DNA of 64,000 bases from Flavobacteriaceae bacterium 3519-10 (GTDB lineage: Bacteria; Bacteroidota; Bacteroidia; Flavobacteriales; Weeksellaceae): contig CP001673.1 of assembly GCA_000023725.1 (NCBI GenBank), positions 2,304,342 to 2,368,341 of the forward strand, given 5' to 3'. Made by a program: the position numbers and the translations under genes. Each line of letters starts with the position of its first letter. Position 1 is the first letter of the stretch. Shown in pieces: positions 1-64,000 of this stretch. A model generated the notes under the pieces. It was not told the DNA's origin and ran no database searches. It saw only the letters and a program-made list of their open reading frames with translations.

Positions 1-456
1 TCTTCTTTTCTTGAAGACGATGCTGATAAGAAAGAACAGCGAAAAAAAAGCCTGCGTATCATTAAAGAAGCGTATCCAGCGTATGTAAATGCCGGAATTC
101 CGAACTTATTTAACGGTAATGAAAAGGATATCCTTGAAGGAAAAATACAGCTGGCCAAAGAAATTGCGCTTTCCACCAAAACCGACGGCGTGCTGGCGGC
201 GGTTAAAGGCATGATTGAACGTACGGATAAATCAACGCTGCTTGAAAGTTTTGAAGGCAAAGTTTTAGTGCTTGCCGGAAAACATGACAACGCAGTGAAA
301 ACCGAAAACGTTTTGAGCAAACTCCCCGAAAAAACCAATATTAAATCCTACTTGCTCGATTGCGGACACAATGGTCACTGGGAAAAACCCGCCGTCTGTG
401 CCGCCATTATCAATACAGAACTTCTTCACAACCTGCCAAAAAACCTGGTGTTTTAA
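1..456 (+). CDS. alpha/beta hydrolase, C-terminal part (5' end outside window)
   Basis: An open frame runs from base 1 to the stop at 456, so the start and the nucleophile elbow lie upstream of the window. The last 151 residues look like the cap region and C-terminal third of an alpha/beta hydrolase: a strand with VLVLAGKHD, where the Asp fits the acid of the catalytic triad, followed by LLDCGHNGHWEKP, where a His fits the catalytic base and is followed by the usual E-x-P. The substrate cannot be inferred. A DUF1304 gene starts 12 nt downstream, so the two probably share a transcript. Confidence 0.75.
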   Translation, partial: SSFLEDDADKKEQRKKSLRIIKEAYPAYVNAGIPNLFNGNEKDILEGKIQLAKEIALSTKTDGVLAAVKGMIERTDKSTLLESFEGKVLVLAGKHDNAVKTENVLSKLPEKTNIKSYLLDCGHNGHWEKPAVCAAIINTELLHNLPKNLVF

Positions 457-468
457 AAAAACGATCTT

Positions 469-834
469 ATGGAAATTCTATCGAAAATTTTAATTGCACT
501 TGTTGCGCTAGAGCACCTGTACATCCTGTATATGGAAATGTTTGCGTGGGAAACGTTAGGCAAGAAAACCTTTAAAGACTCGTTAAAAGACGAACTATTC
601 AAACCCACAAAAGGTTTAGCCGCAAACCAGGGACTTTACAACGGATTTCTCGCGGCCGGACTTCTTTGGTCATTGCTCATTTCAGACGAAATGTGGTCCA
701 GGAATATCGCTTCGTTTTTTCTCGGCTGTGTAATTGTGGCGGGCGTTTACGGCGCTTTATCGGCGTCCAGAAAAATATTTTTCGTGCAGGCTCTGCCCGC
801 TATTCTCGCACTTGCCGTTTTGCTTTTAAGATAA
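469..834 (+). CDS. DUF1304 family small membrane protein
   Basis: The 121-residue protein has about four hydrophobic helices and the family's typical start, a first helix with LEHLYILYMEMFAWET followed by a polar stretch and then GLAANQGLYNGFLAAGL. This matches the DUF1304 family of small integral inner-membrane proteins of unknown function. It starts 12 nt after the hydrolase stop, suggesting one operon. The gene ends 14 nt before the convergent DHH phosphoesterase gene, leaving no room for a separate terminator. Confidence 0.8.
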   Translation: MEILSKILIALVALEHLYILYMEMFAWETLGKKTFKDSLKDELFKPTKGLAANQGLYNGFLAAGLLWSLLISDEMWSRNIASFFLGCVIVAGVYGALSASRKIFFVQALPAILALAVLLLR

Positions 835-847
835 TTCCGGGGAAAAT

Positions 848-1855
848 TTAGAAATCTTCGGCCTCGATTTTTTCTTTAAAATCTTCGATGGTTTCTTCGA
901 TATTTTTGAAATATTTGCCACCCGCCGCGTTGATGTGCCCTCCGCCATGGAAATGCTGCCTTGAAAACTGGTTCACATCCACATCATCTTTGGACCTGAA
1001 AGATATTTTGATGAAATCTTCATATAAATCTTCCATAAAAAATGCCGAAACCTGAGTTCCCATAATGCTCAGACCATAATTCACAAAACCTTCCGTATCT
1101 CCCTTCTGAAAACCGAATTCCTTCAGCTCATCACGTTTGAGGAACAGGATCGCGACTTTACCGTCCTTCACCACTTCAATTCGACCTAAAATCAGCGCCA
1201 GCAGATGTAGCCTCGAAACAGTATTCGTATCCCAGGTGCTGGAGGTGATCATCGCCGGATCCGCACCTTTTTCGATCAGGTTAGCAATAATTCTGTGTGT
1301 GGTAGCGCTGGTAGAACGGAAACGGAAACCGCCGGTATCCGTCATAATGCCGGTATAAAGACATTCGGCGATATCTGTATTCACTTTATCTTCCTCTTCA
1401 AGAGCCTGAATGAAATGATAAACCATCTGCGAAGTGGCCGGTATGGTAACATCAGAATACACAAAATCGAAATCGTCAGGCTGCTGATGATGATCAATTA
1501 AAATCTTAACAGCACGTGCTTTGTCAAGCCACGGACCTACAAGATTACCGCTGCGGTGCGACGCATTGAAATCCAGAACAAAAATAACATCCGCATTGTA
1601 AATGGCTTCGCCGGCAACTTTACGCTTATAATCGGCGATGATTATTTTTTTTGCTTCAGGCATCCATTTCAGGAATTTAGGGAAATCGTTGGGTGCAATT
1701 ACGTCCGCTTCTAAACCTTTCTGCTTTAGAAAATGCTTAAGACCTAAACTCGAACCAATTGCATCTCCATCGGGGTTATAATGCGTGATGATTACAATTT
1801 TACTGTCCGGTGTGAGAAGTTTTCGAATTGATGATATTTCTGAAGGCGTAAACAT
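848..1855 (-). CDS. DHH family phosphoesterase (oligoribonuclease/pAp phosphatase, NrnA-like)
   Basis: The 335-residue protein has the two-domain DHH-DHHA1 layout. Metal-binding motifs are visible in order: THYNPDGDA (residues 24-32), an Asp in VLDFNASHR, LIDHH (the DHH signature), and the DHHA1 motif FHGGGHINAAGG (302-313) near the C-terminus. Proteins of this type degrade nanoRNA and dephosphorylate 3'-phosphoadenosine 5'-phosphate in the cytoplasm. Length and motif order fit NrnA rather than RecJ or a cyclic-di-AMP phosphodiesterase with sensor domains. It is convergent with the DUF1304 gene. Confidence 0.88.
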   Translation of the reverse strand: MFTPSEISSIRKLLTPDSKIVIITHYNPDGDAIGSSLGLKHFLKQKGLEADVIAPNDFPKFLKWMPEAKKIIIADYKRKVAGEAIYNADVIFVLDFNASHRSGNLVGPWLDKARAVKILIDHHQQPDDFDFVYSDVTIPATSQMVYHFIQALEEEDKVNTDIAECLYTGIMTDTGGFRFRSTSATTHRIIANLIEKGADPAMITSSTWDTNTVSRLHLLALILGRIEVVKDGKVAILFLKRDELKEFGFQKGDTEGFVNYGLSIMGTQVSAFFMEDLYEDFIKISFRSKDDVDVNQFSRQHFHGGGHINAAGGKYFKNIEETIEDFKEKIEAEDF

Positions 1856-1959
1856 ATTCTGATTTTTTTTGAGAGCTCAAATATAAGTTTTTAAAGGCAG
1901 GGGAAAAACGGCTGGCCCTACTTTCGGAAAATTCCGGGGGAAAATATTACACAAAATAA

Positions 1960-1984
1960 ATATTATATCGTAATATTGCAATAT
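1960..1984. promoter_or_regulatory. candidate ArsR operator before the ars operon
   Basis: Two overlapping inverted repeats lie just before arsR: ATATTA-N5-TAATAT (1960-1976) and the perfect palindrome ATATTGCAATAT (1973-1984). AT-rich imperfect palindromes overlapping the promoter are the usual binding sites of ArsR/SmtB repressors, and the position 13 nt before the chosen start fits autorepression. No binding data can be seen here. Confidence 0.5.
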
Positions 1985-1996
1985 AAAAATAAAGGT

Positions 1997-2329
1997 ATGG
2001 GAATCACTAAGTCCGAACTCTTCACGAATAAGCAAAACCAGATTGCTGACCTTGCTAAAGCGCTTGCACATCCTGCGAGAATAGCCATTCTGGAGTATCT
2101 GCTTACAGTTGAAACCTGCATTTGCGGCGATATTGTAAATGAACTTCCGCTGGCTCAGCCGACGATTTCACAGCATTTAAAAGAACTCAAAAACGCGGGC
2201 ATCATTAAAGGCAGCGTCGAAGGAACCGCGATTTGCTATTGCATCGACGAGAAAAACCTCGAAGTGATGCAGGCGTTTTTCTCGAACATTATAACTCAAA
2301 CGAAAAACAAAATTTCCGGCTGCTGCTAA
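1997..2329 (+). CDS. arsR: ArsR family arsenite-responsive repressor
   Basis: This 110-residue winged-helix protein carries the As(III)-sensing pair in TCICGDIV (Cys41 and Cys43, in the helix where ArsR proteins bind metalloid) followed by the recognition helix region LAQPTISQHLKEL. It ends in SGCC, an extra vicinal Cys pair. I chose the ATG at 1997 (MGITKSE); an upstream TTG at 1976 would extend the frame but falls inside the operator palindrome. It is first in an operon with DUF6428, an ACR3 pump and a phosphatase-type reductase, and most likely represses that operon until arsenite binds. Confidence 0.9.
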   Translation: MGITKSELFTNKQNQIADLAKALAHPARIAILEYLLTVETCICGDIVNELPLAQPTISQHLKELKNAGIIKGSVEGTAICYCIDEKNLEVMQAFFSNIITQTKNKISGCC

Positions 2330-2356
2330 TTTTTAAACCCTTAAAACCTTACTAAA

Positions 2357-2815
2357 ATGAAACTCTCAGAACTTAAACAGATTTTGCCCACGCTCACCAG
2401 TGTTGATTTTCAACTTGAAAACAGCACATTTGTCCCCGAACATTTCCACGTAACCGAAGTTGGGCAGGTTACCAAGAACTTTATCGACTGTGGCGGAGTA
2501 ACACGACAGGAAACACGCGTGAACTTCCAGCTGTGGGATGCAAATGATTTTGAACATCGCCTCAAACCGGGTAAACTTCTTAAAATAATTCAACTTTCAG
2601 AAGATATTCTTAAGATCGAAGACAGCGAAATTGAAGTGGAATACCAAAACGGCACGATCGGTAAATTCGGCCTTGACTTTAACGGCAAAAATTTCATCCT
2701 TACCAATAAAACTACAGCGTGCCTCGCTACCGATGCCTGTGGAATTCCGCAAGAAAAAGCAAAAGTGCAGCTATCAGAAATCAGCAAGTGCGCACCGAAT
2801 TCGGGGTGTTGCTAA
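2357..2815 (+). CDS. DUF6428 family protein of the arsenic operon
   Basis: This 152-residue soluble protein lies 27 nt after arsR and 10 nt before the ACR3 gene. Recognised by its start and its position, it belongs to DUF6428, a family seen in Bacteroidota ars operons with no assigned function. The C-terminal 40 residues are Cys-rich (TACLATDACG, SKCAPNSGCC), and the last four residues, SGCC, are the same as in the neighbouring ArsR. An As(III)-binding role such as a chaperone to the pump is possible but is inference from context and cysteines only. Confidence 0.75.
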   Translation: MKLSELKQILPTLTSVDFQLENSTFVPEHFHVTEVGQVTKNFIDCGGVTRQETRVNFQLWDANDFEHRLKPGKLLKIIQLSEDILKIEDSEIEVEYQNGTIGKFGLDFNGKNFILTNKTTACLATDACGIPQEKAKVQLSEISKCAPNSGCC

Positions 2816-2825
2816 ATAATTACCG

Positions 2826-3872
2826 ATGCAGACCCAACTAAAATTCCTCGACCGCTACCTTACGCTCTGGATTTTCCTTGCGATGATTTTTGGGGTTTTG
2901 CTCGGGCATTTTTTCCCGGGCATCAAAAACCTCAACAGTAGTTTAACCACCGGATCTACCAGTATTCCGCTGGCGATTGGTTTGATACTAATGATGTATC
3001 CGCCACTCGCGAAAGTGGATTATACGCTGCTGCCCAAAGCTTTTCAGGATAAAAAAGCGCTTACGCTGTCCTTAATTTTAAACTGGCTGATCGGGCCGGT
3101 GTTGATGTTTGCTTTGGCCATAATTTTCCTGCGCGACGAACCCGATTATATGATTGGGTTGATTCTGATCGGTTTGGCAAGATGCATCGCAATGGTGATC
3201 GTGTGGAATGACCTAGCGGGTGGCAACCGAGAATATGGTGCGATGCTGGTCGCTTTAAACAGTATTTTCCAGGTGTTTACCTACAGTTTCTACGCCTGGC
3301 TTTTCATCAATTTTCTTCCCGGCAAACTCGGATTGGGCAATTTTAACATCTCCGTACCGATAGCCGATGTGGCACAAAGTGTGGCGATCTATCTCGGCAT
3401 CCCTTTTCTGCTGGGATTTGTGAGCCGATATCTCCTTATAAAAATAAAAGGAAAAAACTGGTTCGAACGGAAATACGTCCCTCTGATCTCGCCGATCACT
3501 TTGTATGCACTGCTTTTCACGATTGTTCTGATGTTCAGCTTAAAAGGTGATACCATTATGGAACTTCCGCTTGACGTCATTAAAATAGCCCTGCCGCTGG
3601 TGATCTATTTCCTGATGATGTTCTTCATCAGTTTCTTCATCAACAAATCGATGGGCGTTGCTTACGATAAAAACGCATCGGTTTCTTTTACAGCAACAGG
3701 CAACAATTTCGAGCTTGCAATCGCGGTTGCCATCGCGGTATTCGGTATCCATTCGCCGCAGGCATTTGTAGGCGTCATCGGGCCGTTGGTGGAAGTACCG
3801 GTTCTGATCCTTCTTGTGAAAATAAGTCTGTTTCTGAAACGGAAATACTATAGAAAAACTGCTGAAGTTTAA
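2826..3872 (+). CDS. acr3: ACR3-type arsenite efflux transporter
   Basis: The 348-residue protein has about ten membrane helices and the ACR3 pattern: an N-terminal [13 protein letters not shown], then [18 protein letters not shown] containing the conserved Cys used for As(III) in this family, and a late helix [20 protein letters not shown]. It extrudes arsenite across the inner membrane using the proton gradient. It lies 10 nt after the DUF6428 gene and 10 nt before the phosphatase-type reductase, so the four genes are one transcription unit. ACR3 is distinct from the ArsB family. Confidence 0.93.
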
Positions 3873-3882
3873 ATAGAAAAAA

Positions 3883-4491
3883 ATGTACGCAAAACTACTC
3901 CAAACAATCAGTGAATTTTCTGAAAGCCAAATTTCTGACGAAAGAAAGAAAACGCTTCAGCCATTTATCGAATTCATATCACAAAAGCAGACTGAAGGCG
4001 AGGATGTACGCCTGAACTTTATCTGTACGCACAATTCCCGCAGAAGCCACCTCGCACAGGTCTGGGCACAGGCGATGGCCTATCATTTCAGGTTAAAAAA
4101 CGTCTGTTGCTATTCCGGCGGAACAGAAGCAACTGCATTGTATCCTCAAGTAGCCGAGACACTCCGGAAACAGGGATTTGAAATAGACAAATTAAGCGAA
4201 ACTCAAAATCCGGTTTATGCCGTAAAATTCAGCGTAAACGCACATCCGGTGATTGGATTTTCGAAAAAATACGGGTACCACTTCAATCCCACTTCAGGAT
4301 TTTGTGCGGTAATGACCTGCTCCAGCGCAGACCACGACTGCCCTTTCATCCCGGGAGCAGAAAAAAGAATCGCTATACCGTTTGAAGATCCTAAAATATT
4401 TGACGGAACCAATCAGATGGACAATAAGTACGCAGAAAAAAGCATCGAAATCGGCCGCGAAATGTGGTTTGTGTTTAAAGAAGCGCGATAA
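3883..4491 (+). CDS. low-molecular-weight phosphatase-type arsenate reductase-like protein
   Basis: The 202-residue protein contains the active-site loop CTHNSRRS (Cys48 to Arg54, CX5R) of low-molecular-weight protein-tyrosine phosphatases, the fold shared by thioredoxin-coupled arsenate reductases. It is longer than the usual 130-140 residue ArsC, with an extra N-terminal helix and a C-terminal part containing CSSADHDCP. Last in the ars operon, it probably reduces arsenate to arsenite, which ACR3 then exports. A phosphatase activity in the same context cannot be ruled out. The two cysteines in CSSADHDC could serve as the resolving pair. Confidence 0.8.
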   Translation: MYAKLLQTISEFSESQISDERKKTLQPFIEFISQKQTEGEDVRLNFICTHNSRRSHLAQVWAQAMAYHFRLKNVCCYSGGTEATALYPQVAETLRKQGFEIDKLSETQNPVYAVKFSVNAHPVIGFSKKYGYHFNPTSGFCAVMTCSSADHDCPFIPGAEKRIAIPFEDPKIFDGTNQMDNKYAEKSIEIGREMWFVFKEAR

Positions 4492-4523
4492 AACGACATT
4501 CAGAAGAAAATAATAGAATTTAA

Positions 4524-4554
4524 TTTGCAGAAAATAAAAACTTCGTTATCTTTG
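4524..4554 (+). promoter_or_regulatory. rpmH promoter, Bacteroidota type
   Basis: TTTG at 4524-4527 and TATCTTTG at 4547-4554 are separated by 19 nt, matching the Bacteroidota -33/-7 consensus (TTTG, 19-21 nt, TAnnTTTG). The rpmH start codon is 44 nt downstream. Confidence 0.7.
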
Positions 4555-4598
4555 CAGTCTGAAAAATAAGATATAGTTTATACTTTAAAATATTAGCA

Positions 4599-4757
4599 AT
4601 GAGCAAGAGAACCTTCCAACCATCCGAAAGAAAAAGAAGAAACAAACACGGTTTCAGAGAGAGAATGTCTACCCCGAACGGAAGAAGAGTTCTGGCAGCC
4701 AGAAGAGCGAAAGGCAGAAGGAGTTTAAGCATCAGTGGCGCACGCGCTAAGAGATAA
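4599..4757 (+). CDS. rpmH: 50S ribosomal protein bL34
   Basis: A 52-residue, strongly basic protein with the bL34 layout: [20 protein letters not shown] followed by [18 protein letters not shown], ending KR. It is a core component of the large ribosomal subunit. It stands alone with its own promoter; the usual bacterial partner rnpA is not next to it on either side. A weak stem-loop (TGCTTGA/TCAGGCA then six T) follows at 4782-4812 and may terminate it. Confidence 0.95.
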
Positions 4758-4781
4758 GCTCGCAATTATCATATACAGATA

Positions 4782-4812
4782 TGCTTGAGAAGTGATTTTT
4801 CAGGCATTTTTT
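4782..4812 (+). terminator. possible rpmH terminator
   Basis: TGCTTGA (4782-4788) can pair with TCAGGCA (4800-4806) with one G-T pair, followed by TTTTTT. The stem is short and the loop is 11 nt, so this is a modest call. Confidence 0.4.
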
Positions 4813-4932
4813 GTTGTTAAATTTTGCCAAAAACTGGTGCTTCAATAAAGTTTTAATTATTTTTGAAAGCAATTCGCTGATCAACTTATTTCCCCGTTGT
4901 TTCGGGATTTTTATTCTAAAAACAAAACCATT

Positions 4933-5643
4933 ATGCCACACTCCTCACACGAAGGCCACGATGTAATTCAACTGAACAACGCAAAGATTGCACAGAAAAA
5001 TTTCACCGTGCTCAACGGGGTAAACCTTAACATCAAAAAAGGCCGGTTCTGCTACCTTATCGGGAAAACCGGTTCGGGTAAGAGCTCGCTGCTTAAGACA
5101 CTTTATGGGCACATCCCATTATCAGGCGGCCAGGGCAGCGTAGCAGGCTTCAACCTCGAAGGCCTTCGTACTTCTGATGTACCGAACCTGAGACGTAAAT
5201 TAGGAATCGTTTTCCAGGATTTTCAGTTGTTAACCGACAGAACAGTCGAAAAAAACCTCCGTTTCGTGCTTGAGGCTACGGGTTGGAATGACAAAACCAA
5301 AATAGACGACCGTATAAATGAAGTGCTTGCAAGTGTAGGCATGAAATCTAAAAAACACAAGATGCCACACGAACTTTCAGGTGGCGAGCAGCAGCGGATC
5401 GCGATTGCAAGGGCATTGCTTAACCATCCTGAACTAATCCTTGCTGATGAACCAACCGGAAACCTCGATCCGGAAACTTCAAACGAGATTATGACGCTAC
5501 TGAAACAGGTAGCTTTCGAAAACAACTCTGCAGTTGTGATGGCTACCCACGATTATCACATGATACAGAATTTTCCGGGTGAAGCAATTCGGTGCGAAGA
5601 CGGAAAAGTTACCGTACTGAACACCACTGAGCTGTTTGAATAA
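4933..5643 (+). CDS. ftsE: cell division ATP-binding protein FtsE
   Basis: The 236-residue ABC ATPase shows Walker A GKTGSGKS (44-51), Q-loop VFQDFQLL, signature LSGGEQQ (148-154) and Walker B ILADEPTG (169-176). The short single-domain form, and [17 protein letters not shown] after the Q-loop, are typical of FtsE, which pairs with the membrane protein FtsX to control cell-wall hydrolases at the septum. I chose ATG 4933 over an in-frame TTG at 4897. No ftsX is adjacent; the next gene is on the other strand. A lipoprotein-release type (LolD) ATPase is the main alternative. Confidence 0.8.
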
Positions 5644-5663
5644 ACATCACATAATTTTAAAAT

Positions 5664-5697
5664 AAAAATCCTGCAAATGATCTTTGCAGGATTTTTT
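5664..5697. terminator. bidirectional terminator between ftsE and accA
   Basis: A 14-bp perfect stem (5664-5677 with 5683-5696, core AAATCCTGCAAA) with a 5-nt loop is flanked by A and T runs on both sides, suitable for stopping both convergent genes. Confidence 0.85.
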
Positions 5698-5717
5698 ATT
5701 GAGTAAATCCCGTGGAA

Positions 5718-6674
5718 TTATCCTTTAAACTGGCCCATCGCGATGAATTTATCCTGACGCTGGGTCTCGAGCTCTTTACCGGTAAAAGCTGAGAATGCCT
5801 TGATATTCTGCAAGATCGAAGTTTTTAAATGATCATAAGCCACCTGCGGTTCGTAATGTGCACCTCCAAGTGGTTCTTCGATAATTCCATCGATAAATTT
5901 CTCACGTAAAGCATCCTGCGGTGTAAGTTTCAGCGCATTAGCTGCATCTTCCTTATGATCCCAGTTTCTCCAGAGAATTGAGGAACAGCTTTCGGGAGCA
6001 ATAACGGTGTACCAGGTATTTTCAAGCATGTAAACTTTGTTACCGACACCAATCCCCAATGCGCCACCACTCGCTCCTTCGCCAATGATGTAAACGAAGA
6101 TCGGAGTTTTAAGCATGGTCATCTCAAAAATATTCCTTGCGATGGCTTCGCCCTGGCCACGTTCTTCCGCTTCAAGACCCGGGTAAGCGCCCGGTGTATC
6201 GATGAGTGAAATTACAGGAATTTTAAATTTTTCTGCGAGTTTCATTAGGCGCAGTGCCTTTCTATACCCTTCAGGATTGCTCATCCCAAATCTACGGTGT
6301 TGTCTTTCCTTTGTTGTACGTCCTTTCTGCGTTCCGATGATCATTACGCGTTGCCCATCGAGGGTTGCAAGGCCGCCAATCATTGCAGGGTCATCAGCAA
6401 AATTGCGGTCGCCATGCAGTTCAAGGAAACTGTCTTTATCTACGATGCCTTTAATGAAATCTAATGTATAAGGCCTGTCCGGATGCCGCGAAAGCTGAAC
6501 TCTCTGCCACGGCGTAAGGTTGCCATATATTTCCTTTTTCTTTTCTATTATTTTATCTTCAATTTGCGAGCAGGCCAACTTCACATCCACGCCACTCTCT
6601 TCACCTACCAATGAGCACGTCTGGTACTGGTCCATAAGCTCTTTTATCGGTAGTTCAAAATTTAAATACTCCAT
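5718..6674 (-). CDS. accA: acetyl-CoA carboxylase carboxyltransferase subunit alpha
   Basis: The 318-residue protein has the AccA crotonase-like fold: N-terminal [25 protein letters not shown], then [19 protein letters not shown], and the oxyanion-loop region [21 protein letters not shown] followed by SVIxPE-like [14 protein letters not shown]. With AccD it moves the carboxyl group from biotin to acetyl-CoA, the first step of fatty-acid synthesis. The biotin carboxylase and BCCP partners are at 13960-15890 in this window; accD is not present. A TAAATTTG element lies 24 nt upstream of the start. Confidence 0.96.
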
Positions 6675-6698
6675 CGCTGCGGTTAAGAATTAATCTTT

Positions 6699-6706
6699 CA
6701 AATTTA
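6699..6706 (-). promoter_or_regulatory. accA promoter -7 element
   Basis: TAAATTTG on the minus strand, 24 nt before the accA start, fits TAnnTTTG. No clear TTTG was found at the expected spacing upstream. Confidence 0.5.
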
Positions 6707-6724
6707 GGGAAAATAATAGGATCA

Positions 6725-8236
6725 TCAGATATTATTCACTGCATTTCTAATTCTTGAAACACATTCGGCTTTGCCAAGCACCTGCAGAATATCCGGAACA
6801 TCCGGCCCCTTCAGCTCGCCTACAAGACACAAGCGCAGCGGCATCATCACTTTTCCCATACCAAGACTCTTACCTTCAGCAAACGTATGGATGGAACTTT
6901 TAAGGTTTTCTGCATCAAACTGATCTACGTTCTCAAGTTCAACAGCAAGATCATTCATTATCCGAGCCGCGTCGGCATTCCAGGCCTTCTTAAGCGCTTT
7001 TTCGTCGTAAACTGTGGGTGCTTCGAAAAAGAAAATGCCATCATTATAGATGTCTTTTACGAAAACTGCGCGGTCTTTCATCAGCGAAATCACCGTCAGT
7101 AATTTTTCATCACTGCAGTTATTCAGCGTAATACCTTCAACCTGTTTAAGGAGCGGCAATACTTCTTCACTGGATTTCAGTTTAAGATATTCGTGATTGA
7201 ACCACTCTGCCTTTTCTTTATTGAAACGCGCGCCTGCTTTATGCACTTTATTCAAGTCAAATTCCGCTGCCATTTCTTCTAAAGACAAAATTTCGCGGTC
7301 GTTCGCAGGGCTCCATCCCAGCAGCGCTACCATATTGATGAAGGCTTCGGGAAGATAGCCGTCTTCACGGTATCCGCGGGAAACAGTTCCGGTTTCAGGG
7401 TCTTTAAAATTTAACGGAAATACCGGAAAGCCAAATTTGTCACCGTCGCGCTTGCTTAGTTTTCCTTTTCCTTCAGGTTTCAAAATAAGTGAGAGATGCG
7501 CAAACTGCGGTTTCTCCCAACCCATCGCTTCGTATAATAAATAGTGCAGACCCAGAGACGGCAGCCATTCTTCGCCGCGTATGACATGCGAAATCTCCAT
7601 TTCGTGGTCATCAATGATGTTGGCAAAGTGATAAGTAGGCATCCCGTCCTGCTTCACTAGCACTTTATCGTCTAAAGTATTGGTATTTACGGCGAATTTT
7701 CCGCGGATAATATCTTCAAGGTTCAGAATGCGGTCAACAGGCATTTTAAACCTCACCACATACGGAACTTCGTCGCTGATGAGCTGCTGAACTTCTTCCG
7801 CTGAAAGCGTCAGAGAATTTTTGAGGTGATTTCTGGTGATATAATTATAGGCAAAAACGTCGCCTTTTTCCTCGTAACTTTTGCGTATTTCGTCTAATTC
7901 TTCCGTGGTATCGAAGGCCAGATATGCATAATCTGTTTTCAGCATCTGTTCTAAGTATCTGTCGTAAATATCGCGTCTTTCGGACTGGCGGTAAGGGCCG
8001 TATCTGCCGCCATGTTTAGGGCTTTCATCGGGAATCATGCCGCACCACTCAAGAGCCTCCATTATATACTCCTCAGCGCCTTCCACATATCTTGCGGTGT
8101 CTGTATCTTCAATTCTCACTACGAAATCACCGCCCTGTCTTTTGGCGAAAAGATAATCGTACAGCGCGGTACGCACGCCACCCAAATGAAGTGGGCCGGT
8201 AGGACTTGGCGCAAAACGCACTCTTACTTTAGTCAT
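6725..8236 (-). CDS. gltX: glutamyl-tRNA synthetase
   Basis: The 503-residue class I synthetase carries the HIGH-type motif in FAPSPTGPLHLGG (residues 8-20) and the KMSKS-type motif in GKLSKRDGDK, with the long bacterial insert and helical anticodon-binding C-terminus. It charges tRNA-Glu in the cytoplasm. Whether it is discriminating or also acts on tRNA-Gln cannot be told from sequence by eye. It is 50 nt upstream of accA on the same strand, but accA has its own promoter element in the gap. Confidence 0.96.
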   Translation of the reverse strand: MTKVRVRFAPSPTGPLHLGGVRTALYDYLFAKRQGGDFVVRIEDTDTARYVEGAEEYIMEALEWCGMIPDESPKHGGRYGPYRQSERRDIYDRYLEQMLKTDYAYLAFDTTEELDEIRKSYEEKGDVFAYNYITRNHLKNSLTLSAEEVQQLISDEVPYVVRFKMPVDRILNLEDIIRGKFAVNTNTLDDKVLVKQDGMPTYHFANIIDDHEMEISHVIRGEEWLPSLGLHYLLYEAMGWEKPQFAHLSLILKPEGKGKLSKRDGDKFGFPVFPLNFKDPETGTVSRGYREDGYLPEAFINMVALLGWSPANDREILSLEEMAAEFDLNKVHKAGARFNKEKAEWFNHEYLKLKSSEEVLPLLKQVEGITLNNCSDEKLLTVISLMKDRAVFVKDIYNDGIFFFEAPTVYDEKALKKAWNADAARIMNDLAVELENVDQFDAENLKSSIHTFAEGKSLGMGKVMMPLRLCLVGELKGPDVPDILQVLGKAECVSRIRNAVNNI

Positions 8237-8258
8237 TTTTCCTTCAAATTTTAAGGTG

Positions 8259-8266
8259 CAAATTTA
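8259..8266 (-). promoter_or_regulatory. gltX promoter -7 element
   Basis: TAAATTTG on the minus strand, 22 nt before the gltX start codon, fits the Bacteroidota -7 consensus. Confidence 0.5.
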
Positions 8267-8306
8267 AGGAAAAATTGAGTTTATAAAGATTTTGGGATAT
8301 TTTATT

Positions 8307-8314
8307 TAGTTTTG
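8307..8314 (+). promoter_or_regulatory. promoter -7 element of the cupin gene
   Basis: TAGTTTTG fits TAnnTTTG and lies 18 nt before the ATG at 8333. The upstream TTTG (8291-8294) is only 12 nt away, shorter than usual. Confidence 0.4.
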
Positions 8315-8332
8315 TATCCAAACTGAACAAAA

Positions 8333-8680
8333 ATGCTAGAGATAGGCGAAAGACCGTGGGGAAAATACTATGTTTTGGAAGACGAGACCCATTTTAAATT
8401 AAAGAGAATTGAAGTAAATCCAGGCCAGCGGCTTTCTTACCAATATCACCATCACCGCCAGGAATTCTGGACCATCGTGGAGGGCAATGCTGTTGTAGTT
8501 TTAGATGACGCCGAGCATCACTTAACATACGGTGAAAGCATTTTCATTCCTCAGGGCGCAAAACACCGGATCATGAATCTGTCGGAAAAGCCGGTGATAT
8601 TTATTGAGGTGCAGACCGGTACTTATTTTGGCGAAGACGACATTGTTAGGCTAGAGGATGATTATGACCGTAAGGATTAA
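8333..8680 (+). CDS. cupin protein, mannose-6-phosphate isomerase type II-like
   Basis: A 115-residue single cupin. It matches the C-terminal isomerase domain of bifunctional mannose-1-phosphate guanylyltransferase/mannose-6-phosphate isomerases: RPWGKYYVL at the start, PGQRLSYQYHHHR with the metal-binding His residues, EFWTIVEG, IPQGAKHR, then IEVQTGTYFGEDDIVRLEDDY. It would interconvert mannose-6-phosphate and fructose-6-phosphate. The nucleotidyltransferase domain is absent. It sits beside three glycan-related genes, consistent with supplying sugar nucleotides for surface polysaccharide. Confidence 0.8.
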   Translation: MLEIGERPWGKYYVLEDETHFKLKRIEVNPGQRLSYQYHHHRQEFWTIVEGNAVVVLDDAEHHLTYGESIFIPQGAKHRIMNLSEKPVIFIEVQTGTYFGEDDIVRLEDDYDRKD

Positions 8681-8747
8681 ACATTAGATCCATCAAGTTT
8701 CCGAGTGAAATAATATAATACTCAAGACTCTTCAGGGCTGTCATATT

Positions 8748-9575
8748 CTAATTCTTTTTCTTAAAAAAGCGCCAAAATTTCGAACGCGCAGCCCAATTAC
8801 TTTGATATATAACACCGAGATAAATTTTGCTTAGCTGCTTCTCGGTTAATCTTTTTTCAATTTTAAATTGCTTTTTATAGTGATAAACTTTAAAAAGTGC
8901 GCTGATAGGATGTATCCCGATCAATCGGGTTTGAAGAAGATACTCGCCGTAAATTGTACATTCTGATGGAGAAAGTCCTTTCCGATCTATTTGCGTGAAA
9001 AACTCATCAAAACTCAGTTCTAAATTTTTCAAAAAATGGGCGTTGAAATGCTCCCAAACTTTGCAACTCCATATATAAGGGGATGGCCCATAATCATAAT
9101 CTTTCCCGAAGTTATTAAAAAAAGGTCTCGTATCCCGCAGAGATTTTTTAAAAAATAAATCTTGTGAATCCAGACCAATTCGCTCTGCAATCTCCATAAG
9201 ATCTTTGGATTCGTGCATTACAGTGTACGGCGTGTCAGTGTCGTACATAAAATCGGAATAATAGAAATCCCTTATAAATACGGAATCAGAATCGATGCAG
9301 ACATAATTCCTGCAGATATTTAATCGGTACACATTCGATTTTATAATTTGCTGATAACGCCACCCATCCTTAATTGCAGTAGTCATGATTTCAGAATCAC
9401 GGTAAATTTTATATTTTTGCTGATATGCGGGATCTAAATAATCAAAATCTGCGTCATTAACCGATATAACAACAGGGATAGATTCCCGGTTATATTTTTC
9501 TATAGACTGAAGAAGTGAGTTTAGACGAGGAAAGTCCGGTTTGTAGGTTTTAATAAAGATAATGAGAGAATTCAT
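8748..9575 (-). CDS. DUF6492-like glycosyltransferase-family protein
   Basis: A 275-residue protein beginning MNSLIIFIKTYKPDFPRL, a first beta-strand typical of GT-A glycosyltransferases, with a DxD-like CIDSDSVFIRDFY near residue 95. The overall pattern resembles DUF6492, a family related to glycosyltransferases. It ends in a basic tail (ARSKFWRFFKKKN). Donor and acceptor are unknown. It is convergent with the cupin gene and divergent from two GT4 genes, within a short glycan locus. Confidence 0.6.
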   Translation of the reverse strand: MNSLIIFIKTYKPDFPRLNSLLQSIEKYNRESIPVVISVNDADFDYLDPAYQQKYKIYRDSEIMTTAIKDGWRYQQIIKSNVYRLNICRNYVCIDSDSVFIRDFYYSDFMYDTDTPYTVMHESKDLMEIAERIGLDSQDLFFKKSLRDTRPFFNNFGKDYDYGPSPYIWSCKVWEHFNAHFLKNLELSFDEFFTQIDRKGLSPSECTIYGEYLLQTRLIGIHPISALFKVYHYKKQFKIEKRLTEKQLSKIYLGVIYQSNWAARSKFWRFFKKKN

Positions 9576-9745
9576 ATATGTATTTGGTAGGAAAGATCGA
9601 TTCGCTAAAATATTAAAATTAAACCGTTAATTTTGTATGATCGGCCAGGATAAAGCAGTTGCTACGCATACTTAGATCCATAATAAAGCGTTAGATTGTC
9701 GTTTGAACATTTGACTGTATTTTCAGAACACGATTTTTTATATTG

Positions 9746-10900
9746 ATGCCAAAAATCCTATACTTCATGCCTGATAACCCACTGAGTGGCAGAGCAGGCA
9801 ACCTTGTCAGGGCGAAAGTTATGCTCGATTTTTTCGAAGAACACCATGCTGATTTGCAGGTCGATTTTTTTTCCGTGAAGGATTGGGCAGATTGGACTGA
9901 TCATGACGTAACCCATTTCGAAACGGTTTATCCACATATTAAATTACTTCTTAAAAATCGTAAAATTCCTTCTACAAATCCTCTACAGAGAATATTTCTG
10001 TATAAAATACCCAACTTTTTTTATAAGTTATTTCGCGGCACAAGTGTCGACATTTCGGGCTTTCGCCTGAAAAGATCAATGAAAAGATTAATCAAGAAAG
10101 AAAAGTATGATATTGTTGTCATCAGTTATGCCGTTTGGGGAGCGCTAATTGAAAACCTTAAGCATAAACCTTATCTTATAAACGACACCCACGACTTTAT
10201 AAGTGCGCAGAGCAGCAAAAAAACAGCGATTGTCGGTAAGCTTGTTCAGAGCGAGATTAATATTTTAAAAAAATTTGATGAACTTTGGACCTATTCCGTA
10301 GAAGAACAATACATTTTTGAGCAATTTACTCAAAGAAAAGTAAAGTTACTGCCGGTCTCCTTTCCTCAGCACCCGCTGCTACCCGTCCAAACCAAAAAGT
10401 TCGACTTGATATTTGTTGGAAGCCAGAATCCACATAATGTTATGGGCATTAAATGGTTCATCGACAAAGTATTTCCACTGTTACCCGGATTAAAAGTGCA
10501 TATTATAGGTAAAGTTTGCGAAAATGTACAATGCGATAATCCTAATGTGGTGACAGAAGGCATGGTTGAAGATCTCTCCTACCATTATAACAATGCCCGC
10601 ATCGCCATTTGCCCAATGCTTTCGGGCACAGGCGTCAAAATAAAAGTGCTCGAAGCACTTTCTTATAATCTGCCTGTGGTAACAAACCGCCGCGGTGTAG
10701 ACGGGCTGGTAAACAAATCAGGAAGCGGATGCCTGGTCACTAACGATCCTCAAAAGTTTGCCGGTTACATCCGACAACTGATGACAGACGACATTCTCTA
10801 TGATAAGGTAAGATCAGAGGGGCGAAATTATTTTACACAGAATCACCTTCCGCAGCTCGAAAAAGCTTTTATGAACACTACGTTTTTGCATGAAAAATAA
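9746..10900 (+). CDS. GT4-type glycosyltransferase
   Basis: A 384-residue GT-B protein. The N-terminal half shows ILYFMPDNPLSGRAGNLVRAK; the C-terminal half has the nucleotide-sugar site with DLIFVGSQNPHNVMGIKWF, then CPMLSGTGVKIKVLEALSYNLPVV, where the Glu fits the conserved EX7E region of GT4 enzymes. I use the ATG at 9746; an in-frame TTG precedes it. It overlaps the next glycosyltransferase by 11 nt, so they are co-translated. Likely role is polysaccharide or glycolipid assembly at the inner membrane; the sugar is unknown. Confidence 0.8.
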   Translation: MPKILYFMPDNPLSGRAGNLVRAKVMLDFFEEHHADLQVDFFSVKDWADWTDHDVTHFETVYPHIKLLLKNRKIPSTNPLQRIFLYKIPNFFYKLFRGTSVDISGFRLKRSMKRLIKKEKYDIVVISYAVWGALIENLKHKPYLINDTHDFISAQSSKKTAIVGKLVQSEINILKKFDELWTYSVEEQYIFEQFTQRKVKLLPVSFPQHPLLPVQTKKFDLIFVGSQNPHNVMGIKWFIDKVFPLLPGLKVHIIGKVCENVQCDNPNVVTEGMVEDLSYHYNNARIAICPMLSGTGVKIKVLEALSYNLPVVTNRRGVDGLVNKSGSGCLVTNDPQKFAGYIRQLMTDDILYDKVRSEGRNYFTQNHLPQLEKAFMNTTFLHEK

Positions 10901-11969
10901 AGTCCTTATTGATCTCGAAAGGCTACGATATCCCAGATCAGGAATTGCCACTATATTTTCACACCTAGCGCAAGGGTTAGAAAGTCTGCCGCAAAGCAAC
11001 ATCCAACTCAATCTTTTCGCGCCTTCGGAACCTTCAAATTCCGGATTTCCTGTTTTGCGCTGGAAAAAATGGTCGAAGCTGAATCCGTTTCTGGGGCAAA
11101 AGTTCGATCTTGTGCATGTATCTCATCAGCTCTCATCCTACTTCCACAATAAACCAAAACATCAGAAAAAGATCGTCACGCTCCACGATCTGAATTTTCT
11201 TCACGAAAATTTCTCAGAAAGCAAACTCAAACGCAACATCAGTCGCGTAAACAAGAACCTGCAGAACGCGGATGTGGTGGTTTGTATTTCTGAATTTGTA
11301 AAACAGGATTATCTAAAAAACCAACATCTGTTTAAAATTCAGGCCAATCAGGAAGTAGAAGTGATTTATAACGGACTGAAATTTCCAGACACTTCCAAAT
11401 TATTTGATTTGGGTGAATTTGAATTTTTAAATAACAAAAAATATTTTCTGAACATCGGCGTACTTTTCCCAAAGAAGAACCAACTTAGCATCCTCAAAAC
11501 AATGCATTTACTGGATGAAGATTTGGTTTTGGTGGTTTCCGGAAGTAAAAAAGAATATGAAGCGGAAGTTTTAAAGTACATCAAAGACAATCACCTTGAA
11601 AACCGCGTTCATATCCTCCGCGATATTTCTGATGATCAAAAACATGCATTGATTCAGCATTGTGAGGCGATGATTCATCCCTCGCTGGCCGAAGGTTTCG
11701 GAATTCCGCCTATTGAGGCGATGCATTTCGGCAAACCGGTTTTTCTCAGCAGACTTACAAGCTTACCTGAGATTGGTGGCGAGCAGGCGTTCTATTTTGA
11801 TGATTTTGAACCGCTAGCAATGTCTCAAACAATAAAAAACGGCATGGATACATACCGTTTTGATCTAAAGCTTGCAGCGAACCTGAAATCATGGGCCCAG
11901 CAGTTTGATTACCGCAAAATGGCTCAGGATTATTACTCCCTGTATAAAAAAGTTCTTGCTATTTCCTGA
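10890..11969 (+). CDS. GT4-type glycosyltransferase (mannosyltransferase-like)
   Basis: A 359-residue GT-B enzyme with [12 protein letters not shown] and [10 protein letters not shown] in the N-domain, the linker strand [14 protein letters not shown], and the C-terminal donor motif [22 protein letters not shown], the E-F-G-x-x-x-x-E signature of GT4 retaining enzymes. Closest in look to WbaZ/mannosyltransferase-like proteins, but the donor is not certain. The start overlaps the upstream GT gene by 11 nt, and the 3' end overlaps the convergent rocD gene by 11 nt. Confidence 0.82.
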
Positions 11970-13203
11970 ATTCCAATACCGTTTTTTCAATAATCGCAAC
12001 ACAGTCGTGGATCTGCTCTTCAGTGATTACCAAAGGCGGCGCGAGTCGGATGATGTTTCCGTGCGTAGGTTTTGCGAGCAGGCCGTTTTCCTTTAAAGCT
12101 AAACAAAGATTCCAGGCGGTTTTACTTTCGGGCGTGTCGTTGATTAAGATCGCATTTAGAAGACCTTTGCCGCGCACGCCGTTAACCAGATCGGTCGAAG
12201 CAATAATTTTTTCGATTTCTGATCTGAAAAGCTGACCCATTTTCTCAGCTTTTTCCGAAAGATTTTCATCAGCCACCACATCCAGTGCAGCGGTTGCCAC
12301 AGCACACGCAAGCGGATTACCTCCAAAGGTAGAACCGTGCTGACCAGGCTGAATTACATTCATAATACTGTCATTCGCCAGAACCGCAGAAACAGGATAC
12401 ATACCTCCGGAAAGTGCCTTTCCAAGGATTAAGATGTCGGGTTGAACCCCTTCGTGATGGCAGGCGATCAGTTTTCCGGTTCTCGCAATCCCGGTCTGCA
12501 CTTCATCCGCAATAAAAAGTACATTATATTTTTGGCAAAGTTTTAAGGCTGATTTTAAATAACCTTCATCAGGAACGTAAACGCCGGCTTCGCCCTGGAT
12601 GGGTTCCACAAGGAAGCCCGCGATATTTTCAGCATCATTTTCCAACGCCTCTTCCAATGCCGACAGATCATTGTAAGGAATTTTAACGAAACCTGGCGTA
12701 AAAGGTCCGTAATTCCGGTTGGCATCCGGATCATTCGAAAACGAAACGATGGTAGTTGTTCTTCCGTGGAAGTTATTTTCGCAAACGATAATTTTGGCCG
12801 AATTTTCTGCAATCCCTTTTACTTCATAACTCCATTTTCGGGCTAATTTCACAGCAGTTTCAACGGCTTCAGCGCCGGAATTCATCGGAAGCACTTTATC
12901 AAAACCAAAAAGTAAGGTGATCTTTTTTTCGTATTCGCCTAGATTTGAGCTGTGGAACGCGCGCGACGTCAGGGCTAATTTCTGCGCCTGATTTATCATT
13001 GCATCAACGATTTTCGGATGCGAATGACCCTGATTTACAGCCGAATAAGCGGAAAGAAAGTCGTAATATTTTTTACCTTCAACATCCCACACAAAAACGC
13101 CTTCGCCGCGTTCAAGAACAACCGGTAACGGATGGTAATTGTGTGCGCCATGTTTTTCTTCGAGTTCGATATAGGATTGGGATGTGCGGTTGATCGTTTG
13201 CAT
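11959..13203 (-). CDS. rocD: ornithine--oxo-acid aminotransferase
   Basis: A 414-residue class III PLP aminotransferase. Seen: [23 protein letters not shown] in the N-domain, [19 protein letters not shown], the cofactor Asp in [15 protein letters not shown], and the PLP lysine in [14 protein letters not shown]. The sequence pattern fits ornithine aminotransferase, which converts ornithine and 2-oxoglutarate to glutamate-5-semialdehyde and glutamate. It stands alone, convergent with the glycosyltransferase pair. Confidence 0.92.
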
Positions 13204-13277
13204 GCTTAAAATTTTTAAAAAAGCTAATTTAACGATTTATTTCCATCCGCAATCGCAGCAGTCTGTGCGGAATGACG

Positions 13278-13796
13278 CTAATAACGGTCGAAATCCACAT
13301 AAACTGCGCAACCCGGAAAAAGATCTTCGAGTTCGATGACATGTTCAAGGATTTTTTCACGCTCCATTTCGGCATAGTTTCCATCTTCATCAGCCTTCGT
13401 GGCTGAGACGTATAATTCCTTTAATTTTTGCAGCTGGCTAAGTTCGCGGAGGTCTTCAAGAATAATTCCGGTCCGCCAGACATCCAGGTATTCCAGATCG
13501 GTGAGTTGATTGAGGTAAGGCAGGCTTTCGCGGGAAATTCCGGGGTGCTTCATGACGGTTAAATGCCTGAGTTGCCCGACCGAACTTAACGATTTAACGC
13601 CTTCATCTGTTATCTGGGTTTCTTTAAGATAAATGGATCCTATCGTCTTCACTGCACTGAAAAGTATCGCTAAATATTCATCATCAATCTCAGAATCGAT
13701 GCTGGTGAAGCCCAGCAATTCTGTGGGGATCTGCCGCGAATCGGTGATATGGCCAAAATTCCACCAAAAATTTTTATCTACACCTTTAAGTTTCAT
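13278..13796 (-). CDS. leucine-rich-repeat-like protein of unknown function
   Basis: A 172-residue protein without signal peptide. Successive strand-turn units look like irregular leucine-rich repeats: VKTIGSIYLKETQITDEG, GQLRHLTVMKHPGISRE, LTDLEYLDVWRTGI, LQKLKELYVSATKADED. The spacing of about 23-25 residues and L-x-x-L-x-L pattern fit LRRs, which usually mediate protein binding. The C-terminus is acidic and ends with VYVDFDRY. It lies 74 nt downstream of the rocD start on the same strand; no function can be assigned. Confidence 0.6.
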   Translation of the reverse strand: MKLKGVDKNFWWNFGHITDSRQIPTELLGFTSIDSEIDDEYLAILFSAVKTIGSIYLKETQITDEGVKSLSSVGQLRHLTVMKHPGISRESLPYLNQLTDLEYLDVWRTGIILEDLRELSQLQKLKELYVSATKADEDGNYAEMEREKILEHVIELEDLFPGCAVYVDFDRY

Positions 13797-13907
13797 GGTT
13801 AGCTAATTTATAAAATTCAAGATGGGTCGCGCCCATTCAGCGTAGAAATATAACCGTTATTGCTCAAAATTAATACATTAACATCCAGATTGGCCATCTA
13901 AATCCAT

Positions 13908-13933
13908 AAAAAAACCGGTATAAAAAATACCGG
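13908..13933 (-). terminator. terminator after accC
   Basis: On the minus strand CCGGTAT-N5-ATACCGG (13915-13921 with 13927-13933) is followed by a run of seven T, just after the accC stop. Confidence 0.75.
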
Positions 13934-13959
13934 CTATTTGTTTTCTATTGGGTTAGTTA

Positions 13960-15312
13960 TTAATGATCATAACTTCTATCCATCACAAAATCTTCCATAA
14001 ATTTCGTCGTGTAGTTTCCGGCAAGATAATTTTCATCTTCCATCAACTGGCGGTGAAACGGAATTGTTGTCTTCACACCTTCCACATAAAACTCCTCCAA
14101 AGCGCGGCGCATCTTAGCGATGGCTTCGTCGCGGGTCTGTGCAGTGGTAATAAGTTTGGCAATCATCGAATCGTAGTTGGACGGAATAGAATATCCCGCA
14201 TATACGTGGGTGTCCACACGGATACCGTGCCCTCCCGGAATGTTAAGGCCCGTGATTTTGCCCGGTGAAGGACGGAAATCGTTGTAAGGATCCTCCGCGT
14301 TAATTCTACATTCAATCGAATGAAGTTTAGGGTAATAATTTTTACCTGAAATCGGGCTGCCGGACGCCAGCAAAATCTGCTCACGAATCAGATCATAATC
14401 CACAACCTGTTCGGTAATAGGATGTTCTACCTGAATACGCGTGTTCATTTCCATAAAATAGAAATTGCGGTCTTTATCTACAAGGAACTCGATGGTTCCA
14501 ACGCCTTCATATTTAATGTATTCTGCCGCTTTTACGGCTGCGGCGCCCATTTTCTCACGGAGCTCATCCGTCATGAACGGCGATGGAGTTTCTTCCGTCA
14601 GTTTCTGGTTTCTGCGTTGTACAGAGCAGTCTCTTTCAGATAAATGGCAAGCTTTGCCGTATTGGTCTCCTGCAACCTGAATTTCGATGTGGCGCGGTTC
14701 AACAATAAGTTTTTCCATGTACATACCACCATTGCCGAATGCGGCAGTAGCTTCCTGCACTGCAGAATCCCAGTGTTCATGAAGGTCTTCGGCTTTCCAA
14801 ACTGCGCGCATCCCTTTTCCGCCACCACCTGCTGTAGCTTTGATCATTACAGGATAACCCATTTCAGCTGCAAGTTTAGCTGCAGTTTCGTAAGAATCAA
14901 TTAAACCTTCTGATCCGGGTACGCAAGGTACACCGGCTTCCTTCATCGTGGCTTTCGCATTGGCTTTATCGCCCATGCGGTCGATCTGGTCGGGAGTAGC
15001 ACCGATAAATTTAATACCGTTTTCCTGGCAGATACGTGAAAAGTTAGAATTTTCTGACAGGAAACCGTAGCCTGGATGAATGGCGTCTGCGTTTGTAATT
15101 TCTGCAGCGGCGATGATATTTGAAATCTTTAAATAAGAATCTTTGCTCATCGGAGGGCCAATACATACCGCTTCGTCCGCAAATCTCACGTGCAGACTGT
15201 CTTTATCTGCGGTGGAATATACGGCGACGGTCTTTATGCCCATTTCTTTGCAGGTGCGAAGAATCCGCATGGCTATCTCGCCTCTGTTGGCAATCAATAT
15301 TTTTTTGAACAT
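13960..15312 (-). CDS. accC: acetyl-CoA carboxylase biotin carboxylase subunit
   Basis: A 450-residue ATP-grasp enzyme: [17 protein letters not shown] at the start, the Gly-rich ATP loop [11 protein letters not shown], and [16 protein letters not shown] near residue 290 with the catalytic and metal-binding residues. It carboxylates the biotin of AccB using ATP and bicarbonate. It lies 89 nt after accB on the same strand, and a terminator follows. The gap between accB and accC contains a perfect AT-rich inverted repeat (15354-15378). Confidence 0.96.
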
Positions 15313-15353
15313 CGTACTTGAAATTTTAAATTTTGAATTCTGAATTTTAAATT

Positions 15354-15378
15354 ATTTTAAATGAGCTCCATTTAAAAT
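15354..15378. repeat. inverted repeat in the accB-accC spacer
   Basis: ATTTTAAATG (15354-15363) and CATTTAAAAT (15369-15378) are exact complements around AGCTC. It lies in the transcribed spacer. It lacks a T-run directly after the stem on the minus strand, so termination is not obvious; it could be a regulator site or an mRNA hairpin. Confidence 0.5.
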
Positions 15379-15401
15379 CTTAATCTCTAATTTAAAATTT
15401 C

Positions 15402-15890
15402 TTAAGACGGATCTACTAAGAACAAAGGTTGGTCGTACTCTACCGGAGTTGCATCATCCACAAGAATCTTCACGATTTTACCTGAAATTTCTGATTCTAT
15501 CTGGTTGAAAAGCTTCATCGCTTCGATTACACATACTACTTTCCCGGCCGAAACCTCGTCGCCTACGTTTACAAAGACATCTTTATCCGGAGATGGTTTT
15601 CTGTAGAAAGTACCGATCATCGGGGATTTAATGGTGATGAAATTACTGTCTTCAGCCGCAGGCTCTGCTGCTGCTGCCGGAGCATTTTGCGATGCGGGTA
15701 CAGAGGGTGCCGAACCCGGAGCGTGCTGTGGTGCTGAATGGTAAACCCCAGGCTGCTGCATGTAAGTTACTTCGTTGCCGCCGAGTGGAGTTTTAATAGT
15801 GATTTCGAAATCTTTTGTTTTGTATTTTACTTCAGAAACTTCTGCTCTGGAAACAAATTTAATAAGATTCTGGATGTCTTTTATGTCCAT
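15402..15890 (-). CDS. accB: biotin carboxyl carrier protein of acetyl-CoA carboxylase
   Basis: A 162-residue protein with a short N-terminal helical part (DIKDIQNLIKFVSRAEVSEV), an Ala/Pro-rich flexible linker (residues about 55-80), and a C-terminal biotinyl domain with the biotinylation site EAMKLFN, where Lys carries biotin. It shuttles carboxyl groups between AccC and AccA/AccD. Immediately upstream of accC. A TATCTTTG promoter element sits 24 nt before the start. Confidence 0.95.
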   Translation of the reverse strand: MDIKDIQNLIKFVSRAEVSEVKYKTKDFEITIKTPLGGNEVTYMQQPGVYHSAPQHAPGSAPSVPASQNAPAAAAEPAAEDSNFITIKSPMIGTFYRKPSPDKDVFVNVGDEVSAGKVVCVIEAMKLFNQIESEISGKIVKILVDDATPVEYDQPLFLVDPS

Positions 15891-15914
15891 TTTTTGGGAG
15901 TTTGATTGTTATGC

Positions 15915-15922
15915 CAAAGATA
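15915..15922 (-). promoter_or_regulatory. accB-accC promoter -7 element
   Basis: TATCTTTG on the minus strand, with TTGG about 18 nt upstream, fits the Bacteroidota promoter. It lies between the rpmF terminator and the accB start, so accBC has its own promoter. Confidence 0.6.
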
Positions 15923-15944
15923 CTAAAAATCATTAAAAACCAAC

Positions 15945-15979
15945 GAAAAACCACTCAAAATTGAAAAAATTGAGTGGTT
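15945..15979 (-). terminator. terminator after rpmF
   Basis: On the minus strand a 10-bp stem AACCACTCAA/TTGAGTGGTT (arms 15949-15958 and 15970-15979) is followed by TTTTT. It separates the pdxA-yceD-rpmF unit from accBC. Confidence 0.75.
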
Positions 15980-16016
15980 TCGGTATAAAATTGAAAGTTT
16001 TCTAGAAAACGGTATC

Positions 16017-16220
16017 CTAGTTTTCTACTTCTGTTTCTGTGGTTTTCTCCATTACTACTTTACCTCTGTAGTACATTTTACCTTCGAACCAATGTGCGCG
16101 GTGGTAAAGGTGCATTTCACCAGAAGTTGCATCTTTAGCCAATTGCGGAACTTCCGCTTTGTAATGCGTTCTTCTCTTATCTCTTCTTGTGGACGATTGT
16201 CTTCTCTTTGGATGTGCCAT
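16017..16220 (-). CDS. rpmF: 50S ribosomal protein bL32
   Basis: A 67-residue basic protein starting [17 protein letters not shown], the bL32 signature, followed by a variable C-terminus that is acidic ([10 protein letters not shown]). It follows the DUF177/YceD gene, the classical bacterial pairing yceD-rpmF. In many bacteria fabH or plsX comes next; here a terminator and then accB follow. Confidence 0.95.
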
Positions 16221-16285
16221 ATTCTTATAATCTTGTTTGATGAGCGATGAGGATTTGATTGCTCAAACTCATCATAATAAACTAT

Positions 16286-16819
16286 TTAATTTTTTCCTTT
16301 TAATTTCTTCAGCGCCTCCCATCTCGGGTCGGTTTCCTCTTCTTCAACTTCATCTTTCGGACTGAACTTATCTAAAATCTCCAGATCTTCATCGGAAATG
16401 TTGGGCGAAATCTTCTTCATCGGTATTGCCAGCATTACACTTTCGTAAATAAGCTGGGCTACGTTGAAAGCATGATCGGAGGAAGGAATTGTTATTACAT
16501 CTTCTTCGCTGTCGTCATACTCAGTACCGAATTTCACCAGAACATTAAGCTCATTTTCAACGGGATGGCTAAATGTATCGGTTGTGATATCACAAACCAG
16601 ATTAACCGTTCCTGCCGTTTTAATGTTGAGTTCTAAAAAAGTGGTATGTTTATCCATTAAGATATCAGCCACAATTTCAGGTTCTGTAAATTCCTGTTCA
16701 GTATCGAAAAGTTGAAAGAACGCTTTATCTATCTCAAACCGGAATTGGTGTTTACCGTTTTTCTGTCCCGAAAAAACGATGTCGTAGTTTCTTAACCTGT
16801 CCATAAATTGAGTGTGCAA
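16286..16819 (-). CDS. yceD: DUF177 (YceD) family protein
   Basis: A 177-residue acidic protein with the DUF177 pattern: a central TVNLVCDITTDTFSHPVENELNV-like segment containing the family's Cys-x-x-T/S-region and an acidic C-terminal third (DEVEEEETDPRWEALKKLK). YceD homologues are encoded directly before rpmF in most bacteria and have been linked to 23S rRNA production and ribosome assembly. The spacing of 65 nt to rpmF supports an operon. Confidence 0.88.
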   Translation of the reverse strand: MHTQFMDRLRNYDIVFSGQKNGKHQFRFEIDKAFFQLFDTEQEFTEPEIVADILMDKHTTFLELNIKTAGTVNLVCDITTDTFSHPVENELNVLVKFGTEYDDSEEDVITIPSSDHAFNVAQLIYESVMLAIPMKKISPNISDEDLEILDKFSPKDEVEEEETDPRWEALKKLKGKN

Positions 16820-16889
16820 AAATATGCAATTTTTTTAATATTACAAATAATTTACTAACAAATCATTTTTGAAATATTTAAGAATATTC

Positions 16890-17981
16890 TCAATGACTGT
16901 TTTCGCGCGGAAGATCCTCGTCAACCCCGCTTCCCACGGTACTTCGCCGCGGCTTCATCCTGTTTGCCATCAGATCGTTATACTCCTGACGATTTTTAAA
17001 AATTTTGATCGCCATAAAGATTGCTTCGGAAAAACTCTGCTCATCGGCAAGATTTTGTCCGGCAATGTCGTACGCCACCCCATGATCCGGTGATGTTCTG
17101 ATGTAAGGAAGGCCGGCCGTGTAATTAACGCCTTCTTCGTACGCCAAAGTTTTAAACGGTGCCAGTCCCTGATCGTGGTACATCGCTAGAACGGCATCGA
17201 ACTTTGTGTATTTGCTCGGCTGGAAAAAACTGTCTGCGGGAAAAGCTCCAAATGCAAGGATTCCGTTATCAAAAACATCTTTTACTGCTGGCTGAATGAT
17301 CTCAATTTCTTCGTTCCCGATTACACCACCGTCGCCGGCATGCGGGTTGAGCCCCAACACTGCGATTTTCGGCAGACTGATCTGGAAATCTTCAATCAGA
17401 CACTGATTGAGGATTTTAATCTGTTTCTTGATTTTTTCTTTTGAAATATTTTCCGCCACCTGTGAAATAGGAATATGATGCGTTGAAACCGCCACCTTCA
17501 GGCCCTCGCTCACCAAAAACATAAGCCCTTTTTTCTGGAATTTCTCCTCAAGATAACCGGTGTGGCCTGCATGCGCAAAACCGTGCTTTATCATTTCATC
17601 TTTGTTGATGGGCGCTGTAACCAGCACATCAATATCACCTCTCACCAGAGCATCTGTAGCCGCTTCAAGAGATTCGATTGCCATGCGCGTGGATTCTTCA
17701 GTAGGTTTTCCAAGATCCACATTTACGTTATCAGCGGTGAGATTCACCATATTGATTTTGTCGCTCTGGGCCTGCAAAGCTTCAGTAATATAATTGAAGT
17801 TGATCTGCAGCTTGAAAATATTTTTCTGATAGGTAAAAAGCTTGCCTGACCCAAAAATTATAGGGGTGAAAAAATCGGTTATCGACTTGTCTTTCAGCGT
17901 CTTCATGATGATCTCCGGGCCTATGCCGTTGAAATCGCCAATCGAAATACCTACTCTCACTTTATGGGGCCTGGAACTCAT
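16890..17981 (-). CDS. pdxA: 4-hydroxythreonine-4-phosphate dehydrogenase
   Basis: A 363-residue protein with the PdxA pattern: VGISIGDFNGIGPEI at the N-terminus, TAPINKDEM, the metal-binding HAGHTGYLEE, LNPHAGDGGVIG, and MYHDQGLAPFKTLAY. It oxidises 4-phosphohydroxy-L-threonine on the way to pyridoxal phosphate. It is first in a unit with yceD and rpmF and is divergent from ribE. Confidence 0.95.
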   Translation of the reverse strand: MSSRPHKVRVGISIGDFNGIGPEIIMKTLKDKSITDFFTPIIFGSGKLFTYQKNIFKLQINFNYITEALQAQSDKINMVNLTADNVNVDLGKPTEESTRMAIESLEAATDALVRGDIDVLVTAPINKDEMIKHGFAHAGHTGYLEEKFQKKGLMFLVSEGLKVAVSTHHIPISQVAENISKEKIKKQIKILNQCLIEDFQISLPKIAVLGLNPHAGDGGVIGNEEIEIIQPAVKDVFDNGILAFGAFPADSFFQPSKYTKFDAVLAMYHDQGLAPFKTLAYEEGVNYTAGLPYIRTSPDHGVAYDIAGQNLADEQSFSEAIFMAIKIFKNRQEYNDLMANRMKPRRSTVGSGVDEDLPRENSH

Positions 17982-18016
17982 TTTTAATTATCTTTGAAAA
18001 AATTAATAGTATTTCA

Positions 18017-18024
18017 CAAATTTA
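18017..18024 (-). promoter_or_regulatory. pdxA promoter -7 element
   Basis: TAAATTTG on the minus strand, 35 nt before the pdxA start in the pdxA/ribE divergent region, fits TAnnTTTG. Confidence 0.45.
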
Positions 18025-18087
18025 GGAATTTAGAAATAACTATCGGGAAATATTCAGTTTTATAAATCTTACGCAAAATACCCTCCT

Positions 18088-18684
18088 ATGTTTACCGGAA
18101 TTATTGAAGCTACCGCGACTGTCGAAAAAATTGAGACTATCGGCGAAAATATCAATTTCACCCTCAGCTGCCCTTTCACGGACGAGCTTAAAATAGACCA
18201 AAGCTTGGCGCACAACGGCTGCTGCCTCACTGTGGTAGAAACATCAGATAAAACCTACCGTGTTACCGCTGTCGCCGAAACGCTTCAGAAAACCAATCTT
18301 GGCCGCTGGACCGCCGGTACCGAAGTTAATTTGGAACGTTGTTTGAAGATGGATGGAAGACTGGACGGCCATATGGTGCAGGGGCACGTAGACCAAACCG
18401 CAACAGTAGAACGGATTGAAGATCGAGACGGAAGTTTTCTTGTTACGATTCGGCACAATGAAACAGCCGATTTTATGACGGTTCCGCAAGGTTCAATCAC
18501 TGTAAACGGAATCAGCCTGACAGTAGCCGCAAGTAACCCGGGAGAATTTTCAGTAGCAATTATCCCCTATACATGGGAATTCACGAACATGAAGAAGATT
18601 AAAGTTGGGGATTTGGTAAATCTGGAATTCGATATCATCGGAAAATACGTAACGAAACTTATGAAAAAAAATGCCATTCTCTAA
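18088..18684 (+). CDS. ribE: riboflavin synthase alpha subunit
   Basis: A 198-residue protein starting MFTGIIEATATVE, with two lumazine-binding repeats (about 1-95 and 96-190). The first has AHNGCCLTVVE, the second DHMVQGHVD-like HMVQGHVDQTATV and TVNGISLTVA. It dismutates two 6,7-dimethyl-8-ribityllumazine molecules to riboflavin. No FMN riboswitch is recognisable in the 100 nt upstream. Its 3' end overlaps the downstream histidine kinase start by 14 nt. Confidence 0.95.
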   Translation: MFTGIIEATATVEKIETIGENINFTLSCPFTDELKIDQSLAHNGCCLTVVETSDKTYRVTAVAETLQKTNLGRWTAGTEVNLERCLKMDGRLDGHMVQGHVDQTATVERIEDRDGSFLVTIRHNETADFMTVPQGSITVNGISLTVAASNPGEFSVAIIPYTWEFTNMKKIKVGDLVNLEFDIIGKYVTKLMKKNAIL

Positions 18685-20125
18685 ATACAAAGGTTACAGT
18701 TTACGGAACAAGGTTTTCTGGGGATTCCTCACGATTTGCCTGCTGAGTATCGTAAGCTCTTCTATCCTTTCCTATTTTATTTTAAGAAATAACGCGGTAC
18801 AGCAAAGCCAGACAGATCTCCAAAAAAAATCGGAGTCGCTGATGTCTGCGCTGGATTATTCCGTAAGCCATATTCAGGTAGATTCTAAAGATCTGCCTAA
18901 AATCCTGACAAACGATATTTTCGAGATTGCCGACATTAATAACCAGGATATTATCATCTACGACCTTTCAGGCAAATTTTTAATCTCCAACAAAGACATC
19001 AACCTCATTGCCCAAAAAAAGATACCCATCGATGTGCTGAATACGGTACTTAAAAAAGATGGCCGAGTGGATTTTCTGACCTATGACCAAAATATCGACG
19101 CAAACGTTACGTCCTCTTACACAATCCTGAAAAACAACATGCTGCAGCCAATCGGTATCGTTTATTTTCCATACTACCACAACGACAGTTCTTATTTCAG
19201 CGTCTTTAATAAATATCTCAATTATATCCTGATTGTAAATCTGCTGATTATTGCGCTGGCTGTTTGGCTCAGCTGGATTATCTCGAACAACCTCACCAAG
19301 GCGGTAACCCGGTTTTCGGATATGGTAAACAAAATTACGCTGTTCGAAAAAGACCTTCAGCCCATCCGTTATTACCAGAATGATGAACTTAACCAGCTGG
19401 TAAAGGCATACAATAAGATGATTCTGCAGATTAAGGAGCAGAAAGAGCGGCTTAGTTTCCGGGAAAAAGAGGAAGCCTGGCGCGAAATGGCCAAGCAGGT
19501 TGCCCACGAGGTGAAGAATCCGCTCACGCCGATGAAACTTACCATTCAGAACTTCGAAAGAAAATTTAACCCTGAAGATCCGGATATCCATAACAAAGTG
19601 AAAACTCTCAGCAAGACGCTGGTCGAACAGATTGACCTTGTGGCCACCGTTGCAAGTGCTTTTTCGCAGTTTGCGCAGCTGCCTGAAAAGAACAACGAAA
19701 TGTTCGATATCAACAAGGAGATCAGGAATATCCTGAACGTGTTCAGTGACCCGGGCATCTATTTCCACTCCAATAAAACTTCGATCATGGTCGAAATGGA
19801 CAAAAATTATCTTTCAGGAATCATTACAAATCTTGTAGCTAATGCAAGGCAGGCACGTGGCGATGATCAGGAAAGCCCCATCAATGTAGATGTGGAGCAG
19901 CGCCAAAAACGCGTAACCATTACTGTTCAGGACAATGGCACCGGAATTCCCGAGGAACTTTTCGACAGGATTTTCGAGCCTAATTTTACGTCTAAAACCG
20001 GCGGCACCGGACTTGGCCTTACGATGGTAAGAAAAATGGTCGAAGATTACAGGGGCGATATTTCTGTGGAGTCGGAAACGGGAAAAGGCACAACTTTCAT
20101 CATTCATCTTCCTACAAACGTCTGA
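18671..20125 (+). CDS. membrane sensor histidine kinase (no adjacent response regulator)
   Basis: A 484-residue kinase: membrane segment at about residues 14-36, extracytoplasmic sensor (37-175), second membrane segment (about 177-200), HAMP-like region, phosphorylatable His in QVAHEVKNPLTPMKL, and the ATPase domain with NLVANARQA (N-box), DNGTGIPEE (G1) and GGTGLGLTMVRKM (G2). The H-box and PLTPMKLTIQ resemble the NtrY group. It overlaps ribE by 14 nt and is 7 nt before a tRNA methyltransferase gene, with no response regulator nearby, so its partner must be encoded elsewhere. Confidence 0.9.
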   Translation: MPFSKYKGYSLRNKVFWGFLTICLLSIVSSSILSYFILRNNAVQQSQTDLQKKSESLMSALDYSVSHIQVDSKDLPKILTNDIFEIADINNQDIIIYDLSGKFLISNKDINLIAQKKIPIDVLNTVLKKDGRVDFLTYDQNIDANVTSSYTILKNNMLQPIGIVYFPYYHNDSSYFSVFNKYLNYILIVNLLIIALAVWLSWIISNNLTKAVTRFSDMVNKITLFEKDLQPIRYYQNDELNQLVKAYNKMILQIKEQKERLSFREKEEAWREMAKQVAHEVKNPLTPMKLTIQNFERKFNPEDPDIHNKVKTLSKTLVEQIDLVATVASAFSQFAQLPEKNNEMFDINKEIRNILNVFSDPGIYFHSNKTSIMVEMDKNYLSGIITNLVANARQARGDDQESPINVDVEQRQKRVTITVQDNGTGIPEELFDRIFEPNFTSKTGGTGLGLTMVRKMVEDYRGDISVESETGKGTTFIIHLPTNV

Positions 20126-20132
20126 ATACTGA

Positions 20133-20828
20133 ATGAAGCCTTTCCGCTTTAAAAAATTCACGGTGCAGCAACACAAGGAAGTGTTTCGTGTGGGCACAGA
20201 CGGAGTGTTGCTCGGTGCGCTTGCAGATGTCAGCGACGCGAAAAATATTCTTGAAGTCGGCACGGGAACCGGTTTGGTTGCACTCATGACTGCACAACGA
20301 AATCCGACCTCCAATATAACCGCGATTGATGTGAATCCTGTCGCAGCGGAACTCGCGGCAAAAAATTTTTTGGAATCGCATTTTGGGCACAGGATGCGTG
20401 CAATGCATTGCGATTACAAAACATTTGGTACGCAAAAAAAATTCGATCTGATCATTTCAAATCCGCCCTATTTCGAAACAAATCCATCGGAAAAAGATGC
20501 TACCGCAAGACAGCAGCGCGAACTTTCATTTAAAACTTTAATCAGCAAAACCGCTGAAATACTTGCAACCGAAGGCAGATTTTGTGTGATTATCCCGTTT
20601 CCGGCAGGTCCAACTTTCGAAAAAACCTGTGAGGAGAATAAACTTTTCCTATTACGTCGGATTACCGTTTATGGCAACGCGAACGTAGAACCGAAACGGC
20701 TCATTCTGGAATTCAGCTCTAACAAAAATATTAGTGTTTCTGAAGAAATTTTCGTTACCGAAAAAGCGCCGCGTGTTTATTCTGAGCAGTATTTAAAGGC
20801 AACCGCAGACTTTCACGAATTCGAATGA
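20133..20828 (+). CDS. trmN6: tRNA1(Val) (adenine-37-N6)-methyltransferase-like protein
   Basis: A 231-residue class I SAM methyltransferase. It starts with FKKFTVQQHKEVFRVGTDGVLLGA, characteristic of the YfiC/TrmN6 group, has the SAM loop EVGTGTGLVAL, and the catalytic motif IISNPPYFE typical of N6-adenine methylation. It would methylate A37 of tRNA-Val. It follows the kinase gene after 7 nt, and its stop is 3 nt from the end of a convergent gene. Confidence 0.85.
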   Translation: MKPFRFKKFTVQQHKEVFRVGTDGVLLGALADVSDAKNILEVGTGTGLVALMTAQRNPTSNITAIDVNPVAAELAAKNFLESHFGHRMRAMHCDYKTFGTQKKFDLIISNPPYFETNPSEKDATARQQRELSFKTLISKTAEILATEGRFCVIIPFPAGPTFEKTCEENKLFLLRRITVYGNANVEPKRLILEFSSNKNISVSEEIFVTEKAPRVYSEQYLKATADFHEFE

Positions 20829-20831
20829 AGC

Positions 20832-21410
20832 TTATTTAGGCGCATTCAGGGTAACCACAATGTCTTTATTGATGTTTTTAGCCGACGAATATTTCGCATC
20901 GCAAACCGATGTCGTCAGCGTATAATTGCCTTTATCCACCAAAATATAGTTTTGATTTCTGGCAGGAACATCAAGGTTGTAGAATTTGCGCCCGCTGATC
21001 TTGACAATCAGGTTGCATTTTGATTTGTTCACGATCTGTACATAGGCATTTTTGCTGCTCGGATCTGTGTTGAAAAGATGCGTCAGAAGTTCTGCAGTAC
21101 GCTTGTTCTTATCATTGGAACCGTCGCGAGCTACGTCTTTTTTTATGGCAGTTTTAAGCTTTTCTGTACTGATCGGTTTCACAACAGGTTTGGCTACCGT
21201 AGCTTTCGCGGCCGCCGGCTTGTTATTGTTGATGGCTGCGAAAAGTTTCCGTTTAAATTCAGGCGTTTTAGGATGATTGGGGTTATATTTTATGAAGTTG
21301 GCAATAACCTTTGGATCCGTACTTTGCTCGACCTGTGCAGCTGTGTATTTAGACTGTCCACATGCCAAAACCGACATAAAAAAAAACAGAAAGTAAAAAT
21401 ATTTTTCCAT
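20832..21410 (-). CDS. exported protein of unknown function (DUF6759-like)
   Basis: A 192-residue protein with a signal peptide (hydrophobic residues 5-17, ending ACGQ, where the Cys could make it a lipoprotein). A helical N-part with STDPKVIANFIKYNPNHP is followed by an Ala/Pro/Lys linker and a beta-rich C-terminal domain (YVQIVNKSKCNLIVKISG... NYTLTTSVCDAKY). The C-terminal part resembles the domain named DUF6759 in Chryseobacterium proteins; I am not certain of the number. It is convergent with trmN6 and divergent from tsf. Confidence 0.55.
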   Translation of the reverse strand: MEKYFYFLFFFMSVLACGQSKYTAAQVEQSTDPKVIANFIKYNPNHPKTPEFKRKLFAAINNNKPAAAKATVAKPVVKPISTEKLKTAIKKDVARDGSNDKNKRTAELLTHLFNTDPSSKNAYVQIVNKSKCNLIVKISGRKFYNLDVPARNQNYILVDKGNYTLTTSVCDAKYSSAKNINKDIVVTLNAPK

Positions 21411-21485
21411 TAATCAGGTGGTTTTTAGAAGTTTAAATTTTACCTATAACGGCGAAATGTTCTTTTTAGTTTACGTGGAATTTAT

Positions 21486-21493
21486 TATCTTTG
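21486..21493 (+). promoter_or_regulatory. tsf promoter -7 element
   Basis: TATCTTTG fits the Bacteroidota -7 consensus and lies 55 nt before the tsf start, in an otherwise gene-free gap. It indicates that tsf is transcribed from its own promoter here. Confidence 0.6.
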
Positions 21494-21548
21494 CCACGCT
21501 TAAAAACTAAGCTAAAAGTAGGACAAATTTTTAATAAAAAACAAATTT

Positions 21549-22370
21549 ATGTATACACCGGTTGCTGCAGACGTAGCTAAATTAAGAAACATTACAGGTG
21601 CAGGAATGATGGACTGCAAAAAAGCATTGGTTGAAGCCGAAGGAGATTTCGACAAAGCAATTGAAAACCTTAGAAAAAAAGGCCAGAAAGTTGCCGCCAA
21701 CAGAGCTGACCGGGAGTCTACCGAAGGAGCTGTGATTGCCAAAGTGAGCGCCGACAAAACTAAAGGTACCATCATCGCCCTGAACTGCGAGACCGACTTC
21801 GTAGCAAAGAACGAAGATTTCGTAAAACTGGCACACGAACTGGCAGAACTGGCAGTGGGCAAAACTAAAGAAGAATTTTTAGCAGCAGAATACAGCGGAA
21901 CTACCGTAGCTGAAAAACTAATCGATCAGACCGGGATTATCGGCGAAAAAATTGAGATCGGTTCATTTGAAACTATCGAAGGTCCTTATTTAGGAGCTTA
22001 CATCCACGCAGGTAACAAGATCGCGGCTATTACTTCACTTTCTGCTGATGTTGCTGGTGGCGACGAGGTTGCAAAATCTGTTTCAATGCAGGTTGCAGCA
22101 ATGAACCCTATTGCACTGGACGAAACAAAAGTTTCTCAGGAAACTATTGACCGTGAACTTGATATCGAAAGAGAAATCCTTACCAAAGAAGGTAAGCCTG
22201 CAAACATCATCGACAATATCCTTAAAGGGAAAATGCAGAAATTCTACAAAGACAACACTTTGGTACACCAGTCTTTCATTAAAGACAGTGGCCTTTCCGT
22301 TGCAGAATACGTAAAATCTGTAAATGCAGATCTTACCGTAGTAGGTTTTGTAAGAGTAAGCCTGGCTTAA
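21549..22370 (+). CDS. tsf: translation elongation factor Ts
   Basis: A 273-residue protein with the N-terminal UBA-like segment LRNITGAGMMDCKKAL, the core EF-Tu-contact region NCETDFVAKNEDFV, and a second dimerisation-type repeat. EF-Ts recycles EF-Tu-GDP. rpsB, which precedes tsf in most bacteria, is absent; the upstream neighbour is a divergent exported protein, and tsf has its own promoter and terminator. Confidence 0.97.
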   Translation: MYTPVAADVAKLRNITGAGMMDCKKALVEAEGDFDKAIENLRKKGQKVAANRADRESTEGAVIAKVSADKTKGTIIALNCETDFVAKNEDFVKLAHELAELAVGKTKEEFLAAEYSGTTVAEKLIDQTGIIGEKIEIGSFETIEGPYLGAYIHAGNKIAAITSLSADVAGGDEVAKSVSMQVAAMNPIALDETKVSQETIDRELDIEREILTKEGKPANIIDNILKGKMQKFYKDNTLVHQSFIKDSGLSVAEYVKSVNADLTVVGFVRVSLA

Positions 22371-22391
22371 TCAGCAATAAATAACAATTTT

Positions 22392-22428
22392 AATCTCTTC
22401 CATTAATCGTGGAAGAGATTTTTTTTTC
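22392..22428 (+). terminator. tsf terminator
   Basis: An 11-bp perfect stem AATCTCTTCCA/TGGAAGAGATT (22392-22402, 22410-22420) with a 7-nt loop is followed by eight T. Confidence 0.9.
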
Positions 22429-22441
22429 GCTAAATATGAAG

Positions 22442-22449
22442 TAATTTTG
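22442..22449 (+). promoter_or_regulatory. promoter -7 element of the T9SS protein gene
   Basis: TAATTTTG fits TAnnTTTG and is 17 nt before the ATG at 22467, directly after the tsf terminator. Confidence 0.5.
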
Positions 22450-22466
22450 TCTCCCGGAAAAAATAT

Positions 22467-24794
22467 ATGTCCAGAGCCAAAACTTCCAGCAGTTTTACCC
22501 TGCTTTTCATCCTATTCCATATTTTCGCAAATGCCCAGCAATACATCAGCGTAGATACCTCCACTTATACCGCAGAGCAGCTTGTACGTGATGTATTTAT
22601 CGGTACCAGCAACGCTGGCTGCATCACGGTATCGAATGTTTCAACATCAGGTTGGCAGACTGCGGGAGGCAGCGAGGCAAGCTACGGATATTTCGAAAAA
22701 GGCACACTGCCTTTTGATATCAGCAAAGGGATAATTCTGAGTACAGGCGCTGTGAGAAACGCGCCCGGCCCTAATAATGTTTTGCTGGATGATCAGGACG
22801 ATCAATGGCCCGGTGATCCGGATTTAGCCACTGCACTGCAGGAACCGGTGTGGAATTACCTGAATTCAACTTCTATTGAATTTGATTTTGTAGCGAACAA
22901 CACCTCAGGCATCAGCTTCGAATATCTCTTTCTTTCCGAAGAATACCGCCGCACGAATTGCACTTATTCCGACGGATTTGCGTTTCTGCTTAAAGAAACC
23001 GGCAGCTCCGATGCTTATACCAATATCGCTTTGGTTCCCGGAACTCTCGATCCGGTTACCTCGCTGTCAATTAATACCGCGCCCAACTGCCCCAGAAATA
23101 CCGGATATTTCGGAAGTTTCAACGGAAGCAATAGCCCTACCGCTTTTGATGGGCAGACTAAAGTGCTTACTGCATCAACCGACATTGTTCCCGGAGTTAA
23201 ATATCATATCAAACTCGTCATCGCAGACCATCTTGCAGGTTCGGACCGGACAGGCCGTTACGATTCAGCAGTATTTCTAAAAGCCGGAAGTTTTATCGGC
23301 AAAAAAGATTTGGGCCCCGACCTGCTTATTGCAACCAATAACCCCGTTTGCGAAGGAAGTTCAAGAATTCTTGATGCTACTACACCGGGCGCGACATCTT
23401 ACCAATGGTTTAAAAACGGTGCGCCGATCGCAGGTGCGACCAATGCAACACTTACGGTTCCGGGTGTGGTATTGAGTAATGGCAGTTACGAAGTTGAAGT
23501 AAATATAAGTGGCTGTATTTTAACCGGATCGATTAAAATAGAAATTCAAGAAAAACCGGCAATTAATTTCGGCACTTTTACTCTGTGCGACGACAATTTA
23601 TCCGGAAGTATTCCTGTAGATTTCTCCACACTGGATGCGCAGATTATTTCGAACTTTAATGCTACTTACGTCGCCAAATATTACCTCGAGAAGACAGATT
23701 CCCAGGCGGGAACACCCGGAACTGAACTGCCCAATGGCTGGCTGCTTATCGCGGACACACCCATTTATGTCAGGGTAGAAAGCGCTTTTGGATGCAATCC
23801 GGAGTTTGGTGAAATCATGCTCAAGTTCGGCAACAAAACTCCACTGCTCGCCAATACTGTTTCGGACGACGTTTGCGATAATGATCTTAACGGAAATATC
23901 ACGGTTAACCTCCAAAACTATCAGTTGCAGTTTACAAATTCAGCTCAGGTAAATGTCACATTTTATAATTCGGTGCAGGATGCTCAAAATAATCTTAATC
24001 CCATTTCAGAAAACCAAACCTTGACTGCCTCCAAAACTTTCGGAGTACGTTTCGAAAGTTCAGCTCAATGCCCGAATGTGGGAACCTTAGTTATAAACCT
24101 GAAATTCCCTAAAAAGTCTACTGTTTTAGCAGATGTCATCATCTGTAACAACGCGCTAACCACTTTGGATGCCGGATCTGAGTTTGATTCTTACCTGTGG
24201 AGTACCGGTGAAACGACGTCACAAATAAGCGATGTTGCTGTTGGAGGATATTGGGTTGAGTTAGGTTTTAATGGGTGTATTTACAGACAGACAGTGAAAA
24301 TTACTCCTTCGGTTTTGCCTCAAATCAATAACATTGAAGTCGCCGGAAACACCGCAACAGTCTATGTTACAGGCGGCGTTGCGCCCTATGAATATTCGCT
24401 TGATGGCATCAGTTTCCAGATTTCGAATGTGTTTAAAAACATTCCGCGCGGACTGCATAAAGCCTATGTTCGTGATGCCCAGAAATGCGTAACGCTAGAA
24501 AAGGAATTTCTCATCATTAATCTGATCAATGTGATTACGCCGAACGGCGATGGCGAAAACGATTTCATGGATTATTCCGACCTTAGAATTAAAGAAAACG
24601 TACAACTCAAAATTTTTGACCGAATCGGCACAACTGTGTATCAATCTGCAAATCAAACCTTTGTATGGGACGGAAAACTAAGCGGACGCCCATTGCCTAC
24701 AGGCACTTACTGGTATCATATCTCCTGGATTGAACCGGACACGAAGCTTCCCGTAAATTATCACGGGTGGGTTTTGCTTAAAAACAGGAACTAA
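22467..24794 (+). CDS. secreted T9SS protein with choice-of-anchor L domain and gliding-motility-type C-terminal sorting domain
   Basis: A 775-residue exported protein. After a signal peptide (to about residue 25) comes a choice-of-anchor L type domain: YTAEQLVRDVFIG..., SNAGCITVSNV, GIILSTGAVRNAPGPN, then SFEYLFLSEEY. An Ig-like domain follows (about 285-370), then Cys-containing beta repeats with VCDNDLNG. The last 85 residues (NVITPNGDGENDFM, LKIFDRIGTTVYQS, FVWDGKLSGRPLPTGTYWY) are the type B T9SS sorting domain, so it is exported across the outer membrane by the type IX system and probably stays at the cell surface. Its ligand is unknown. Confidence 0.88.
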   Translation: MSRAKTSSSFTLLFILFHIFANAQQYISVDTSTYTAEQLVRDVFIGTSNAGCITVSNVSTSGWQTAGGSEASYGYFEKGTLPFDISKGIILSTGAVRNAPGPNNVLLDDQDDQWPGDPDLATALQEPVWNYLNSTSIEFDFVANNTSGISFEYLFLSEEYRRTNCTYSDGFAFLLKETGSSDAYTNIALVPGTLDPVTSLSINTAPNCPRNTGYFGSFNGSNSPTAFDGQTKVLTASTDIVPGVKYHIKLVIADHLAGSDRTGRYDSAVFLKAGSFIGKKDLGPDLLIATNNPVCEGSSRILDATTPGATSYQWFKNGAPIAGATNATLTVPGVVLSNGSYEVEVNISGCILTGSIKIEIQEKPAINFGTFTLCDDNLSGSIPVDFSTLDAQIISNFNATYVAKYYLEKTDSQAGTPGTELPNGWLLIADTPIYVRVESAFGCNPEFGEIMLKFGNKTPLLANTVSDDVCDNDLNGNITVNLQNYQLQFTNSAQVNVTFYNSVQDAQNNLNPISENQTLTASKTFGVRFESSAQCPNVGTLVINLKFPKKSTVLADVIICNNALTTLDAGSEFDSYLWSTGETTSQISDVAVGGYWVELGFNGCIYRQTVKITPSVLPQINNIEVAGNTATVYVTGGVAPYEYSLDGISFQISNVFKNIPRGLHKAYVRDAQKCVTLEKEFLIINLINVITPNGDGENDFMDYSDLRIKENVQLKIFDRIGTTVYQSANQTFVWDGKLSGRPLPTGTYWYHISWIEPDTKLPVNYHGWVLLKNRN

Positions 24795-25747
24795 ACTTCA
24801 GCCGCCATCAAAATATGGTCATAGTCGCGGAATCCGTTGAGGAAATCTTTCACATTCATCCGTTTTTTGCCCTCCAACTGAATTTCTTCAGGGAAATAAG
24901 CGCCATCGGATGTGAAAATCTTAAATGTGTTTTTATCAATCTTCAGCGAACCGGCTGTTTCTGAATGTTCATCTTCACCAAATTTTCCTTTGAAAATTTT
25001 TAAAGATTTCTGTTCCTCGCCAATCTTCAGCACTGTAAATGCGCATGGATAGGGCGACATTCCTCTAATAAAATTGTGGACTTTCGCACCATCCTGTTTC
25101 CAGTTAATGCGCAAATCATCTTTAAATATTTTAAAAGCGTTCTTGGGGTTTGCCACCTCAGGCTGAGGCATCTCGTTGATGCTGTTTTCTGCCAGACCGT
25201 CCAGTGTTTTTATGACCAGTTGTGCGCCCATCTCCATCAGCCGGTCATGCAGTTCACCTGCGTTTTCGTTCGGAAAGATTTCGATCTCGTCCTGTAGAAG
25301 AATATTTCCTTTATCGATCTTTTCGTTGATAAAAAAGGTGGTGGCACCCGTCTTTTTCTCACCGTTGATAATGGCATAATTGATGGGTGCGGCGCCGCGA
25401 TAATCCGGAAGCAGCGAGGCATGAAGATTAAAAGTGCCCTTTTCAGGCATTTCAAACAAGATTTTTGGCATCATTCTGAACGCGACAACAACAAATATAT
25501 CGGCATTCAACTGCCTGATACTATCTAAAAATTCCGGGTCTTTTAATTTTTCGGGCTGAAAAACCGGCAGATCGTTTTCTGTGGCAAAAACTTTTACCGG
25601 TGACTGCTGAATTTTCTGGCCGCGGCCACTAGCCTTATCGGCTACGGTTACCACACCTACTACTTCGTGATGCGAATTATGGATGGCTGCAAGCGAGGTT
25701 TTCGCAAATTCGGGCGTACCAAAAAATACTATTTTTAATGATTTCAT
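24791..25747 (-). CDS. fmt: methionyl-tRNA formyltransferase
   Basis: A 318-residue protein: IVFFGTPEFAKTSLAAI at the N-terminus, and the formyl-THF site with FNLHASLLPDYRGAAPINYAI (Asn, His and the SLLP-YRGA signature) around residue 110, then a C-terminal OB-like domain. It formylates Met-tRNAi. The 3' end overlaps the convergent T9SS gene by 4 nt; recQ lies just upstream on the same strand. Confidence 0.95.
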   Translation of the reverse strand: MKSLKIVFFGTPEFAKTSLAAIHNSHHEVVGVVTVADKASGRGQKIQQSPVKVFATENDLPVFQPEKLKDPEFLDSIRQLNADIFVVVAFRMMPKILFEMPEKGTFNLHASLLPDYRGAAPINYAIINGEKKTGATTFFINEKIDKGNILLQDEIEIFPNENAGELHDRLMEMGAQLVIKTLDGLAENSINEMPQPEVANPKNAFKIFKDDLRINWKQDGAKVHNFIRGMSPYPCAFTVLKIGEEQKSLKIFKGKFGEDEHSETAGSLKIDKNTFKIFTSDGAYFPEEIQLEGKKRMNVKDFLNGFRDYDHILMAAEV

Positions 25748-25761
25748 GTTTCTTCTGATTA

Positions 25762-27684
25762 TTATTTTGCGGCCGGAACCTCGTCCCGGTACGCGTAGGT
25801 GCGGAAATTAAGCATCTGTACTTTGCCCGAATCCAGCAGATGTATGAGGTTTTCGAGGATACTTTCTTTCGCGTAATAATTTAGTTTTACCGCTATTTCC
25901 TCCACGTTAGAAGGTTTTTGTTTTAAGATTTCGATGATTTCTCTACTTACGTCGCGGCCAAAAACACTCTCGCGCTGTTTGTCGCACACAGAGCATTTGC
26001 CACAGTTTTTCGCGTTTTTTTCGCCAAAATAAGAAAGGATCATCTTCATTTTGCAGTATTCGTTATCCTGCACAAAAAATTTCATTTCCTCCCATTTCTG
26101 AAGTTTATTTTTTTGGATCTGCTCAAACAGATGCCAGTATTTCCCTTTGTTAGCGCGCTCATCGCGTGGTTGAAGAAATTTCACGCTCCACAGGGCTCCA
26201 TCGATATACTCAACATAGTTTTTCTGCTGCATATCGCGGATTCTGTCTTTAATGATCTGCACCTCTGTCTGAATCTTGTTGGCAAGCGTCTGCTCACTGA
26301 ACATGATTTTATGCGTGGCAAGTCCCGAATAATTACGTAATAAAAGCTCAATGAAATATGAATCTTTCTTCGAAAGTAAATCGAGTTCTTCAGGTGAAAT
26401 TTTTAAAGTTAACGATGATAGCGAACGGTAACTGTTGAGAAAAATAATCTCCTGATTATGCAGGAAATTGAGAACGTTTTTAATTTTCGCGGCTGAAACC
26501 TTGGTGAAATTCTGCACCCGCTGCAGATGAAGCTGAAATACACTTTCGGGCATTTCGCTTTCAGCAATTTGAAATGCGGAATATAAGTACGAAACAATAT
26601 TGTAAAACTCGTTCCTTGACGGGGTTTGATTACGCAAGATTTGATCAAAATCGGCCAATTCCTGCTCGTTCCACAGCAAAAATGCTGATGAATCTCCACC
26701 GTCGCGGCCTGCACGTCCGATTTCCTGATAATAATTCTCGAGAGATTGTGGCGGCGAAAAGTGCATCACGAACCGTACATTATCTTTATCGATGCCCATT
26801 CCGAAAGCGTTGGTAGAAATCAGGACGTTATTTTGGCTGTTGATCCACAGGTTCTGTTTGGCGTTTTTTTCTTTTACGGGCAATCCTGCATGAAAAAAAT
26901 CTACGTTCGGAATTTTGTTGCGCTGCAGAAATTTCACCAGTTCCTCACTCTCTTTGCGGGTCCTCACATAAACGATACCACACGAACTGTTGTACTTCAT
27001 CAGATCCAACAGCCGCTGATATTTATCGGAAATATTATCTGAGACTATCTTAATATTGGTGCGCCGGAAACTTTTTTGGAATATTTCGGGTTCCTTTAAA
27101 TTGAGTTTAAGTTGAATTTCGTGCAGCACTTTTGGAGTAGCCGTGGCTGTAAGTGCCATACACGGGATGTTTCTGAACTGCTCGCGGAAGGGTTTAATGT
27201 TTTGGTAACTCGGCCTGAAATCCTGGCCCCACTCCGAAATGCAGTGTGCCTCATCCACCGCGATAAACGACAGCTTAATCACTTCTAAGTTCTGAAGAAA
27301 CATTCTGTTCGTAAGCCGTTCCGGCGAAATATAAAGCAGTTTGGTAATGCCTTCTCTGCATCGGTTAAATATGGTTTCTGCATCGAACTCATCAAGTTCT
27401 GACGACAGATATTCAGCCTCAATACCATTGTTTTTCAAATGATAGACCTGATCTTTCATCAAAGCTAAAAGTGGAGAGATTACAAGGCAGATGCCGTCAA
27501 GAATAATCGCGGGAAGTTGATAACACAACGATTTTCCGCCGCCCGTTGGCAGCAAAGCTAATGTATCTTTACCAGCAATTACCGCATTGATGATTTCTTC
27601 CTGTGAATCGCGGAAGGTGCTGTGACCCCAAAAGTGCTGCAGGGTCTGGAACTTCAGTGCGTGAAAATCCTGGGGAGAAATCAT
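25762..27684 (-). CDS. recQ: ATP-dependent DNA helicase RecQ
   Basis: A 640-residue SF2 helicase: Walker A LLPTGGGKSLCYQLPA, the Q-type DEAH box AVDEAHCISEWGQDFRPSY, and motif VI QEIGRAGRDG, then the RQC zinc cluster (CKMKMILSYFGE... CGKCSVCD) and a winged-helix region. No HRDC domain is evident at the C-terminus. I chose the start at 27684 (MISPQDFH); an in-frame Met at 27729 would put the start inside the terminator hairpin of the neighbouring OmpA gene. Confidence 0.93.
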   Translation of the reverse strand: MISPQDFHALKFQTLQHFWGHSTFRDSQEEIINAVIAGKDTLALLPTGGGKSLCYQLPAIILDGICLVISPLLALMKDQVYHLKNNGIEAEYLSSELDEFDAETIFNRCREGITKLLYISPERLTNRMFLQNLEVIKLSFIAVDEAHCISEWGQDFRPSYQNIKPFREQFRNIPCMALTATATPKVLHEIQLKLNLKEPEIFQKSFRRTNIKIVSDNISDKYQRLLDLMKYNSSCGIVYVRTRKESEELVKFLQRNKIPNVDFFHAGLPVKEKNAKQNLWINSQNNVLISTNAFGMGIDKDNVRFVMHFSPPQSLENYYQEIGRAGRDGGDSSAFLLWNEQELADFDQILRNQTPSRNEFYNIVSYLYSAFQIAESEMPESVFQLHLQRVQNFTKVSAAKIKNVLNFLHNQEIIFLNSYRSLSSLTLKISPEELDLLSKKDSYFIELLLRNYSGLATHKIMFSEQTLANKIQTEVQIIKDRIRDMQQKNYVEYIDGALWSVKFLQPRDERANKGKYWHLFEQIQKNKLQKWEEMKFFVQDNEYCKMKMILSYFGEKNAKNCGKCSVCDKQRESVFGRDVSREIIEILKQKPSNVEEIAVKLNYYAKESILENLIHLLDSGKVQMLNFRTYAYRDEVPAAK

Positions 27685-27714
27685 GGAGTAAAAATACTGA
27701 AACAAAACCCACCA

Positions 27715-27744
27715 AACAAAAAAAGTCACGCTGTGCGTGACTTT
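27715..27744 (-). terminator. terminator after the OmpA/TSP3 gene
   Basis: On the minus strand AAGTCACGC-ACA-GCGTGACTT (27724-27732 with 27736-27744) is followed by a T-run. It lies between the OmpA gene and recQ. Confidence 0.8.
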
Positions 27745-27765
27745 ATACTTATATAGGATCAGGAA

Positions 27766-29199
27766 TTATTTCGCTTCGAAGTAAACTCTTCGGTTTGCTC
27801 TGTTTTTCCATTCCGGGCATTTTGAAGTTGGGTTACATTCTGGATATTTAAGTTCCTTTTCACCTCTTCCAACTGACTGAAGCTTAGCAGATTCAACACC
27901 GTTTTGAATTAAATAATTTTTAACAGTATTTGCTCTTCTTTCAGAAAGCCCTTGGTTATAAGCCTCCGAGCCGCTTGCGTCTGTACCTCCGATTACACTA
28001 TAGTTACCATTAGATGTATTAATATAGTTTACAGCATTGTTAAGAATCGGAGTGTTAGATGGAAGGATTCTGTCTGAATCGAAATCGAACTCAATACCTT
28101 CCAGTGTTCTCGTGTTATCTGTAACCGTAGTTCCTGTAGGGCAACCGTTGTTTTCAACAGGTCCCGGAACAGTTACACATTTGTCATAAAGATCGATTAC
28201 TCCATCAAGGTCTGTATCCAATGCTACACCTGCACCGTCAACTCTTGCACCGGCTGGTGTATCAAGCTGTCTGTCCCAATCGTCACAAACTCCGTCGTTA
28301 TCTGCATCACCTTTTTTACAAACTTCTACATCCTGGTTTTTATCAGCCAAAACATCAAGTTTGTAATAGATTTCCTGCAAAGGATCATGCCACATCAGGT
28401 GAGATTCGTGTTTACCAAGTTTCAGGGAAAGACCTAAAGTAGCATTCATGAAGTTATCAGAAACCTGCTCTTCTCTGGCATTGTATTGTCCCGCGCCGCC
28501 ATCAAATGAATCGTCAGTGGTTACTACATACATCAATCTACCTTCAAGATCTATACGTCTGTTAACTTTATACTTTAATCCTGCACCAGCCTGGCCAAAT
28601 AAAGACCATTTATCTAATGAAGGCTTAACTTCTGTTACCAATCTTTGTCCTGCTGCATCTTCAACATAAGCTCTGTAGCCAATTGAACCGATACCTGCAT
28701 AACCGTGAAGTGCCCATCTGTATGGCGATTTGTTGTCAACACGTCTCAAAAGGTTAGAGAAATTTAGATCTCCCAAAACTGAAACAGCATCATACTGGGT
28801 TCTTGCACCAACATCCTGATAACCAGTGCCTGACGCATCATCAGTTTTGGTGTTAAACCATCCCTGTCTCGTTTCACCACGATCGTACTGAAGTTTCAGA
28901 CCAAAAGCATGGGTGATGGCTTTATCAACACTCAGATAAGCTGAGTATCCAAAAAGGTTCTTTCCGTTACCGTTGTTGATAGACGATAAATCTGCGCCAT
29001 AGAGCATTGGTACACCTGCTCCTACAGAGATTGCCCAATCATTAAATCTCTTGGAATCCTGCGTGAACGGAGCTACATTGGCCGAGCCTGAGCTGTACGT
29101 GTTAGGGTATCCATCTGTTGATACCGCGATAGAATCCTGTGCGAACATGCTTGCCGGCAACGCTATAGCCAATGCAAGACTTGCTAGAGTTAGTTTCAT
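27766..29199 (-). CDS. OmpA family outer-membrane protein with TSP type 3 repeats
   Basis: A 477-residue protein: signal peptide (1-21, ending MFAQ), an eight-strand-type beta-barrel (about 45-270), thrombospondin type 3 calcium-binding repeats (about 292-345; DADNDGVCDDWD, DTDLDGVIDLYDKC), and a C-terminal OmpA-like peptidoglycan-binding domain (about 365-477) with GGTDASGSEAYNQGLSERRA and SVGRGEKEL. It tethers the outer membrane to the cell wall. A close paralogue lacking the last domain is directly upstream on the same strand. Confidence 0.92.
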   Translation of the reverse strand: MKLTLASLALAIALPASMFAQDSIAVSTDGYPNTYSSGSANVAPFTQDSKRFNDWAISVGAGVPMLYGADLSSINNGNGKNLFGYSAYLSVDKAITHAFGLKLQYDRGETRQGWFNTKTDDASGTGYQDVGARTQYDAVSVLGDLNFSNLLRRVDNKSPYRWALHGYAGIGSIGYRAYVEDAAGQRLVTEVKPSLDKWSLFGQAGAGLKYKVNRRIDLEGRLMYVVTTDDSFDGGAGQYNAREEQVSDNFMNATLGLSLKLGKHESHLMWHDPLQEIYYKLDVLADKNQDVEVCKKGDADNDGVCDDWDRQLDTPAGARVDGAGVALDTDLDGVIDLYDKCVTVPGPVENNGCPTGTTVTDNTRTLEGIEFDFDSDRILPSNTPILNNAVNYINTSNGNYSVIGGTDASGSEAYNQGLSERRANTVKNYLIQNGVESAKLQSVGRGEKELKYPECNPTSKCPEWKNRANRRVYFEAK

Positions 29200-29236
29200 A
29201 ATTTATTTATTTATAGTTAATATTTTAATTTTTATT

Positions 29237-30349
29237 TTAAGGATTAGACGAGCTTCGTGTGCCTGCCGGACATCCATTGTTGTCTGCGGCTCCCGGTACT
29301 GTCACGCATTGGTCGTAAAGATCAATTACGCCATCTAAATCCATATCTAATGCTACACCCGCGCCATCTACTCGTGCTCCTGTCGGAGTATCGAGTTGTC
29401 TGTCCCAATCGTCGCAAACAGCATCGTTATCATTATCACCTTTCACGCAGACAACCAGGTCATCAGGCGCATTCTCGAGCAATTCGGTACGGTAATACAC
29501 TTCCTGCAGAGGATCGTGCCATGCTAAATGAGAATCGTGTTTTCCCAGTTTAAATGATAATCCCAGATTTACAGTCAGCATATCATCGCTGTATCCAGGG
29601 TTGATCAAATTATAATTAATGGATGGCCTGCCGGTATCTCTTAAATCGCCACCGCCATCGAATTCTTCATCACCACTCATGATGTACATGGTCCTTAACT
29701 CAACGTCGATCAGCTTTGATGCATTATATTTAAGTCCTAAGCCGGTTTGAAAGAAAAATGACGCAAAACTTAATTTCTGATCTACTGCAATCGGAAAAGT
29801 ATTGGGTGCATATCTTGAAAGATTATTGTCTAGCAGCAGAGTTTCATATCCCTGTGCTCCTAAACCCGCATAACCGTGCAGCGCCCAGCGGAACGGCGAA
29901 TGATTATCTGTTCTTCTGAGTAAATTAGAAAAATTGATATCACCCAGAACTGAAATCTGCTGATATTCTGTAGTAGCCTCGGCTACACCTGCTGCTACGC
30001 CGGCGGCTCCGGGCAACTGGCCACGCTGGCGAGATTCCCCCATTTGGTATTGTAAACTTAAACCGAATGTGTGAGAGATCTGCTTGTCGATACTTGCATA
30101 TGCATTCCAACCCCAATTAATTTCATCTCCATAAAAGGAGGTTAAGTCGGATTTTAACATTAATGCTGTTCCTCCACCAACGGAGATTGACCAGTCATTA
30201 AACCTTCTTGCGGAATTGTCGAAGTTTGAAACATCTGCTGAACCGCTTGAGTAAGTGTTCGGGTAATCTGTAGACCCTGTTACCACAGGCGCGTCTTGCG
30301 CAAAGGAGGCAACGGGCAGAATCAAAGCGAAAAGTAAACCTAATTTCAT
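29237..30349 (-). CDS. OmpA-like outer-membrane barrel with TSP3 repeats, lacking the peptidoglycan-binding domain
   Basis: A 370-residue paralogue of the downstream OmpA protein. Signal peptide (1-18, ASFAQ), barrel, and TSP3 repeats (DNDNDAVCDDWDRQ, DMDLDGVIDLYDQC) align along the whole length, but it stops at TRSSSNP where the paralogue runs on into its OmpA domain. The spacer to the next gene is only 37 nt, so no decayed domain remains. Its start overlaps the folK stop by 4 nt. It may be a barrel specialised for surface function or a subunit that pairs with the full-length form. Confidence 0.85.
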   Translation of the reverse strand: MKLGLLFALILPVASFAQDAPVVTGSTDYPNTYSSGSADVSNFDNSARRFNDWSISVGGGTALMLKSDLTSFYGDEINWGWNAYASIDKQISHTFGLSLQYQMGESRQRGQLPGAAGVAAGVAEATTEYQQISVLGDINFSNLLRRTDNHSPFRWALHGYAGLGAQGYETLLLDNNLSRYAPNTFPIAVDQKLSFASFFFQTGLGLKYNASKLIDVELRTMYIMSGDEEFDGGGDLRDTGRPSINYNLINPGYSDDMLTVNLGLSFKLGKHDSHLAWHDPLQEVYYRTELLENAPDDLVVCVKGDNDNDAVCDDWDRQLDTPTGARVDGAGVALDMDLDGVIDLYDQCVTVPGAADNNGCPAGTRSSSNP

Positions 30350-30783
30350 ATTTGTGTTTTTAATGTGTTGCTTAAATCCGACAGCAGCTCGCGGGAGAAT
30401 TTCCTTTCATACAAATGTTTTTGATGAGGAATCTGCAGACGTGCAGATAAAAATTTTATATCTCCGTACAGCACCACATCTATATCAATTATCCGGTCCT
30501 CATACTTCTTTGTTATCAATGAATCTTCTGCTCTACCCATTTCTACTTCAATCTTTTTGATGCGATTGAGAAGCGAAATTGGGGATAGACCCGTTTTTAT
30601 ACGTAATGCAATATTACAAAAATTATTATTAGTCACAAATTCAACCGGTTCGGTGTGCATAGGTGTGCTTTGCGCTTCCACAACTCCCACTTCACGTCCA
30701 ATTCTGGTTACCGCTTCTGCAATATTAAGTTCAGGTGAACCAATATTGCTTCCTAGTAACAAAGTGACGTTGTGTTGCGACAT
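30346..30783 (-). CDS. folK: 2-amino-4-hydroxy-6-hydroxymethyldihydropteridine diphosphokinase
   Basis: A 145-residue HPPK: LLLGSNIGSPELNI at the N-terminus, STPMHTEPV, NNNFCNIALRI, IEVEMGR, then the metal- and substrate-binding DIDVVLYGD and IPHQKHLYER. It transfers pyrophosphate from ATP to the pterin in folate synthesis. It overlaps the next gene, an outer-membrane barrel, by 4 nt, and is divergent from sppA. Another folate enzyme, folA, is at 42427. Confidence 0.93.
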   Translation of the reverse strand: MSQHNVTLLLGSNIGSPELNIAEAVTRIGREVGVVEAQSTPMHTEPVEFVTNNNFCNIALRIKTGLSPISLLNRIKKIEVEMGRAEDSLITKKYEDRIIDIDVVLYGDIKFLSARLQIPHQKHLYERKFSRELLSDLSNTLKTQI

Positions 30784-30809
30784 ATCTAATAAATTATACT
30801 CTAAAAATT

Positions 30810-32564
30810 ATGAAAGGTTTCCTAAAAAATGTGTTAGCGAATCTGGTTGCAATTTTATTATTAGGAGGGTTCTTTATTATGTTCGTAATACTGATGGTTG
30901 CTTATAGCGCTATCACCGACAGCAATAAATCTGCCATACCCAACAATTCTGTGCTTACACTGGACTTTAAAACAAATATTATCGATAGTCCTCTGGAAGA
31001 CAGCGACAAAATTTTCGACTTCGCAGAAAAACAAAATAACATTATGGTCTATGACATGGTAGAAGCGATACAAAAAGCTGAAACTGATGACAAGATTAAA
31101 GGCATAAGTATCGAAACCGACGGCCTCTCAGCAGGCATGACCCAAATTGATAACATACGCACAGCGCTGCAGAACTTCCGCAAAAGCGGCAAATTTGTTT
31201 ATGCATACGGAAATACGGTTTCTCAGTCTGCATATTATCTTGGTTCGGTGGCAGACCGTTACTATCTGAATCCGGCAGGAGGAATTGACCTGAAAGGTCT
31301 TTCTACTGAGGTGCTTTACCTTAAAAGTTTTGCCGAAAAATTTGGGATTGGCATTGAAGTCATCCGTCACGGGAAATATAAATCCGCTGTAGAACCCTTT
31401 CTGCGCGATGATATGTCGCCCGAAAACAAGGAACAGTTATCTACGCTGCTGACCGATCTATGGATGCCCACCGCCCGGAATATAGCTTCATCCCGCAAAA
31501 TGGATACCGCCCAGTTCCGCACTGCGGTCGACAGTCTTTACGGAGCAATTCCGGACCTGAGCCTTAGCCACAAATTAGCAGATAAGCTGATTCAGAAATC
31601 GGAATACGATAATCTGCTTAAAACTAAACTGAACTTAAAAGAAAAAGACAAGCTGAATAATATCTCCTTCAACAAATACATCGGTTCGTACAAGGAAGAT
31701 AATATTAAAAAAGATAATCAGATTGCTGTGTTATACGCGTCGGGTGCTATTTACAGTGGTGAAGGCATCGACGGGATTTATTCTGAGGACCTAATTAAAG
31801 AAATAAAAAAACTCACCAAAAACGAAAAAGTAAAAGGTGTTGTCTTACGCATCAACTCGCCGGGCGGCAGTGCGAATGCTTCTGATGAAATTCTGTTTGA
31901 ACTGCAGCAGTTAAAAGCAAAGAAACCGCTGATTGTTTCGTTCGGAGATTACGCGGCTTCTGGTGGCTACTACATTGCGATGGCGGCCGATAGGATTTAC
32001 GCGGAGCCAAATACACTTACTGGCTCAATCGGCGTGTTCGGTGTATTCCCATACTTCAAGGAGATAGCGAACAAAAACGGACTTAGCGCGCACTCGGTAA
32101 ACACTAATGCCAACTCCAACATGTTTTCTACAATTAATGGTATCACGCCGGGCGGCGCTGCTGTGATGCAGAAAAGCGTGGAGATGACGTACAAAAGGTT
32201 TGTTCATTTCGTTACGCAAAACCGAAACAGATCTTTTGCGCAGATCGACGAAATTGGTGGCGGAAGGGTTTGGAGCGGAATCCGGGCAAAACAGATCGGT
32301 CTGGTGGATGAAATCGGCAACTTGAACGACGCGGTGAAATTCGCTGCTCAACAGGCAAAACTGAAGGATTACAATGTGGCTTCATACCCGAAAAAAGTGA
32401 GTCAGTTCGAGCAACTGTTTAAGGACATGGATCAGGAACAGCTAACAACTAAATTATTGAAGAGTAAATTAGGACAGGAAAAATTCATGATTTACGAACA
32501 GTTTACAAACCCTAAATTTCAGGGCGGCGTGATGATGGAGATGCCGTTTAAAATTAATCTGTAA
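30810..32564 (+). CDS. sppA: signal peptide peptidase SppA, 67K type
   Basis: A 584-residue membrane-anchored serine protease with two crotonase-like halves. One N-terminal membrane helix (about 8-35). The catalytic Lys fits the K in RHGKYKSAVEPF (about residue 195) and the nucleophile Ser fits GDYAASGGYYIAMAAD (about 390), the Ser-Lys dyad of SppA. It degrades cleaved signal peptides at the inner membrane. The long form matches E. coli SppA in length. Confidence 0.93.
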   Translation: MKGFLKNVLANLVAILLLGGFFIMFVILMVAYSAITDSNKSAIPNNSVLTLDFKTNIIDSPLEDSDKIFDFAEKQNNIMVYDMVEAIQKAETDDKIKGISIETDGLSAGMTQIDNIRTALQNFRKSGKFVYAYGNTVSQSAYYLGSVADRYYLNPAGGIDLKGLSTEVLYLKSFAEKFGIGIEVIRHGKYKSAVEPFLRDDMSPENKEQLSTLLTDLWMPTARNIASSRKMDTAQFRTAVDSLYGAIPDLSLSHKLADKLIQKSEYDNLLKTKLNLKEKDKLNNISFNKYIGSYKEDNIKKDNQIAVLYASGAIYSGEGIDGIYSEDLIKEIKKLTKNEKVKGVVLRINSPGGSANASDEILFELQQLKAKKPLIVSFGDYAASGGYYIAMAADRIYAEPNTLTGSIGVFGVFPYFKEIANKNGLSAHSVNTNANSNMFSTINGITPGGAAVMQKSVEMTYKRFVHFVTQNRNRSFAQIDEIGGGRVWSGIRAKQIGLVDEIGNLNDAVKFAAQQAKLKDYNVASYPKKVSQFEQLFKDMDQEQLTTKLLKSKLGQEKFMIYEQFTNPKFQGGVMMEMPFKINL

Positions 32565-32582
32565 AGAAAAATGCCCATAAAA

Positions 32583-32615
32583 AAATCCCGGACTGAAAAT
32601 TTCAGTCCGGGATTT
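32583..32615. terminator. bidirectional terminator between sppA and glsB
   Basis: A perfect 16-bp stem (32583-32598 with 32600-32615, core AAATCCCGGACTGAAA) is flanked by A-rich and T-rich runs, serving both convergent genes. Confidence 0.9.
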
Positions 32616-32633
32616 TATTTTATTTATTATAAG

Positions 32634-32891
32634 TTACGCTCTTCCTCTCGTAGCCATGCCGTAAATCCAGAGGACAAGCAAAGCACCTAGAACTGCAAGA
32701 AACATACTTTTAATGTCGAAGTCGTTTACTGTACCCCATCCTAGCATTGTACCGATCCATCCACCAACGAACGCACCTACGATACCCAGAATGATTGTTA
32801 GCACCCAACCCATACCCTGATTTCCTGGCATAAGGAATTTAGCGATTGCACCTGCGATAAGACCAAAAATGATCCAAGTTAAAATACCCAT
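32634..32891 (-). CDS. GlsB/YeaQ/YmgE family stress-response membrane protein
   Basis: An 85-residue hydrophobic protein with three membrane helices rich in Gly: GILTWIIFGLIAGAIAKFLMPG, MGWVLTIILGIVGAFVGG, and a last helix. This is the transglycosylase-associated/GlsB family of small inner-membrane proteins, often induced by stress. It is monocistronic between a terminator and ftsY. Confidence 0.88.
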   Translation of the reverse strand: MGILTWIIFGLIAGAIAKFLMPGNQGMGWVLTIILGIVGAFVGGWIGTMLGWGTVNDFDIKSMFLAVLGALLVLWIYGMATRGRA

Positions 32892-32957
32892 AGTTTTAAA
32901 ATTTTAATGTTAATAAAAGGTTTATTTTTTCTAGTTTATCAAGCAGATGAAGAGTTA

Positions 32958-33914
32958 CTAAATCCGCTTTCTAAAAAAAGAGTCAACAAATTCTGTTCCA
33001 TTAAATAACTGAAGGTCGTTTATTTTTTCGCCGACGCCGATATATTTCACCGGAATCTGAAACTGATCCGAGATCCCAATAACGACGCCGCCTTTTGCAG
33101 TGCCGTCTAACTTCGTGATCGCCAGTGCATTTACATCCGTCGCCGTAGTAAAATGTTTTGCCTGCTCAAAAGCATTTTGACCTGTAGAGCCATCGAGCAC
33201 TAAAAGTATCTCATGAGGCGCATCGGGAATCACTTTCTGCATTACCCTTTTTATTTTGGTAAGCTCATTCATTAAATTTACCTTATTGTGCAATCTTCCG
33301 GCGGTATCAATAATCACCACATCAGCATTATTTGCCACGCCACTTTGCACGGTATCGAAGGCTACAGATGCGGGATCCGAACCCATTTGCTGCTTCACAA
33401 TCGGTACGCCTACCCTTTCACTCCAGATCACAAGCTGCTCCACAGCTGCCGCGCGAAATGTATCCGCTGCACCTAAAACCACACTTTTACCTTCGGATTT
33501 AAACTGGTTAGCGAGCTTACCGATCGTGGTAGTTTTGCCAACGCCGTTTACACCTACTACCATTATTACGTAGGGTTTCTTAGTCTCGTCGATATTTCCG
33601 GTGGAAGCATGTGGATTTTCAAGAAGAAGGCCGGAAATCTCTTCGCGTAAGATCCTGTCGAGTTCGTCGGTACCCACAAATTTGTCTCTGGCGACGCGGT
33701 CTTCAATTCTCTGGATTATTTTGATGGTTGTGGCCGCGCCAACATCAGAGGCAATAAGCACCTCTTCGAGATCATCAAGAACCTCTTCATCAACCTTTGA
33801 TTTACCTACAACCGCTTTTGAAATTTTCTCGAAAAAACCCTGACTCGATTTTTCCAGGCCTTTGTCTAAAGTTTCCTTTTCTTCCTTTTTAAAGATATTT
33901 TTTATCCAGCTCAT
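32958..33914 (-). CDS. ftsY: signal recognition particle receptor FtsY
   Basis: A 318-residue SRP GTPase with a short acidic/basic N-part and the NG domain: P-loop GVNGVGKTTTIGKLA, DTFRAAAVEQL, DTAGRLHNK, LVLDGSTGQNAFEQAK, and ITKLDGTAKGG. It docks ribosome-SRP complexes at the inner membrane. It lies downstream of the rpmB-rpmG-DUF4295 genes but has its own -7 element. Confidence 0.96.
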   Translation of the reverse strand: MSWIKNIFKKEEKETLDKGLEKSSQGFFEKISKAVVGKSKVDEEVLDDLEEVLIASDVGAATTIKIIQRIEDRVARDKFVGTDELDRILREEISGLLLENPHASTGNIDETKKPYVIMVVGVNGVGKTTTIGKLANQFKSEGKSVVLGAADTFRAAAVEQLVIWSERVGVPIVKQQMGSDPASVAFDTVQSGVANNADVVIIDTAGRLHNKVNLMNELTKIKRVMQKVIPDAPHEILLVLDGSTGQNAFEQAKHFTTATDVNALAITKLDGTAKGGVVIGISDQFQIPVKYIGVGEKINDLQLFNGTEFVDSFFRKRI

Positions 33915-33955
33915 CTTTCAGTCTCAGTTTTTTTCGAATTTTATTTATATGGCAG

Positions 33956-33963
33956 CAAATATA
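33956..33963 (-). promoter_or_regulatory. ftsY promoter -7 element
   Basis: TATATTTG on the minus strand, 41 nt before the ftsY start, fits TAnnTTTG. Confidence 0.45.
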
Positions 33964-34023
33964 ACAAAAAAAACCACCCAGAAATTTGGATAGTTTTGTA
34001 TATCATAAGCCGGAGCGGATGGA

Positions 34024-34179
34024 TTATTTTTTCAAATAAGCCTCTACTTCGTCAGCATTCATTACTTTCTCATCGAAAACGTAAGCACCTGATTTAGGAG
34101 ACTTCACCATTTTCACTACTTTAGTCATTTTCTTAGAACCTGCGCCCCCCTGAAGGGATGCTACTACTTTCTTTGCCAT
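34024..34179 (-). CDS. DUF4295 family protein, probable Bacteroidota ribosomal protein bL38
   Basis: A 51-residue basic protein, MAKKVVASLQGGAGSKKMTK..., ending EVEAYLKK. This is DUF4295, found right after rpmB and rpmG in Bacteroidota. From memory, ribosome structures of Flavobacterium identified this family as an extra large-subunit protein named bL38; I have not been able to check the citation. Spacing of 19 nt from rpmG supports one transcript. Confidence 0.85.
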   Translation of the reverse strand: MAKKVVASLQGGAGSKKMTKVVKMVKSPKSGAYVFDEKVMNADEVEAYLKK

Positions 34180-34198
34180 TTTTTATCCTTTTAAAAAA

Positions 34199-34381
34199 TT
34201 ACTTAATCTCTTTGTGAAGGGTGTATTTCTTCAGAACAGGATTGAATTTTTTAAGCTCCAATCTCTCGGTAGTGTTCTTTTTATTTTTGGTCGTAATGTA
34301 TCTAGACATTCCTGCTACACCGGTTTCTTTGTGCTCTGTGCACTCCAGAATTACCTGTACTCTGTTACCTTTTTTGGCCAT
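34199..34381 (-). CDS. rpmG: 50S ribosomal protein bL33
   Basis: A 60-residue protein: [18 protein letters not shown], then [21 protein letters not shown], the bL33 layout. The zinc-binding cysteines are reduced to a single Cys, so this is the zinc-free (C-) form. Its start overlaps the rpmB stop by one base, showing translational coupling. Confidence 0.96.
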
Positions 34382-34626
34382 TACTTATCTTTTTTTATAA
34401 ATCCGTTTCTTATTGCTGCTTCAATCGCTTCTTCGATACCAACTTTGTTGATGATTCTCAATCCGTGTGCTGAAACTTTTAAAGTAACCGATTTCTCTTG
34501 CTCCGGAAGGTAAAATTTCTTCTCCAATAAATTAATTTCAAAACGGCGCTTCGTTTTGTTATTAGCGTGAGAAACATTGTTTCCAACCATGGCACGCTTT
34601 CCTGTTATTTGGCAAATTCTTGACAT
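34381..34626 (-). CDS. rpmB: 50S ribosomal protein bL28
   Basis: An 81-residue basic protein starting [21 protein letters not shown], the bL28 signature. I chose ATG 34626; an upstream in-frame Met at 34668 would place the start at the promoter. It is first of rpmB-rpmG-DUF4295. Confidence 0.95.
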
Positions 34627-34665
34627 ATCTCGATGTTCTTTTTTACTACTAAATATTTGAGAGTG

Positions 34666-34697
34666 CAAAATAACGAAGAAAAATTCAGCTAGGCAAA
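34666..34697 (-). promoter_or_regulatory. rpmB operon promoter
   Basis: On the minus strand TTTG (34694-34697) is 21 nt before TATTTTG (34666-34672), a near match to the Bacteroidota promoter, about 40 nt before the rpmB start at 34626. Confidence 0.5.
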
Positions 34698-34779
34698 TAT
34701 TTATGAATTAAATATTTAGAATTTCTCTTTAGACCTAATTCGCACACCGCGCGTGCCCGCATTACGCAGCAGTTTAATC

Positions 34780-35799
34780 TTAAATTACGTTCACCTCGCG
34801 CTCCAGCTCAATTCCGAACCTTTCTTCAACAGAATCAATGATCATTGACGAAAATCCGAAGATTTCTTTACCCGTCGCTTTTCCCGTCGCGTTTACAATC
34901 ACCAGCGCCTGCAGCGGGTGCGAGGCCACATTACCGATCTGCCTGCCTTTCCAGCCGCATTGCTCAATGAGCCAGCCCGCCGGCACTTTCACCACATCTC
35001 CGTTCGGATAACCGGGCGCTAATGGAAATTTCACGTGAAGTTCCTCAAACTGCGCTAACGGAATGGTTGGATTTTTAAAGAAACTTCCGGCATTTCCAAC
35101 AACTTTCGGATCCGGGAGTTTGCTCTGCCGGATGTTGATTACAGCCATCGAAACATCCTGAACAGTTGGGTTTGTCAGATTCAGTTTTTCGAGTTCTGCC
35201 TGTATCGCGCCGTATTCTGTACGGATCTGATGGTTTTTTCGCGTAAGTTTAAAAGCGACTTCCAAAATCACATACTTTCCTTTGCCTTCTTTTTTAAAAA
35301 ACGATTCACGGTAACCGAACCGGCACTGTTGAGCGTTGAAAATTTCAACTTCCAAAGTATCCAGGTTCAGAACTTTACAGTTTCCGAAAACATCTTTAAT
35401 CTCGGTGCCGTACGCGCCGATGTTCTGCATTGGTGACGTGCCCACATTACCCGGAATCAGCGACAGATTCTCCAGTCCGCCGTAATTTTTGCTCAGACAG
35501 AACTGCACGAATTCATGCCAGTTCTCGCCGGCTTTGGCGGTTACAAAAACTTCATTTTCACTTGTGCTTTCCTCCGAAATACCTTTTAAATTAAGCTGAA
35601 TCACCATGCCGTCAAAATCCTGAGTGAACAGAATATTGCTGCCGCCACCAAGAAATAATGTAGTTAGGGAATGGTTTTTAGCGTAATTCAGTGCTTCGGT
35701 TAAATCTCCGACAGAAGAAACCTCCACAAAACACCGCGCGGTAACGTCCACACCAAAAGTGTTGTGGTTTTTTAATGAAAAATTTTGATGAATTTTCAT
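34780..35799 (-). CDS. murB: UDP-N-acetylenolpyruvoylglucosamine reductase
   Basis: A 339-residue FAD enzyme: HNTFGVDVTARCFVEV at the N-terminus, FLGGGSNILF for the flavin phosphate, IPGNVGTSPMQNIGAYG, FGYRESFFK, and the catalytic Ser region VGNAGSFFKNP. It makes UDP-MurNAc for peptidoglycan. The length fits the type I MurB. It stands alone downstream of a terminator for the next minus-strand gene. Confidence 0.95.
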   Translation of the reverse strand: MKIHQNFSLKNHNTFGVDVTARCFVEVSSVGDLTEALNYAKNHSLTTLFLGGGSNILFTQDFDGMVIQLNLKGISEESTSENEVFVTAKAGENWHEFVQFCLSKNYGGLENLSLIPGNVGTSPMQNIGAYGTEIKDVFGNCKVLNLDTLEVEIFNAQQCRFGYRESFFKKEGKGKYVILEVAFKLTRKNHQIRTEYGAIQAELEKLNLTNPTVQDVSMAVINIRQSKLPDPKVVGNAGSFFKNPTIPLAQFEELHVKFPLAPGYPNGDVVKVPAGWLIEQCGWKGRQIGNVASHPLQALVIVNATGKATGKEIFGFSSMIIDSVEERFGIELEREVNVI

Positions 35800-35811
35800 C
35801 TGATGGAAGAG

Positions 35812-35854
35812 TTTAAAAAAAACTTTGTCAAAGCTGATTTATACTTTGACAAAG
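35812..35854 (-). terminator. terminator hairpin upstream of murB
   Basis: CTTTGTCAAAG (35823-35833) and CTTTGACAAAG (35844-35854) are exact complements; on the minus strand the stem is followed by eight T. It would stop transcription from the aminotransferase gene before murB. Confidence 0.7.
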
Positions 35855-35894
35855 CGAATGTTTTATTAATTATAACAGAACTGCCTTACAATAG

Positions 35895-35985
35895 ATATCC
35901 CCGCGCCCCGGCTTGAGTGGAAATCCTTTCTGCAAGGAGGAACGACGCGCAGAAAGATTGGGAACGGAAGACGGAAAAAGGCGCC
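35895..35985. repeat. dispersed intergenic repeat, copy C
   Basis: GCCCCGGCTTGAGTGGAAATCC followed by an imperfect palindrome (CTTTCTGC...GCGCAGAAAG). In the opposite sense it matches the other copies near 37.3 and 62.7 kb over the block containing GGATT/CCGG and the downstream ATCC. The copies are degenerate but share end blocks and a hairpin-forming middle. Confidence 0.5.
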
Positions 35986-36002
35986 AAAAAAATAATTACT
36001 TT

Positions 36003-37211
36003 TTACAATATAACAGCTCCGGATTTGTACTTCTGAAGCGCATCGTTAAGCAACTCCACACTTCTGCGCAAATCGGCTTCCTTAAGCACATAGGCGATGC
36101 GCACCTGCTTTTTGCCGAGCTTCGGGTCGCTGTAGAAACCACTCATCGGCGCCACCATCACAGTTTCGTTGTTGTGCGAGTAGCTCTCGAGCATCCATTG
36201 TGCAAACTCATCTGAATCTTCCACCGGAAGTTCGGCAACACAGTAAAATGCGCCTTTGGGCTTCGGACATACAACACCAGGAATCGCGTTCAGAAGTTCT
36301 ACAAGAAGATTTCTGCGTTGCGTATATTCTTCACGTACTTTCAGGATGTACGCTGTGTCGTTTCTGTGTGCTGCCGTAGCGGCGATTTGGCCTAACAGAA
36401 CGGGACTGAGGCGGGCCTGCGCAAAAAGCATGGCCGCGTCATGTATTTTTTTCGAACGCGTAATCAGGCAGCCAATGCGTGCGCCACACATTGAATATCT
36501 TTTCGATTCCGAATCGATGATGATACAGTTTTCGGCCAGTTCAGGAAATTCAAACATCGAAACCTGCTGCTGCCCATCGTACACATATTCTCGATACACT
36601 TCGTCAGAAATCACTACGATATCGTGCTTCAGCGCAATTTCAGACAGTTTCTGCAATTCTTCGCGCGTGTAAAGGTAACCGCTCGGATTCCCGGGGTTGC
36701 ATATGATAATTGCACGCGTTTTATCCGTGATTTTCTTCTCAAACTCTTCAACCGGCGGAAGCGCAAACCCTGTATCGATGGTAGAAGGCACCGCAACAAC
36801 TTTTACGTTGAAGGTGTTTGTAAAACCGTTGTAGTTGGCGTAATAAGGCTCAGGAATAATTACTTCATCGCCATCGTCGCACAACGTAGAAATCGCAAAG
36901 TTAAGTGCCTCAGAACCGCCGTTTGTTACAATGAAGTTATCTGTAGTAAGATCCTTGAAGCCTAACGAATGATAATAATCTTTAAGCGCGGTGCGGTACT
37001 CAATGTTCCCTTCGGAAAGCGCATATTCCAACACTTTCAGATCAATGTTTTTTATCGCATTTATGGCCGTTTCAGGCGTTTCAATATCAGGCTGACCAAT
37101 ATTTAGATGATATACTTTTATTCCTTTTTGTTTTGCGCGCAATGCATACGGAACCAGTTTTCTTACGGGTGACGCGGGCATGTGCTGTGCGCGGTTCGAA
37201 ATTTTTGGCAT
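36003..37211 (-). CDS. PLP-dependent aspartate/aromatic-type aminotransferase
   Basis: A 402-residue fold-type I class I/II aminotransferase: HLNIGQPDIETPE near the N-terminus, VTNGGSEALNFAI, ICNPGNPSGYLYTREEL, VVISDEVYREYVYDG (cofactor Asp/Tyr) and the PLP lysine in IIDSESKRYSMCGARIGC. The short class with NPGNPSG and SxSKxYSMCGxRIG is typical of bacterial AspC-like enzymes; the preferred amino acid cannot be fixed. A TAAATTTG element is 15 nt upstream. Confidence 0.85.
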   Translation of the reverse strand: MPKISNRAQHMPASPVRKLVPYALRAKQKGIKVYHLNIGQPDIETPETAINAIKNIDLKVLEYALSEGNIEYRTALKDYYHSLGFKDLTTDNFIVTNGGSEALNFAISTLCDDGDEVIIPEPYYANYNGFTNTFNVKVVAVPSTIDTGFALPPVEEFEKKITDKTRAIIICNPGNPSGYLYTREELQKLSEIALKHDIVVISDEVYREYVYDGQQQVSMFEFPELAENCIIIDSESKRYSMCGARIGCLITRSKKIHDAAMLFAQARLSPVLLGQIAATAAHRNDTAYILKVREEYTQRRNLLVELLNAIPGVVCPKPKGAFYCVAELPVEDSDEFAQWMLESYSHNNETVMVAPMSGFYSDPKLGKKQVRIAYVLKEADLRRSVELLNDALQKYKSGAVIL

Positions 37212-37226
37212 TTTCTTGAATTTTTA

Positions 37227-37234
37227 CAAATTTA
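37227..37234 (-). promoter_or_regulatory. promoter -7 element of the aminotransferase gene
   Basis: TAAATTTG on the minus strand, 15 nt before the start codon at 37211. Confidence 0.5.
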
Positions 37235-37278
37235 AACATTTTTTAGGAGCAACACCAGCCCGCATTCTCCGAAAGGCG

Positions 37279-37375
37279 TACCGGCTCTGCGCTGCAATCT
37301 TTTCTGGTGGCTTCGGGAGCCTCAGCCACCAAAAAAGGATTTACGCTGCGATCCGGGCTAAAAAATCATTCCCGC
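37279..37375. repeat. dispersed intergenic repeat, copy A
   Basis: Starts TACCGGCTCTGCGCTGCAATC and ends ATCCGGGCTAAAAAATCATT; the middle forms a hairpin (TGGTGGCT...AGCCACCA). The two end blocks recur in copy B at 62668-62750. Confidence 0.6.
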
Positions 37376-37387
37376 TTCTTCCGACCA

Positions 37388-37415
37388 CAAAAAAACCGCA
37401 GAAATAATTCTGCGG
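37388..37415 (-). terminator. terminator after the M3 peptidase gene
   Basis: On the minus strand CCGCAGAA-N4-TTCTGCGG (37396-37403, 37408-37415) is followed by seven T. Confidence 0.8.
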
Positions 37416-37440
37416 CTTTAAAAATTCGGTTCAGCTTAAT

Positions 37441-39588
37441 TTATTTGCTGATAAAACCTTTATTAATCAGAAGTGGCTTGATGTCCGGCGTTCTTCCCGT
37501 GAAATCTCTGTAAGCCTGATTAAGATCAACAGAATTTCCCACCGAAAGAATATGTTTTCTGAAACGGTCGCCGTTAGCTCTGGTCATCCCGCCGTTAGTT
37601 GAGATCCAGTCCCACGCATCAGCGTTCAGCAAATCGCTCCACATATACGCGTAGTATCCGGCCGAATAACCGCCGCCCCAAATGTGCGCGAAATACGGAG
37701 AATGGTATCTTGGCGGAACCTGCTTCAGATTAAAACCAAATTTCGCCAAAGCATCTTTTTCAAACTCAAGCGTAGGTTTAAACTGAGATTCATCCGTTAC
37801 CGAATGCCAGCTCATATCAATCGTAGCCGCAGAAACCAGTTCTGTCGTAGAATATCCCTGATTAAATGACGCGGCTTTCTTTATTTTTTCAACCAGCGCC
37901 TGCGGCATCGGCTTTTTTGTCTCATAATGCAGCGCATAATTCTTTAAAACTGAGGGTTCAAGCGCGAAAAATTCATTAATCTGCGACGGGAATTCTACGA
38001 AATCACGCGGAGTATTCGTTCCAGAAATCAAAACGTATTTCTGGTCTGCAAACAGGCCGTGTAAAGTATGCCCGAACTCATGAAACATCGTGGAAACATC
38101 ATCGTAGGAAATCAATGACGGTTTTCCTTCGGCGGGTTTCTGATAATTAAATACATTCACAATAACAGGTTTCTGGCCCAACAGATGCGACTGCTCCACA
38201 AAGTTGCTCATCCATGCACCGCCATTTTTGTTGCTTCGGGTGTAGAAATCTAAATAATAAAGCGCCATGGATTTTCCATCGTTATCGAAAACTTCGTACG
38301 CAACAACATCAGGATGATAAACAGGCAGGTCTTTTCTTTCTTTGAAAGTGATGCCGTAGAATTTTTCAGCCGCAAAGAAAACTCCTTTTTCAAGCACGGT
38401 GGATACTTCAAAATAAGGTTTTATTTCATTTTCGTCGAGGTCGTATTTAGCTTTCCGAACCTGCTCTGAATAATAATTCCAGTCCCAGGGCTCCACGGTG
38501 AAGCCACCTTTCTGCTTATCGATCAACGCCTGTATTTCGTTACTTTCACGCTTAGCTGTCGCAACTGCTGGCGTTGCGAGCTGCGCCAAAAGATCGAGCG
38601 CTTTTTCGGGCGTTTTTGCCATTTGGTCCTGCAGCTTCCATTCAGCGAAAGATTTTTTGCCCGAGAGCTGTGCCTTCTGAAGTCTGAGTCTTGCCTGACG
38701 TTCCAAAATGCTACGTGTGTCATCTGCGTTGCCTTTCTCGGCGCGATACCACGATGCTTTGAAGAGTTTTTCGCGCGTCGCACGGTTTTTCAAATTCTGA
38801 AGAAGCGGCTGTTGCGTAGTATTTAAAAGTGTAAGCAGATATTTGCCTTCATGGCCTGCGGCTTTGGCATCCGCTGCGGCCGCGGCAATCTCGTCCTGTG
38901 AGAGTCCGTCGAGTTCTTTTACATCAGAAATCACAACTGCTCCATTCTTCCGTGCATCGAGAAGTTTGCTGGTGAACTGGGTTGAAAGTGTTGCGAGTTC
39001 TTCATTGATTTTTTTTACCTTTTCTTTATTTTCAGGCGACAGATTAGCGCCTGCAATCTCGAAATTGGTTTTATAAAGTTCCACCACGCGCTTTTCTTCT
39101 GCGCCTAAACCGGCAGTGTTAATCGCGTTGATTCTTGCGTACAGTTTTTCGTTGAGTAATATTTTATCGCTCAAGCCCGAAAATACCGGTGCATATTCTT
39201 CTTCAAGTTTCTGCAACGCAGGATTGGTATTTGAACCTGTTAAATTATAGAATACAAGTTGCGCCCGTTTAAGGATTTCACCGCTGTTTTCAAGGGCGAG
39301 AATGGTGTTTTCGAACGTAGGCGCCGCACTGTTGTTGGCGATCTGATCAAGTTCGGCGAGTTGCACTTTCATTCCGTAATCGAAAGCGGGTTTAAAATGC
39401 TCGTCGCGGATTTTATCGAACTCAGGTGCCTGATACTGTAGCGTACTTTTCTTCATAAAAGGATTGGAAGATAAGCTGGCGTCCGGAGCAGGGATTTCTG
39501 TGGTAGAGGTCTCGGTATTTTTCATTGTAGTACAGGCTGTATTCATCACCAATGAGGAAATTAATAAAGCAGAGGTAATATTTTTCAT
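37441..39588 (-). CDS. M3 family metallopeptidase (peptidyl-dipeptidase Dcp-like lipoprotein)
   Basis: A 715-residue zinc peptidase with the HEXXH motif HEFGH (503-507) in TMFHEFGHTLHGLFAD and a downstream Glu in FVEFPSQINEFFA as third ligand. The length and HEFGHTLHG, PRDFVEFPSQ match Dcp/oligopeptidase A. I chose the ATG at 39588 because MKNITSALLISSLVMNTAC gives a lipoprotein signal (lipobox MNTAC), not the longer frame starting at 39915, whose first 109 residues overlap the divergent gene. It would degrade peptides in the periplasm. Confidence 0.9.
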   Translation of the reverse strand: MKNITSALLISSLVMNTACTTMKNTETSTTEIPAPDASLSSNPFMKKSTLQYQAPEFDKIRDEHFKPAFDYGMKVQLAELDQIANNSAAPTFENTILALENSGEILKRAQLVFYNLTGSNTNPALQKLEEEYAPVFSGLSDKILLNEKLYARINAINTAGLGAEEKRVVELYKTNFEIAGANLSPENKEKVKKINEELATLSTQFTSKLLDARKNGAVVISDVKELDGLSQDEIAAAAADAKAAGHEGKYLLTLLNTTQQPLLQNLKNRATREKLFKASWYRAEKGNADDTRSILERQARLRLQKAQLSGKKSFAEWKLQDQMAKTPEKALDLLAQLATPAVATAKRESNEIQALIDKQKGGFTVEPWDWNYYSEQVRKAKYDLDENEIKPYFEVSTVLEKGVFFAAEKFYGITFKERKDLPVYHPDVVAYEVFDNDGKSMALYYLDFYTRSNKNGGAWMSNFVEQSHLLGQKPVIVNVFNYQKPAEGKPSLISYDDVSTMFHEFGHTLHGLFADQKYVLISGTNTPRDFVEFPSQINEFFALEPSVLKNYALHYETKKPMPQALVEKIKKAASFNQGYSTTELVSAATIDMSWHSVTDESQFKPTLEFEKDALAKFGFNLKQVPPRYHSPYFAHIWGGGYSAGYYAYMWSDLLNADAWDWISTNGGMTRANGDRFRKHILSVGNSVDLNQAYRDFTGRTPDIKPLLINKGFISK

Positions 39589-39643
39589 TTTTGAACTGTT
39601 AGTTAAGGTAAAGGTATTAAATTTAGCTAAAATAAAACCAACC

Positions 39644-40438
39644 ATGAAAACCCTAATCCTCAGCAGCGCTGCTGCCGCTCTGTTGCTTTCGTGCAACCTC
39701 AAATCCGAAAATGTTTTCCCGAGTAGTTTAGTTGCGAAGGAAGGCAAGGGAACCATTAAGACCAAGCAGTTCGTGATGAACATTGATGAGATTAAAGTAG
39801 CGCAGTCTATCCGCGCAGAAATTGTGAAATCCGACATTGAAAAAGTAGTGATTACCGCACCCGAGGATATCATCGACGACATATTGGTAGATAACGACCG
39901 TGGTGAAGTGTACATTCACTTTAAACCTAATTTTAATATTTCCGCCAGAAATGTAGCCGCAAAAATCTTCGTGAAAGATTTCTCTAAACTTGAAGCCACC
40001 TCTTCCGCAAAAATTGTAGTAAAAGATAAATTTACACAGGATAAAACCGACGTGGAAGTTTCAAGTTCGGCGAGCATTTCAGGAAATCTGGAAACCAATG
40101 ACCTGTCAATTGACGTATCGAGTTCAGGAGATTTTTCCGGGGAAATCTGGGCAGTAAATCTGGAATCTCAGGTGTCATCATCTGGTGATATCACCATTTC
40201 CGGAAAAGCAAAAAATGCAGAACTTCACGCCTCTTCCTCCGGAACGCTCAATGCAAAAAATCTTGTGGCAGATGACGCAGTGATCAAAGCATCGAGCAGC
40301 GGAAGTGTAAGCGCAGGCGTAAAAAACCAACTCAACGCGTCGGCCAGTTCATCGGGAGACATTTCAGTAGCAAAAAAAGGCAATCTGAATATTGTAAGTC
40401 AGCAGCAGAACAGCGGGGGCAGCATTTCCATTCAATAA
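39644..40438 (+). CDS. GIN-domain (DUF2807) lipoprotein, probable adhesin-type beta-helix
   Basis: A 264-residue protein with a lipoprotein signal (MKTLILSSAAAALLLSC) and then regularly spaced Ser-Ser-Gly/Ala turns (VSSSASISGN, VSSSGDFSG, VSSSGDITISG, ASSSGTLNA, KASSSGSVSAG), the hallmark of DUF2807 head GIN domains, a parallel beta-helix fold. It is probably surface exposed or periplasmic; the function of the family is unknown. An in-frame start at 39464 exists but lies inside the divergent peptidase gene. Confidence 0.85.
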   Translation: MKTLILSSAAAALLLSCNLKSENVFPSSLVAKEGKGTIKTKQFVMNIDEIKVAQSIRAEIVKSDIEKVVITAPEDIIDDILVDNDRGEVYIHFKPNFNISARNVAAKIFVKDFSKLEATSSAKIVVKDKFTQDKTDVEVSSSASISGNLETNDLSIDVSSSGDFSGEIWAVNLESQVSSSGDITISGKAKNAELHASSSGTLNAKNLVADDAVIKASSSGSVSAGVKNQLNASASSSGDISVAKKGNLNIVSQQQNSGGSISIQ

Positions 40439-40453
40439 AAATTTATCAAAAAA

Positions 40454-40483
40454 AATCAGCCGGTAATACCCGGCTGATTTTTT
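40454..40483. terminator. bidirectional terminator between the GIN and TPM genes
   Basis: A 10-bp stem AATCAGCCGG/CCGGCTGATT (40454-40463, 40470-40479) is flanked by A and T runs. Confidence 0.85.
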
Positions 40484-40521
40484 ATTGGTTAAGAATACGG
40501 TCGCGACCTGCTTTACCTGTT

Positions 40522-41343
40522 TTACCAACCTCCGGAAGCTCCGCCGCCGCCAAAACTACCGCCGCCACCAAAACCACCGAATCCACCGCTGCCACCGCCG
40601 AAGCCGCCACCGCCACCAAAACCGCCGCCACCAAAACTTCCAGGGAAAGGAAAAAATCCTCCGGGATACGATCTGCGACCGCGCCTCGAAAGAATTACGT
40701 CGTCGTCATCATCATTTCGGCCGCCGCCACCTTTGTTTTTGAACAACACGCTCAGAATCATAAAAATGAAAAACGCGATGAGTACAATTTTGAACGGACT
40801 CACCCCGCCTTTGGAATTTGTCTTGGCAATGGGTTTGAATTTACCTTCAACAACCTCCATTAAAGCCGTGGTTCCGCGGTTGATTCCTTCGTAATAAAGT
40901 CCCTGCTTAAAGCTGGGCGTTACGAGATAATCGAGGATTTGTCCTGTCACCGATGCGGTGAGATACCGCTCGACGCCGCGACCCTGCTGGATCGAAAACT
41001 TGCGGTCTTCAGTCGCGATCAGAAAAACGATGCCGTTGTCCTGTTCTTTTTCCCCGATGCCCCATTTTTCGCCATACATCGTGGCGAGATAATTTATATC
41101 CTCTCCTTTTGTGGTCGGGACGATAATTACGGCGATCTGGGTAGAGGTAGAATCGTGAAATTTAATCAGTTTGCTGTTGATTTGCTCACGCTCAGTTGCC
41201 GTTAATAAACCAACCTCATCGGTTACCGGGAATATTTTAGCGGGTCTTGCAGGAACAAGTTGGGCGAAAACAAAAATGTTCAGTCCGAGAAACAGGAAAG
41301 CAAGAAAATTTTTAAGAGAAGGTAATCTCATTCGACAGTTCAT
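40522..41343 (-). CDS. TPM domain membrane protein with Gly-rich tail
   Basis: A 273-residue protein: signal/anchor with HFL-type start, a TPM (YgcG-type) domain (about 35-165; VTDEVGLLTATEREQINSKL, QIAVIIVPT, GIVFLIATEDRKFSIQQGRG), one membrane helix (about 190-205), and a low-complexity tail of Phe and Gly repeats (GGGGFGGGGGFGGGSGG) ending ASGGW. The TPM domain family has been linked to phosphatase activity in plants and to photosystem II repair; in bacteria its role is unclear. It overlaps the next TPM gene by 32 nt. Confidence 0.85.
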   Translation of the reverse strand: MNCRMRLPSLKNFLAFLFLGLNIFVFAQLVPARPAKIFPVTDEVGLLTATEREQINSKLIKFHDSTSTQIAVIIVPTTKGEDINYLATMYGEKWGIGEKEQDNGIVFLIATEDRKFSIQQGRGVERYLTASVTGQILDYLVTPSFKQGLYYEGINRGTTALMEVVEGKFKPIAKTNSKGGVSPFKIVLIAFFIFMILSVLFKNKGGGGRNDDDDDVILSRRGRRSYPGGFFPFPGSFGGGGFGGGGGFGGGSGGFGGFGGGGSFGGGGASGGW

Positions 41344-41740
41344 TCGGATTTTCTCCCGAAACAGGGAAATGTTTTTTAAGTTCGAAACCGGTTTTGAGGA
41401 TGGCGTTTCTCAATCCTTCATGATAGTTTCCTTTCGCAAATTCGGCGGTTACTTCATCGTGAATCTGATCCCAGAAACTCTGATGAACCTTTGCATGAAT
41501 ACCTTCATCGCCGATAATGGTTAAATAATGCTGCTCGAAATTGATATGAAACAGCACCGCATTGCGCTCCGCCGTTTTATTCTGGCAAAGTGCTTTAAAT
41601 ACACCAAACGCAATTTCTGCATTATTACCTTCAGAATTGGAATCGATATGCACCCTGATCTCTCCGGTAGAATGGTCTTCGGCTGACTGAATGGCTTCCA
41701 CGAGGGAAGCCATTTGGTATTCTGTAAGGAAATTACTCAT
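41312..41740 (-). CDS. small TPM domain protein
   Basis: A 142-residue soluble protein with a second, divergent TPM domain: STGEIRVHIDSNSEGNNAEIAFGVF, RNAVLFHINFEQHYLTIIGDEGIHAKV. It lacks signal peptide and tail. It ends 32 nt inside the larger TPM gene and its stop abuts the LemA gene (1 nt gap), the common three-gene order LemA-TPM-TPM. Confidence 0.82.
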   Translation of the reverse strand: MSNFLTEYQMASLVEAIQSAEDHSTGEIRVHIDSNSEGNNAEIAFGVFKALCQNKTAERNAVLFHINFEQHYLTIIGDEGIHAKVHQSFWDQIHDEVTAEFAKGNYHEGLRNAILKTGFELKKHFPVSGENPNELSNEITFS

Positions 41741-42349
41741 CTAGTTGGTGAAAACCTCAGGCGCGTTTTCAGCACCCACGGCTGCTTTAAAATACGGTTT
41801 TTCTTTGAAGTTGGTGAAGTTGGCCAGTATGTTATTCGGGAATGTTTTGATCGAAGTGTTATAATCCTGAGCGGCTTCGTTAAAATATACGGTTTCGCTT
41901 CGGATGCTGTTTTCAATCGCTGTATATTCACGCTGGAAATTCAGGTACTGCTGATCCGCTTTAAGGTTCGGATAGCTTTCTACCACAGCCATCAAACGGC
42001 TTAACGCGCCGGTAAGTTCTCCCTGTGCCGCCTGGAATTTTGCTATGTCAGCCTCAGTCATATTGGTTGGATCGACGTTTATTGAAGTGGCTTTTGAACG
42101 CGCTTCAACAACATTTGTTAAAGTTTCCTGCTCAAACTGGGAATAGGATTTAACGGTTCTTTCGAGGTTAGGAATCAGGTTTGCGCGTTTTTGGTAAACG
42201 GTTTCAACGTTCGACCATTTTGTGTTCACATTCTGTTCCTTTGTGGTGAAGGTGTTGTAGCCGTTTTTGCCCCAGAAGAACAAAATTGCCGCAATTACAA
42301 GAAGCGCAATTCCGATGGTTCCGGCGCTCATACATCCTCTATTTTTCAT
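41741..42349 (-). CDS. LemA family protein
   Basis: A 202-residue protein: one membrane helix (about 9-26) then a long helical domain typical of LemA (NVNTKWSNVETVYQKRANLIPNLERTVKSY). LemA proteins are found beside TPM/YgcG genes in many bacteria; the function is not established. This gene is first of the unit and has a TATATTTG element 33 nt upstream. Confidence 0.9.
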   Translation of the reverse strand: MKNRGCMSAGTIGIALLVIAAILFFWGKNGYNTFTTKEQNVNTKWSNVETVYQKRANLIPNLERTVKSYSQFEQETLTNVVEARSKATSINVDPTNMTEADIAKFQAAQGELTGALSRLMAVVESYPNLKADQQYLNFQREYTAIENSIRSETVYFNEAAQDYNTSIKTFPNNILANFTNFKEKPYFKAAVGAENAPEVFTN

Positions 42350-42382
42350 AGTTTATATTTTTTCAGATTAAAATTCGGTAAT

Positions 42383-42390
42383 CAAATATA
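42383..42390 (-). promoter_or_regulatory. LemA operon promoter -7 element
   Basis: TATATTTG on the minus strand, 33 nt before the LemA start. It is back to back with the folA promoter element. Confidence 0.5.
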
Positions 42391-42402
42391 CAAATTAAGT
42401 CC

Positions 42403-42410
42403 TAAATTTG
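42403..42410 (+). promoter_or_regulatory. folA promoter -7 element
   Basis: TAAATTTG, 16 nt before the folA ATG, fits TAnnTTTG. Confidence 0.5.
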
Positions 42411-42426
42411 TAAAAATTCAATATAA

Positions 42427-42930
42427 ATGATCACAATCGTAGTGGCAATGGGACTTAAGAATGAGATAGGTGCTGATAATCAGCTTCTTTGGCATTTACC
42501 ACAGGATCTCAAACATTTTAAAGAAATCACCACCGGCCACCCCATCATCATGGGTAGAAAAACCTACGAAAGCATCGGACGGCCTCTGCCAAACCGCACG
42601 AATATTGTGGTTTCGCGAAAAAAAGACTGGTTTGCGGAAGGTGTCTTAATTGTAGGAAGCTTGAAAGAAGCCTTGAAATTTGCTAAAAAAATTGATGAAA
42701 ACGTCTTCGTCATCGGTGGCGGAAACATTTACGAACAGACCATAGACCTGGCTGACAAACTGGAAGTTACGCTTGTAAAGGCTGAAATTAACGCCGATAT
42801 CTTCTTCCCGAAAATCGACCTTAAAATCTGGGAGAAAACCTCGGAAACCTGCATAGACAAAGACGAGAAACACGCCTACGATTTCTGTTTCCAGACTTTT
42901 GTGAAAAAAGTAGGATCTGCAACTTCTTAA
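42427..42930 (+). CDS. folA: dihydrofolate reductase
   Basis: A 167-residue DHFR: TIVVAMGLKNEIGADNQLLWHLPQDLKHFK at the start with the substrate-binding Asp/Leu region, IMGRKTYESIGRPLPNRTNIVVSR for NADPH, and VFVIGGGNIYEQ. It regenerates tetrahydrofolate from dihydrofolate. The product of folK at 30346 lies upstream in the same pathway, but the genes are not linked. Confidence 0.96.
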   Translation: MITIVVAMGLKNEIGADNQLLWHLPQDLKHFKEITTGHPIIMGRKTYESIGRPLPNRTNIVVSRKKDWFAEGVLIVGSLKEALKFAKKIDENVFVIGGGNIYEQTIDLADKLEVTLVKAEINADIFFPKIDLKIWEKTSETCIDKDEKHAYDFCFQTFVKKVGSATS

Positions 42931-42947
42931 TTCTGACCGCTAATTTC

Positions 42948-42955
42948 TATCTTTG
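42948..42955 (+). promoter_or_regulatory. promoter -7 element of the 42976 gene
   Basis: TATCTTTG, 20 nt before the ATG at 42976; no clear TTTG at 19-21 nt upstream. Confidence 0.45.
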
Positions 42956-42975
42956 CACTCTTAAAAAGCTGAATA

Positions 42976-43542
42976 ATGAATAAGTATATAAAATTTGTAA
43001 TTGCTGCCTTGATGATTGCCGGCGGTATTTATCTTATGATGAACCGTAACATCGGCTGGGGCGTAGTAGTGGTGATCCTTTCTGCCCTTCCGATCCTGCT
43101 TTTCTTTAAAAACGAGTATATCCTGCTTGCATTTTGGTTCCTCAGAAAACAGAATATGGCAAAAGCAGCCAAATGGCTCAGCAAAATCACGAACTACCCG
43201 ACACAGCTGCACCGCTCGCAGTTCGGATATTTCCATTATTTACAGGGCCTGACATTAGCGCAGGAATCGCCGCAAAAAATGGAACCGTTGATGAAAAAGG
43301 CGCTTGAATATGGCCTGAATATGAAACACGACCGCGCAATGGCTACACTGAATGTTGCGGCCGGCGCTTTGCAGAAAGGTAAGAGACAGGAAGCTGTAAA
43401 ACTGCTCGAAGAAGCCAAAAGACTAGACACTGCGGGCATGATGACCGAGCAGATAAAAATGATGAAAGACCAATTGAAAATGCCGTCGATGCAGAAACAT
43501 CTTCATAACCCTAACATGAGGAACCGAGGGAAATTCTCTTAA
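42976..43542 (+). CDS. TPR-like membrane protein of unknown function
   Basis: A 188-residue protein with two N-terminal membrane helices (about 5-22 and 27-45) and a helical repeat region: FGYFHYLQGLTLAQ, MEPLMKKALEYGLNMKHDRAMATLNVAAGALQKGKRQEAVKLLEEA, which reads as two tetratricopeptide-like repeats. The C-terminus is Met/Asn-rich (MPSMQKHLHNPNMRNRG). No function can be assigned. A strong terminator follows. Confidence 0.6.
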   Translation: MNKYIKFVIAALMIAGGIYLMMNRNIGWGVVVVILSALPILLFFKNEYILLAFWFLRKQNMAKAAKWLSKITNYPTQLHRSQFGYFHYLQGLTLAQESPQKMEPLMKKALEYGLNMKHDRAMATLNVAAGALQKGKRQEAVKLLEEAKRLDTAGMMTEQIKMMKDQLKMPSMQKHLHNPNMRNRGKFS

Positions 43543-43563
43543 ACCGCTTTCATATAAAAACAC

Positions 43564-43589
43564 AATCCCGCGTTTCTGCGGGATTTTTT
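43564..43589 (+). terminator. terminator after the TPR-like gene
   Basis: AATCCCGC-N6-GCGGGATT (43564-43571, 43578-43585) followed by TTTT. Confidence 0.85.
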
Positions 43590-43676
43590 ATGATTAAATT
43601 TTAGCTACACACTTTCTCCAGAATTGTCTTCAGACAACTTTAAATCTGGCTCTTTTTACCTGGCTCTTTCACCAAC

Positions 43677-44312
43677 TTACATCTCCGAGTTCTGTTCGTT
43701 TCCATAGAATTTAGGCATTTGCCAGTGGTATTTCACCGCCAGTGTGCGAATGGCAACGATCAGCAGAATCGTAAAGATCTGGATGAATGCATAACTTAAA
43801 GAAGAATATTTTATGAGCAAAAGGAAAACCGTTCCACCCACAATACAGGCTGTGGCGTAAATTTCTTTTCTGAAGATAAGTGGAATACGTGTGAGCAGCA
43901 TATCGCGGATAATCCCGCCGAAACATCCTGTTATTGTGCCCAAAGTGAGACAGATCAGGGGATGAAGGTCTGCGTTTAAGCCTTTCTGGATACCGACGAT
44001 CGTAAAAAGTCCGAGCCCGAAACTGTCGAAAATAAACAGCGTTACCTTAAATTTGTTCTCCATCGATTTGAAGATCATCGAAAGAAGACACGTGATAAAA
44101 ATAACCGAGCACATCACCAGGTCGCGCATCCAAAATACGGGTACATCCAGCAGCAGATCACGTACAGTACCGCCGCCAACCGACGTGATGAACGCGATAA
44201 TGAGGACGCCGAAAGGATCGAGCCTTTTCTGCATCGCTGCAAAACTGCCCGACATCGCAAATGCAACGGTACCGAGCAACTCTATCGCGAGATTTAAATT
44301 TTCGTGAACCAT
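43677..44312 (-). CDS. trimeric intracellular cation channel (TRIC) family protein
   Basis: A 211-residue protein with about seven membrane helices and duplicated TRIC/UPF0126 motifs: GTVAFAMSGSFAAMQKRLDPFGVLIIAFITSVGGGTVRDLLL and the repeat FGLGLFTIVGIQKGL... TIT/GCFGGIIRDMLL with Arg-Asp in each. Bacterial members form K+-permeable trimers; physiological role here is unknown. It is preceded by a low-complexity stretch with repeats of GATGGGTGA (44316-44355). Confidence 0.85.
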   Translation of the reverse strand: MVHENLNLAIELLGTVAFAMSGSFAAMQKRLDPFGVLIIAFITSVGGGTVRDLLLDVPVFWMRDLVMCSVIFITCLLSMIFKSMENKFKVTLFIFDSFGLGLFTIVGIQKGLNADLHPLICLTLGTITGCFGGIIRDMLLTRIPLIFRKEIYATACIVGGTVFLLLIKYSSLSYAFIQIFTILLIVAIRTLAVKYHWQMPKFYGNEQNSEM

Positions 44313-44400
44313 GTTTGGATGAGTGATGGGTGAAGGATGATGGGTGATGGGAGACGAATGATCTGCTGAATATTATTGATCGCAAATTAATTATCAATTA

Positions 44401-44877
44401 TCATTTCTTACCCACATTAACCCTCACCGTATCGGGAACCAGAAGCTCATAATTGCCGCCGAAAGTGATAATTTCGCGGACGATGCTGCTGCTGATGAAG
44501 GATTTGCTTGCCGAGGTCAGCAGGAAAATAGTTTCCACTTTGTTGCTCTGGGTAAGCTCACGGTTGGTCTGGGCAATGGCTTTTTCGAACTCGAAATCTG
44601 CCGGATTTCTTAAACCACGTAAAATGAAATTTACGTTTTTGCTGCGGCAGTAATCAATCGTGAGGCCTTCGAAATGATCTACTTCAACATTCGGGAATTT
44701 TTCAAAGGTTTTTTTGATAAACTCAATCCGCTGCTCGAGTGAAAACATGTACTTTTTCTGCGAATTCTGGCCGATCGCGATAATGATCTTGTCGAAGAGC
44801 GGCGCTGCTCTTTCCACGATATCAAAATGTCCGAGCGTAATTGGATCAAATGATCCGGGAAAAACAGCAATTCTCAT
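44401..44877 (-). CDS. coaD: phosphopantetheine adenylyltransferase
   Basis: A 158-residue nucleotidyltransferase: FPGSFDPITLGHFDIVERA with the T/HxGH motif, RGLRNPADFEFEKAIAQTN, and ISSSIVREI. It makes dephospho-CoA from 4'-phosphopantetheine and ATP. It lies 76 nt after ddl on the same strand. Confidence 0.96.
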   Translation of the reverse strand: MRIAVFPGSFDPITLGHFDIVERAAPLFDKIIIAIGQNSQKKYMFSLEQRIEFIKKTFEKFPNVEVDHFEGLTIDYCRSKNVNFILRGLRNPADFEFEKAIAQTNRELTQSNKVETIFLLTSASKSFISSSIVREIITFGGNYELLVPDTVRVNVGKK

Positions 44878-44953
44878 ATGATGATTTTGAATTATAGATT
44901 TTTGAATTTTAGATGATCAGCAGTTTGGTCTAAAATCTTTAACGGATTAATTA

Positions 44954-45940
44954 TTATGCCTTTGCGAGTGCTTTTTCCACCTCGTTTCCGCACAGATCTT
45001 TAATTGAAATTCCATAGATCTTCGCCTGTTGCGGGAGAATAGAAGCAGGTGAAAACCCCGGATTGGTATTCATTTCGAGCATATAAGGCGTGCCGCCCAT
45101 AATGATGAACTCACTTCTGGAAAAGCCGCTCATTCCTAAAGAATTGTACGCTTTCTTCGCAATTTCCTCCACTTTTTGGCGCGTTTCATCATCAATTCTT
45201 GCGGGAGTGATTTCTTCGGAAGCGCCTTCGTATTTAGCCTCATAATCGAAGAATTCTTTATGCGAAACAATTTCTGTAATTCCAAGAACAATCGATTCAC
45301 CGTTAAAATCCACAACACCGACAGAAACCTCCATCCCATCGAGGAAGCTTTCAATTAAAACCTCATCATCCTGTTCAAAAGCAAAATCTATCGCCTTCTG
45401 GAATTCAGATTTATCCTTCACTTTTGAAATACCGAGTGAGGAACCGCTTTGGTTAGGTTTTACGAACAACGGAAGTTTAAGATCTTCAATAATTCCGTCT
45501 TCATCAATCGCCTCGCCTTTTCTTATATAAACGCTTTTGGCAGCCGGAATTCCGTATTTTGAGAGGACAGCCAGCGTATCTTTTTTATTGAATGTTAATG
45601 CACTCTGGTAAAATCCACAACCTGTATATTTCTGGCCAATAGTATCCCAATACGCCTGAAGCTCGCCATTTTCACCGGGTTTACCGTGAATTATGTTGAA
45701 ACACACATCAAATTTCACATCAAAGCCACTGTCGAGATTCACTGAAAAATCGGCTTTGTTCACCGGAACTTTCTGTTCACGGTCATCCAGAAAGTACCAT
45801 TCGTCTTTAAGGACGATCACCTTGTACACGTTGTAGCTGTCGCGGTCTAAGGAATCGTAAATAAGCTGGCCGCTTTTAAGGGAAACTACATATTCATCCG
45901 AATATCCGCCCATAACTACCGCGACATTTTTCTTGTTCAT
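44954..45940 (-). CDS. ddl: D-alanine--D-alanine ligase
   Basis: A 328-residue ATP-grasp ligase: VAVVMGGYSDEYVVSLKSG, IIHGKPGENGELQAYWD, KPNQSGSSLGISKV, and the C-terminal FSRSEFIIMGGTPYMLEMNTNPGFS. It joins two D-alanines for peptidoglycan. I chose the start at 45940 (MNKKNVAVVMGG) because the upstream in-frame Met at 45973 lies upstream of a -7 element at 45961-45968. Confidence 0.95.
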   Translation of the reverse strand: MNKKNVAVVMGGYSDEYVVSLKSGQLIYDSLDRDSYNVYKVIVLKDEWYFLDDREQKVPVNKADFSVNLDSGFDVKFDVCFNIIHGKPGENGELQAYWDTIGQKYTGCGFYQSALTFNKKDTLAVLSKYGIPAAKSVYIRKGEAIDEDGIIEDLKLPLFVKPNQSGSSLGISKVKDKSEFQKAIDFAFEQDDEVLIESFLDGMEVSVGVVDFNGESIVLGITEIVSHKEFFDYEAKYEGASEEITPARIDDETRQKVEEIAKKAYNSLGMSGFSRSEFIIMGGTPYMLEMNTNPGFSPASILPQQAKIYGISIKDLCGNEVEKALAKA

Positions 45941-45960
45941 AATTTTCAGTGTAATCAGGG

Positions 45961-45968
45961 CAAATTTA
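45961..45968 (-). promoter_or_regulatory. ddl promoter -7 element
   Basis: TAAATTTG on the minus strand, 20 nt before the chosen ddl start; this also decides that start, since the longer frame would begin upstream of it. Confidence 0.5.
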
Positions 45969-46099
45969 AACAAATTGTTTAAAAATCCGTCCGGAACGCG
46001 AATATATCGGTGTGCATCTCCTTATGATCAGTTGAATTTTATTCTGAAAAAAAATCAAAAATCAACCTGTCGCGTTTTTACTGTGCGGCCGGAAATACG

Positions 46100-46107
46100 T
46101 ATTTTTG
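46100..46107 (+). promoter_or_regulatory. lpxK promoter -7 element
   Basis: TATTTTTG fits TAnnTTTG; the lpxK ATG begins 6 nt after its last base. With the usual 4-7 nt to the transcription start, the mRNA may be leaderless. Confidence 0.45.
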
Positions 46108-46113
46108 CCGACT

Positions 46114-47139
46114 ATGAAAAGATGGTATCTCTACCCTTTTTCCGTTGGTTATCATTTCGTAACAGCTATAAGAAACGTAATGTATGATTGGGGAATCTTT
46201 AAATCAAAATCCTTTAAAACACCGATCATCAACGTCGGAAACCTTTCGGTGGGCGGCAGCGGTAAGTCGCCGATGGTGATGTACCTCGCGGAATATCTGT
46301 CGAAACAGTACCGAACCGGCGTATTGTCCCGCGGATACGGCCGGATCACAAAAGGATATGGCATCACGAATTACGACAGCAACTATAAAACCGTGGGCGA
46401 TGAAGCTATGCAGTTGTTTGAAAGGTTCAAAAACCGTTTCGTCATCGGCGTTTCAGAAGAACGGGTGCCCGGCGCACAGAAAATGATCGACGATATGGAC
46501 CTGAATGTGCTGGTTCTGGATGATGCCTATCAGCACCGTAAGATAAAGCCCGGCTTCAACATCCTGATGACGGATTATAACGATCCTTATTTCAAAGATT
46601 TCCTTTTGCCGGCCGGCGATTTACGCGAAAGCCGAAGCGGCGCTGCACGGGCTCAAATTATTATGGTATCCAAGTGCCCCGCAGATTTAACCGACGAGAA
46701 AAAACAGTATTATATTTCGAGGATAAAACCGCAGCATGACCAGAAAGTTTTCTTTTCGAGCATCGGTTATGACGAGAATGTGTACAGCGCCGATAAATTT
46801 CTGCCCGATAATAATTTGAGCTATTACGATATTTTATTAATTACAGGCATCGCGAACCCGAAACCGCTCATAAATCACCTCGCGAATTTTTCGCATCGTG
46901 TAAAACATCTCAAATTTAAAGATCATCATAATTTCAGCGATCAGGACATTAAAAACATCCTCGCCGAATACAAAAAATTAGGCGAATATAAAATAATCCT
47001 GACGACCGAAAAAGATTACGTACGGCTGAAAACCTTCGACTATCTGCGCGATCTGATGTACTACTGGCCAATTAATGTAATTATCGACCGTAAAGATGAT
47101 TTTAACCAGATCATTCAGAACTACGTGAGCCGCAACTGA
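46114..47139 (+). CDS. lpxK: tetraacyldisaccharide 4'-kinase
   Basis: A 341-residue P-loop kinase of the lipid A pathway. It has an N-terminal membrane-associated helix (RWYLYPFSVGYHFVTAIRNVMYD), Walker A VGNLSVGGSGKSPMV, and LVLDDAYQHRKIKPGFNIL, typical of LpxK. It phosphorylates the lipid A disaccharide at the inner membrane. I chose the ATG at 46114 over an in-frame TTG at 46105 which overlaps the promoter element. Confidence 0.93.
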   Translation: MKRWYLYPFSVGYHFVTAIRNVMYDWGIFKSKSFKTPIINVGNLSVGGSGKSPMVMYLAEYLSKQYRTGVLSRGYGRITKGYGITNYDSNYKTVGDEAMQLFERFKNRFVIGVSEERVPGAQKMIDDMDLNVLVLDDAYQHRKIKPGFNILMTDYNDPYFKDFLLPAGDLRESRSGAARAQIIMVSKCPADLTDEKKQYYISRIKPQHDQKVFFSSIGYDENVYSADKFLPDNNLSYYDILLITGIANPKPLINHLANFSHRVKHLKFKDHHNFSDQDIKNILAEYKKLGEYKIILTTEKDYVRLKTFDYLRDLMYYWPINVIIDRKDDFNQIIQNYVSRN

Positions 47140-47156
47140 TTCAGATACGTCCGGCG

Positions 47157-47897
47157 CTATTTTTCTTTGATGTAGATGTGACGGATGTTGTTTAGCCCGG
47201 TTTCACGCTCGTCGATCTCGAACTTACCGGTATTTCTTATTAAAGGCAGAAGTTTCGGGAATCCGAAATTCCGCGGATCGAAATCAGGTTTCTTTTTGAT
47301 GATAAAGTTTCCGAGATTTCCCAGAAAAGTCCAGCCGCTTTCGTCTGCGAGATCGTTTACGCTTTCCACAATGAGTTTTACGGTACGCGCATCCACTTTG
47401 CTCAGCGGTTCGGCTTTCCGTTTGGGTTTTGCTGTTTTCTTTTCCACAGCGGTTTCGGTGGCTGTATTTTTAAGTATTTCGAGGTAAATAAACTTATCAC
47501 ATGCAGAGATAAATGGCTTGGGTGTTTTCTTTTCTCCGAAGCCGATCACCGTCATACCCGCTTCGCGCAGGCGCGTGGCAAGCCTCGTAAAATCGCTGTC
47601 GCTGGAGACGATGCAGAAGCCTGTAACTTTCTCCGAATAAAGTATATCCATCGCATCGATGATCAGTGCGCTGTCGCTGGAGTTTTTTCCGGTGGTATAA
47701 CTGTACTGCTGGATCGGTGTGATGGCATTTTCGAGCAGAACACCCTTCCAACCCGAAACGGTGGGTTTGGTCCAGTCGGCGTAGATCCGTTTGATGGTGG
47801 GCGTTCCGTAACGGGAAATTTCCTCAAGCATTTGGGTTACGTTGGCGTAAGGTACATTATCGGCATCAATCAGTACGGCCAGTTTATCATCTGTCAT
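47157..47897 (-). CDS. NYN domain ribonuclease-like protein with C-terminal LOTUS/OST-HTH domain
   Basis: A 246-residue protein. Residues about 1-150 form a NYN (PIN-like) domain with acidic active-site positions: AVLIDADNVPYANV, DSALIIDAMDILYSE, and FCIVSSDSDFTRLATRLREAGMTVIGFG. After a basic Lys/Ala linker (about 155-170) the C-terminal 75 residues look like an OST-HTH/LOTUS winged helix (WTFLGNLGNFIIKKKPDFDPRNFG). Such proteins are predicted RNA nucleases or RNA-binding regulators. It is convergent with lpxK. Confidence 0.82.
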   Translation of the reverse strand: MTDDKLAVLIDADNVPYANVTQMLEEISRYGTPTIKRIYADWTKPTVSGWKGVLLENAITPIQQYSYTTGKNSSDSALIIDAMDILYSEKVTGFCIVSSDSDFTRLATRLREAGMTVIGFGEKKTPKPFISACDKFIYLEILKNTATETAVEKKTAKPKRKAEPLSKVDARTVKLIVESVNDLADESGWTFLGNLGNFIIKKKPDFDPRNFGFPKLLPLIRNTGKFEIDERETGLNNIRHIYIKEK

Positions 47898-48007
47898 TAT
47901 TCGGTGAAATTTAAAATTGGATTAAAAACCCGAAGGTATCACAAAATTCGCTGTGAAGGATAAAATATCAAATCAGGTGTGATGAAACCCGCCTGCGGGA
48001 AATATAT

Positions 48008-48015
48008 TATTTTTG
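48008..48015 (+). promoter_or_regulatory. dinB promoter -7 element
   Basis: TATTTTTG fits TAnnTTTG; the GTG start at 48020 begins 4 nt after it, so the transcript would be nearly leaderless. Confidence 0.45.
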
Positions 48016-48019
48016 TGAT

Positions 48020-49102
48020 GTGACTGAAAACCGCAAAATCATTCATGTTGATATGGACGCATTTTATGCTTCCGTGGAACAGCACGACCATCCTGAACTG
48101 CGTGGAAAACCGGTCGCGGTGGGCGGCGGACAGTATGGCGTAGTGGCAGCAGCGAGTTATGAAGCCCGGAAGTTCGGTGTTCGTTCCGCAATGCCCGGCA
48201 GATTGGCGCTCGAAAAATGTCCACATCTTATTGTGGTGAAACCCAGGTTTCAGCGTTACAAAGAAATTTCGCAGCAGATCCGCAGCATATTTAATGAGTA
48301 TACCGACCTCGTGGAGCCGCTTTCATTAGACGAAGCTTATCTGGATGTAACCGAAAATAAAAAAGGGATTGAATCTGCAAACGACATCGCGCGCGAAATA
48401 CGGGGCAGAATTTATGAGGAAACAGGCCTTACCGCATCGGCAGGAATTTCGGTTAATAAGTTCCTTGCAAAAGTAGCATCAGATTACAACAAACCAAACG
48501 GCCAGAAAACCATTCATCCAACGCAGATTCTGGAATTTATGGAAGAACTTCCGATTGAAAAGTTTTATGGTATCGGAAAGGTGACCGCAAACAAAATGCA
48601 CGAAATGCACATTTTTAAAGGTGCAGACCTAAAGAATAAATCCCTTGAAGAGCTGATCCGGCTTTTCGGCAAATCAGGAAATTATTATTACAACGTAGTT
48701 CGGGGCATCCACAACAGCGAAGTGAAACCTCACCGGATCCAGAAAAGTGTCGCGGTGGAAGAAACCTTCTGGGATAATCTGCTGGATGAGGAACAGGTTT
48801 TTGCCCAACTTAAAACCATCAGTGAAGAACTCGAAGAGCGGCTTTTAAAGAAAGAAATAAAAGGCAAATCGATTACCTTAAAGATTAAGTATAAGGATTT
48901 TACACAATATACACGCAGCACCACGCGCGACAGCTATTTTGGAGGCGCACATGATTTTTTTGAAACCGCGCGGAAACTCTGGGAACTACGCCCTGACGAC
49001 AAACCCGTGCGCCTGCTAGGGCTTTCACTTTCCAATCTCAACACCCAGGAAAAGAAACAGATTTCGGTTCAGCTCAGAATTCCTTTTGAGGAGTTTGAAT
49101 AG
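48020..49102 (+). CDS. dinB: DNA polymerase IV
   Basis: A 360-residue Y-family polymerase: HVDMDAFYASVEQ (metal Asp11 and Asp13), LSLDEAYLDVTENK with the second metal site, ASAGISVNKFLAKVASDYNKP, the finger-palm region, then the HhH-type and little-finger domain. It replicates past lesions with low fidelity. The start is GTG, fixed because Asp11 must be retained and no upstream ATG in frame exists. Confidence 0.95.
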   Translation: MTENRKIIHVDMDAFYASVEQHDHPELRGKPVAVGGGQYGVVAAASYEARKFGVRSAMPGRLALEKCPHLIVVKPRFQRYKEISQQIRSIFNEYTDLVEPLSLDEAYLDVTENKKGIESANDIAREIRGRIYEETGLTASAGISVNKFLAKVASDYNKPNGQKTIHPTQILEFMEELPIEKFYGIGKVTANKMHEMHIFKGADLKNKSLEELIRLFGKSGNYYYNVVRGIHNSEVKPHRIQKSVAVEETFWDNLLDEEQVFAQLKTISEELEERLLKKEIKGKSITLKIKYKDFTQYTRSTTRDSYFGGAHDFFETARKLWELRPDDKPVRLLGLSLSNLNTQEKKQISVQLRIPFEEFE

Positions 49103-49196
49103 AAATTAATGTCGCAGGAAACGCGCGTTTAAATGGGAAAAATCATGCGTACTTCCGTTACAAAATAAGTTAAGACATATACTTTATGAGCGGCGC

Positions 49197-49217
49197 ATAT
49201 CAATAATATTATGATAT
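49197..49217. promoter_or_regulatory. candidate operator before the AraC gene
   Basis: An imperfect palindrome, ATATCA-N9-TGATAT, with TAATATTA at its centre, lies about 80 nt before the AraC start. It could be a regulator site; there is no independent support. Confidence 0.3.
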
Positions 49218-49265
49218 TAAACATAATTTATCCTTATACATGTATATAATGTCGATAAGTTTTAT

Positions 49266-49273
49266 TATCTTTA
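49266..49273 (+). promoter_or_regulatory. promoter -7-like element of the AraC-subunit unit
   Basis: TATCTTTA differs from TAnnTTTG only in the last base and lies 24 nt before the ATG at 49298. Confidence 0.35.
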
Positions 49274-49297
49274 GATATCTTTTAAAGGTATTGATTG

Positions 49298-50155
49298 ATG
49301 ATGAGATTACGAGATTGGGGGCTTAGCCCTCTTGCAGAGGTGCATGACGAGGAAAAGACGATTAATTTTTCGGGATATTCTATCCTATATTCGGCAACAG
49401 AACACATTCATTTGGTGATTTTCGATAATGAAGTTTATCTGAAACCCGAAACTTTCTATTTTATTCCTCCAAACAGTAAAATTCAGTTATTTGGTGAGTC
49501 GAGACTCGCTATTCTGATCTGGTTTAAAGTCGATCTTTTTGTGGACCGGCTTGAGTTTCTGAACCATATTAAGAAAGGTATATTTTTCAGAAATCCTTTA
49601 GGTTGGGCGGTGCCGAACAATTTTATGCCTTTTGAGTCGATCATGAAGTATTATTACCTGCCGACGCAGGAAAAGCTCATCAATAAATTATTTGCGAAAA
49701 ACCTGCTTATTAATTTCCTTGAGTTTATACTGATCCGCACGTTGATGGAGCACGATCCCAAAATGGAAGATTACCGTAAAGACAGTGTAGAGAAAGAAAT
49801 TGCGAACAACTTCGTATTTATATTGCAGAAAGAATCTACGTTTAATTTTACGATGGAATATTACGCCGATAAGCTGAATATTACCAAACGGACACTCGAT
49901 AATGCAGTGCAGACGATGTATGGCTGTACCGCGAAACGTTTTGTAATTGCAAAGGCACTCGAAAAAGCCAAGAAACTGCTCCGCGGAACAGAGATTCCTA
50001 TTAAAAACATCAGCCAGGACCTCGGGTTTTCGGAAGAAAGCAATTTCAGTAATTTTTTCAAAAAGCATACAAACAGTTCACCGCGGGAATTCCGCGACCA
50101 TGCAATAAGCCAGATCCCGACCCTGCGCATTCCCGGTCCGGAAGTAGTATCTTAA
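49298..50155 (+). CDS. AraC family transcriptional regulator
   Basis: A 285-residue regulator with an N-terminal cupin-type sensor part (about 1-150; YLKPETFYFIPPNSKIQLFG) and a C-terminal pair of helix-turn-helix motifs (MEYYADKLNITKRTLDNAVQ and IKNISQDLGFSEESNFSNFFKKHTNSSPREFR), the AraC/XylS signature. Two tandem ATGs start the frame (49298, 49301). It is 13 nt before a pilin-like subunit gene, suggesting it controls that gene and perhaps the chaperone-usher-like operon 4 kb away. Confidence 0.88.
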   Translation: MMRLRDWGLSPLAEVHDEEKTINFSGYSILYSATEHIHLVIFDNEVYLKPETFYFIPPNSKIQLFGESRLAILIWFKVDLFVDRLEFLNHIKKGIFFRNPLGWAVPNNFMPFESIMKYYYLPTQEKLINKLFAKNLLINFLEFILIRTLMEHDPKMEDYRKDSVEKEIANNFVFILQKESTFNFTMEYYADKLNITKRTLDNAVQTMYGCTAKRFVIAKALEKAKKLLRGTEIPIKNISQDLGFSEESNFSNFFKKHTNSSPREFRDHAISQIPTLRIPGPEVVS

Positions 50156-50168
50156 AAATATTAGCATT

Positions 50169-50702
50169 ATGAAAACGGCTATTATATTATTCTTTCTGTT
50201 CACGTTCTTTTCAATATATGCACACGCGCAAAATGTAGCCGTGCTCAATATCAATCTGTATCCGGTCCAGACTATTGAGGTGAATTCAGCCAGCCAGACC
50301 GTAGATCTTGATTATAAAACGCGGGACGACTACCAGGACGGCGTGTCTGTAACCAAAACGGATCATCTTAAAATTTTCAGTACCGCAGCATTTGCCGTAA
50401 AAGTAAGATCCGAAAAGCCCACACTCACCAATCCGGACAGCACCAATTCAATAAATTCATCCGACATTACAATGACGGCATCGCAGGGAACTTCCAATTC
50501 CGGAGGTAGTTTCACGTCAAGCCCTGTGCAGCTTTCAGGTTCAGACGCAGAATTTTTATCGAGTTCGAAAGGGGGCGCGAATAATACATTTAATGTAAAA
50601 TACGCTGCCAGTGGTGGCGATAAGTATATCAATAAACGCGTAAATGGGCAGAGCCCAACGGTTTATACCACGCAGGTGGTTTTCAGTATCGAACCCAGAT
50701 AA
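50169..50702 (+). CDS. secreted pilin-like subunit (paralogue of the 59228 protein)
   Basis: A 177-residue protein with a signal peptide (1-20, ending AHA-Q). The mature protein begins with an alternating hydrophobic strand VAVLNINLYP, then TVDLDYKTRDDYQDGV, LKIFSTAAFAVKVR, TMTASQGTS, and ends with VYTTQVVFSIEPR. The same pattern is in the secreted protein at 59228 and in the second domain of the one at 57368. This resembles Ig-like pilin subunits of the spore-coat-U/archaic type. It is co-transcribed with the AraC regulator, 13 nt upstream. Confidence 0.65.
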   Translation: MKTAIILFFLFTFFSIYAHAQNVAVLNINLYPVQTIEVNSASQTVDLDYKTRDDYQDGVSVTKTDHLKIFSTAAFAVKVRSEKPTLTNPDSTNSINSSDITMTASQGTSNSGGSFTSSPVQLSGSDAEFLSSSKGGANNTFNVKYAASGGDKYINKRVNGQSPTVYTTQVVFSIEPR

Positions 50703-50772
50703 TCTGTTTCAAAGCATTAAAAAAAACGGGAAGTGCGACGAATGCACAGAATTTACTTTGATTATAAAAAAC

Positions 50773-50804
50773 AAAAACGCTTTCTGTAAAAAGAAAGCGT
50801 TTTT
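50773..50804. terminator. terminator between the subunit gene and tRNA-Leu
   Basis: A 13-bp stem AAAAACGCTTTCT/AGAAAGCGTTTTT (50773-50785, 50792-50804) works for both convergent units and ends only 3 bases before the tRNA 3' end. Confidence 0.85.
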
Positions 50805-50806
50805 TT

Positions 50807-50890
50807 GTGCCCGGAACAGGACTCGAACCTGCAAGCTTGTGGGCACCCGCACCTGAAACGAGCGTGTCTACCAATTTCACCATCCGGGCA
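50807..50890 (-). tRNA. tRNA-Leu(CAG)
   Basis: The minus strand folds as an 84-nt class II tRNA: acceptor TGCCCGG with CCGGGCA, D-arm region GGTGAAATTGGTAGACACG, anticodon stem CTCGT/GCGGG around the loop TTCAGGT (anticodon CAG), long variable arm, and T-loop GGTTCGAGTCC. The arm and GGTAGACACG match bacterial tRNA-Leu. CCA is not encoded. Confidence 0.93.
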
Positions 50891-51000
50891 TTGACGTTGC
50901 AAATATATATTTTTTAATAAAATTAGCGCCCATTTATCAACGGAATCTCTCCGTTCAATGCATAAAACATTTATTCATGAACGATTGAAAGTTTTTGCAG

Positions 51001-51846
51001 TTACACTTCCGCCTCCGGCGGGTTTAAAATTTTTAGTTTCATGTCTTTTAAATCGAAAATATCATGCTCACTCATCAGATGGAGAGTCATGTTTTCGATT
51101 GAAAGCGGCGCGCCTTCTACCACTTCAAGCAGGTTGCTGTTGGTGATTCTGCGGCCGTCGAGCAGGATGCCCATGCCTGTGCCTACAGCTTCCATTTTAT
51201 TTCTGTGAATAAGCAGCGCGGTATTTTCTTCAAGGCCTACACCCAATACGGCGGGGTTGCTCACCACCACTTCGAAGAGACGCGCGATGCGGCCTCTTTC
51301 AATAAAATGCGTGTCGAAAACGATATCTTTTACTAAACCAAGGCCGGTTGCGGTGGTCACTTCGCCTTTGTAGGCAGCTTCGGTGCTGCCGCCCTGTATG
51401 ATCATGCTTTCTGAGGCTGCGGCTGCGCCGGCGGAGGTTCCGGCATAGACAAAATCCGGTTCCTGGAGTTTTTCGGTCAGCAGCTTATAAAATTCTGTGC
51501 CTCCAAGCGTTGAAGTCAGGGCAAGCTGCGAGCCGCCTGTGGCATATACGGCATCTGCTTTTTTCAGGCGTTCTATGTTCGCGGGATCGTCGGCTTCCTG
51601 GCGCGTCCGCATAATCAGCGCACCGCAGTTTTCGGCGCCGAGTTTTTTAAATATTTTAAGATAATCTTTCCCCACTTCTTCCGGAATCGACGAGGCGGAA
51701 GTAATTATTTCAATGCGTGAGCGTTTTTTCTGGCGGGTTTCATCAATAAAACGCTCAAGGATGGTGGTGTTGGAAAACCGGTCGCTGTTGCCATTCTTGT
51801 CTTCCGCACCTCCAATAACCAACACTTTACCTTTGATATTTACCAT
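51001..51846 (-). CDS. cphB: cyanophycinase
   Basis: A 281-residue serine exopeptidase with the nucleophile elbow in YAGTSAGAAAASESMI and the GKVLVIGGAEDKN start typical of CphB. It cleaves the Arg-Asp polymer cyanophycin to beta-Asp-Arg dipeptides. I chose the start at 51846 (MVNIKGKVLVIGG); the frame continues upstream to 51912, but that part overlaps cphA. It lies 19 nt after cphA on the same strand, so the polymer is made and degraded from one operon. Confidence 0.93.
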   Translation of the reverse strand: MVNIKGKVLVIGGAEDKNGNSDRFSNTTILERFIDETRQKKRSRIEIITSASSIPEEVGKDYLKIFKKLGAENCGALIMRTRQEADDPANIERLKKADAVYATGGSQLALTSTLGGTEFYKLLTEKLQEPDFVYAGTSAGAAAASESMIIQGGSTEAAYKGEVTTATGLGLVKDIVFDTHFIERGRIARLFEVVVSNPAVLGVGLEENTALLIHRNKMEAVGTGMGILLDGRRITNSNLLEVVEGAPLSIENMTLHLMSEHDIFDLKDMKLKILNPPEAEV

Positions 51847-51865
51847 ACTTCTACTATTTAATTTT

Positions 51866-54187
51866 TTAAAATATGCTTGCCGCTTTAGTGGAGTTGTTTT
51901 GCTTAAATTCATTTATGATCTCAATAACCTCCTGATAATTATCGCTTAGCGCTACAATATAATCGTCCTTTTGAGCGGTATCCAAGGCGTGCCGTATCGC
52001 CTCTTTTTCATCGGGGATAAGGTCGTATTTTACAGCGCGGCCTGCCTTTTCTATACCCTGCACCATAAGCTTATTCATTTCTGATAATTCGCGTCCACGC
52101 AGGCTGTGCTCCTGCCGTACGATGATGTGATCAAACATATTACCGGCAATTTCAGCCAGTTCCACGATATCACTGTCGCGGCGGTCGCCCACGGCGGCTA
52201 TAATTCCAACTTTTCGCGGCGCCTTAATGTGGGTGAGGTAATCCTGCATCGCGCGGAGCCCGTGCGGATTATGTGCATAATCAACGAGCACCGAGAAATC
52301 GCGCACTTTAAAATAATTCATCCGGCCAGGCGTCAGTTCGGGTCCCGGCACGAAACTCATCAGGGCATCGTGTATCTGAACGGGCGTAAAACCGTAAGAA
52401 AACGCCGCTGCGGTGGCAGCAAGAATATTGGCCGTCATACATTTCGAGGTGCCGTTTATGGTGAGCGGAATATCTTTGATTCCTGCAATAAAAGTGCGGT
52501 TTTTTCCCTGATGAATGACCAGATTCCCGTCTTCAACGGTGGTTGCGAGGCCGCCGTTTGCAATGTGTTTTTTAATTACCGCGTTGCTGTTGTCCAGTGA
52601 AAAGAAACCAATGTTACAGTCCAGCTTTTCCGCAATTTTATTACAGTGGAAATCTTCGGCATTTAAAATGGCCCAGCCGGTATTTTTTACGCTGCGAACT
52701 ACTGCAGCTTTCACTTCGGCCAGTTCTTCGAGGGTGTTGATGTTTTTGAGTCCGAGATGATCAGCGGCAATATTAGTAAGCACGGCCACGTCGCAGTAAT
52801 CGAACGCAAGGCCGGCTCTCAATAGTCCGCCACGTGCGGTTTCGAGGACCGCAAAGTCCACCATCGGATCTGCCAGAACCGTCGAGGCGCTTGACGGGCC
52901 CGAACAGTCGCCGCTCGCAATCTGATGGCCGCCGATATAGATTCCGTCGGTGGTGGTGTAGCCCGGAAAATATCCGCAGGACTGTACCAGATGCGCGAGT
53001 ATCCTTGTGGTGGTGGTTTTACCGTTGGTTCCGGTTACCGCGAAGATTGGAATCCTGCTTTCAGATTGCGGCGGAAATAACATATCGACAACGGCCGCTG
53101 CCACATTCCTGGACTTACCACGCGAGGGTTCGAGGTGCATCCTGAAACCTGGAGCCGCGTTCACTTCAATAACAGCGCCGCCGTTTTTAGCCAACGGGGT
53201 TTTAAGATCAGATGCAATAAGATCGATGCCGCAAATATCAAGACCCATCAGGGCAGCGATACGTTCGGCCATGAAACGGTTTTCAGGATGCACCTCATCG
53301 GTTACATCCACCCCGATGCCGCCGGTACTCAGGTTGGCTGTGGATTTAAGAAAGACGGTTTCGCCTTGAAGCGGCACACTTTCGAGGGTATAGTTTACTT
53401 TCTGTAACTGTCTGTCGGTATCGCAGTCGACCGTAATTTTAGTTAAAGCGGCTTCGTGACCTTCGCCGCGTTCGGGCTGTTGGTTTACCTCTTCTATCAA
53501 CTGACTGACGGTGGATTTTCCGTCGCCAATCACATGCGCAGGTACGCGACGCGTTGCTGCCACCAACTTTCCGTTCACGACGAGCATGCGGTGGTCGGCA
53601 CCTTCAATATATTTCTCAAGAATGATCTCTGAACCATAGTTTTGTGCGTGCGCAAAGGCTTCTTCGGCGGTTTTAAGATCTGTAATATTAATCGTAACGC
53701 CTTTCCCGTGATGGGCATCTACAGGTTTCAGCACAAGCGGAAAGCCGAGGTCTTCCACTGCCCCGCGCAGTTCCTCAAGCGAGCTGCAAACCACACCTTT
53801 CGGCACCGGAATGCCCGCCTGACCGAGGAGCAGCTTGGTTTCAAATTTATCGTCGGCCGTCTCCACGCCGATACATGAGGTCTGTCCGGTGATCGTTGCG
53901 CGGATAAGCTGCTGGTTTTTGCCATAACCCAAAAGGATCTTTGAGCGATCATTCATCCTGCGCCACGGGATTCCGCGACGTTCTGCCTCCTCAATGATGC
54001 TCAGCGTGCTTGGGCCGAGGCCTTCCGAGGTGGTGTGGCGCGCCAGTACAGTGCCTTCAGGATGCGTATTTCGGACAACTGTGGAATTATTTTGCGGCTC
54101 TGGATGATATGCTGAAATATCGTGTTCTGTGCCCGGCAAACCGTCTGCGACTGTAGCCTGCGCAGGCCTAATAAGGTTGTTATCCAT
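51866..54187 (-). CDS. cphA: cyanophycin synthetase, N-domain-less form
   Basis: A 773-residue ligase. ATP-grasp domain (from about residue 55; LGPSTLSIIEEAERRGIPW, VLKPVDAHHGKGVTINI, VIEVNAAPGFRMH) is followed by a Mur-ligase domain with P-loop GTNGKTTTTR and DYAHNPHGLRAMQDYL. It polymerises Asp and Arg. Typical CphA1 is about 870 residues and starts with a roughly 160-residue N domain; here that domain is absent and a short, low-complexity N-terminus (about 55 residues) replaces it. Upstream sequence shows no remnant. Confidence 0.9.
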   Translation of the reverse strand: MDNNLIRPAQATVADGLPGTEHDISAYHPEPQNNSTVVRNTHPEGTVLARHTTSEGLGPSTLSIIEEAERRGIPWRRMNDRSKILLGYGKNQQLIRATITGQTSCIGVETADDKFETKLLLGQAGIPVPKGVVCSSLEELRGAVEDLGFPLVLKPVDAHHGKGVTINITDLKTAEEAFAHAQNYGSEIILEKYIEGADHRMLVVNGKLVAATRRVPAHVIGDGKSTVSQLIEEVNQQPERGEGHEAALTKITVDCDTDRQLQKVNYTLESVPLQGETVFLKSTANLSTGGIGVDVTDEVHPENRFMAERIAALMGLDICGIDLIASDLKTPLAKNGGAVIEVNAAPGFRMHLEPSRGKSRNVAAAVVDMLFPPQSESRIPIFAVTGTNGKTTTTRILAHLVQSCGYFPGYTTTDGIYIGGHQIASGDCSGPSSASTVLADPMVDFAVLETARGGLLRAGLAFDYCDVAVLTNIAADHLGLKNINTLEELAEVKAAVVRSVKNTGWAILNAEDFHCNKIAEKLDCNIGFFSLDNSNAVIKKHIANGGLATTVEDGNLVIHQGKNRTFIAGIKDIPLTINGTSKCMTANILAATAAAFSYGFTPVQIHDALMSFVPGPELTPGRMNYFKVRDFSVLVDYAHNPHGLRAMQDYLTHIKAPRKVGIIAAVGDRRDSDIVELAEIAGNMFDHIIVRQEHSLRGRELSEMNKLMVQGIEKAGRAVKYDLIPDEKEAIRHALDTAQKDDYIVALSDNYQEVIEIINEFKQNNSTKAASIF

Positions 54188-54564
54188 CAGATTTGTAATG
54201 TTTTAATGAAACGAAAGCTGCCCAGGAAACGAAAAAAAGTAAAAACGAGGTTGTGGCAATCTTCTATGTTGCCATGAGAAACAGAATCTCTGAAATCGAA
54301 GGGAAAATAACGGCTATTATAAATGTGAGGAGGCACTAATGCCACACCGGAAAACTCCAGGTAATGGGAAGGATTAATGAAAAAACCGTGCGGCTTCATA
54401 ACGAAAATACGTTTATTTTTAAATTTTCGCCATCAAACAAAATGCCAACTAAAAGAAATTTAACCTACTCTAAATTTCCCATCGGGCAAAGAAATCAGGC
54501 AGAATTTAATCATTAAAAACGGCCTTAGCGCCGGGACTTTATACTGCAGGAATAGCGTGCTGCA
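54188..54564. other. intergenic region before cphA
   Basis: About 377 nt without a convincing gene. A 70-codon minus-strand frame (54187-54399) touches the cphA start as an overlap (ATG/TGA) but has no recognisable content. No remnant of a CphA N domain is visible, and no clear promoter element was seen. Confidence 0.5.
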
Positions 54565-57363
54565 TTACTCAGCAATTCCGAATCGTTTAATCTCGACCTT
54601 TTTTTCGCGGACTTTAAGCAAAAACTTATCGATAACTGTCACACCGCTTTCCTCAGCCACTGCAGCCTGAAGGTTATGTTCAACATAAACATTTCTCTGA
54701 AGAACCTGGCTGTCCAAAAAAACCTCGTATGAACCTAAAGGCAAATAAGCATTGTATGCGCCCTGATCATTTGTATAAAATGTAAATGTTTTGCCCAAGC
54801 TGTTCCGGAAGAGCACAGGTATCCCTGCCAGACGCTCCTGAACTTCATACTGAATTCTGGAGGTTTTCTCGTATTCAACAGTGCCGCGCATCACACCGGT
54901 CTTTTCGAGCGCAAGTATTATTAAAATCTCTTTCTGCTGAAGATCCGCTTTGGTTGTGTCTCCATACCAGTCGGTTTCGGCGGGCTTCACAATATATTCG
55001 CCGTACGGCACTTTCCGGTAGCGGATGTTGCCATCTTCATCCGCAATAAATATGGTGTTATTGATCTTTACTTTAGCCCCACGCGCCGGTTTATCGGTTT
55101 CTGCATCATACAGATTATTATTGTTGAGATCGTAGAAAGTGAAGACTTTAATCATGCCGTTTCTGTACTTCACACTCTCGTCGCCGATGCGTGGCAAGTC
55201 CTGGCTGATTCCGAACTGGTAATAACTGTTTCCGGTATCGAACCCGCCCCTCGAATACCGGTTGTAATTATAACTCCCAAAGATTTTGGTGGTACGCAAA
55301 AGCCGGTAATCGAAATGGGAACTCAGCGAAACACTGTTCCCGGTCTGGCTGTCGAGGTTGGCCAGCGTGGTAAGGTTTAAATTGAACCTGTTGTTCAGGA
55401 GCGAAAGACGGTAGTTGGCTATGGCAGAAAATTTCTCACTGTCTGAAGTCAATACTCCGTTACGGCTTCCTTCATAGAGCAGGAAATTCCCATGCTGATA
55501 ATTCGCGCTCAGCATAAAATTTCCACGGTGCCAATTGGCCTGAAAACTATAAATATGCTGCGCCTCAATTCTTCCCTCATACTGCGAGAAACCCTGTGCG
55601 TGAGCCAGTGTAAACCTGTTTCTGTTGTCTGTCGTGCTGTAGTTGAGTGCCGCAGACAGGGTTGCAGAATTAAACTTTACCGGAACCTGAGCATACGCAT
55701 CACCCAGAAAAACATCTGACTCTTCACCTGAAAGCTGCGACACCATATTCACCGAGATTCTTTTTCCAAGTGTGAAATTAGAACCAGCTTCAGCACGGTG
55801 TCTCTCCGTAAGCGAATTGAACTGATAAAGCGGTTCGATGTTCTTAGGATTATAAATATTAAGACTGTAACCGCCGTAAAGCGAAAATTTTTCAAATGTT
55901 CTGCTGATGCGATGTTCAGAAACAGTGCTGCCACGTTTGATTCCGGGATAATAACCACTGCTGTAATAATTGGAGGAACTGAATGCATATTTGTCCCAGC
56001 TTTTGCGATAGTTGAAACCTAATGAAACAGAAGATTTAGTATCGCCGGCATCCCTCGACGAGCGTGTATACCCATATCCGGCGTCGATGTCGTATGACGT
56101 GTCTTTTCTGTTGTTGAATTCGTAGCCGCTCTTCAGGATGAAGCTTTTCTGAAAAGGGTCCGTATCCAGAACCACTTCCCCATCCAACTTTTCGTTTTCG
56201 CCGAGGCTGTGTACACTTTTAGCGAAGGCAGAATATCCGCGCGGGAAATTATTCAGCCGTATCGGGTCGAAAATATTGTAGCTTTTTTCCACCGCACCGG
56301 TTGTGATCATTGTTTTGCCGGCGGCATCCGGCGTGTAAGATAATTGCGCACCACGTCCGTTCAGGTTAATTTCAAGGTCGGAACTGTTAAGATTCCCAAC
56401 CTGGAGACCGAATTGTTTATGTTCTAATTTCAGCCAAGTGTTCTGGAACAGCATCTTCGTATCAAGCGTCGGCCAGTAAGTTCCGTTAATATTGAAGATT
56501 GCATTGGTGTCGCCTACACTCACTTCAGAGCGCAGATCGATATTGTGCGAAGCAGAATACTGCTCAAACGGGTTGCTTGTCGTCCATGAAATATGGTTTT
56601 CGCTGGCTCTGCGGTAGGTGTTGTGAAGTTGCGGATCAATGTAGCGGCGGTTTCCGAGGGCATTCTGTACCATCACCATTGCATTCCCGAAAAATTCTTT
56701 ATTACTGTTCGTGCCCGCGACATTCACCGTGAAAATTTCCATTCTTAAAAGATCGCGGTCCACGATTCTTGAAAACTCCACTTTCTGGCTCGTAAAGGGC
56801 TGCAGTGTCACTTTCTTTTTAAGGACGGTTTCGCTGCCCAGATATTGGGGAAACGTTGCGAAAATTTCGGCCTGTTCGGTCTGGTTTCCGCCATTGGTTA
56901 CCTGTGTGGATATTTTCAGTGAGTCTCCCACGCGATAGATCAGCACCTGTGGCTCATTCGCAGAGATTCTCAGCAGACGTTTAGGTTCTACCGTAAGTAG
57001 CGTCTCCCACGTTGCGACTGTTTTTTCTGAAGCATCCTGAAGCTGCAGGCTAATAACCGATGAGCCTGCAGGCTGCCTTTTCTCAATAAATATCTTAAAA
57101 GGAACAAAAAGTTTTTCACCCGGATTAATCTTTACGACGGCTTTTGCATTTAGAATGCGTATTCCGTCATCCGCTTTGCTGACCAAATGTAAATCCTGAG
57201 AAATTGCAGTGTTGTTTTCAATCCGAACCATCAGACTCCGCATCTCGCCGTTAGCCGCAACCATTGCCGAATCAGTTTCGATTGAGACCTTGCCGCTCTG
57301 GGAATAAGCGGCTATCGTTCCGAAAATGAAAAAAAAGCTGAATATGGTCCTTAGCAAGCGCAA
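54565..57363 (-). CDS. outer-membrane beta-barrel, usher-like component of a chaperone-usher-type system
   Basis: A 932-residue exported protein: signal peptide (1-22), two Ig-like beta domains (about 23-235), a long run of alternating strands (about 240-745) with many aromatic ends (YAFSSSNYYSSGYYPGIKRG, FDYRLLRTTKIFGSYNYN) fitting a large outer-membrane barrel, and C-terminal beta domains: FTFYDLNNNNLYDAETDKPARGAKVKI (about 750-830) and an SdrD/carboxypeptidase-regulatory type domain to 932. Classical ushers have an N-domain, a barrel with plug, and two C-domains; the layout is similar but sequence identity is not visible. It starts 4 nt after the tip-like gene in the operon. Confidence 0.6.
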   Translation of the reverse strand: MRLLRTIFSFFFIFGTIAAYSQSGKVSIETDSAMVAANGEMRSLMVRIENNTAISQDLHLVSKADDGIRILNAKAVVKINPGEKLFVPFKIFIEKRQPAGSSVISLQLQDASEKTVATWETLLTVEPKRLLRISANEPQVLIYRVGDSLKISTQVTNGGNQTEQAEIFATFPQYLGSETVLKKKVTLQPFTSQKVEFSRIVDRDLLRMEIFTVNVAGTNSNKEFFGNAMVMVQNALGNRRYIDPQLHNTYRRASENHISWTTSNPFEQYSASHNIDLRSEVSVGDTNAIFNINGTYWPTLDTKMLFQNTWLKLEHKQFGLQVGNLNSSDLEINLNGRGAQLSYTPDAAGKTMITTGAVEKSYNIFDPIRLNNFPRGYSAFAKSVHSLGENEKLDGEVVLDTDPFQKSFILKSGYEFNNRKDTSYDIDAGYGYTRSSRDAGDTKSSVSLGFNYRKSWDKYAFSSSNYYSSGYYPGIKRGSTVSEHRISRTFEKFSLYGGYSLNIYNPKNIEPLYQFNSLTERHRAEAGSNFTLGKRISVNMVSQLSGEESDVFLGDAYAQVPVKFNSATLSAALNYSTTDNRNRFTLAHAQGFSQYEGRIEAQHIYSFQANWHRGNFMLSANYQHGNFLLYEGSRNGVLTSDSEKFSAIANYRLSLLNNRFNLNLTTLANLDSQTGNSVSLSSHFDYRLLRTTKIFGSYNYNRYSRGGFDTGNSYYQFGISQDLPRIGDESVKYRNGMIKVFTFYDLNNNNLYDAETDKPARGAKVKINNTIFIADEDGNIRYRKVPYGEYIVKPAETDWYGDTTKADLQQKEILIILALEKTGVMRGTVEYEKTSRIQYEVQERLAGIPVLFRNSLGKTFTFYTNDQGAYNAYLPLGSYEVFLDSQVLQRNVYVEHNLQAAVAEESGVTVIDKFLLKVREKKVEIKRFGIAE

Positions 57364-57367
57364 AATG

Positions 57368-58378
57368 TTATTGAGGAATCATGGTAAATACCAGTGTTCC
57401 GGAGTATTGTTCAGATGATTTGTTAAGAAATGTGGTATCGCCGGCCTGGGTGGAATATACAGTGTCGAAAAACTTATTTGCACTGTGCGCAGTGCTTGTG
57501 ATTATATTCTGCTGGGCACTCGAAAGACTCACCGTCCCCTTAACTGTCTGGGTTTGATTATCGCGAACGCTTAACTGCACTGCGCTTACGGGCAATGTTT
57601 TATTGGTAGTGCTTGTGAGATTGCCGGTAAGGGTGTTAACACGAATCACATAAGGCGTGTTGGAGAATGTTGAAAAAGCCTTTGTCTGAGTTTTCGTTAC
57701 GCCGTTCGCATAATCACTGGCGGTTTTAAATTCCAGGAGTACGGTTTTGGCGCTGGGATCGAACTGCAGTCCGTAGGTTGGTGTTTGAGGCGGGGAATCA
57801 TTTGGATATACCTGCATATCGAAACTGACAGGCTGGGAATGCATAATTTCATTCTTACGGTTCCGGATTTCGACAATTAGATTTACTTTATAATTTGCCC
57901 ATGATTTATATTTTTCAAGATACGCCCCACCTTCTGCTGTGACGTCATATTTTAAATTCAAATAAGCGTACCCATTAACTTCCAGATTATACGGGGAATT
58001 CTGAACAAAAAAGGATTCAATTGTGGTAAACGGAAGCGGCCCGGTGATAAGGCGCAAATTTTGAGCGGTCGGCGCGTTGTTACCATTGGGAAATGGTGCA
58101 GTAGCGTCCAAACTGTTAAATCTAAAATTTAATTTCTCAACCGGAAAGTTTTCTGTCCCATTAGTTATCGAACCAACAACACGATATGTTAAGGACCACT
58201 GCTTCATCTGAGTTCCATTAGAATCGTTCAGGTGGATCCGGACGTTTATAAGATTGTTTATAGTGGCACCACTGTAGCTTGAAACAGGAAGAAATCCGGT
58301 ATTATGAGGGTTCAGTGTTACCTGAGACCAGCAAGCTGAATATAGCAGAAATGAAATAAAAAGTATTAATTTATTCAT
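57368..58378 (-). CDS. two-domain secreted protein with C-terminal pilin-like domain (tip adhesin-like)
   Basis: A 336-residue protein: signal peptide (1-19, ending WSQ), an N-terminal beta domain (about 20-180), then a pilin-like domain from about 183 (VSFDMQVYP..., TVLLEFKTASDYANGV, FSTFSNTPYVIRV, and terminal YSGTLVFTMIPQ). The second domain shares its signature with the subunits at 59228 and 50169. A distinct N domain joined to a pilin domain is the layout of tip adhesins. I use MNKLIL at 58378; it overlaps the chaperone stop by 8 nt. The receptor is unknown. Confidence 0.65.
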   Translation of the reverse strand: MNKLILFISFLLYSACWSQVTLNPHNTGFLPVSSYSGATINNLINVRIHLNDSNGTQMKQWSLTYRVVGSITNGTENFPVEKLNFRFNSLDATAPFPNGNNAPTAQNLRLITGPLPFTTIESFFVQNSPYNLEVNGYAYLNLKYDVTAEGGAYLEKYKSWANYKVNLIVEIRNRKNEIMHSQPVSFDMQVYPNDSPPQTPTYGLQFDPSAKTVLLEFKTASDYANGVTKTQTKAFSTFSNTPYVIRVNTLTGNLTSTTNKTLPVSAVQLSVRDNQTQTVKGTVSLSSAQQNIITSTAHSANKFFDTVYSTQAGDTTFLNKSSEQYSGTLVFTMIPQ

Positions 58379-59165
58379 ACACAAAAGCCAGTTCGGCCAT
58401 TTTTATCGTATCATCATCGCCATAAGAAAGGGTTGAAGACGCGGTGTATTTTCCGGGTTTTAAATCTGCTGGAAGCGGTACGCTCACATTTCTTTTGTCT
58501 CCCGGAAGCGTGTAAATAATCTGATCTTCAAGTTCGTATTTGGTGCCGTCGTTGACGTTAACCAATTCTGTGATCACCGTTCCGTCAGTCCAGATGTTGC
58601 CGGTATTTTCAAGCGCAAGCTGCAAACTGCCTGATTTTTTATCCAACAGATAATTATTGAATTCAATACTCGCATTGGCAGACGAATTATAACGGTGATA
58701 AATCTTCACGCCCGAACGTAAGCTCACTTTCACCAATGCGCCCTGCTCGAATGAATCTACAGGATTTGTCTGCGTAATGAACAGCAGCGACGTATGTACA
58801 TCAACCGAATCTTTTTGAGCTGGAGCCACTACTGTAACTTCGAGTTCATGCGTTTCGCCCGGTGCCAGCGTGAAATAAGACTGAGGTTTAATGGTAATCC
58901 ACGGCGTTGCTGAATTAACCAGCGTGCCGGCGTCTGCAACCACATTATTTCCCTGTTCATCATATTGCCAGTCGCTGAGTGAAACCGTCAGATTCAAAGA
59001 AACATCTTTACTCGTATTGGTCACCAGAATCTTATTTATACTCGATTGCCATGCGGCAGAAGTGACGTACGTCCGTGGTGGACTTACGCTTAATCCGGTC
59101 TGTGCGAGAGCGGTGCCAAACGGAAATAACAGAAAGACGGGAAGATATCTGAAAAATTTATTCAT
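58371..59165 (-). CDS. PapD-like periplasmic chaperone
   Basis: A 264-residue exported protein: signal peptide (1-22), then two Ig-like domains. Domain 1 has GLSVSPPRTYV with Arg31 and the strand ALVKVSLRSGVKIYHRYN with Lys154, which align to Arg8 and Lys112 of PapD, the pair that grips subunit C-termini. ITIKPQSYFTLAPGETHELEV matches the usual turn before the G1-side strands. Domain 2 is about 160-264. It would fold and cap subunits before handing them to the barrel protein. I chose 59165 (MNKFFRY) over a Met six codons upstream. Confidence 0.8.
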   Translation of the reverse strand: MNKFFRYLPVFLLFPFGTALAQTGLSVSPPRTYVTSAAWQSSINKILVTNTSKDVSLNLTVSLSDWQYDEQGNNVVADAGTLVNSATPWITIKPQSYFTLAPGETHELEVTVVAPAQKDSVDVHTSLLFITQTNPVDSFEQGALVKVSLRSGVKIYHRYNSSANASIEFNNYLLDKKSGSLQLALENTGNIWTDGTVITELVNVNDGTKYELEDQIIYTLPGDKRNVSVPLPADLKPGKYTASSTLSYGDDDTIKMAELAFVYE

Positions 59166-59175
59166 AGAATTGCAA

Positions 59176-59208
59176 AAAGACAATTTAAGAAGTTCTTAAA
59201 TTGTCTTT
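59176..59208 (-). terminator. 33-nt palindrome after the major subunit gene
   Basis: Arms AAAGACAATTTAAGAA (59176-59191) and TTCTTAAATTGTCTTT (59193-59208) are exact complements with one central base. On the minus strand it lies 20 nt after the subunit stop and is followed by TTTTTGC, so it could act as a partial terminator or protect the upstream mRNA. Confidence 0.7.
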
Positions 59209-59227
59209 AAATATATTGATAAAATAA

Positions 59228-59794
59228 TTACTTCGCGATGATAGAGTAAGTAAGACTCGCTGTATAAGTAGTAGGTGTGGTGCCTTTTACAACACGTGAC
59301 AAATACTCGTTGTTGCCAGCAGCTTTATAATTAACATTTATATTTCCACTTCCAAAAGTATCACTTCCACCAATGATTTGATCATTTTGTGTAAGAGTTA
59401 CAGCGGTCAACGGCGTAAATCCTGTTAAAGGGTTCGTAGACCCCTGCGTAGCAAGAATTTGAATATCCTTCAAAGGAATAGCAGTAGTTCCAGTCGGACC
59501 TGTTAAACTAGCAGCGTTTGACTTTACTTTTACATCAAATGCCCCTGTACTGAATACTGTTAAGTGGTTAGCTTCTGTTTTGTTAACTCCTCCTAAGTAG
59601 TCCGCAGATGTTTTATAGTCTAAATTTACTACGCTTGATGATGGATTCACTGTGATAGACTGCAAAGGATAAAGATTCACGTTAAGTGTTACGTTTCCTG
59701 TTGCAGGCCCTGCATTTGTGTAGGTTGATGCGGTTTGCGCATTAGCTGCAAAAAGACCCCCTAAAAGGCCAATAAATAAAATTCCTTTTTTCAT
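59228..59794 (-). CDS. major pilin-like secreted subunit
   Basis: A 188-residue protein, signal peptide 1-20. The mature N-terminus has TASTYTNAGPATG, then a strand with alternating hydrophobics, VTLNVNLYPLQSITV (35-49), which resembles donor strands of archaic pilins (such as the segment GQVDVKLNIS in CsuA/B); then VVNLDYKTSADYLGGV, FSTGAFDVKVK, ILATQGST, and the terminal strand TYTASLTYSIIAK. First gene of the operon, with the strongest likely expression because of the hairpin behind it. Homology to pilins is by pattern and not established. Confidence 0.7.
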   Translation of the reverse strand: MKKGILFIGLLGGLFAANAQTASTYTNAGPATGNVTLNVNLYPLQSITVNPSSSVVNLDYKTSADYLGGVNKTEANHLTVFSTGAFDVKVKSNAASLTGPTGTTAIPLKDIQILATQGSTNPLTGFTPLTAVTLTQNDQIIGGSDTFGSGNINVNYKAAGNNEYLSRVVKGTTPTTYTASLTYSIIAK

Positions 59795-59856
59795 AATGTT
59801 AATTTGTTGTGTTGGTTGAATAATCTGATAACTTAACTACCCCTAGTTTTGTTGCG

Positions 59857-59864
59857 GCAAAGGT
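59857..59864 (-). promoter_or_regulatory. subunit operon promoter -7 element
   Basis: TACCTTTG on the minus strand fits TAnnTTTG, 62 nt before the start at 59794; no well-spaced TTTG was found. Confidence 0.4.
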
Positions 59865-60029
59865 AAGTTGCTTAACTGCAATACGTTTTATGAAAATAAA
59901 CAAAAAACTTATCCAAATGACGTGCATAATTTTTTCAGCGTTTAATTTCCATTAATAATATGAAAACACATTATGATTGATTATTCCGAAATCATAACTG
60001 AAATAAAACTTCCTGATGAAATTTGATTT

Positions 60030-60085
60030 TTTTGAGACAATAAGGTTCTGTTTTGAGACAATAAGATTTCCTACCAGATTGAGAC
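60030..60085. repeat. TTGAGAC repeats in the divergent region
   Basis: TTTTGAGACAATAAG occurs exactly at 60030-60044 and 60051-60065, 21 bp apart (two helical turns). A shorter third TTGAGAC is at 60079-60085. The spacing suits a dimeric regulator on one DNA face. Confidence 0.6.
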
Positions 60086-60298
60086 CTAGCATTTAACCTC
60101 AATTTCGCACTCAAAAAATTTAATTCCGAGACCCGATTTGTTCGGCCGCAACATCATGTGAAAAAACCCATTCGGCACACCAGAAAACACTAAAAGAACA
60201 TCCCTACACGTGCATCTGATCATAATATTTAAATTAAAATCTACACACCTTCTCAGATTTCTTATCCTATGTCAATTCGGTCTTCGGTCAGGAACACG

Positions 60299-60306
60299 TA
60301 CTTTTG
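60299..60306 (+). promoter_or_regulatory. yceI-type gene promoter -7 element
   Basis: TACTTTTG, 29 nt before the ATG at 60336, fits TAnnTTTG. Confidence 0.45.
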
Positions 60307-60335
60307 CATCACATTTAAACAAACAATTATCTAAA

Positions 60336-61010
60336 ATGAAAAATCTATCAATCTTTGCGCTATCCGTATTTATGTTGGCAGCATCATGTAAAGAATCGAA
60401 AACCGACAGCGCAACTGTATCTACCGAGCAGGCTGTTGCAGAAACTGCGGGCGAAACTTTCAGCGTAAATTCAGACAGCAGCACTGTAAACTGGACGGCT
60501 TACCACAAGGGCGGCTTAAACCCAAGATTCGGTACCACCAAAGCTTCAGGTACATTTTCGGTTGAAAACGGCAACATCGTCTCAGGAAGCCTTGTTTCAG
60601 ATATCAATTCCCTTACAACGGATCCAAAAGCAGTTGACCCTTCTATCAACGATGGCAAAACCTCCGCTGACCTTGATGGACATTTGAAAAGTGCAGATTT
60701 CTTTGACGTTGCAAAATATCCAAGCGTGAAATTCGACATCACCAAAGTGGAAGACCTTGCAGCCGGAACTGCAAGTAAAGTGGAAGGCGCCAACAAAACA
60801 GTGAGCGGTAACCTTACCATTAAAGACAAAACCGTAAACGTAAGCTTCCCGGCGAAAGTGGAAGTTACTGAGGGCAAAGTGAACGTAACGTCAAAATTCA
60901 CCATCAACAGACAGGATTGGGGCTTGGCTTACGGAACTGAAGGCGATCCTAAAGATTGGATGATCTCTCAGGATGTAGATCTGGACCTTAATATTGTTGC
61001 AGGAAAGTAA
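60336..61010 (+). CDS. YceI family lipoprotein
   Basis: A 224-residue protein with a lipoprotein signal (MKNLSIFALSVFMLAASC) and a YceI lipocalin-like beta-barrel (about 43-222; STVNWTAYHKGGLNPRFGTTKASGTF, IVSGSLVSDINSL, KSADFFDVAKYPSVKFDI, GNLTIKDKTVNVSFPAKV). YceI proteins bind long isoprenoid or lipid chains. I chose the ATG at 60336; an upstream in-frame Met at 60210 would put 42 residues before the signal peptide. Confidence 0.92.
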   Translation: MKNLSIFALSVFMLAASCKESKTDSATVSTEQAVAETAGETFSVNSDSSTVNWTAYHKGGLNPRFGTTKASGTFSVENGNIVSGSLVSDINSLTTDPKAVDPSINDGKTSADLDGHLKSADFFDVAKYPSVKFDITKVEDLAAGTASKVEGANKTVSGNLTIKDKTVNVSFPAKVEVTEGKVNVTSKFTINRQDWGLAYGTEGDPKDWMISQDVDLDLNIVAGK

Positions 61011-61035
61011 TCATAGTAATATATTTTTTTTGGAA

Positions 61036-61062
61036 GGGCTGCATTTTGGTGCAGCCTTTTTT
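61036..61062 (+). terminator. terminator after the YceI gene
   Basis: GGCTGCA-N6-TGCAGCC (61037-61043, 61050-61056) followed by six T. Confidence 0.85.
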
Positions 61063-61154
61063 GTGCATAAATTGTCGTAAAATAACGTGCTTCAGCGCGG
61101 TTTTGGGTTTCCGGGGCGATTTTTGCTAACTTCACGTCGCTAAAAAAATAACAT

Positions 61155-62624
61155 ATGAACCCGACGATGATTCAGTTTTTCCATTGGTATTCAGATGGCG
61201 ACGCGCAGTTGTATGAACAGGTAAAAAATTCAGCAGACTACCTGCGCGAATTAGGAATTTCTTCGGTCTGGCTTCCACCTGCATACAAAAGCGCCGGCGG
61301 CGGTTTTTCGGTTGGTTATGATCCGTATGACCTGTATGATTTAGGCGAATTCGATCAAAAAGGGACGGTTTCAACAAAATATGGAAACAGACAGCAACTC
61401 GTTGAAGCGTGCAGGAGCCTGCAGCAGAACGGCATTTCAGTCATCGCAGATATCGTCCTGAACCACAAGGCCGGCGGTGACGAAAAAGAAATATTTCATG
61501 CCGTGAAAGTTGATCCTGAAAACCGCCAGCAAAACATCTCCGAACCGTTTGAGATCGAAAGCTATACAAAATTCACATTTCCGGGCAGAGGCGACCAATA
61601 CTCAGAATTTAAGTGGAATTTCCAGTGTTTTTCGGGCGTTGACTATGCAGAAGGCCACGATGGTATTTTCCAGATTATCCACGATCATGGCGACGGTTGG
61701 GAAGAAATGATTGATGACGAAAAAGGCAACTACGATTTCCTGATGTATAATGATATTGAGCACCGCAACCCCTTTGTCCGCGAAGAACTGCACACCTGGG
61801 GAAAATGGTACCACGACCAGATTTTTTTTGATGGTGTACGCCTCGACGCAGTGAAGCATCAGACGCCGGAGTTTTACAAAGGGTGGCTATACACGCTTCG
61901 GGCAGATACCGGAAAAAATATCTTTGCAGTGGGCGAATATTGGGCTCCCGGCGAGCTGCACCTGCTTCAGAAATATATCGACGCCACCGAGGGCAGCATG
62001 AGCCTGTTCGATTCTTCGCTTCAGCACAATTTTCACCAGGCTTCAAACCAGGGCGCGGATTACGATTTACGGCAGATTTTCGATGAAACCCTAACGCTGG
62101 CAAACCCGCTCCTGTCGGTTACGGTGGTCGATAACCACGATACACAGCCACTTCAGGCACTTGAAGCACCCGTTGAATATTGGTTCAAACCACTTGCATA
62201 TGCGCTGATTCTGCTGCGTGAAAACGGTTATCCGTGTGTTTTTTACCCCGATCTTTTCGGTGCGCACTACACCGATAAAGATGCCGAGGGAAACGACCGC
62301 GAAATCTTCCTCAATAAAGTTGAAAAAATAGAAGAATTACTGAAAGCCCGTCAGCTCTTTGCCTACGGACCTCAGCGCGATTATTGGGAAGACGCCAACT
62401 GCCTTGGCTGGGTTCGCGAAGGCGACGGTGAACATCCGGGGTGCGCTGTGGTGCTTAGCAACAAAGATGCTTACACAAAGCCAATGGAGATGGGCCTTAC
62501 ATATGCCGGACAGAATTTTTACGATTATCTGGGATGGTTCCCGGAGCAGGTTACGATTGAAGAAAACGGTTGGGGAAACTTCCCGGTGCCCGCAGGAAAC
62601 GTGAGTGTTTGGGTACCCGCCTAA
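61155..62624 (+). CDS. cytoplasmic GH13 alpha-amylase
   Basis: A 489-residue glycoside hydrolase without signal peptide. The (beta/alpha)8 motifs are visible: DIVLNHKAGG (about 99-108), RLDAVKH with nucleophile Asp231, GEYW with acid/base Glu261, and VDNHDT with Asp329, the three catalytic acids of GH13. The start (MIQFFHW) and the HK-type substrate region fit subfamily 5 bacterial intracellular amylases, which cut alpha-1,4 glucans such as glycogen or maltodextrin. Confidence 0.92.
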   Translation: MNPTMIQFFHWYSDGDAQLYEQVKNSADYLRELGISSVWLPPAYKSAGGGFSVGYDPYDLYDLGEFDQKGTVSTKYGNRQQLVEACRSLQQNGISVIADIVLNHKAGGDEKEIFHAVKVDPENRQQNISEPFEIESYTKFTFPGRGDQYSEFKWNFQCFSGVDYAEGHDGIFQIIHDHGDGWEEMIDDEKGNYDFLMYNDIEHRNPFVREELHTWGKWYHDQIFFDGVRLDAVKHQTPEFYKGWLYTLRADTGKNIFAVGEYWAPGELHLLQKYIDATEGSMSLFDSSLQHNFHQASNQGADYDLRQIFDETLTLANPLLSVTVVDNHDTQPLQALEAPVEYWFKPLAYALILLRENGYPCVFYPDLFGAHYTDKDAEGNDREIFLNKVEKIEELLKARQLFAYGPQRDYWEDANCLGWVREGDGEHPGCAVVLSNKDAYTKPMEMGLTYAGQNFYDYLGWFPEQVTIEENGWGNFPVPAGNVSVWVPA

Positions 62625-62667
62625 ATTTTTATTCAGCAGCATGGAGAGTGAGCTTTTTTCCACCACA

Positions 62668-62750
62668 CTACCGGCTTTCCACTGTATCCCGCAACCGCTG
62701 TCGCGGCTTCGGGGATGCCGTTTCAATCCGGGCTAAAAGATCATTTCCTC
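62668..62750. repeat. dispersed intergenic repeat, copy B
   Basis: Starts CTACCGGCTTTCCACTGTATCC and ends CAATCCGGGCTAAAAGATCATTTCC, matching the end blocks of the copy at 37279-37375. It lies just after the amylase gene. Confidence 0.6.
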
Positions 62751-62877
62751 AACTTTTCAACGGACAGATTTTTCAAAGAAACGTCCTGAAATTTAGGTTC
62801 AAAACCACCTTCAAATACAGCATAAAATTTTAGTATTATTTTATACTAATATTTTCTTATTTGAATGGTTTTATTGC

Positions 62878-62885
62878 TATTTTTG
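62878..62885 (+). promoter_or_regulatory. promoter -7 element of the radical SAM gene
   Basis: TATTTTTG, 23 nt before the ATG at 62909. TTTG at 62860-62863 is only 14 nt away. Confidence 0.45.
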
Positions 62886-62908
62886 CATCCACAATTTAAC
62901 ATAATCAA

Positions 62909-64000
62909 ATGAATTTCGAGCGCATCCAGGAAAAACTGGAGATCCTTGCCGACGCTGCAAAGTACGATGTATCCTGCTCTTCGAGTGGCGGAACCCGAAA
63001 AAATAAAGGCGGGCTGGGCAACAGCCATGCTTCGGGGATTTGCCATACTTATACCGAAGACGGCCGATGCGTTTCGCTGCTCAAAATTCTGCTCACAAAT
63101 CACTGTATTTACGATTGCGCCTACTGTGTTTCGAGAAAAACAAATGACGTTAAACGTGCCGCGTTCACTGTTGAAGAAGTAGTGGAACTCAGCATCAATT
63201 TTTACCGCAGAAATTATATTGAAGGTCTTTTTCTGAGTTCAGGCATTTTTAAAGATTCAGACACCACGATGGAAAGACTCGTTCGGGTGGCAAAAAAACT
63301 CAGGCTCGAACATAATTTTAACGGTTACATCCACCTGAAATCAATTCCCGGCGCCAGCGATGAATTGATGAAAGAAGCAGGATTGTATGCGGACCGACTC
63401 TCAATCAACATCGAAATCCCAACCGAAAAAGGACTCAAACTCCTCGCACCCGATAAGTCGCATTCTGAAATGATCAAACCGATGACTTTGGTTAAAAATG
63501 AACTTATCCTATACAAAGAAGAAAAGAAAATTTTCCGCAAAGTGCCAAAATTTTCTCCCGCAGGCCAGTCAACGCAGATGATTGTGGGCGCCACCAATGA
63601 AACCGATCTGAAAATTATTAAAGTAGCCGATCATTTTTACCAGAATTTCAACTTAAAGCGGGTTTATTATTCGGGATACGTGCCAGTTTTGGAGGACAGC
63701 CGCTTACCTTCGATTCATTCTCAGGTTCCAATCCAACGCGAAAACCGACTTTATCAGGCGGATTGGCTGATGCGTTTTTACGGTTTTGAAGCCAACGAAA
63801 TCCTCGATCCCACAAATCCTTTTCTCGATCTTGAAATCGATCCGAAACTTGCCTGGGCACTGCGGAACCGTGAACAGTTTCCGGTAAACATCAACACCGC
63901 AACCAAAGAAATGATTTTGCGCGTTCCCGGAATCGGCACAAAATCTACGGACAAAATTCTGATGGCAAGAAGATTCCAGAAACTCAACCTAGAAAATTTA
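62909..64000 (+). CDS. radical SAM protein of the DNA modification/repair type (3' end outside window)
   Basis: The frame is open from the ATG at 62909 to the window end, giving at least 364 residues. It has the radical SAM cluster CX3CX2C in NHCIYDCAYC (Cys66, Cys70, Cys73), preceded by GICHTYTEDGRCVSLLKIL, and ends with a helix-hairpin-helix segment (INTATKEMILRVPGIGTKS). This matches the family named putative DNA modification/repair radical SAM protein. Its usual partner is a DUF4130 protein, which if present would be beyond the window. The exact substrate is not established. Confidence 0.85.
   Translation, partial: MNFERIQEKLEILADAAKYDVSCSSSGGTRKNKGGLGNSHASGICHTYTEDGRCVSLLKILLTNHCIYDCAYCVSRKTNDVKRAAFTVEEVVELSINFYRRNYIEGLFLSSGIFKDSDTTMERLVRVAKKLRLEHNFNGYIHLKSIPGASDELMKEAGLYADRLSINIEIPTEKGLKLLAPDKSHSEMIKPMTLVKNELILYKEEKKIFRKVPKFSPAGQSTQMIVGATNETDLKIIKVADHFYQNFNLKRVYYSGYVPVLEDSRLPSIHSQVPIQRENRLYQADWLMRFYGFEANEILDPTNPFLDLEIDPKLAWALRNREQFPVNINTATKEMILRVPGIGTKSTDKILMARRFQKLNLENL

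Follow-up and report, generated by a model that had tools for sequence, protein, structure and literature searches.

Introduction

Which surface structure do four neighbouring genes of Flavobacteriaceae bacterium 3519-10 encode, given that none of their products (here SUB, CHAP, TIP and USH) passes the Pfam cut-offs? The genes lie in a window of 64,000 nucleotides, the whole stretch of DNA that was analysed (contig CP001673.1, positions 2,304,342 to 2,368,341), and a first-pass annotation had read them as a chaperone-usher pilus operon. Our results support that reading: the locus is very probably such an operon, from a divergent class. The sequences provide four lines of support, namely the homology of CHAP, the homology of USH via intermediates, the linkage of the genes and a domain common to TIP and SUB.

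Gene content and conservation

All four open reading frames were found on the minus strand between 54565 and 59794 at the coordinates given before, and the earlier gaps of 62, -8 and 4 nt are reproduced when ATG starts are used. The features of the locus are:

59228-59794, minus strand: SUB, ORF of 188 aa; secreted, candidate major subunit
59176-59208, minus strand: perfect inverted repeat (I10) between SUB and CHAP, 16-nt arms with 1 nt between, then a T run
58371-59183, minus strand: CHAP, ORF of 270 aa from TTG (ATG at 59165); predicted periplasmic PapD-superfamily chaperone of two domains
57368-58384, minus strand: TIP, ORF (ATG at 58378); tip-like protein
54565-57363, minus strand: USH, ORF of 932 aa with TTG start; usher-like outer-membrane protein
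50169-50702, plus strand: SUB2, 177 aa; second subunit, of the SUB family (SUB profile E 1.8e-70)
49295-50155, plus strand: AraC-family regulator (HTH_18 8.8e-20); probable regulator of the locus

The inspection covered 40 regions around chaperone-family places, a selection of these places. The order SUB-CHAP-TIP-USH was found again in other genomes; in an alternative order, subunits are followed by CHAP, USH and a larger TIP. Linkage was counted over 58 chaperone places, i.e. 63 regions minus five that held no chaperone ORF after ORF picking (L035, L086, L087, L088, L107). A gene matching the USH profile lies at most 4 kb away at 51 of these places, at 49 on the same strand, and a SUB-profile gene is present at 41; when the 16 loci that contributed their USH to the profile are excluded, USH linkage amounts to 35/42. 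Given the recurrent order and this linkage, the arrangement goes beyond chance. The search of the genome itself found seven SUB-domain genes (E 0.01), all within its two CHAP-USH loci. Relatives in Polaromonas and Sphingopyxis are arranged as DUF4402 subunit(s), annotated chaperone and barrel. Searches of viral contigs gave no relatives, those of plasmids none of the window USH, the L097 barrel or the TLP fragment, and PHROGs nothing at E 0.01. The operon combines subunit(s), a periplasmic chaperone and an usher, which is the gene set of a chaperone-usher pathway.

The four-gene operon stands as described, but the locus is larger: the AraC regulator and SUB2 (49295-50702) belong to it. Cyanophycin-type genes and a tRNA stand between this part and the pilus operon in this genome; in relatives, counterparts of both SUB2 and the regulator adjoin the operon (AraC-type by typing in L019, L025, L027 and L028). 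The inverted repeat between SUB and CHAP folds as RNA with a z of -5.0. Among 22 loci that were folded, manual reading recognised a hairpin with a T run behind it in 15. Possibly it acts as a partial terminator or attenuator. An invertible switch for the inverted operon was considered and dropped, since the longest inverted pairs measure 30-32 nt, are 72-80% identical and are located inside genes or next to them.

The chaperone and its two groups of relatives

Profile comparison (hhalign) of the CHAP family with seven E. coli K-12 chaperones yields 96.2%, or 90.5% with signal peptides removed and 0.1% when reversed. CHAP is accordingly a PapD-type chaperone as proposed, a predicted PapD-superfamily homologue of two Ig-like domains. 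The 17-row CHAP core reaches only 0.5% with EcpB. In the profile alignment with E. coli FimC, the Arg of CHAP falls on that of 'GATR' and its Lys on that of 'RIKLYYR', which we take to be FimC Arg8 and Lys112. The motifs quoted earlier, those of this PapD pair among them, are indeed present, with Arg31 and Lys154 of the earlier numbering becoming Arg37 and Lys160 when counted from the TTG start, but the pair is not family-wide. The Arg is kept in 17/17 same-family chaperones and 32/58 across the family; the Lys in 12/17, the other five having His, and 18/58.

The score is higher still (98.6%; reversed 0.2%) against WxL-interacting proteins (WxLIP). CHAP matches EfmWxLIP1 (9i1y) over its full length at E 1.9e-7, comprising DUF916 plus DUF3324 homology, and WxLIP_PGBD is hit by 6 of 18 CHAP members (best 1.4e-7), although generic Ig-type Pfam families score equal to WxLIP_PGBD or PapD_N on members of the chaperone alignment A1. 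Judged by these alignments the CHAP family bridges PapD and the Gram-positive WxL-interacting proteins, and this suggests a testable common origin of the two.

The same scores would also fit a non-polymeric surface complex resembling a WxL cluster. CHAP would then stabilise its small and large partners in the manner of WxLIP and remain attached to them, and USH would export or anchor them with no fibre formed; WxL clusters, in the portion of the literature consulted, likewise contain small, large and two-domain proteins. However, WxLIP carry a C-terminal transmembrane helix, whereas the window CHAP, whose last residues are ...KMAELAFVYE, lacks a hydrophobic helix there. Furthermore, an usher homologue is present, SUB is not alignable with WxL (1%; membership of SUB in the WxL family is not supported) and related subunits match 16-chain structures (see below). 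We regard such a complex as improbable.

The outer-membrane barrel

The layout of USH was derived from alignment A2, AlphaFold models of the N- and C-terminal parts and, for residues 23-130, VIA matches. It comprises an N-terminal Ig-like domain (~23-130), a probable second one (~131-220), a barrel region (~240-735) and two C-terminal transthyretin-like domains (~735-930), so that the C-terminal region called for by the first-pass annotation is present, with two domains. CarboxypepD_reg is matched at E 0.05 or better in 12/17 USH members. The AlphaFold model (four rows) has a mean pLDDT of 43.7 and is usable at ~25-130, patchily to 220 and at ~825-920; the barrel is not confident. VIA comparison, mainly of residues 23-130, returned generic Ig-like domains including complement and Caf1M, with no usher listed, which excludes nothing. 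With the reference usher N-terminal domain the N-terminal region gives no alignment (0.2%). The stretch that we take to be the plug is aligned in the bridging barrels introduced below and is not recognisable in the window type. The N-terminal domains of USH seem to be Ig-like, and a plug is not recognisable. That its N-terminus is a chaperone duplicate is unproven: of a score of 97.5%, signal peptide removal left 1.8% for the core and 50% for the wider set.

The barrel had been said not to read like a known usher, which holds for direct searches. PF00577 is found neither among the window proteins nor in any of 17 USH members, and direct profile comparison with enterobacterial ushers gives 9% for window-type USH and 2% for its barrel alone (10.4% with 44 rows). 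PF00577 lies above cut-off in 0/198 Bacteroidota genomes. Its one match there (E 5.4e-5, below cut-off) nevertheless supports the usher reading independently: it is the barrel gene of G269, beside a CHAP homologue, and a search with this barrel retrieves annotated Klebsiella ushers (E 6e-4). The claim does not hold once intermediates are considered (95.3-97.6%). Sixteen bridging barrels, 12 of them chosen because the USH profile found them, score 97.6% against seven enterobacterial ushers (572 columns) and 99.7% against 17 window-type barrels with which they have no rows in common (792 columns). The four proteobacterial ones alone reach 95.3% to ushers and 97.3% to the window type. The control barrels FhuA, BamA and LptD give at most 0.8%, but 4.0% in barrel-only runs; reversed profiles give at most 1.5%. 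Two further comparisons were set aside: F44bar against Pbar (99.6%), which is circular because of 10 shared rows, and the 58-row mixed set X_USH against ushers (83%), which contains bridging rows.

As the direct barrel score is 2% and the barrel-only comparison of the window type with the bridging set gives 52%, the link to ushers depends largely on the intermediates and the C-terminal domains. USH is on this footing a diverged usher homologue, linked via intermediates, the direct enterobacterial comparison being not significant. Were the barrel a different exporter that merely neighbours the chaperone and subunits, the non-significant direct score and the Ig-like N-terminal module that does not align with its usher counterpart would be expected; yet the 4 proteobacterial and the 12 other bridging barrels, taken separately, both score 95% with ushers and 97.3-99.6% with window-type barrels, against below 1% for LptD and FhuA. 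We find a different exporter scarcely credible.

Subunit, tip-like protein and TLP fibres

In SUB (family alignment A4, 31 rows) an N-terminal donor-strand-like segment, NVTLNVNLYP, precedes a pilin-type domain ending in a C-terminal beta-strand pattern. Its structure model from a single sequence (pLDDT 31) is not usable. TIP consists of an N-terminal domain (~20-200) without a recognised fold and a C-terminal SUB-type pilin domain at 206-338. The TIP profile finds nothing convincing in the PDB (best E 0.28). The common domain noticed earlier is borne out by the SUB profile, which matches TIP 206-338 at E 6.6e-20. This match begins at model position 40, past the donor-strand-like segment, and the segment is absent before the pilin domain in 9/9 same-type TIPs. 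A SUB with the segment and a TIP lacking it would agree with incomplete Ig folds that are completed by a donor strand.

Membership of SUB among FimA-type pilins (0.3%) or in DUF4402 (2.5% against the DUF4402 set) is not supported. DUF4402 is matched, however, by two small genes of distant CHAP loci, one over the cut-off (2.1e-6) and one below it (4.8e-4).

TLP-1 and TLP-2 (PDB 9ikj and 9ikk), which are solved 16-chain entries, are matched by subunits whose genes neighbour related chaperone and usher genes; one TLP-like subunit finds TLP-2 at E 4.9e-9. Over the SUB domain, the SUB family scores 97.3% against the TLP-like subunit set (E 2.3e-11; reversed at most 0.1%). Both entries are presumably among the filaments solved from pond water. 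Such pond-water filaments are described, in the portion of PMC12967142 consulted, as solved but not conclusively identified. The related genes may explain TLP-1 and TLP-2, fibres imaged by EM to which no microbe is assigned, and provide a gene-level lead to them.

Proposed assembly and meaning

We infer an assembly by strand donation and polymerisation. SUB, SUB2 and TIP would reach the periplasm by Sec, where CHAP would bind the subunits and complete their fold with a strand, Arg37 and Lys160 anchoring the subunit C-terminus. The chaperone-subunit complexes would pass to USH, whose Ig-like N-terminal domains may stand in for the classical usher N-terminal domain and whose barrel would secrete the fibre. 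In donor-strand exchange, the N-terminal segment of an incoming SUB would displace the chaperone strand in the previous subunit. TIP, having no donor segment, would cap the growing end and may carry a binding domain. Owing to the hairpin after SUB, the machinery is probably expressed at a lower level than the major subunit, and the AraC protein would regulate the locus.

With a divergent class in Bacteroidota, a major phylum would gain a further surface organelle. This way of building surface fibres has long been studied in gut bacteria; the flavobacterial version has diverged beyond what standard databases pick up. We are evenly divided on a wider proposal: that an unnamed chaperone-usher class, found in several Bacteroidota families and classes in GTDB and in some Proteobacteria and having an usher with Ig-like N-terminal domains, builds environmental TLP-type fibres, that its chaperones link PapD and WxLIP, and that WxL clusters correspond to this strand-donation system but lack an usher.

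Comparison with known systems

The best-known fimbriae of Bacteroidota are type V, and type V pilus precursors are lipoproteins. The SUB signal peptide has no lipobox cysteine, and the type V (FimA/Mfa1) families give no Pfam match among 31 SUBs; FimA-like_C is matched in 1/12 TIPs (0.0068).

The locus shares its general logic and wide phyletic spread with the archaic Csu/CupE systems, and could be a member of that already described class. G1 strands of 'PVIVR' type, which resemble those of archaic chaperones, occur in four proteobacterial chaperone relatives. In the portions consulted, archaic systems are reported from many phyla (PMC9452303, PMC10104325), the latter naming proteobacteria, cyanobacteria and Deinococcota. 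However, the window CHAP and its clade possess the classical-type anchor pair, analogues of which archaic chaperones are reported to lack (PMC4654587, portion consulted). The absence of PF00577 above cut-off from the Bacteroidota genomes also argues against membership, as does that of SCPU (PF05229) matches at E 0.05 among 31 SUB members, though fast-evolving subunits can be missed. From these points, and with comparisons that covered K-12 chaperones and enterobacterial ushers, we judge membership very improbable.

With WxLIP the likeness lies in full-length homology of CHAP and in clusters that also hold small and large partner proteins; WxLIP differ in being Gram-positive, membrane-anchored and without an usher, and their WxL partner domains are not alignable with SUB. 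For TLP-1 and TLP-2, the SUB family is homologous in sequence to TLP-like subunits, whereas the SUB profile itself finds TLP-2 only weakly (E 0.035). From the classical Fim/Pap systems the locus differs in an USH that lies under Pfam usher detection, with seemingly Ig-like N-terminal domains and no recognisable plug, and in a SUB that is not alignable to FimA-type pilins. It resembles them in uniting a subunit, a PapD-superfamily chaperone with an Arg/Lys pair aligned to that of FimC, an usher homologue (by intermediates) and a two-domain tip-like protein in one operon.

The operon and its surroundings

The host genome is a single contig of 2.77 Mb, in which the window lies at G000:C1:2304342-2368341. 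Four minus-strand ORFs encode a major-subunit candidate (SUB), a chaperone (CHAP), a tip-like protein (TIP) and an usher-like outer-membrane barrel (USH). Judged by eye, all four N-termini are signal-peptide-like.

Features of the locus (positions in the window)
49295-50155, plus strand, AraC
50169-50702, plus strand, second subunit (SUB2)
50807-50889, tRNA-Leu(CAG), between SUB2 and USH
51001-54187, cyanophycin-type genes, between SUB2 and USH, adjoining the tRNA
54565-57363, minus strand, USH ORF
57368-58384, minus strand, TIP ORF
58371-59183, minus strand, CHAP ORF
59228-59794, minus strand, SUB ORF

With CHAP starting at ATG 59165 and TIP at ATG 58378, the gaps of 62, -8 and 4 nt reported in the first-pass annotation are correct. 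Single-sequence scans of the four proteins gave no match over cut-off in Pfam and NCBIfam, nor did the operon proteins match PHROGs; in the PDB no relevant match to CHAP or USH was obtained.

The four genes are present as placed, but the locus extends beyond the four-gene operon first proposed, to AraC and SUB2. Relatives L019 and L025 carry the order AraC - subunits - CHAP - TIP - USH on one strand (regulators typed as AraC), and L020, L021 and L023 appear to be arranged likewise. In the window, SUB, CHAP, TIP and USH are inverted with respect to the plus-strand AraC and SUB2. The SUB-USH segment (54565-59794) is also inverted relative to the flanks of relatives such as L019 (DinB-type polymerase, YceI, alpha-amylase); no convincing flanking inverted repeat pointing to a switch was found around it. 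The intervening 51001-54187 region holds a gene for a cyanophycinase-type Peptidase S51 and another for a Mur-ligase/ATP-grasp protein of the cyanophycin-synthetase type. The latter is without relatives elsewhere among the scanned loci, and none of 10 relatives' loci has a tRNA at the corresponding place.

A second locus lies near G000:C1:796848-804164, with the order SUB x3 - CHAP - USH - TIP (476 aa). All seven SUB-domain genes detected in this genome belong to these two CHAP-USH loci. In the region of the second locus (L033, G000:C1:792500-806500) a PAS hybrid histidine kinase comes after the 476-aa TIP; in the related L034 a response regulator of LuxR type is close by.

Distribution and gene linkage

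Chaperone search gives as named relatives, at 61-63% identity, a Kaistella sp., a Chryseobacterium sp. and a MAG of the Weeksellaceae, which makes this the likely family of the host. As a single query, the window CHAP matches in 14 of 100 near genomes; at E 1e-5 an 18-row CHAP profile matches in 56 of the 395 genomes searched from the GTDB phylum. We read 63 regions (window + 17 + 40 + 5 fetched) and obtained a chaperone ORF in 58. Within 4 kb of the chaperone, 51 of the 58 have a USH-profile gene (49 on the same strand), a linkage of 35/42 when the 16 places that supplied the USH profile are left out. Some gene above 800 aa lies on the chaperone's strand in 54/58, and a SUB-profile gene by the chaperone in 41/58.

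The seven places with no USH-profile match are L031, L091, L092, L097, L102, L103 and L108. At L031, L097, L103 and L108 the large neighbour gene carries a C-terminal CarboxypepD_reg/SpaA-type domain; L091 and L092 have no such neighbour. At L031 (6314-10212, G088) a very divergent CHAP adjoins a protein of 1025 aa that has SpaA/CarboxypepD_reg domains at its C-terminus, a lipoprotein-like N-terminus and no USH-profile match. Two contig ends of G026, C28 and C33 (L022, L035), carry a CHAP-TIP-USH half and a subunit half, and are probably a single locus split by assembly.

The chaperone

Percentages from here on refer to profile-profile comparisons. Against seven E. coli K-12 chaperones, with both domains aligned, the CHAP family (54 rows) scores 96.2% and its 17-row core 95.8%; with signal peptides removed the family gives 90.5%, against 0.1% for the reversed control. 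EcpB reaches 86-90% with wide CHAP sets and 0.5% with the core. PapD_N exceeds the Pfam cut-off in a Polaromonas chaperone (1.6e-5) and one Pseudoalteromonas chaperone (7e-5), not in that of Sphingopyxis, and matches only 2 of 18 members of the CHAP alignment A1 (best 0.03). The Arg/Lys pair of PapD, initially said to be kept in CHAP, does align with the Arg and Lys of FimC, but is limited to a clade (Arg 32/58, Lys 18/58).

By sequence, the closest solved relative of CHAP is EfmWxLIP1 (E 1.9e-7), one of the Gram-positive WxL-interacting proteins (WxLIPs; DUF916-DUF3324). Four WxLIPs match the CHAP family at 98.6% and its core at 94.1%, whereas K-12 chaperones and WxLIPs compared directly give 0.3%. 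The CHAP family thus bridges the two, and through it PapD-type chaperones and WxLIPs appear, on sequence grounds, to be homologous. SUB does not align with WxL domains. The WxLIP paper describes an AlphaFold2 prediction in which WxL takes up a DUF916 strand; its text does not mention pilus, chaperone, PapD, donor strand or usher.

The barrel

PF00577 matches none of the 17 USH members and exceeds the cut-off in none of 198 Bacteroidota genomes. The sole sub-threshold match in these (G269, E 5.4e-5) is a barrel gene beside a CHAP homologue, residues 239-414 aligning to profile positions 24-203. Over this region the G269 barrel matches annotated Klebsiella ushers (E 6e-4). It also matches plasmid barrels of Polaromonas, Novosphingobium, Pseudoalteromonas and Sphingopyxis; annotated DUF4402 genes adjoin chaperone and barrel in three of four such plasmid loci examined (L120-L123).

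Sixteen bridging barrels were compared with two sets. The match to seven enterobacterial ushers is 97.6% over 572 columns, and that to the 17 window-type barrels, with which no rows are shared, 99.7% over 792 columns. Reversed-profile controls do not exceed 1.5%; for FhuA, BamA and LptD the highest value is 0.8% in these comparisons, 2.5% in another run and 4.0% barrel-only. Since 12 of the 16 were chosen among USH-profile neighbours of CHAP genes, their window-type match partly reflects selection. The four proteobacterial ones, reached through one of those 12, give 95.3% with ushers and 97.3% with the window type. Against the usher link count the direct comparison of window-type USH with enterobacterial ushers (9%) and the window-type barrel alone, which yields 2% with ushers (10.4% with 44 rows) and 52% with the bridging set.

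The bridging alignment includes the plug stretch of FimD-type ushers. In window-type USH this position aligns with barrel-like sequence, so the plug seems to be absent there. For the USH N-terminus the model shows an Ig-like fold, with confidence limited to residues about 23-130, and no alignment to the N-terminal domain of ushers was obtained; at the C-terminus CarboxypepD_reg matches 12/17 members and SpaA 7/17 (E 0.05).

Subunits, tip and solved filaments

The SUB profile spans the entire SUB and SUB2. In nine same-type TIPs its match is C-terminal, starting at model positions 35-43, past 'TATVTLNIKLEP', a segment of SUB that looks like a donor strand. In six second-locus-type TIPs the match begins at 18-23, because the strand preceding the domain resembles this segment; these cases weaken the rule that TIP is without the N-terminal segment of SUB.

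The best PDB matches of the SUB profile are TLP-2 (9ikk, E 0.035) and TLP-1 (9ikj, E 0.075), with 16 chains each; both presumably belong to the CryoSeek pond-water fibrils. A 59-residue TLP-2 stretch matches in one of 395 Bacteroidota genomes, in two SUB genes beside CHAP and USH at a locus already found by the chaperone profile. In the family of that genome 6 of 196 genomes give a match, and in all six (L081, L137-L141) paired TLP-like genes adjoin CHAP and USH. One TLP-like subunit has TLP-2 (4.9e-9) and TLP-1 (3.1e-8) as its sole PDB matches, and window-type SUBs, compared with the TLP-like set, give 97.3%, against no more than 0.1% for reversed profiles. In all four of these loci that were tested, the profile match of the second TLP-like gene begins at model position 38, so that the N-terminal segment is missing, as would be expected of a tip. 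For pond-water filaments with solved structures, a 2026 perspective states that no conclusive identification was possible (PMC12967142). The family of these six loci is a lineage in which to seek the source of TLP-1 and TLP-2.

Expression and comparison with known systems

Between SUB and CHAP (59176-59208) lies an inverted repeat with perfect 16-nt arms and T after it. Upon RNA folding of 22 SUB-CHAP gaps, 15 read as a hairpin with a T run behind it, and 11 reach z <= -3 against simple shuffles. The hairpin probably holds expression of the machinery below that of the major subunit.

DUF4402 was not mentioned in the literature searched. Nor did that search, which took in few subscription papers and no bioRxiv preprints, list a description of a comparable operon in Bacteroidetes, Chryseobacterium or Flavobacteria. 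As no earlier description was found, we take the operon, rather than as a proven new class, as a new variant of the known chaperone-usher kind.
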